Source of the DNA: a virus
Reading direction: 5' to 3' (one strand)
DNA: 22,985 nt
IMG/VR virus record: IMGVR_UViG_3300029448_000187
Location: 10,811-33,795 of that record
The translations under genes and the position numbers were made by a program. The notes beneath the pieces are model-generated. The model ran no database searches. It was not told the origin of the DNA and saw only the letters and a program-made list of their open reading frames with translations. Shown here piece after piece: positions 1 to 22,985 of the stretch (positions within the stretch are counted from its first letter, which is position 1; every line of letters begins with the position of its first letter).

Positions 1-309
1 AACAACATCAACTGAACTTCCAGCACTTGCTATCGCATAAAGAACATCACCATTTTTCAAAACAATCTTGCTGCCTTCTGCAATAAGTTCAAATGATGAC
101 CCAGCTGGTAAAGGTCCATTCTTTAGCAAATAGTAATCCGTTGAACTATTCCGAATATAAACATCTATTGTTACTGGTGATGTGGTTATGTTTGCAAAGC
201 GACAACCAACTACTGCATCAAAGTCACCAGCAGTCCATAATAGACTATTGGTATCATTGTGAGATGTAGGCAAATCATCTTGCAATGAATTCCGAAAATC
301 TTGAGCCAT
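1..309 (-). CDS. Partial small virion-associated protein, runs off the left edge
   Basis: The reading frame starts at ATG 309 and is open for 103 codons to base 1, so the C-terminus is missing. An AAGGAG ribosome site lies just upstream, inside the end of the tail-fibre gene's untranslated spacer. The protein begins MAQDFRNSLQDD and contains beta-rich text such as DYYLLKNGPLPAGSSFELI and a repeated SSVDVV-type edge. Short beta-sandwich proteins of this look follow the tail fibre in many marine podoviruses and are usually labelled structural. That parallel is from memory, and the exact role (fibre adaptor, decoration) is unknown. It is the most distal visible gene of the leftward late operon. 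Confidence 0.75.
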   Translation of the reverse strand, partial: MAQDFRNSLQDDLPTSHNDTNSLLWTAGDFDAVVGCRFANITTSPVTIDVYIRNSSTDYYLLKNGPLPAGSSFELIAEGSKIVLKNGDVLYAIASAGSSVDVV

Positions 310-325
310 TATTTTTTCTCCTTAT

Positions 326-1624
326 TTATAAACAAATTGCCATTGCTATTGAAAACCCTTGTGTTGCTGCTCCAATATCAGAGGCAACTTCTGAAGCAGA
401 ACGACCCTCAATAGATGTGCCATCTACTCTTAAAAAATCATTATCAACAACACTAGCATTTGCTACCAGAACATTCCCATTTGATATACCAGTTGATAGT
501 GTTGCCGTTGTTGTAATGGCAGTACTATTTAATGTCATAGCATCAGCTTCTAATGTTCCGTCAATATCTACGTTTCCAGATATATCAAGACTAGCTGCTG
601 CAATCTCACCACTAGCCGTTAATGAGGTTATATTAGGATTTGCACCTGACCCAGCTAAACTTGCCATATCAGCAATAACAGAACTAGTAGCAAGTAAATT
701 CAAATCCTCAACTATAGCACTTGTCGCTAATAAATTTAAATCAGTAACGATATCAGATGTCGCCAATGTATTTAAGTCGCTTACAATATCTGTTGTAGCT
801 AGTGTATTAAGGTCGCTAACTATATCATCCGTAGCTAGTTTATTTAAGTCAGCAACAATGTCACTTGTAGCAAGAGTGTTTAAGTCGCTAACTACATCTG
901 TGGTCGCTAAGATATTTAGGTCTGCAACGATTGCACTTGTTGCTAATGTATTTAAATCAGCAACAAAGTCTGATGTTATTAATGAAGCAACTCCAGCAAC
1001 ACTAGATACTGCTGATGATATACCAGCGACTGTTGTTACATTAGCTTGTATGCCAGCTACAGTAGTTACGTTAGCAGAAATTCCAGCAACAGTATTAATA
1101 TTTGCAGTTATTGCACTTAATGAATTTACGTTAGCAATAGTTGGTCCAGCTTCAGCAGCACCAGTAGTAGCATTAAAACCAAGAACTGTTCCTACTCTTG
1201 CAGCTTTAAGAGGTAACTCCATAGATGCAGAAGCATCAGAGTCAGCCAATCTAATTGACCTTCCTATTGTATCATCAACGTCAGCATCAATCGCAACCAG
1301 TTTATCTAGCTCAGTATTCAGAGAAGAAATATTAAAAGCACCTTGAGTAGGAAAGTCAGTTGTTCTCTCAAGGGCTATGTCTCTTGTTATCACAACAGTC
1401 GAACCACCAGTAGCACCAGTAACAGACATTGAAACTGTACCAGTAGAACCATCTCCACCCGATACAGAGTAATGAGTTGTTAATGTTTTTAGTGTTCCAT
1501 CTACATAGACTTTTAAATCTGCTTCAGCAAAAAACTCAAAGCTTACTGTAAATGAAGTAGTTGTTGCTCCTTGAGAAACGGCATACGAAACTCTTGGTGT
1601 GTTATTTGAAACTGATATTGTCAT
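326..1624 (-). CDS. Tail fibre protein with T7 gp17-like N-terminal domain and 12-residue repeats
   Basis: This 432-residue protein attaches to the tail and probably carries or positions the host-recognition part. Residues 1-115 look like the T7 gp17 N-terminal (tail-attachment) domain, with FEFFAEADLKVYVDG, then SGGDGSTGTV, then RTTDFPTQGAFNISSLN. Residues 171-210 form four 10-residue units of the NVTTVAGI type. Residues 217-324 form nine 12-residue units of the type TSDIVADLNTLA, which suggest a trimeric helical or beta shaft. Residues 340-420 (SLDISGNVDIDGTLEADA, IEGRSASEVASDIGA) resemble the shaft-to-tip segment of marine phage fibres. The protein then stops at GFSIAMAICL with no large globular tip, so receptor binding may rest with downstream proteins. 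It lies 3 nt after the ejection protein gene at 1628-5047. A long antisense frame over the repeats is a shadow. Confidence 0.88.
   Translation of the reverse strand: MTISVSNNTPRVSYAVSQGATTTSFTVSFEFFAEADLKVYVDGTLKTLTTHYSVSGGDGSTGTVSMSVTGATGGSTVVITRDIALERTTDFPTQGAFNISSLNTELDKLVAIDADVDDTIGRSIRLADSDASASMELPLKAARVGTVLGFNATTGAAEAGPTIANVNSLSAITANINTVAGISANVTTVAGIQANVTTVAGISSAVSSVAGVASLITSDFVADLNTLATSAIVADLNILATTDVVSDLNTLATSDIVADLNKLATDDIVSDLNTLATTDIVSDLNTLATSDIVTDLNLLATSAIVEDLNLLATSSVIADMASLAGSGANPNITSLTASGEIAAASLDISGNVDIDGTLEADAMTLNSTAITTTATLSTGISNGNVLVANASVVDNDFLRVDGTSIEGRSASEVASDIGAATQGFSIAMAICL
653..976 (-). repeat. Nine tandem 36-bp units in the tail fibre gene
   Basis: These encode residues 217-324 of the fibre: nine consecutive 12-residue units with consensus T-S/T-D-I-V-x-D-L-N-x-L-A. 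The units differ in sequence at third positions, so this is an old protein repeat rather than a recent slippage array. A second set of four 30-bp units (residues 171-210) lies at 995-1114. Such arrays can change shaft length by recombination. Confidence 0.9.
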
Positions 1625-1627
1625 GAA

Positions 1628-4600
1628 TTATCCTAACCTTCCAGCAATACCTCTAGTCATATCGTTCATTTGATCTTTTAAGAACCATAACCTAGCTCCA
1701 GGTAAATTGCTAATAAAATCTTTTGCTCCTTCCCCATAGTTCCCTTGAGTAAAATTAAAAGCAGCCCTAGCTAAGTCGCTTGTTATTGAAACTCCAGCTC
1801 CACCAAACGTAGTGGCTGCATCTATATAATCTTTTTCTTGAGGAAACTTTGGACTAACTAATCCCATTGTCAAATCTGGACCTCCTAACGCTAATGATGT
1901 TTGTATACTTGTATAATATAAATCAGAATATAAAGCAGCCAAACCAGACATATCAAAAGATCTAGCCACCTTATCTTCATAAGACATCTGATCAAGAACA
2001 AAAGGGTTGTTTCTATATTTTAATTGCATGCCCATATAAGCAAGAGCCATAGACATACCAATTCCAACAACACGATTTGTAACTTGGTCTTGAGAATACA
2101 AGGTCGTTATTTTATTCAGAGCAGCAAAAGAATAAGAATAGAATTGAAAAGGCATACCTAACAAACCATTCTCCATTCTAGCATATCCCTTAAACCTACG
2201 ATCTTCTTTTAAGCCCATCATTCTTCCTACACGCATAGGGATATAAAAAACACCATCAGTTACTATAGGCTTGTCTGCTGGAGAACCCATAAGAACTGTG
2301 TTTTTTACACCAGCATTAAGAGTTCTTCTAAATATTCTAGTTGTAGATTCATCATCCCAAGCTTTAGTATTTGCTAAATAAAATCCATCTGAGTCTTCAA
2401 TAAAACCTTTGATTCTCATTTTGTTTATCTTAGCAGCATCAGCTTTATCAATACCCATACGAGCTAACCATTGTATTTCTTTTGATTTAGCATTTCCGTT
2501 AGCTAACTTTATAGAATAATCTATGATTGTGTGGGAGTGTGCCATTGAAGACATCATCTTAAATGTTCTAGTCATTGGACCTAATAAATTAACTTGGAAA
2601 AAAACATTCTTAGCTTTTGATACAAAAGTATTTTGGAATGGGTTGTTAAGCATATCTTCCATTAAGCGAAGATGAACATCTCCTTTTAATATTTCTAACA
2701 TTTCACCAGCAAGCCTAGCTTCCATTGCGTTCATGCGTACTTTTTTATTATCAAGAACTCTAAACAACTGAGTAAATAAAGGTCGAAGTTCATTTTGCAT
2801 CATTACAACAGCAGCATCAGGAAGCGTAGAAAATCCAGCACTACCAAGATAATTAAGAGTAGCAAGATCTTTCATAACTTGGGCAGTTCTCAAACTTAAT
2901 GCTTCTGGATTCTGAATAACAATACCAGCAACACGATCATAACTATGCAAGAAATCTCTGCGTAATCTATTAATAGAATCTTGGCTTGTGCCAGCTCGAG
3001 CTTCCCTTGCAGCAATTCTACCCATTACAATTTCAGGATCTTGAAACCCAAAGGTTTTATAAAATTCATATTGAGCAGCAGTCCTATTAGTATAAGCCAT
3101 CATTGCTTGGATAGGATTAGTTACAATAAAATCAGCAATTTTCTCATTAGGTATGTCTATCATTCTGTGTCTAAAATGTTTTGACTTGCCATACCCATAA
3201 GAAATATTAGCAAAAGGATCTCCTTCATTTAATAATGTTTCTATTATATCATCTATTCTATTCTCAACAGAATCAGCAGATCTTGATATTTGAGCAGCCT
3301 CTATCATTTCTGTTCTTGGATTGTAGACATAAGCATTAGGGTTTTCAGTAAACCAAGTCTGTAGTATTTCTTTGAATTGCTCTCTTTGTTCTCTTATTTT
3401 TTGTTTATTCCAAAATCTAGGGAAGAATTTCTCAGGTCTAAACATTCTAGAAAAAGCTTGATCACCTTCTCTTGAAGCTAATGAAAGATTATCTTGTTTA
3501 AGTTCTTTTCTTAACCTACCAACTAATGGCGACAGCTCATCAATCTCTACTTTTTCTGCTTTAGTTGTACGTCTACCTCTTGCAGTAAGTTCTGTAAGCC
3601 TTGTTTGAGCTTGGTCTAACGCTGATGTTAATGAGCTTATTCGTCTTTGTAATCCAGCATCAGATCCAAGATGACCAGTTTCAGTTAGTCTTTGTTCCCA
3701 TTGTTCAAAGAATTTATTCCATCTGTTCGCTGCTCTTACTTCTAAAGGAGTTAAAGAAGCTGGGTCAACAAGACTTTTCTTCCATGTATCTTCTAGCCAT
3801 TGGTCATAAGGCTTTCGTCTAAAATGATAATCAAATTTAGATTCAACTGGTTTGCCTTTACCAGTTACTTCTCCATATATTTGAAGAATATCATCATAAG
3901 CTTTTACCCATTCTGATTCATACTCAGAAGCTTTTATATAAACGCTATGAGGCATTTTCTTTCCCATCATAGTTCCTTCTAACGCAGTACCATGATCCCC
4001 CATTAATTTAATTATATCCATTTTAGTTTCTTGAGAGTAATCTTTAGACTGCAATACTCTTTTATATGGATTAGTTACACCTCTATATAACCAACTTCTT
4101 GTAAATAAATTTTCAGCAAGATTATTAGCTCCTTTAATTGTACCATCAGGAGTTTCTAAAGTTCTTAGATGTCCTTCATTTTCAAAATACTTAGACATAT
4201 TTCTAATTTGCGTTCGAGAAAACGACTGATCAGAATAATTTTCATCAAGAAAACTTTTCATACCAGCTGGAGTTGACAGCGTATTTACTTGGTCATTACT
4301 AAAATTTGTTACTGGTAAAGTAATAGTATCAGTTTGCAACATGCGTGAAGCTCTATCTCCTAACAAAGACATCTGTTCAGCACCAACTAAATTTGTTATA
4401 CGGCTCATCTCAGTTATTTCTCTTGAAGTATTTACAATAGCATTAGCTCTTAGATTTCTTGGAACTGCTATTAATCCTCCTAAAGCAGTACCAACAGCAA
4501 AAGCAGCACCCATATTTAAACCAGACTCTAAAGGAGTTGCAGTAGGGTCAAACACCTGACGACCAATTTCAAGAGGAGCTTGCAAAGCAGTTACACCAAG

Positions 4601-5047
4601 ACCAACACGAAAGGCTGATCTTGCTATGCCAAGAGTTGGACCTCCAAATGGAAGAGCCACAAGATTCAAAGGATCAAATAAACCAGTTGTTAACTGCGCC
4701 CACAAACTAGAGTTAGCTAACACTTCTCTTCTTTCTTTCATAGCATCTATTTGAGCAATCATATCAGCAAGATGATTAGAGTTCTTTGCATCTTTTAAAT
4801 CATTAAAATACTGCTCATAGTTTGTATCTTTAATTTCCTCCATAACATTCAGAGAATCATCAAAAGAAACATCTCCATATTTTCTTTCAAGATAAAAAGC
4901 ATTAATATAAGATTTGTATTGATAACCAAGATTAGCATTTAACGTGTCCATCCAAGACGGATCTTTTTGTATGGTGTCAGAATAACTTTGTACGTCAAAA
5001 CTTATAGTTGGTTCATCAGCATAAAGTCTTCCGTCTAATTGCCTCAT
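1628..5047 (-). CDS. Internal virion (DNA-ejection) protein, T7 gp16 position
   Basis: This 1139-residue protein is the largest in the window. It sits directly before the tail fibre, where T7-like phages encode gp16, so it most likely forms part of the internal core and the channel that carries DNA into the cell. Visible features are a Gly/Ala-rich hydrophobic stretch at about residues 119-198 (including MGAAFAVGTALGGLIAVP), a coiled-coil-like stretch at about 466-517, and a further hydrophobic segment near the C-terminus (RVVGIGMSMALAYMGMQL). I see no lytic transglycosylase motif at the N-terminus, unlike T7 gp16. The start ATG overlaps the stop of the preceding gene as ATGA, so the two are translationally coupled. 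Family placement rests on position, size and composition. Confidence 0.75.
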   Translation of the reverse strand: MRQLDGRLYADEPTISFDVQSYSDTIQKDPSWMDTLNANLGYQYKSYINAFYLERKYGDVSFDDSLNVMEEIKDTNYEQYFNDLKDAKNSNHLADMIAQIDAMKERREVLANSSLWAQLTTGLFDPLNLVALPFGGPTLGIARSAFRVGLGVTALQAPLEIGRQVFDPTATPLESGLNMGAAFAVGTALGGLIAVPRNLRANAIVNTSREITEMSRITNLVGAEQMSLLGDRASRMLQTDTITLPVTNFSNDQVNTLSTPAGMKSFLDENYSDQSFSRTQIRNMSKYFENEGHLRTLETPDGTIKGANNLAENLFTRSWLYRGVTNPYKRVLQSKDYSQETKMDIIKLMGDHGTALEGTMMGKKMPHSVYIKASEYESEWVKAYDDILQIYGEVTGKGKPVESKFDYHFRRKPYDQWLEDTWKKSLVDPASLTPLEVRAANRWNKFFEQWEQRLTETGHLGSDAGLQRRISSLTSALDQAQTRLTELTARGRRTTKAEKVEIDELSPLVGRLRKELKQDNLSLASREGDQAFSRMFRPEKFFPRFWNKQKIREQREQFKEILQTWFTENPNAYVYNPRTEMIEAAQISRSADSVENRIDDIIETLLNEGDPFANISYGYGKSKHFRHRMIDIPNEKIADFIVTNPIQAMMAYTNRTAAQYEFYKTFGFQDPEIVMGRIAAREARAGTSQDSINRLRRDFLHSYDRVAGIVIQNPEALSLRTAQVMKDLATLNYLGSAGFSTLPDAAVVMMQNELRPLFTQLFRVLDNKKVRMNAMEARLAGEMLEILKGDVHLRLMEDMLNNPFQNTFVSKAKNVFFQVNLLGPMTRTFKMMSSMAHSHTIIDYSIKLANGNAKSKEIQWLARMGIDKADAAKINKMRIKGFIEDSDGFYLANTKAWDDESTTRIFRRTLNAGVKNTVLMGSPADKPIVTDGVFYIPMRVGRMMGLKEDRRFKGYARMENGLLGMPFQFYSYSFAALNKITTLYSQDQVTNRVVGIGMSMALAYMGMQLKYRNNPFVLDQMSYEDKVARSFDMSGLAALYSDLYYTSIQTSLALGGPDLTMGLVSPKFPQEKDYIDAATTFGGAGVSITSDLARAAFNFTQGNYGEGAKDFISNLPGARLWFLKDQMNDMTRGIAGRLG

Positions 5048-7953
5048 AACATATTTTCCATATTATACTGAACAAAAAACTCTCTAAGAGAAACACGAAG
5101 TAGGTTTGAATTGTCTTCATTAAACAGAGTAACAAGATCAGAGCCATCAGATGTAACCAATGTAAAGAAGACATCTTGACCATCAGACAAGCTATTAGTC
5201 ATTCTTATCCCAGTAGAAGAGCCATGATCAGCAGCCAACCAAACCTTCTGAACTCCTACGTTTTCAGCAGTATCAGCTTCAAACATATTACTTAAAAATC
5301 TTGTAAGAGGAGAATCTATACCAGCTATCCCAGTATTAGGAGTCTCATCAATGTCACCTCTAAAACCTTCTATTATAGAATAGTTACCAACCTTCTTTAC
5401 TTTTTCGTTTACATATTGAATAAAGTCTTTACGCATAGTTTCATCAGGTATTATTCTTTTTAATGCAAAAGCAGATCTAGCATTATGTAGGTCATCACCA
5501 AAAGCAAATTGATCAATAACAAAATCTTCCGTAGGAACATATAAGTTTTCCATTAACTCTTTACCCCAACCATTTATTGCTGCTTGATCAAGGCTTCCTA
5601 TATTGTTTTTATTTCGATACAACCAAAACGGCATAGCATCCATAAGTTTACTATGATAATAAGATCCAGTTCCCCCACTATTAGCAATCTCAGGTATAGC
5701 TGCAATAGCTTTTGACATTGATGTTGCTCTATTTTTTGATTTATCATCAGGGAAAAAAGCGTTTAACATATTTTGATACTCATCACCTTCTTTAAAGTTT
5801 CCATAGTTTCTAAGAATATTAACAAAATTTTCTGTGCCAGATACTTCAGCAGCTTGGCTTACTTGACGTAAGAAGTTTAATGTTTTATCTGGAACTAAAC
5901 CTTGCAACTTATTAACTAATTGAGCATCAGCAATGATTTGTCCATCAGGCAATCTCTTTGCATTATAATCAGCAGTTTCCATTTTCTTTATAAAATCTAC
6001 CATGTAATTCATTGTTACTCTATTTGGATCATATTTATTTTCAGCTACTCCATTCAGAGCCTCAACAAGAGATTGAGGAATGACTTTACTATTTCTAACT
6101 ATACCTTCTACTTCTTTTCTAAATGGAGATCCCGGTGCAAACATTTCAGTAAAATACGCATTAGCATTTAAACCTTCTTCTATATTAAATTTATCAGACA
6201 AATAACTATCAATAGCTTTATATTGTTCCTTTCCAGCTCCAACATGAGTTGATCCCATTGCTATAGATTTAAACAGATCTTTATTTTTACTCTGAGCAGC
6301 TTGCGTAGCTAACTGGGTCTTAGCATCACTTATGTAAGTTTCTAATCCAGAAGCAATTTTATTTCTTAAATCTAAACTCATACCACCAGTTGTTTCTGTG
6401 ATTTCATCAGCTGGACCAACTTTGCTTTTTCTTAGTTGGGGAAGAACTTTAAGTAGTTTCATTTGTTCAGCATTGAACTCAGCATTTTTACCAATCAAAG
6501 CTGATTGATCAGGACTTCTAACTGCACTAACTAAAGCATCTAGCTTTACTAAATCAGGCTGACCCTTATCATTTGTAAAGAGATTAGTTGCTTGTTGCCG
6601 AATAATATTAGAGGCTTGTTTGTCTAAATGATTTATTAAACGCTTTTTTTGGTGTTCACCTAAAACTTTAGAAGAAGCAAATACAGTCTTACCTTCGATT
6701 TCTTTACTTAAAGTATCGTAAGCATTACTTATTTTTGCTCTTTCTTTTGAGTATGCCTTGAAGAAAGCATCAGATCCTTGCAAGGAAGCAGTCCTCAGAT
6801 TATTGATTAATGCTTCATGTTCAGCAGATCCAGGTGTTTCTTGGTTTAATAAACTTTTTGCAAGATTAGCAGACTCTAAATTTAAATTCTCTACTTCAGA
6901 ATCTAATATGTTTTTTAAATCATATGCTTCAGCAGATCTAACTTTATTGTCATTAATATTTACACGATTGATTTCGTTTGTCAGAGTCCTAAGACCAGTA
7001 GAAGATTTCTTAACATATTTATTAAAAAGAAATGCAAGCCTTGCTTTATCATTGTTGCTTGTATCTCCACTTGGATGACTCTCTAATATTAAACCACCAT
7101 TATTTATATCAGCAGCTAAATGAGCAAAGGCTACTTTATCTTGTTTAACCAGTTTATTTAAAATTTTACCCATGTGCATGGCAGCAATTTCTCCAGCCTC
7201 ATCAATTTTAAATCTTTCGAGACTAACTTTTACACCACCTGGATTATTAAAAGATGAAGTATATCTTTGATCTCGGTCTTGTTCATGGCGACCCTTAGAA
7301 TTTAAAGTATCTTCTAGCATACTTTTAACAGTTTCAAAGCTACCTGTTGAAGCAATGCTATTTTTATTTAGTCTTTCAATTTCTAAATCATTTATAAAAT
7401 TTAGATTAGCTTTTCTTAATTCATTTTGGACATTAGATAAATGTAATCTGGTAGCAATACCACCAGCATATTGTTTCCCTTTTGTATAAATTAATTGCTT
7501 ATATTTCCCTTGATATGGTGCAGCTAACTCATCTAAGAATCCAGCCATCTCTTCTTCATATTTCTTAGGGTTATTAGGAAACATACCTTCATACTTAGCA
7601 CTTTGCTTTTGCATTTTAATAAGGGCAATATTTTGAAAACGTCTTGTAAGTTCTGACTCAATAACTTCTTGGCTTCTCATGCCATAGCCTTTAGTTGGGA
7701 GACTTGTAACTATATCGTTTAATAAATTAACTGACTTACCATCCTTACTAATGCCAAAGATTTCATCATCAGCTAACGCAGAAACATAGTCTCTACCTTT
7801 CTTAACAGCTTTATCAGCTGCAATTTTATAAGCTGTATTAGACATACTACTTAAAGCATTAGCTGTTTCTCCTAAAGAATTAGCAACACTCATGTCAGCT
7901 CGTATTACTCCAATGCCTCCAGTCTTTACTTGTCTATTATATTTAACAACCAT
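5044..7953 (-). CDS. Internal virion (DNA-ejection) protein, T7 gp15 position
   Basis: This is a 969-residue, largely helical-looking protein rich in Lys, Asn and Ala, with no signal peptide and no obvious membrane segment. It lies between the gp14-like and gp16-like genes, the place of gp15 in T7-like phages, so it is probably the second ejection or core protein that lines the channel in the periplasm. Gene order and length support this; I recognise no catalytic motif. The N-terminus (VVKYNRQVKTGGIGVIRADMSVANSLGE) is followed by a helix typical of such proteins. It begins two bases after the preceding stop, and its TGA stop overlaps the next ATG. Confidence 0.72.
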   Translation of the reverse strand: MVVKYNRQVKTGGIGVIRADMSVANSLGETANALSSMSNTAYKIAADKAVKKGRDYVSALADDEIFGISKDGKSVNLLNDIVTSLPTKGYGMRSQEVIESELTRRFQNIALIKMQKQSAKYEGMFPNNPKKYEEEMAGFLDELAAPYQGKYKQLIYTKGKQYAGGIATRLHLSNVQNELRKANLNFINDLEIERLNKNSIASTGSFETVKSMLEDTLNSKGRHEQDRDQRYTSSFNNPGGVKVSLERFKIDEAGEIAAMHMGKILNKLVKQDKVAFAHLAADINNGGLILESHPSGDTSNNDKARLAFLFNKYVKKSSTGLRTLTNEINRVNINDNKVRSAEAYDLKNILDSEVENLNLESANLAKSLLNQETPGSAEHEALINNLRTASLQGSDAFFKAYSKERAKISNAYDTLSKEIEGKTVFASSKVLGEHQKKRLINHLDKQASNIIRQQATNLFTNDKGQPDLVKLDALVSAVRSPDQSALIGKNAEFNAEQMKLLKVLPQLRKSKVGPADEITETTGGMSLDLRNKIASGLETYISDAKTQLATQAAQSKNKDLFKSIAMGSTHVGAGKEQYKAIDSYLSDKFNIEEGLNANAYFTEMFAPGSPFRKEVEGIVRNSKVIPQSLVEALNGVAENKYDPNRVTMNYMVDFIKKMETADYNAKRLPDGQIIADAQLVNKLQGLVPDKTLNFLRQVSQAAEVSGTENFVNILRNYGNFKEGDEYQNMLNAFFPDDKSKNRATSMSKAIAAIPEIANSGGTGSYYHSKLMDAMPFWLYRNKNNIGSLDQAAINGWGKELMENLYVPTEDFVIDQFAFGDDLHNARSAFALKRIIPDETMRKDFIQYVNEKVKKVGNYSIIEGFRGDIDETPNTGIAGIDSPLTRFLSNMFEADTAENVGVQKVWLAADHGSSTGIRMTNSLSDGQDVFFTLVTSDGSDLVTLFNEDNSNLLRVSLREFFVQYNMENML

Positions 7954-7955
7954 GA

Positions 7956-8396
7956 TTAACTATTCCTATAAAATCCAGCAGAACCATTAAATACAGTTGC
8001 GGCAGCTGTCAACTGAGAAGCTCGAAGGGCAGCATCACCAGCTCTCAAAGCACTCAATCTTCTTAATCTTAACTGCTCCATCTCAGCAATGCCTTGAAAA
8101 TCTACACGTTTGATATCTGAGTTAGCTAAAGTTTTTTGAGATTTTTTAAAAGCATCTATAGATGTTCCTTCAACATTCATAAAAGCAAAAAGAGATTCGT
8201 TTGTTTCTTCTGCTTGATCAAGCTGATCGGCAATATCATTGTGGGCTTCCATAGTTTGAATCTTACGCTGGAATCTTTCTTGCTCTAGTTGAGCAGCCTC
8301 CATTTCTTTTTGGCGTTTGATTTCTTTGCCTCTGGCAATACTAGCACTTGCACTTAATAGAGAACCAGCAAAACCTAAAATTCCGAATACATCCAT
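7956..8396 (-). CDS. Internal virion protein, T7 gp14-like
   Basis: This 146-residue protein has a hydrophobic Gly/Ala/Ser N-terminal segment at residues 3-23 (FGILGFAGSLLSASASIA). A charged coiled-coil-like stretch follows at about 25-75 (KEIKRQKEMEAAQLEQERFQ), with an Ala-rich C-terminal helix (LRASQLTAAATVFNG). This layout matches T7 gp14 and its relatives, which form the outer-membrane part of the ejection channel. The ATG overlaps the stop of tail tubular protein B as TAATG. The three ejection genes 8396 to 1628 form a tight block. Confidence 0.8.
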   Translation of the reverse strand: MDVFGILGFAGSLLSASASIARGKEIKRQKEMEAAQLEQERFQRKIQTMEAHNDIADQLDQAEETNESLFAFMNVEGTSIDAFKKSQKTLANSDIKRVDFQGIAEMEQLRLRRLSALRAGDAALRASQLTAAATVFNGSAGFYRNS

Positions 8397-11002
8397 TAGA
8401 AAGTAACCTCCGCAATAATTGAATTAACTTGTAATGATAAAGGTGCAGATTGACTAATAGAAACTTGAGGATCTTTAGAATAACCAAGCAATCTAAATTC
8501 TTTCTTGCCATTAACTGGGGTTCTATCTTCACTTAGATCATCAGTAACCTGTCTAATAATTAAATTCTTAGAGTTAACAGAACAAGACAAAGTATTATTT
8601 AAATCTAGTATAACTTTGTTTAAACTTCTTGGCTCACCAGTAAGAGGTCCAGTTTGAGCCATAGTATCTATAGGGTTTGTTTTTAAATTAACGCTAAAGC
8701 TATAACCAATTTCAGCTTTAGTTAAAGAATTATCTACTGCCGATACATCAATGTTCCCACTAGCAACAGTAAACTGACCAAGATAGTGAGTCCCAGAGAT
8801 GACATCGAGAACTGCTCCGTTAGCGAAATCAGAGCTGACTGAGAAAACCCCACTAGCACCGTAGTAAGTTTTAGCCATATCAGTATTAAAACTACTGTCA
8901 AACTCGCAAAGAATATATTTATGAGTACCATCTCCTTTATCAAATTTGATTACAGTATATACTCTAGTATCTATTGTACAAATAGAATGAAATGCTCCTT
9001 GACTTGTAAACTGTGTCCATCCGTATCTTTGCTCACCTCTGTTAGAATTAAATACAGATAGTGTACCATCACCATCAACAATAAAATAATAGCTCTCATT
9101 TCTATTAATACCTCCAGCTAAAACTGTAGCTTGTGTTGGAGTCTTTATTAAATGAGAAGCAAGACTTGATATAGGCTGACCAGTATAAGCATTTTGAGAA
9201 TCATCAAAAAGCATTTCTCTTACAATCTCACCAGAACTTTGTATATATACAGTCGCACCATCAAATACATAAGGCTTTACAAAAGCAGAACCAAAAGGAG
9301 TTTGTCTTTTTATTGTAGCATTTGTAGGGGTTGTAGGCTTCTCTATAAAAGCTGGAACAACAAATTCATCAGTAGATGTAAAGCATTGCAAGTCTCTATT
9401 AGAAACTAAATGCCGTATAGTGTTTACTTCACCAATGGTTGCTGTGATATCAATAGCATCATTGTCAGATGCATCACCAGTATCAAAGCTAAAAAACTGG
9501 TTTGATTTGCTAGACCATAATCCGTCAGGTTGAGATATAGTTCCCCCAAACCATAATCTGTTTTGATGAAAGGTAACAGCACCTGGAAATCCTCTAAGTG
9601 TTGAATAAGATTGTTCAGACCAATTAGTAGCAACAGCATGTGTTTCAAGACTAGGAGTACCTCCACCAGCTGCTGAATCATTTGCATTGGCTGCCGCATT
9701 AAAAGTAAAAGTATTATCGTCTATTACTTCAGCAACAGTTCTAGCTCCGTTAATATTAGAATTAGCAATACCTCCTACTGTATTTGCATTTGTTACAGTA
9801 AACGCATCATTAACAGAAAAACCATGATTAACTAAAGTAACTTCAATAGTAGCAACTCCGTTATTAGTTCTTAATGAATCTATCTTTAATTGTTTCTTTA
9901 AAGCAGCCAAACAATTCCCAGTAGCTTGTGTAGTAGACTGAACAGAAACAATAGTTATTTCTTGGTCATGGTACTTAACAGTAATCCCCACATGCTTTGA
10001 ATCAGCGTAATCACCTCCAGATTGAGAGCCAGTAATATCCCAGTAAGCTTCACTTGTTGTTAAAGTAATTCCATTACCAGAACTAGCAGAAGGATCTAAT
10101 GTAACACCAAGATCTTGAAACTGATAATAAGGTTGATAAATCTTTGCTCCAGCAGATTGAGTGTCAAATGTAAATGTTTCAACACCAAAAGAAGTAAGAC
10201 CAGTTCTTACTAATTTTCTTACCATAAAAGTCTGATGACATATAAACATTACGTCACCTGACTGAGCATAAGTAAGTTCATGCAAATTAGATGCAGTAAA
10301 AGGTAAGGCAGCAGAATTTGCATCTTGAGTAATAGTAGTAGCTAATGAAACATTATTACTTGTGTCTATTTGGAAAACTCTAATTTTTAAATGCTCTAAA
10401 GAAATTATATATCTTTCATCATCAGAGAATATAAAAGGAACAAGTCTATGCTGAAGAACATTATCAACAGTAAAATTTGTAACTGCTAATCGAGTAGCAT
10501 CAGTAGAAGATACAGATAAATTCTTTCCATCAAAGACATCATCTCTAACAACTGTAACAACGGCAGCCGAAGGATTAGCTACAGTAAATCCAGATATAGC
10601 ATTAATAGCAGTATATAAATTATCTGCTACAGTATCATTACCTTCGTTTGATCTAACAAAATGTTTATTGCCAACAGATGCACTTGGGCTACTACCACCA
10701 GCAGTTTCAAACTCAATAGTTATAATAGTGCCATCACTTTTCATAAATTTAATTTGAGAGCCAACAACAATGTTGGCATAATCTGCAACTGTAATTGTAA
10801 AAGAAGCTTTGTCTGTTGTAGTATCAAACTCATATATCTTAGACATACCAGCTCTTTTTATAACACCACCTTCTGCTCTTAAAAAAAAGTTTTCAATCTT
10901 TTGTGCAGAGTTATTATAAACTTTTGTATCTGTTCTTGATATTAAACTAGGGCTTACTTCTCCAAACTGGAAGTTAGTAAGAGGTACTTTTGCTTTCTGC
11001 AT
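8396..11002 (-). CDS. Tail tubular protein B (nozzle), T7 gp12-like
   Basis: This 868-residue protein forms the tail nozzle in T7-like virions. The N-terminus carries the usual family opening: PLTNFQFGEVSPSLISR, then NSAQKIENFFLRAEGGVIKRAG. Further in are RNLQCFTSTDEFVVP-type and GFPGAVTFHQNRLWFGG segments typical of this family (the FHQNRLWFGG motif is at about residues 480-490). It is somewhat longer than T7 gp12 (about 794 residues), because of beta-rich insertions in the first half. Start and stop both overlap their neighbours as TAATG. Confidence 0.93.
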   Translation of the reverse strand: MQKAKVPLTNFQFGEVSPSLISRTDTKVYNNSAQKIENFFLRAEGGVIKRAGMSKIYEFDTTTDKASFTITVADYANIVVGSQIKFMKSDGTIITIEFETAGGSSPSASVGNKHFVRSNEGNDTVADNLYTAINAISGFTVANPSAAVVTVVRDDVFDGKNLSVSSTDATRLAVTNFTVDNVLQHRLVPFIFSDDERYIISLEHLKIRVFQIDTSNNVSLATTITQDANSAALPFTASNLHELTYAQSGDVMFICHQTFMVRKLVRTGLTSFGVETFTFDTQSAGAKIYQPYYQFQDLGVTLDPSASSGNGITLTTSEAYWDITGSQSGGDYADSKHVGITVKYHDQEITIVSVQSTTQATGNCLAALKKQLKIDSLRTNNGVATIEVTLVNHGFSVNDAFTVTNANTVGGIANSNINGARTVAEVIDDNTFTFNAAANANDSAAGGGTPSLETHAVATNWSEQSYSTLRGFPGAVTFHQNRLWFGGTISQPDGLWSSKSNQFFSFDTGDASDNDAIDITATIGEVNTIRHLVSNRDLQCFTSTDEFVVPAFIEKPTTPTNATIKRQTPFGSAFVKPYVFDGATVYIQSSGEIVREMLFDDSQNAYTGQPISSLASHLIKTPTQATVLAGGINRNESYYFIVDGDGTLSVFNSNRGEQRYGWTQFTSQGAFHSICTIDTRVYTVIKFDKGDGTHKYILCEFDSSFNTDMAKTYYGASGVFSVSSDFANGAVLDVISGTHYLGQFTVASGNIDVSAVDNSLTKAEIGYSFSVNLKTNPIDTMAQTGPLTGEPRSLNKVILDLNNTLSCSVNSKNLIIRQVTDDLSEDRTPVNGKKEFRLLGYSKDPQVSISQSAPLSLQVNSIIAEVTF

Positions 11003-11589
11003 TAGCTTCTCCTAAAGGCACTAAATCTAGTCTGAGGTATAGTCCTAGTTGTTTGTTGTTGCGAATCAATATTCCTAGCTTTTAACATTGCACGATCTGC
11101 CATTGTAGTCATTAATTGCATAAGACTAGAATCTCTAGCAATAGACGAAGCAAAAGCAGAAGCTAACGCATACTCCAAAGCTATAGTAAAATAACTCGGA
11201 AAATTTTCTTCGGTTGCTCTAAAAGTAAAGTCGGCAATAACAGAATCTTGTGTAGATGTGTCAGCGTAAATCATATCACCATATATCTGATATTCAATCT
11301 GACCATCATTAACTGTGATTGCGTGAACAATCAGAGTATCAGAAGGAAGTTGATAAGCATGATCATATCGCCCAGTTGGTGCATCAGTTAATCTATTTAA
11401 CACAGCTTGATTTGTAGCAAATCTCCATCTGGTATTTGATAAAGCACTACGGCAGATATCTTCATAAAGACTCGAGGCTACCAATGATTCCGTTGTACCA
11501 TCAGTAAACGAAGTAATCGGTTCAGCTCCAATTATTATTAAAGCTCTACTCGAAATATCTATTGCGCTATCTGCCGCAGTTGAAGTCAT
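11002..11589 (-). CDS. Tail tubular protein A (adaptor), T7 gp11-like
   Basis: This 195-residue protein joins the portal to the nozzle. The first 60 residues show the family pattern: IDISSRALIIIGAEPITSF, then ESLVASSLYEDICRSALSNTRWRFA. Length is close to T7 gp11 (196 residues). The ATG overlaps the stop of the 87-residue gene upstream, and its stop overlaps the start of tail tubular protein B, both as TAATG. Confidence 0.93.
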   Translation of the reverse strand: MTSTAADSAIDISSRALIIIGAEPITSFTDGTTESLVASSLYEDICRSALSNTRWRFATNQAVLNRLTDAPTGRYDHAYQLPSDTLIVHAITVNDGQIEYQIYGDMIYADTSTQDSVIADFTFRATEENFPSYFTIALEYALASAFASSIARDSSLMQLMTTMADRAMLKARNIDSQQQTTRTIPQTRFSAFRRS

Positions 11590-11852
11590 TAGTCGCCATC
11601 AGTTTCTACAATAGCTGTACCATCAGATACATCTACTACAGAACCAGTATTCGACAATACATTTACAAAATTAGTTGTAGGTGTATTTGTGTCTGAGACA
11701 ATTATAACATCTCTAACTGCTAGCATGTTTGCTGCATCATTAAAATAACCAGCAGAGTTTACAGCAGCAATAGCATCTGTAGTGGAGTACCACCACAAGT
11801 TGCCACCTGATGCACCAGCAAGTCGAGACAATCCAGAAGCACTATAAGCCAT
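11589..11852 (-). CDS. Small protein following the capsid gene, possible capsid partner
   Basis: This is an 87-residue protein, MAYSASGLSRLAG at the start, with GNLWWYSTTDAIAAVNSAGYF, then beta-rich text and an acidic end (IVETDGD). A strong AGGAGG ribosome site precedes it. Small proteins with this MAYSASGLS opening occur beside capsid genes in several phages, by memory only. I infer a capsid decoration or head-completion role because it lies between the capsid and tail-adaptor genes. No catalytic motif is seen. Confidence 0.8.
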   Translation of the reverse strand: MAYSASGLSRLAGASGGNLWWYSTTDAIAAVNSAGYFNDAANMLAVRDVIIVSDTNTPTTNFVNVLSNTGSVVDVSDGTAIVETDGD

Positions 11853-11866
11853 GTTTTATCCTCCTA

Positions 11867-12679
11867 TTAATTGTTGTCTAAGACTTCATAGATACCATTG
11901 TCATCAATAACAACAGCACCCATTGACATCATAGATGTTGCAAGATGTGATGCTCTCTCAGCTACATAGTTTAGCTCAGTAGAAACATCAGCGTTAACGC
12001 CTAATCCAACAGAAGAAGTATGATAAGCAATATTCTTTCCAGCAGTAATTGCAGAAGTTGAGAATATATTGAAGCCCAAGAAGTTCTTCATTGTCATACC
12101 TCCAGCGTATGGTAGATTCTGATCACCCACAAAGTCAGATGATGCAAACTCAGTAATTAAGAATAAGTCTGCAAATCCCTTCGGATGCATAGCAAGATAT
12201 CTTTGACCATCTTCTGGAATGTTAGCAGTACCCATTGTCTCAAACAATGAAAGCAAGTCAGCTTTTGCGAGAGCAGAACCTGTGTCATGTATTTGAGTTG
12301 AGTTAGCACCAGCATCCATAGCTGTGTAAAGTATCTCATCAGTTTTTCTACCAAGAGCAGCAGCAGCCGATTGAGCTACAGCTTGTCGTTCGTTGATATT
12401 AGTTTTTAGTTCATCCAATTTGTCGATATATTCAGCAGCATAATAGTCAGCCATTGTTGCTTCGACAGTTGTATGAGCTAGTTCCATTGGAGTCACAAGA
12501 CCATTTCTGGATTTTGTACTCGCACTTCCAGTTCCAATCTTCTGAAAACGTACTACGCTTCCAGTCACATTGTTTGCCATTCGTACAGTATTTCGTAGCT
12601 TAGATCCCATACGCTGATAAGCAAGGTGAACTTCTGATTCGAACTGCTTGATAAAGGCTGTATCAATTGTATTAGCCAT
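11867..12679 (-). CDS. Major capsid protein
   Basis: This 270-residue protein builds the head shell. Its place between scaffold and tail adaptor, the N-terminal helical part (TAFIKQFESEVHLAYQRMGS) and text such as VRFQKIGTG, MADYYAAEYIDKLDE and LAMHPKGFADLF suggest an HK97-fold capsid subunit. It is shorter than T7 gp10A (about 345 residues). A GAGGTG ribosome site lies six bases before the ATG. It follows the only sizeable gap in the late operon (12680-12764), as expected for the most highly expressed gene. The fold is inferred from context and sequence flavour. Confidence 0.88.
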   Translation of the reverse strand: MANTIDTAFIKQFESEVHLAYQRMGSKLRNTVRMANNVTGSVVRFQKIGTGSASTKSRNGLVTPMELAHTTVEATMADYYAAEYIDKLDELKTNINERQAVAQSAAAALGRKTDEILYTAMDAGANSTQIHDTGSALAKADLLSLFETMGTANIPEDGQRYLAMHPKGFADLFLITEFASSDFVGDQNLPYAGGMTMKNFLGFNIFSTSAITAGKNIAYHTSSVGLGVNADVSTELNYVAERASHLATSMMSMGAVVIDDNGIYEVLDNN

Positions 12680-12764
12680 TTAAGCACCTCATTAAGTTAA
12701 AGTTTCAGTTACGCTTCAGATTATCCTTAACATTTTTCAACGAAGTTATCCTTATAGGGCTTCT
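12680..12764 (-). promoter_or_regulatory. Spacer before the capsid gene with a 9-bp direct repeat
   Basis: This 85-bp gap is the longest untranslated stretch inside the late operon from the terminase small subunit onward that I cannot fill. On the minus strand TAAGGATAA occurs twice (754-746 and 729-721 of the 12000s), 25 nt apart. The position matches that of the extra promoter and processing signals before gene 10 in T7. I do not see a convincing sigma70 promoter here. Confidence 0.35.
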
Positions 12765-13289
12765 CTAATGCAGTACGGGTCTTTCACTTATACTATTATT
12801 ACACTCAAACTTATTTAAATTGCAATAGAAAACTCGTACAAACTCATGTTCATGCACAAAATACTGTTGATTTTCTACTTTAAACCCTATCCATTTAAGC
12901 CATCTTATAGTTTTATCATGGTCAATAGGCACATAATTTTCTACCACATCATAGCCAATAGACAGAAAACTAAGAATTAATTTGCTATGTTTATAAAAAG
13001 ATTTCCACATTTCATCTATATCTTTAGTACCTAAAAACCAGATCTTACCAGTATGCATATACTTATCCATAGGAGTTATGCCACACATAGCAATAGGTTT
13101 TCTGTTATGAGTTATAGTAAATCCTCTCGATCCTTCCTCAACAAAAGGAACATTAAGAGCCATAGAAGGAGTTACTCCAACCAACGCACATTCCCTGATA
13201 TCAGGTAGGCGCATGTTATCGAGAACAATATCAACATCAGAAAGCACACATGGTCGAAACTCAAGGTTGCCTCTCTTTATATAGGTCAT
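12765..13289 (-). CDS. GNAT-like phage protein, related in type to T7 gp13
   Basis: This 174-residue protein has the GNAT acetyltransferase outline: a strand pair with GFTITHNRKPIAMCG at about residues 56-70, and the C-terminal NYVPIDHDKTIRWLKWIGF at about 118-136, which resembles the usual Asn-x-x-Ala-x-x-x-Tyr-x-x-x-Gly-Phe ending of the fold. T7 gp13, an internal virion protein, has the same outline (NTSHIRFLKTIGA). In T7 that gene sits before gp14; here it sits between scaffold and capsid. I do not see a clear acetyl-CoA loop of the Q/R-x-x-G-x-G/A type, so an enzymatic role is doubtful. The start overlaps the scaffold stop as ATGA. Confidence 0.75.
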   Translation of the reverse strand: MTYIKRGNLEFRPCVLSDVDIVLDNMRLPDIRECALVGVTPSMALNVPFVEEGSRGFTITHNRKPIAMCGITPMDKYMHTGKIWFLGTKDIDEMWKSFYKHSKLILSFLSIGYDVVENYVPIDHDKTIRWLKWIGFKVENQQYFVHEHEFVRVFYCNLNKFECNNSISERPVLH

Positions 13290-14002
13290 CTATTATAAAG
13301 TTTTTTAAACCCACTATCTACTTGAGATATAAAAGCTGGATCTCTTTTAGCTTGATTCCAGTATCTAGGATCAGTCATCATTTCTTTCAGCTTATCTTCA
13401 TTAAGAACAGCAGTAGGCTGAGACTGACCAATAACAGAGTTATCTTTCATGCTTTCCATTATTATTTCTAAAGCTCTTATGCCATCAGCAGTAGCACATA
13501 GCTCATCAATAACTGGTCTTATTTCTTCTGGGAATTGATTTGTTACAAACAAACCAACAGCTTCAACTCTTTCTTCTGCATTATCACCTAGATCATACAT
13601 CTCAGCTTCAGCATCATAACCATCATTTGTTGCTTCAGCAAACATCTCAATCCCTTTGGCAAATTCTTCTTGGGAATATCCATTATCAAATGAATGATCA
13701 GCCCACCAGTTTAACAGTTCATTGTCTACAGCTTCATCTGCATCAATCATTTCTGGAAGAATATAATCTCCAACTTCAGCGGGTCTATCAGAATATGCTT
13801 CAGCTTCTATTTCTTGTTGAAAAGCTTCTCTTAACTCTTCTTCTCTTTGTCCGATTTTTGACTCAAGATTAGCGTAAGAGTTAGCCAAATCCTCTGGTGA
13901 GTTAAATTTTTCTGGTAGCCACTCTGGTCTATCATCAGCATACTCTTGAGGAACTTCAATAGTTTCTTGAGATTCTTCTGTAGATTGTTCTTCATCATTC
14001 AT
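13286..14002 (-). CDS. Capsid assembly scaffold protein
   Basis: This is a 238-residue, strongly acidic protein with an N-terminus rich in Glu and Asp. The RPEWLPEKFNSPEDLANSYA segment (about residues 25-44) followed by a short helix is a hallmark of T7 gp9-type scaffolds. The C-terminus turns basic (NQAKRDPAFISQVDSGFKK), as in scaffolds that contact the capsid shell by their tail. It overlaps the Bbp19-like gene by eight bases and the GNAT-like gene by four. Confidence 0.92.
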   Translation of the reverse strand: MNDEEQSTEESQETIEVPQEYADDRPEWLPEKFNSPEDLANSYANLESKIGQREEELREAFQQEIEAEAYSDRPAEVGDYILPEMIDADEAVDNELLNWWADHSFDNGYSQEEFAKGIEMFAEATNDGYDAEAEMYDLGDNAEERVEAVGLFVTNQFPEEIRPVIDELCATADGIRALEIIMESMKDNSVIGQSQPTAVLNEDKLKEMMTDPRYWNQAKRDPAFISQVDSGFKKLYNR

Positions 14003-14267
14003 TTGATTTCACCTTATGTCCATGTTGTATTCGTCTTTCAATTAAGCCAACAATAAATCGCTGACCTTCTGCATGTCGAAGCGTATCATTTGTTACTGCC
14101 GAACCATGTACTGCTTCTATAGTTATACTCCTCAGATATTTAATAACTTCTATACCAGCAGGTGTAGTAAACAGAGAAGTAAAATGAAGAGATATTCTTT
14201 GTTCATGATCTGTTCCTCGTGGGAATCCATCAAGATGACTTATGTTATTGGGGTTGTTCTTGCTCAT
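13995..14267 (-). CDS. Bbp19-like small phage protein
   Basis: This 90-residue protein has the pattern FTSLFTTPAGIEVIKYLR, then NDTLRHAEGQRFIVGLIERRI. It resembles the Bbp19 family of short proteins encoded between portal and scaffold in many podoviruses. Its function is not established; position suggests a part in head assembly. It overlaps the portal gene by 23 bases and the scaffold gene by eight. Confidence 0.8.
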   Translation of the reverse strand: MSKNNPNNISHLDGFPRGTDHEQRISLHFTSLFTTPAGIEVIKYLRSITIEAVHGSAVTNDTLRHAEGQRFIVGLIERRIQHGHKVKSNE

Positions 14268-15837
14268 CTCTTGTTGCTCCTTGAGGCTGTTGCATAGCCA
14301 TTTGTTGCTGTTGCATCTGTTGAGCCAGAGCCATTATTTGTTTTCTTTCTTCAAGATCTCTTATTAAATAATCTGGCACTCCAAATTTCTTAGCTAAATA
14401 TGTAGCTGTTTCTTCTGAGTTAATTAATATATTTACCAACTCAGGACCGAATCTGCCTTGAACTAACTCTAAGAATCTATTCACAGAAGTTATATCTTGG
14501 TTTGCTTGTGCTTGTGATAGTGGAGAAACAGAACGAACTTTAACTTGACGACCATTTATTGTTGGAATTTCTATTCTTCCTTGTTTCTTTAATATATAAA
14601 CAACTCTTTGGAGAACTGGTTGGACTAACTCAGCTTGCAATCTACCAAACGCAGATCCTATTCTTCTACTTAAATCAGCCATACGTTCTGCAATTTCTGT
14701 TGCACTTGCTGGTGTACGATCTGGATTACCAAGCATATCATTATACAATGCTCTTTTAATATTAAGTCTCATGTCAGATAAAATAAGATTAGCTACATCA
14801 AATGATCCAGCAGCTTTAACTGGTTGAAGACCTTGAGAGTTAGGAGCTTTAGGAATAACAGTTCCCGGTACTAAGTTAATTGTATCAGGGTTGATAACTC
14901 CATCATCATCCATTTGGTAAACACCAGATATAGCCATCTGTGCGTTTTCTAAAATTAATTCTATTGTAAGATTTGTAGTCTTGATTGCACTTAATGCATT
15001 GATAAGTGGACCTCGACCATAGACAGCACCTGGATCTTTACTCCAACGAAAACAAATAAATGGATTACTACCAGTACCTTTATATTCTTCGTACTTTAAA
15101 AGACACTTTGTGTTCACATCAAAGATAATGCAATAGTAAGCATCTTCATTTATTTTAGTATAATTTTTGCATATTACTTCTATGACTTTTGTTCTACCTT
15201 CTGGGTTTGTTAACATAGAAGATTGAAGTCTAGGGTTAACTTGAGCCTTTGGATAAAGAACAGCTATATCAGAATACCGAATGTCCCTTTCTCTAAATAC
15301 ATGATCAATGCGATCATCAGGACCAACATCCAACACAACATGAGGTAAAGGCAAAGCAGTAAAATTAACTGGGTTAATAGCATCACCTTCTTCGACATGA
15401 AGAACCCCAGTACCAATAGCAAGATCCATAAAAGATTCATGAACCTCTTGACCAAAGTTTGAGTTCTGAATAACCTCAAAAACATATTCAGTTACCTCAT
15501 CTAACTCATTATTAATAGAGTCTCTTTTTTCTTTTGGGATTTCAGATCCAGCAGTAAAGTCAGCCCATCTAGCAAAGTTAGGAACTAAACCAGACTGCAA
15601 TCTTGAAGCAAACTCTTGAACACCTACAACAGCAGTTTCATCAAAGATCTTGTCATCTCTTCTTTCTCCTAACGATTGAGAAGAAAAAGTTTGTCTCATG
15701 GGGAGAGCATACTCATAACATTCATCAAATAAATGTTCCCATCTTTGTCTTACAGCTTTAGCTTTCTCATATTTTTTTAAATATAATTCAACTAACTCTG
15801 AATCAGTATTAGGTAATGCGTATGGTTTCATAGCCAT
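14245..15837 (-). CDS. Portal protein (head-to-tail connector)
   Basis: This protein of 530 residues forms the ring through which DNA enters and leaves. It matches the T7 gp8-type connector: an N-terminal helix with YEKAKAVRQRWEHLFDECY and YALPMRQ, then FDETAVVGVQEFASRLQSGL, then a central wing with VFRERDIRYSD and CFRWSKDPGAVYGRGP, and a C-terminal DRTPASATEIAERMADLSR. The tail is Gln/Met-rich. I prefer ATG 15837 over the TTG three bases upstream; another ATG lies at 15831. An AGGT element 12 bases upstream serves any of these. Confidence 0.95.
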   Translation of the reverse strand: MAMKPYALPNTDSELVELYLKKYEKAKAVRQRWEHLFDECYEYALPMRQTFSSQSLGERRDDKIFDETAVVGVQEFASRLQSGLVPNFARWADFTAGSEIPKEKRDSINNELDEVTEYVFEVIQNSNFGQEVHESFMDLAIGTGVLHVEEGDAINPVNFTALPLPHVVLDVGPDDRIDHVFRERDIRYSDIAVLYPKAQVNPRLQSSMLTNPEGRTKVIEVICKNYTKINEDAYYCIIFDVNTKCLLKYEEYKGTGSNPFICFRWSKDPGAVYGRGPLINALSAIKTTNLTIELILENAQMAISGVYQMDDDGVINPDTINLVPGTVIPKAPNSQGLQPVKAAGSFDVANLILSDMRLNIKRALYNDMLGNPDRTPASATEIAERMADLSRRIGSAFGRLQAELVQPVLQRVVYILKKQGRIEIPTINGRQVKVRSVSPLSQAQANQDITSVNRFLELVQGRFGPELVNILINSEETATYLAKKFGVPDYLIRDLEERKQIMALAQQMQQQQMAMQQPQGATRDEQEQPQ

Positions 15838-15840
15838 CAA

Positions 15841-16110
15841 TTAACCTAACATAGAATTTCTATAACCAATACCACCTCTTGTAGAAGTATATAAAGCTCT
15901 TCTTCCTTTACTACCCCTCATAACTTTTCTTCCAGTATCATAAGTAAGATTAGTTTTTATAGGAGATTCTTCGGCTATAGTATCTTCTTTCTCATCTTGC
16001 CTACGTTCAATAGTTCTTTTTTTCTCTTCAGCTTCTTTTTCTTTCTGTTCTTCCGTAACAGTTTCGCTTACTGGTTCTGGATCAGAACCTCCACCACCAC
16101 CAAAACACAT
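15841..16110 (-). CDS. Small MCFGGG-type phage protein
   Basis: This 89-residue protein starts MCFGGGGGSDPEPVS, continues with a long Glu/Lys/Arg-rich helix (about residues 18-50) and ends KGRRALYTSTRGGIGYRN. I chose ATG 16110 over an upstream ATG at 16197, because an AAGGAG site lies just upstream and the MCFGGG opening is common in small proteins beside the portal gene. The terminase stop lies 11 bases upstream of the start, inside the ribosome-site region. Function unknown; position suggests a head-assembly or virion role. Confidence 0.85.
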   Translation of the reverse strand: MCFGGGGGSDPEPVSETVTEEQKEKEAEEKKRTIERRQDEKEDTIAEESPIKTNLTYDTGRKVMRGSKGRRALYTSTRGGIGYRNSMLG

Positions 16111-16120
16111 ATCAATCTCC

Positions 16121-17641
16121 TTATAATCTATTCCAAAAGCTAGTCTTATTTCTATTAATAGGCGATCTTTTAAAAATATCAAAGCCTTTTCTTGCATTGA
16201 AAGCTTTGACTGGTTTCTGACCAGATATTAAAGACCTACCTTCTCCAGCTCCTAACATTAAATATTGAAGAGCATCATGCACATGAGAGTACATATTTTT
16301 CTCAGGTTTATCATCATATCGTTCTCCTGATACTTGCATCCTTCTGTAACAATAGCCACCTTGAAATCCTTTGATTAAAGTTTGACAGCGTTTGTCTACC
16401 ATAAAAGAAGGCAAACCCTCAGACATCTTTGTTAACTGAGAAGAAACAGATTCAAGTCTAAGGTCTACGCTGTTGCTAGGAGCTGGAACAGCTTTTAATC
16501 CAGCACCTCTTAAAATCTGAAATGGAGTTGATTCATCTGTTTGCGCTCTGAAATCTCCAGCGGGATCACCATAGATGTAAACATCAAGACCTGAGAATCG
16601 AGTAGAAATTTCCTGACGGAGTAGTTCAGCAAACCTAACAACACCCATATCAATAGCAACTATTTCATTCTGTATTAACCAACGACCTCGCACCTTTTGA
16701 CCGAACACAGCAGAAGGAGTAAGACCAAAATCAATTCCAATATATAAAGGAACTCCAATAGCAATCGGTATTTCTTCATCTGCTAAATGCGTGTCGCCAA
16801 CAAAGTCTGGATAGACTGGTTTACCTTCTTGTATTAACCCAAGTCTATTCATTACATAAACATCTATCCAACTTTTAGTTTTACCTCTAATAAGATTAGG
16901 ATAATAAGTTCCCAATATATTTTTTTTATTTTCTGCTTTAGGGTTCATAGAGTAAGAAGTAATTTCTTTTCGTTCATTTATTTCTTCCAGCATGGCGGCT
17001 GGTTGTATATAGAATCTCCAGTTGTCAGGCTTTACTAACATGGTCGCTTGTTCTCTTGGTATATGATCTGGTATCGGAACTTCTCCAGCCATGATAGCCC
17101 ACCAATGATCTTCCTCTGGTGCGTTAGTATCACAGATAACACCTGACCAACTAGCACCACCCTCTCTCATACTTGGGAATCTACCGACACGCATAGTACA
17201 CGCATCAATAATACTCTTCGGAATCTCTCTAGCTTCGTTGACCCATATCCCAGTTAGTTCCAGAGAAAGAAGTTTCTTTACATCTTCTGGTCTGTCTAAC
17301 GCTAAGAAGATTACTTCTAAGTCAAGATCATTTACTTTGATGTGGTGAGTGTAAGGAACTGACCAATGAAAGTTTCCCCAGTCTGATTCTGGAAACCAAT
17401 CAAGCCAAGTCTTAATGGTAGTAGTTCTTAACTGAGGATTGGTGTTTCGAATAACAGCCCACCTCGATCTCCGAACTCCATCTTCATTCGGCTTCTGCTC
17501 TAATGCTCTTCTAAATACTTCGACACAACAACCAACAGATTTACCAGAACCAACTGGACCTCGAATCCCACGAAAGAAACTACTGTCCTTCATAAAATTT
17601 TTAAGGACTTCTCCGTCTGGTTTGTACTTAAAGTCTGTCAT
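16121..17641 (-). CDS. Terminase large subunit
   Basis: This 506-residue packaging motor cuts and pumps DNA into the head. The ATPase domain shows Walker A GPVGSGKS at residues 28-35 and a Walker B-like GIWVNEARE at about 131-139. The nuclease domain shows three acidic sites: IGIDFG (Asp304), YGDPAG (Asp359) and HDALQY (Asp456). It overlaps the preceding gene by 14 bases and has only a weak ribosome site (GTGGA), so it probably depends on coupling. All key residues are present. Confidence 0.97.
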   Translation of the reverse strand: MTDFKYKPDGEVLKNFMKDSSFFRGIRGPVGSGKSVGCCVEVFRRALEQKPNEDGVRRSRWAVIRNTNPQLRTTTIKTWLDWFPESDWGNFHWSVPYTHHIKVNDLDLEVIFLALDRPEDVKKLLSLELTGIWVNEAREIPKSIIDACTMRVGRFPSMREGGASWSGVICDTNAPEEDHWWAIMAGEVPIPDHIPREQATMLVKPDNWRFYIQPAAMLEEINERKEITSYSMNPKAENKKNILGTYYPNLIRGKTKSWIDVYVMNRLGLIQEGKPVYPDFVGDTHLADEEIPIAIGVPLYIGIDFGLTPSAVFGQKVRGRWLIQNEIVAIDMGVVRFAELLRQEISTRFSGLDVYIYGDPAGDFRAQTDESTPFQILRGAGLKAVPAPSNSVDLRLESVSSQLTKMSEGLPSFMVDKRCQTLIKGFQGGYCYRRMQVSGERYDDKPEKNMYSHVHDALQYLMLGAGEGRSLISGQKPVKAFNARKGFDIFKRSPINRNKTSFWNRL

Positions 17642-17828
17642 TATCCACAGCTTGTTTAAGTAATTGCTGTGCTACCTTTTCTCCTAGACTCTCAATAACA
17701 TTATCTATCATACTATTAGATACAAATGATGCACCATGCTTCTCATCAAAGTATTGAAAATGTATTTGTTTTACAGACTGCCTCAGTCTTCTGTGATCTT
17801 CTGGTTTTAATTTATTAATAAACGTCAA
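17628..17828 (-). CDS. Small hypothetical protein with a TTG start
   Basis: This 66-residue protein (TFINKLKPEDHRRLRQSV near the start) is helical and slightly basic. There is no ATG until residue 40. The TTG at 17828 overlaps the previous stop as TTGA and has a textbook AGGAGG ribosome site five bases upstream, so I take it as the true start. It lies between the small basic proteins and terminase large subunit. Function unknown; a packaging accessory is possible. Confidence 0.8.
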   Translation of the reverse strand: MTFINKLKPEDHRRLRQSVKQIHFQYFDEKHGASFVSNSMIDNVIESLGEKVAQQLLKQAVDNDRL

Positions 17829-18067
17829 GCAAACCTCCTATACAATGCTGTCTTTTTAGCTATCGCTTTTGGTTGGGGAGAAAATTGTTTACCTTTTTTC
17901 TTTGCTTCTCTCTTCTTTGCAGTCGTTTCAGCATACTCGGAATCTGATAAAGATTCGATTGCTTTCTCTGGTAGGTATCGTTCACCAGTCTCAGAAGACT
18001 TCTTTCCACTCTTGGTTCTCCACTTCTGGTCACCCCAAGCCTTTAGACTTCTTTGAGATTTCTTCAT
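17825..18067 (-). CDS. Small basic hypothetical protein
   Basis: This 80-residue, Lys/Arg-rich protein contains SLKAWGDQKWRTKSG, SSETGERYLPEKAIESLS and KKGKQFSPQPKAIAKKT. Proteins of this text type recur in the packaging module of marine phages, by memory; no function is known to me. Its ATG overlaps the stop of the 57-residue gene upstream as ATGA, and its stop overlaps the TTG of the next gene. The high charge suggests nucleic-acid contact, which is inference. Confidence 0.85.
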   Translation of the reverse strand: MKKSQRSLKAWGDQKWRTKSGKKSSETGERYLPEKAIESLSDSEYAETTAKKREAKKKGKQFSPQPKAIAKKTALYRRFA

Positions 18068-18237
18068 GAAGTATAACCACCTCCAGCAGCTTTATATCTT
18101 TTTGCTAGTAACTGTGCCTTTCGAGCTGACCACTTTCCAGCCGCAGTACCTTGAACATTAGAATTTTTTATTCTATTGAACAAGGCTTTGCGTTTCTTAG
18201 GCTGAGTATAATTCCCAGACTTGTTAACAGAACTCAT
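18064..18237 (-). CDS. 57-residue basic protein, easily missed
   Basis: The frame starts at ATG 18237 and ends with TGA at 18064-18066. The protein begins MSSVNKSGNYTQPKKRKA and contains GTAAGKWSARKAQLLAKRYK and a Gly-rich end. It fills the whole gap between its neighbours: its ATG overlaps the stop upstream as TAATG and its stop overlaps the next ATG as ATGA. That exact tiling, and the KAGNY/WSARKAQLLA text typical of small marine phage proteins, make it convincing. Function unknown. Confidence 0.85.
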   Translation of the reverse strand: MSSVNKSGNYTQPKKRKALFNRIKNSNVQGTAAGKWSARKAQLLAKRYKAAGGGYTS

Positions 18238-18995
18238 TACTTTTTCTTCTTCATATTAAGATAAGCTCTTAAAGTCTTCTTCTTTATCTTTCCAGATTTA
18301 AAAGCTTTGTTAACTTCATCCTTAGTAACAGAAGCATAAGACTTTCCTTTATACTTAAAGCTTGCCTTACCTTCTTTTCTTGCTCGAGCAAAAGCTTCCT
18401 TAAACGTCTTAGGTTCTTCCTTCTTAGGTGTGGAGGAAGGAGTGCCAGCTTTAGATTTTTCAGCAAGAACCTTCTTGTCAGCAGTAGCTGCCTTCTTACC
18501 TTTTTCTGGATCACCATAAGTCTTAGACTTAGGAGAAGCTCCTCTTCTTTTCTGAGCATCAGATATTGTAGTGGTGTTTTTCTTAGAGTCTCTAATAGTC
18601 TTTTCAGCTTTACCACCAGATCCCTTCGGTGAAAAATCTTTTAGCTTTTGAGATTCAGCCATTGACTTAGCAACCTTACCTTCACCTTTTGGTGCATCCT
18701 CATAAAGCTTTCCTTTACGCATACGACTCTCACCAGATTGCTTATCTCTTGAAGCCAAACCTAGTTTTCTTCTTCTGTTCTCTTCGTTAGTATTAAAGAT
18801 ACCCCTAGACTTAGCACCCTCAACAATCATCTTTAGACCTGGAAGACTATCCATTAAAGATTTTTTCTTCTTCTTCTTTTTCTTTTTAGATTTGTTGTAT
18901 GTGTCCTGAAGAAATTTACCAGCTCTTCCACCAGTAGTTTCTTTTTGCATCTTGTCGTACCAGTCTTTATTTCCGTGACCTTTTTCGTGTGGCAT
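18237..18995 (-). CDS. Lys-rich protein with C-terminal GKxxFKYKGKSY motif
   Basis: This 252-residue protein is extremely Lys-rich, with a run of nine lysines at about residues 37-45. The middle is low-complexity (Ser, Lys, Gly, Ala, Asp). The C-terminal 50 residues contain TFKEAFARARKEGKASFKYK and GKSYASVTKDE, a short motif seen at the ends of many phage and virion proteins. An AAGGAG ribosome site precedes ATG 18995. It may bind DNA or RNA in the virion or at packaging, but this rests on charge alone. The poly-Lys codon run is a place where slippage could occur. Confidence 0.85.
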   Translation of the reverse strand: MPHEKGHGNKDWYDKMQKETTGGRAGKFLQDTYNKSKKKKKKKKKSLMDSLPGLKMIVEGAKSRGIFNTNEENRRRKLGLASRDKQSGESRMRKGKLYEDAPKGEGKVAKSMAESQKLKDFSPKGSGGKAEKTIRDSKKNTTTISDAQKRRGASPKSKTYGDPEKGKKAATADKKVLAEKSKAGTPSSTPKKEEPKTFKEAFARARKEGKASFKYKGKSYASVTKDEVNKAFKSGKIKKKTLRAYLNMKKKK

Positions 18996-19055
18996 TTACT
19001 TACTCCTTTGTTCTGGATTTTCACCCACTTGATTTATTTGAACTTTCTAAACTCT

Positions 19056-19133
19056 TTACTTCTTTACAGGTTTCTTTTTTTTCTTCGGTGGTCTGCCTTT
19101 AGTTGATCCGTAAGTTCCAGTTCCTTTTGGCAT
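19056..19133 (-). CDS. 25-residue Lys-rich micro-protein
   Basis: The frame runs from ATG 19133 to TAA 19056-19058 and encodes MPKGTGTYGSTKGRPPKK followed by more lysines. Its ATG overlaps the stop of the upstream gene as TAATG, as at several other junctions in this operon. The MPKG-x-GTYGS text looks like a real conserved micro-protein rather than chance. Function unknown. Confidence 0.75.
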   Translation of the reverse strand: MPKGTGTYGSTKGRPPKKKKKPVKK

Positions 19134-19444
19134 TATGCCCTCCCTTTCTTTGCTTCGTTACGTTTACTAATAGCCTTTGCTTTTGCTTTAGCATCAGCCT
19201 TACTACTTGCTCCCCATGCTCTTAGGCTAAGAAGAAGTCTTGTGGGTTTACCATCCTTGTCGTATTCAGGACCATTGGCATTACCCATCCTAGCTAGGAA
19301 GCTAGCCCTTCGAGGATTGTCTCCGCTTTTTACTGGAGCTTTTAGGTTCATCCCCTCCTTCTTTGCTGAGTCTCTTCCCCTTTGATTGAGTCCTCCGCTT
19401 GGGTTCTTTCCTCCCTTTCTTTGCCACAAGGGTGTCTTTGCCAT
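19133..19444 (-). CDS. DUF6321-like small protein
   Basis: This 103-residue protein contains KTPLWQRKGGKNPSGGLN, PVKSGDNPRRASFLARMG, and PTRLLLSLRAWGASSKADA, which I associate with the DUF6321 family common in marine phages and some bacteria. I chose ATG 19444 over 19477 because GAGGAG lies seven bases upstream and because the family opens MAKTP. It is basic and begins inside the overlapping frame 19302-19559. No function is established. Confidence 0.88.
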   Translation of the reverse strand: MAKTPLWQRKGGKNPSGGLNQRGRDSAKKEGMNLKAPVKSGDNPRRASFLARMGNANGPEYDKDGKPTRLLLSLRAWGASSKADAKAKAKAISKRNEAKKGRA

Positions 19445-19559
19445 GTACAATCTCCTCTTCAGATAACTTATCGACATTCTGTTTCATTGGCAAGACCCTT
19501 CCTAAAAGGCTGCCAACAAGTACACCTACTCTCATGAGTATCTCCTTCAGTTTATTCAT
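19302..19559 (-). CDS. Possible overlapping small protein with a hydrophobic N-terminus
   Basis: An 85-residue frame from ATG 19559 begins MNKLKEILMRVGVLVGSLLG, passes EEEIVHGKDTLVAKKG and ends in a very basic tail. The last 143 bases overlap the DUF6321-like gene in another frame. Two start options exist: ATG 19559 (AGGAG 13 bases upstream, better spaced for the TTG just before it) and ATG 19535, which has AAGGAGAT four bases upstream. The hydrophobic N-terminal stretch could be a membrane anchor. The long overlap is unusual, so this may be only partly real. Confidence 0.45.
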   Translation of the reverse strand: MNKLKEILMRVGVLVGSLLGRVLPMKQNVDKLSEEEIVHGKDTLVAKKGRKEPKRRTQSKGKRLSKEGGDEPKSSSKKRRQSSKG

Positions 19560-19600
19560 CAAGCTTTTTTCTCCTAAAATGCTAGTGATAGACCATCACG

Positions 19601-19696
19601 TTAGTAGCACAGGTAAAGTTTTGGACCACCCCAAGTTATATGCAACTCCAGAGAGTCTTTCATATATAGAGGCTTGTATAGTATACAGAGAATCAT
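19601..19696 (-). CDS. Possible 31-residue peptide coupled to the terminase small subunit
   Basis: A frame from ATG 19696 begins MILCILYKPLYMKDSLELH and ends WGGPKLYLCY. Its ATG overlaps the terminase small subunit stop as TGATG, the type of junction used throughout this operon, and it fills most of an otherwise empty gap. It is short, has no ribosome site of its own, and I know no relative, so it is only a candidate. A 5-bp hairpin (19585-19599) follows. Confidence 0.3.
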   Translation of the reverse strand: MILCILYKPLYMKDSLELHITWGGPKLYLCY

Positions 19697-20073
19697 CAGG
19701 ATAAGTCTATCTTTACGTTAACATTACCTACATGACTATGCATTACCTTATCAGGTGCTTTAAATCCAGCTCTGTCTAGTATATCTTTACTTGCTTCAAG
19801 GCTGACATATTCAGATTTAGCATTGTTCGACAAGCTCACGATCTTATTCAATGCCTTCGTAGCGTTCAATCCCATACTATCTGCTATAGCTTGCATCATA
19901 TACTGTTGCACATGTGGTGTCTTCAATGCCTTACTTGCACTTACTCTACCTGATTCACCTTCGCTATACCCAGCGACTTGGCTTGCGTTCTTAACACTTC
20001 CACCATTTGCTACTAACGTATCAACCAGCTTCTTCTGTTTCTCTGTTAACCTTACAAGTGTCATGTCGGTCAT
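19696..20073 (-). CDS. Terminase small subunit
   Basis: This 125-residue protein recognises the phage DNA and hands it to the large subunit. The N-terminal helix-turn-helix region reads LTEKQKKLVDTLVANGG, VKNASQVAGYSEGESGR and ASKALKTPHVQQYM, which is the common terminase small subunit pattern. The C-terminal half (KALNKIVSLSNNAKSEYVSL, then DILDRAGFKAP) is also typical. It is the first gene of the leftward operon. AGGTG lies before ATG 20073, and AAGGAG further upstream may serve too. Confidence 0.88.
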   Translation of the reverse strand: MTDMTLVRLTEKQKKLVDTLVANGGSVKNASQVAGYSEGESGRVSASKALKTPHVQQYMMQAIADSMGLNATKALNKIVSLSNNAKSEYVSLEASKDILDRAGFKAPDKVMHSHVGNVNVKIDLS

Positions 20074-20139
20074 TCTGCACCTTTTCTCAACTCCTTGTCA
20101 ATAGATTAATCACCTACTTTTGCAATTAAAGGTAATCTG

Positions 20140-20169
20140 GTCATAGCATTATAGTTGTCACATTATGAC
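20140..20169 (-). promoter_or_regulatory. TATAAT box inside an operator-like inverted repeat
   Basis: GTCATA (20140-20145) and TATGAC (20164-20169) form an inverted repeat with an 18-base spacer; GTCA-N5-TGAC is nested at 20157-20169. On the minus strand a perfect TATAAT lies within it at 20153-20148, about 75 bases before the terminase small subunit ATG. The -35 region is poor, so a promoter here would need an activator. Both readings are tentative. Confidence 0.3.
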
Positions 20170-20219
20170 GGAACTCATTTTCCTCGCTGATATATCAATA
20201 GTGGTTTTTAAAGCATAGT

Positions 20220-20353
20220 CTCAGCAAAGAGGCTGAGCCAGAATAAAAACTCACGGCTATTTGCGGTCTCTACACCACACATAGTCGCTCTGATAGACGA
20301 GCTTCCTTGTGTGAAAGCAGTCGGTGAGCCAGCTTCCACTCCACCATGACTGC
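20220..20353 (-). ncRNA. Stacked hairpins in the leader of the late transcript
   Basis: Reading the minus strand there are three stems. First, GCAGTC (20353-20348 side) plus GGTG pair with CACC plus GACTGC, ten base pairs at 20317-20353 with a two-base bulge. Second, CACACA/TGTGTG at 20276-20313 encloses GCTC/GAGC. Third, CTCAGC/GCTGAG at 20220-20237 has a six-base loop. The first two are only two to three bases apart. They would form in any transcript begun near 20420 and could protect or control the late mRNA. Confidence 0.4.
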
Positions 20354-20419
20354 GTGCCTTGTCATGCCTATGTTACATCTGTCTCAACGATACTTTATGT
20401 TCCGACACGAAGATATATA

Positions 20420-20437
20420 CACACACACGACCTCCAA
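20420..20437 (-). promoter_or_regulatory. Left copy of the 18-bp TTGGAGRTCGTGTGTGTG element
   Basis: The minus strand reads TTGGAGGTCGTGTGTGTG, matching the plus-strand copy at 20693-20710 in 17 of 18 positions. It points toward the late operon and is followed by TATATATC. A 9-bp inverted repeat (CTATGTTAC 20368-20376 with GTAACATAG 20440-20448) brackets it. Likely a promoter or protein-binding element. Confidence 0.55.
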
Positions 20438-20456
20438 TGGTAACATAGAATGTTGT

Positions 20457-20478
20457 CTAACAAATGCCTATTGAAGTC
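20457..20478 (-). repeat. Left copy of the 22-bp mirrored element
   Basis: The minus strand reads GACTTCAA, T, AGGCAT, T, TGTTAG in order. It matches the plus-strand copy at 20655-20676 in 20 of 22 positions. It lies 19 bases upstream of the 18-bp element on its own strand. Confidence 0.7.
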
Positions 20479-20654
20479 AAGACGGAAACCCTGAAAAGGC
20501 TCGCTTTTTGTTTTTTCTACAAGGCGAGAAAACTTTTTGGCATGATCAAAGGCTTCTCTCTTTTCTGATAATGTCGCTGTGCCAAAAACTTTTTGCCCTT
20601 TTCTGGGCGTACAGATCGACTTCCTCGTACCTCGGGATCTTTTCCGCCTAAGAA

Positions 20655-20676
20655 GACTTCAAAAGGCATCTGTTAG
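20655..20676 (+). repeat. Right copy of the 22-bp mirrored element
   Basis: The plus strand reads GACTTCAA, A, AGGCAT, C, TGTTAG in order, matching the left copy with two differences. It lies 16 bases upstream of the plus-strand 18-bp element, so element order is kept in both arms. Confidence 0.7.
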
Positions 20677-20692
20677 GGAGATAGTAAATAGT

Positions 20693-20710
20693 TTGGAGAT
20701 CGTGTGTGTG
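20693..20710 (+). promoter_or_regulatory. Right copy of the 18-bp TTGGAGRTCGTGTGTGTG element
   Basis: The plus strand reads TTGGAGATCGTGTGTGTG and points toward the rightward genes, whose first ATG is 77 bases further. It is followed by AAAGCACTTGAG rather than the TATATATC of the left copy, so only the 18 bases are kept. TGTGTGAAAGCA (20705-20716) also occurs at 20308-20319. The element does not resemble a T7 or SP6 promoter. Confidence 0.55.
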
Positions 20711-20786
20711 AAAGCACTTGAGATCTAAGCTTTGTATTTAAATTGTAAAATGATTTTTAACTTTAACTTAAATAAAAGGAGTCGTT

Positions 20787-21461
20787 ATGACTGATATTAC
20801 TAAAAAAGATTTAACTAGGTTCTCTGAATCAAAGCTTCAAAATTGGAGAGCTACTTATATAGCACCAGCTCTTGCTAAAATGCACAACTCGAAGAAGGAC
20901 ATTGACGCACAGTTCGCAGAGATGGACATTGGGAAGAGCCTTGCTCATATAGAGTGGCATGCTATGGGTCAAGGAGATCACTACAATCCTTACACTCTGG
21001 AGCTAGACATAGACGCTGAACCAGATGAAAGGTTCAAGCACATGAAGAGAATCAGCGACGACGAGAAAGTCGAAACTGACGAGCTTGTCCCAGTAAATAG
21101 AATGGGCATAGCCAAGTGGCTAGAGAAAGTTCTATATAGCACCATGCAAGAGAATGATTACACACCTCAGGTTGCTATGAAGACAGTCTGGGAAGATCAA
21201 TATAAGAAACTGATCAACAATATCGAAGAACTTGGAGACGAGCAAGTAGATCATAGACAGCAACAGATTAATAACAATCAAGGTAGCATTGAGATGATCA
21301 ACTTTATGCAACAATGGATGGAGTCATTCTACCTAGCTTACATGGACAAGCAGTACATACCTTCCAATGTCAAAAAGAAAGACAAGGAAGAAGTATCTGC
21401 TAAGAAAGCTCAGTTAGCAAAGGCTCGCATGGAAGAGGTAGCAAAGAAATTTGCTAAGTAA
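20787..21461 (+). CDS. Hypothetical protein, first rightward gene
   Basis: This 224-residue protein begins MTDITKKDLTRFSESKLQNW and is polar and largely helical. It has an acidic middle (LELDIDAEPDE), a Gln/Asn-rich patch (QQQINNNQG at about residues 157-165) and a basic, Lys-rich C-terminus (KKKDKEEVSAKKAQLAKARM) that may form a helix. I recognise no domain. An AAGGAG site lies five bases before the ATG. Being first after the control region on this strand, it is probably expressed early. Parts of it use more G- and C-ending codons than the late genes. Confidence 0.85.
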   Translation: MTDITKKDLTRFSESKLQNWRATYIAPALAKMHNSKKDIDAQFAEMDIGKSLAHIEWHAMGQGDHYNPYTLELDIDAEPDERFKHMKRISDDEKVETDELVPVNRMGIAKWLEKVLYSTMQENDYTPQVAMKTVWEDQYKKLINNIEELGDEQVDHRQQQINNNQGSIEMINFMQQWMESFYLAYMDKQYIPSNVKKKDKEEVSAKKAQLAKARMEEVAKKFAK

Positions 21462-21473
21462 TCTATAACCTAG

Positions 21474-21500
21474 AGAGTCGGCTTGAAAGAGTCGGCTCTC
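21474..21500 (+). repeat. Two AGAGTCGGCT copies between two rightward genes
   Basis: AGAGTCGGCT occurs at 21474-21483 and 21488-21497, and GAGAG (21473-21477) can pair with CTCTC (21496-21500). It sits just before the ribosome site of the next gene. It could be a small RNA stem or a binding site; there is no U-run to make it a terminator. Confidence 0.4.
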
Positions 21501-21519
21501 ACAACACAAGGAGAACGAC

Positions 21520-21885
21520 ATGTATATATCAGATACAAATTACGCAGAGGCTATCGCAAACCTAGAAGATTGTATGTTTGCACTCATGTCTATGCATTTC
21601 CAAACACAAGAGAAAGGCTATGCAACTAAAGAAGATCTAGCATACGTTGAGCCTAGATTCACAGAGGCTTTACGCTATATCTTAGAATTAAATAAACATC
21701 CAATACATAGCCAAAGCTTCAAGCACTACTTAACAAAGCAGTTCAATGAGGGAGCAAGAGTATATGAAGCATTAGGAAAACAGATACCAGCTGGAGACTT
21801 CACAGATCATATAGCACATATACTTCATAAACTGGTACAAATTCAAAAGAAAGAAAGTGATATAAAATGGAGGAATATAAAATGA
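21520..21885 (+). CDS. Hypothetical protein
   Basis: This 121-residue, helical-looking protein begins MYISDTNYAEAIANLEDC and contains LAYVEPRFTEALRYILELN and ending HILHKLVQIQKKES. I recognise no domain. AAGGAG lies six bases before the ATG. Its TGA stop overlaps the ATG of the micro-peptide at 21882 as ATGA, and the peptide's GGAGG ribosome site is inside its last codons. Confidence 0.82.
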   Translation: MYISDTNYAEAIANLEDCMFALMSMHFQTQEKGYATKEDLAYVEPRFTEALRYILELNKHPIHSQSFKHYLTKQFNEGARVYEALGKQIPAGDFTDHIAHILHKLVQIQKKESDIKWRNIK

Positions 21886-21968
21886 AGATTCACTCACATG
21901 ATTTAATCAATGGGTTACTGCTTGCAGTATTCCTAATAGGACTTAGCTCCTGTGTCTTGGCATTATAA
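21882..21968 (+). CDS. 28-residue hydrophobic peptide with a lipobox-like end
   Basis: The frame encodes MKIHSHDLINGLLLAVFLI followed by GLSSCVLAL. It starts with a short polar stretch, then about 15 hydrophobic residues, then LSSC, which fits a lipoprotein signal (lipobox) with five residues after the Cys. A strong GGAGG site lies eight bases upstream and the ATG overlaps the previous stop as ATGA, so translation is well supported. It could be a tiny membrane peptide or lipopeptide, perhaps acting on the host envelope. The lipoprotein reading is inference; a plain single-span membrane peptide is as likely. Confidence 0.7.
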   Translation: MKIHSHDLINGLLLAVFLIGLSSCVLAL

Positions 21969-21975
21969 ATTGCCA

Positions 21976-22016
21976 GAGGTGAGGTACTACTGGCAGAGCC
22001 AGGAGAACCTCACCTC
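21976..22016 (+). ncRNA. Composite hairpin with 10-bp outer and 5-bp inner stem
   Basis: GAGGTGAGGT (21976-21985) pairs perfectly with ACCTCACCTC (22007-22016). Inside, CTGGC (21990-21994) pairs with GCCAG (21998-22002) around the loop AGA, leaving a symmetric four-base internal loop. It ends three bases before the next stem. TGCCAG just before it could pair with the inner CTGGCA instead. Confidence 0.5.
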
Positions 22017-22019
22017 AAA

Positions 22020-22072
22020 AAAGAATTGCTTGTGTCACCTACCCAGCCGACCCTCGACACAAGCAATTCTTT
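22020..22072. terminator. 17-bp perfect stem, terminator-like
   Basis: The 17 bases at 22020-22036 (AAAGAATTGCTTGTGTC) pair perfectly with 22056-22072, with a 19-base C-rich loop. On the minus strand the stem is followed by a run of six T, a good intrinsic terminator for leftward transcription. On the plus strand the tail is only TTCTTT, so termination there would be weaker. It may close the first rightward transcript, or be part of a structured RNA. Confidence 0.5.
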
Positions 22073-22144
22073 ACATATAGTTCGCTAGTCGCTCACCTAT
22101 TTTTTAACGTAAGAAATATGGCTCGCAAGCTCGCTAGGTTTATC

Positions 22145-22180
22145 CTTTGACCAGACTCGCTATCGCTCACAAGGTCAAAG
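22145..22180 (+). ncRNA. 8-bp stem with a 20-base loop
   Basis: CTTTGACC (22145-22152) pairs perfectly with GGTCAAAG (22173-22180). The loop contains TCGCTATCGCTCAC, which nearly repeats a stretch at 22082-22096. Part of the chain of stems in this gap. Confidence 0.4.
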
Positions 22181-22240
22181 CAGACAGAGAGAGGGGACTC
22201 CTTGAGGGTGAGTGTTGCGCGACTCTCAATTGGATTAACC

Positions 22241-22270
22241 CAAATGAAAAATCATTTGAAAATCAAATGA
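22241..22270. promoter_or_regulatory. Triple alternating TCAAATGA repeat, 11-bp phased
   Basis: CAAATGA (22241-22247), TCATTTGA (22252-22259) and TCAAATGA (22263-22270) alternate in direction, so the middle copy can pair with either neighbour. Start points are 11 bases apart, close to one helical turn. This suits an operator for a dimeric protein or mutually exclusive RNA hairpins. Confidence 0.45.
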
Positions 22271-22284
22271 AATAATATGCCGAT

Positions 22285-22360
22285 AGCATACTGTTCCCAT
22301 CTCGAGTAAAGGTTTCCCTTCGGCTCGTTCCTCGACCTTGACTCTTGGGAACTGCATGCT
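22285..22360 (+). ncRNA. Long leader stem before the 86-residue gene
   Basis: Bases 22285-22299 (AGCATACTGTTCCCA) pair with 22346-22360 in 13 of 15 positions. After an internal loop, GAGTAAAGGT (22304-22313) pairs with ACCTTGACTC (22335-22344) in nine of ten. The loop has 21 bases, and its CTTCGGCTC (22318-22326) is repeated just after the stem (22361-22369). The stem ends about 20 bases before the ribosome site, so it could modulate translation of the next gene. Confidence 0.5.
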
Positions 22361-22391
22361 CTTCGGCTCAAAGTTTTTAAAGGAGAAAGCT

Positions 22392-22652
22392 ATGTTAAAA
22401 TTTGTAGAAGATATAAATAATTTAAGTGTAGGTACTGTGTTAAATGAATATGATGATGCATACATAGAAGATTATCATTACTTTAAACTGAGAAGAAACA
22501 ATGACATTCAAATATGGAGTCTTGATGATAAGCATTGGAAGTATGAATTAAATAATGTAGGTAATGAAATGCATCCAAAGGCTAGCTTTAAATCTTTGAT
22601 GCAAGCATTGAGGCATGGTTTAATGTGGAATCATATAGATGAAAAGGAATAG
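22392..22652 (+). CDS. Hypothetical protein of 86 residues
   Basis: The protein begins MLKFVEDINNLSVGTVLNEY and is acidic at first, with YFKLRRNNDIQIWSLDDKHW in the middle and FKSLMQALRHGLMWNH near the end. I recognise no family. ATG 22392 is preferred over ATG 22338 because AGGAG lies six bases upstream and the upstream region is taken up by the leader stem. Codon use is AT-rich like the late genes. Confidence 0.82.
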   Translation: MLKFVEDINNLSVGTVLNEYDDAYIEDYHYFKLRRNNDIQIWSLDDKHWKYELNNVGNEMHPKASFKSLMQALRHGLMWNHIDEKE

Positions 22653-22691
22653 ATGTTGGTGACTCTTTCTAAATGCTTATGGTGGCAGCCA

Positions 22692-22874
22692 TTATATAAA
22701 CTCACAGCCACAGATGGCTTGGGTTTATATAAGTTTAAGTTGTCATTAGTGAAAGAGGTGATCTTGAAACCAAAAGAAAGATCAGCCAATACTAACCTAA
22801 GTAGGGAGAGGGTTTCGTCAACGATTAATCCCCTACATGTGAGTGTCTTATTACTCCTTGTGTAAGGCACTCAC
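22692..22874 (+). ncRNA. Chain of four hairpins, candidate structured RNA
   Basis: Stem 1: TTATATAAACTC (22692-22703) with GGGTTTATATAA (22721-22732), capped by AGCCA-CAGA-TGGCT. Stem 2: TGATCTT (22759-22765) with AAGATCA (22778-22784), flanked by TTAGT/ACTAA. Stem 3: GTAGGG (22801-22806) with CCCTAC (22831-22836). Stem 4: GTGAGTGTCTTA (22839-22850) with TAAGGCACTCAC (22863-22874), one G-T pair. AGCCAT (22686-22691) could compete for ATGGCT in stem 1. No known riboswitch, tRNA or tmRNA was recognised. Confidence 0.5.
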
Positions 22875-22890
22875 CATTGTATGTAACCAG

Positions 22891-22919
22891 TTGATTTTAT
22901 TATTTAAATTTAATATAAT
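22891..22919 (+). promoter_or_regulatory. Strong sigma70-like promoter
   Basis: TTGATT (22891-22896), a 17-base AT-rich spacer, and TATAAT (22914-22919). Expected start near 22926, giving a very short leader of about 12 bases with the AGGAG ribosome site at its start. It drives the last gene and lies directly after the hairpin chain. Its form implies use of the host RNA polymerase. Confidence 0.8.
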
Positions 22920-22937
22920 TTCTATAGGAGAAAGCTT

Positions 22938-22985
22938 ATGACTGATGAAGAATTTAGTTATTCAAAAGAAATCTTACGACAAATA
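22938..22985 (+). CDS. Start of a gene that runs off the right edge
   Basis: Sixteen codons are visible: MTDEEFSYSKEILRQI. AGGAGAAAGCTT precedes the ATG, nearly the same ribosome-site text as before gene 22392. Too little is seen to assign a function. Confidence 0.75.
   Translation, partial: MTDEEFSYSKEILRQI

Follow-up and report, generated by a model that had tools for sequence, protein, structure and literature searches.

Two separate structured elements in place of one candidate RNA between a small gene and a promoter of an uncultured phage, with a conserved leader motif upstream

Do four hairpins that follow one another within 183 bases of a phage genome, in the space that separates a small gene from the next operon's promoter, form a single new phage RNA? 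The question was raised for positions 22692-22874 of the window, a stretch of 22,985 nucleotides which comprises bases 10,811-33,795 of a 33,795-b uncultured virus contig. The original prediction, made from the letters alone, proposed a candidate phage RNA with a possible switch between two pairings and named covariation among homologues and an Rfam search as ways to check it. The contig has a G+C content of 36% and carries leftward late genes (terminase, portal-type connector and capsid) as well as rightward early genes that start at about 20.8 kb. Its nearest isolate by terminase is EXVC031P Hodr, a SAR11 phage (64% at the amino acid level). The virus is probably an uncultured marine phage related to the pelagiphages, and SAR11 bacteria are its probable hosts. 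Few marine viruses are as abundant as the phages of SAR11, and no pelagiphage small or non-coding RNA was found in the papers that could be searched. Just left of the window, at about position 10,730 of the contig (G000:C1, L005), there is a scaffold gap, a short stretch of undetermined bases that gives four X residues. The elements of the locus are as follows.

22392-22652, plus strand: gene for an 86-aa protein of the family MLK..DIQIW (MLK..YxRLKxxGDIQIW), ending in DEKE* (DETPK* in the empty allele described below)
22692-22732, plus strand: stem 1, 13 + 5 bp with one bulge
22759-22765 with 22778-22784, plus strand: stem 2, 7 bp
22801-22836, plus strand: stem 3, 6 + 2 bp
22839-22874, plus strand: stem 4, 12-13 bp plus 2, a hairpin between the gene end and the next promoter
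22891-22919, plus strand: sigma-70-like promoter of the next operon, TTGATT-17-TATAAT, kept in many relatives

All four stems were found where they had been placed, two of them (stems 1 and 4) with G-U pairs, and the adjoining promoter is a good sigma-70-like match that relatives have kept. On the plus strand positions 22692-22874 fold with -62.2 kcal/mol, compared with -38.2 ± 3.8 for shuffled sequences (z -6.3; none of 200 was as good), while the minus strand reaches a z of only -3.3. The stems are therefore real and exceed chance, and the difference between the strands agrees with the claim that the symmetry is that of RNA rather than DNA. The proposed switch between AGCCAT (22687) and ATGGCT (22714) did not survive, as forcing this pairing costs about 17 kcal/mol (from -84.5 to -67.7). 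No family of Rfam release 15 exceeded its gathering cut-off in the window, nor was any tRNA or tmRNA found there with ARAGORN or the Rfam model RF00005. What could be upheld of the candidate RNA was its plus-strand-specific fold and its absence from Rfam, but not its unity: the 183 bases are two unrelated things, an optional structured insertion and a set of gene-end hairpins, because stems 1 and 2 lie in an insertion that is missing from both other alleles, stem 3 has arms that do not vary, and stem 4 is optional.

The insertion became apparent from the contig itself. Its two ends overlap, as in a circular or terminally redundant genome, and this overlap is broken by the following segment.

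22645-22794, plus strand: insertion of 150 b, replacing one C of the empty allele and containing stems 1 and 2

Positions 1-77 of the contig correspond to 22568-22644 of the window and positions 79-269 to 22795-22985, with 95% identity, so that the contig's own 5' copy lacks 22645-22794 and shows the empty junction GATGAAA followed directly by CACCTAAG (G000:C1:77-80). The same empty junction, GATGAAA and CACCTAAG, is present in L004/L007, the only close relative of the adjacent gene in IMG/VR. Downstream of the insertion the window is identical to L007 except in the stem-3 loop, while about 10 positions differ in the 5' copy of the contig itself. With the insertion, the 86-aa protein terminates in DEKE instead of DETPK. 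Since the near and the far copy are both empty, the simplest history suggested by the three alleles is a recent gain in the lineage of the window, with recombination as a possible alternative history of this allele. Neither a second copy of the insert in the genome nor terminal inverted repeats were seen. A structured segment is thus present in one allele and missing from others, and the empty allele can serve as a control.

When the insert was folded alone, a branched structure was predicted in which the two stems of the original prediction were only two of five helices, P1-P3 having been missed.

22650-22794, plus strand: closed RNA fold of the insertion, predicted from one sequence
22650-22660 with 22785-22794, plus strand: P1, a 10-bp stem joining the two ends of the insert
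22663-22669 with 22751-22757, plus strand: P2, in the long arm
22680-22689 with 22739-22748, plus strand: P3, in the long arm
22692-22710 with 22715-22732, plus strand: P4, identical to stem 1, an 18-bp hairpin at the tip of the long arm
22759-22765 with 22778-22784, plus strand: P5, identical to stem 2

The free energy of this fold was -48.9 kcal/mol (z -5.0 to -5.7), and none of 1000 dinucleotide shuffles was as stable; the minus strand of the insert gave a z of -2.1. That the fold closes upon the ends of the insertion may be taken as a sign of an RNA unit, which is suggestive only, as the two ends also pair in 16% of the shuffles. P3-P5 were stable in all contexts folded. In longer contexts a pairing of 22653-22677 with the stem-3 region competes with P1 and P2, being almost isoenergetic in some of them, and it is a better competitor than AGCCAT/ATGGCT. 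A single RNA made up of stem 3 and the insert was also considered, given the possible pairing between stem 3 and the insert's left end, and was not adopted.

Homologues of the insert were sought widely. None was found in IMG/VR with exact 22-mers or a pattern of the P4 arm, by blastn against phages or against 22 related virus records, in 397 SAR11 genomes, or in Rfam. The sole match to the P4-arm pattern, L029, comes from a G+C-rich contig and is a palindrome without relation to the insert. Recurrent matches of 84% between SAR11 genomes and 22750-22792 all fall in a single part of the conserved coding gene atpD and represent one chance match. Because no homologue was found in these searches, the fold of the insert is a prediction from a single sequence.

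Starting from the observed polymorphism with its exact junctions, the plus-strand fold, and an optional hairpin with modest covariation, we regard the insert as a structured RNA cassette and stems 3 and 4 as a separate, dispensable set of 3'-end hairpins, a reading to which we give an even chance. The insert would be transcribed together with the upstream 86-aa gene, and its transcript would fold into the closed branched RNA. Double-strand-specific cleavage at the 18-bp hairpin might then free it to act as a phage small RNA, while stems 3 and 4 would close the upstream transcript, whose stop codon ends at 22652, before the next promoter at 22891. An RNA cassette is plausible at this place since L014 has a tRNA-Trp(cca) gene (L014:1338-1411) in the corresponding slot, between the gene end and the hairpin. 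The insert resembles phage tRNA genes in intergenic slots in being a putative structured RNA that follows the stop of a variable small gene and precedes the pre-promoter hairpin; unlike them it is not a tRNA and has a predicted branched fold of its own.

Instead of an RNA gene, the insert might be a passively acquired piece of DNA, such as a palindrome-bearing miniature element or a scrap of illegitimate recombination, with hairpins that have significance only as DNA or none at all. It exists as a single copy in one allele and has no homologue, and hairpins come and go at this site between near-identical relatives, as in L020 and L021. Against this, the plus-strand fold is clearly better than the minus-strand fold (z -5.7 against -2.1) and uses G-U pairs, and neither terminal inverted repeats nor a second copy in the genome were seen. 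We therefore consider a passive insertion a serious but somewhat unlikely explanation. Going further than the structured cassette, one could suppose that the insert is a horizontally mobile small-RNA gene cassette, gained by one strain of the phage, which acts on the host or on other phage transcripts and occupies a slot where relatives have a tRNA gene and other hairpins; this we think unlikely.

Stem 3, in contrast to the insert, is shared by all three alleles. In the empty alleles it is located at the stop codon of the 86-aa gene; its arms are invariant and its loop varies, with 26 extra bases in L007 (L007:2834-3050) that form a CCCCTTGAGGG hairpin of their own. Elsewhere, stem 3 was found only in the contig of L004. 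Stem 4 has positional equivalents with quite different letters (CGTGTC..GACACG) upstream of the promoter in a subset of the relatives. In 11 distinct sequences of this kind 89% of 15 pairs are kept, and the covariation score is 0.196 against 0.109 ± 0.015 after shuffling, with the restriction that the rows from the window itself did not fit into this register. Only 2 of the 15 pairs changed on both sides, a count matched in 365 of 500 shuffles. Covariation of the stem-4 equivalents thus appears modest. Beside the same upstream gene, a pre-promoter hairpin of about 44 b with ATTT flanks is present in L021 and L022 and absent from L020 and L023.

Stem 4 could also be a protein-binding DNA dyad, that is an operator or activator site of the downstream promoter, and in the window 16 b separate its symmetric arms from the -35 hexamer downstream. 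This is improbable, however, because many relatives (L018-L020, L023, L032 and L036-L045) have this promoter without the hairpin in front of it, so the promoter does not need it. Moreover, transitions in the arms of its equivalents produced U-G and no C-A, as predicted for an RNA of the plus strand, although no more than about four independent events are visible. A dispensable hairpin fits better than an operator, and a role at the 3' end of the upstream transcript would suit its position. Stems 3 and 4 are like intrinsic terminators in that they contain G+C, follow a stop codon and precede the next promoter; but none of stems 1-4 has a U tract within two bases on the plus strand, and as no T run follows stems 3 and 4 they are not canonical intrinsic terminators.

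A single metagenomic contig is the source of the insertion allele, which lies less than 350 b from the contig's end, and the two ends of this contig carry different alleles, which might point to a chimera of the assembly. Yet the empty allele matches the two flanks base for base in the same order, an in-register rejoining that would not be expected of a chimera, and the downstream flank occurs independently in L007, from another sample; an assembly artefact is thus very improbable. Least probable of all is that the 70-codon frame 22653-22865 encodes a small protein, for although a Shine-Dalgarno-like AAGGA precedes its ATG at 22653 by five bases, only the insertion allele contains this frame, which crosses stems 3 and 4, non-coding in the other alleles, matches no protein family and has no tblastn match, so that the view of the stems as lying outside any gene could be maintained.

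A further structured element, here called motif M, was detected 320-420 b upstream of the reported stems.

22282-22370, plus strand: motif M, an element of about 100 nt with four stacked helices closing the apical segment CCCTTCGGC

Motif M occurs in about 40 related uncultured contigs, usually once in each (L004:4880-4988, L018:2047-2155, L046:1017-1123, L195:3931-4039, L311:161-267 and others). From these contigs 32 distinct versions were collected, and RNAalifold was applied to 30 of them. It returned 25 pairs in four stacked helices, with compensatory changes in 19 of the 25. Paired bases filled 95.7% of the cells, compared with 30-46% when partners were slid by one to three columns, a control that is somewhat favourable because this alignment had also served to derive the structure. 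Doubly changed cells numbered 122 as against 29 ± 5 after shuffling, and the covariation score was 0.512 against 0.159 ± 0.013. In L195 and L311 the helices consist of almost wholly different letters, which gives compensatory changes that are independent of the alignment-derived structure. The invariance of CCCTTCGGC and of helix P4 of the motif (AAGG/CCTT) is due in part to their use in collecting the set. Covariation, which had been suggested as a check on the four stems, is therefore clear in motif M, whereas among those stems it reaches only the modest level of the stem-4 equivalents.

These comparisons make motif M a well-supported conserved structured RNA of a new family, present as a leader in about 40 related uncultured phage contigs. 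In most contigs it lies directly before the ribosome-binding site of a gene of the 86-aa family, which in turn usually follows it directly; another gene stands downstream of it in L030 and L046-L050. The 86-aa protein had no match in PHROG or Pfam. From its position motif M may be a regulatory leader of the downstream small gene. It shares with 5' leader regulatory RNAs the location upstream of a Shine-Dalgarno sequence, the association with a small gene family and strong covariation, but differs from them in that no ligand, protein partner or family of homologues is known for it, and in preceding a different gene in the contigs just mentioned. Motif M was found neither in 197 SAR11 genomes, nor in the isolates EXVC031P Hodr and HTVC034P, nor in the records of L006, L008 and L009, and it is absent from Rfam. 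In the phage collection no isolate carried the downstream gene, the 86-aa family or motif M. A looser scan for the motif gave mostly chance matches in G+C-rich phages. Permissive Rfam matches near motif M were to eukaryotic miRNA and snoRNA models and lay far under the cut-off; like Rfam families, the insert and motif M fold in an RNA-like manner, but no family reaches its gathering score in the window.

Two other hairpin-like features lie in the same part of the window. A long, perfect-looking hairpin, AAGAATTGCTTGTGTC..GACACAAGCAATTCTT, is located between small genes at 22021-22073. The sequence GTGAGTGTTGCGCGAC at about 22210-22235 has a similar counterpart, GCGAGTGTTG with CGC or GCG after it, in many relatives, where it also lies upstream of motif M; this is possibly another hairpin element.
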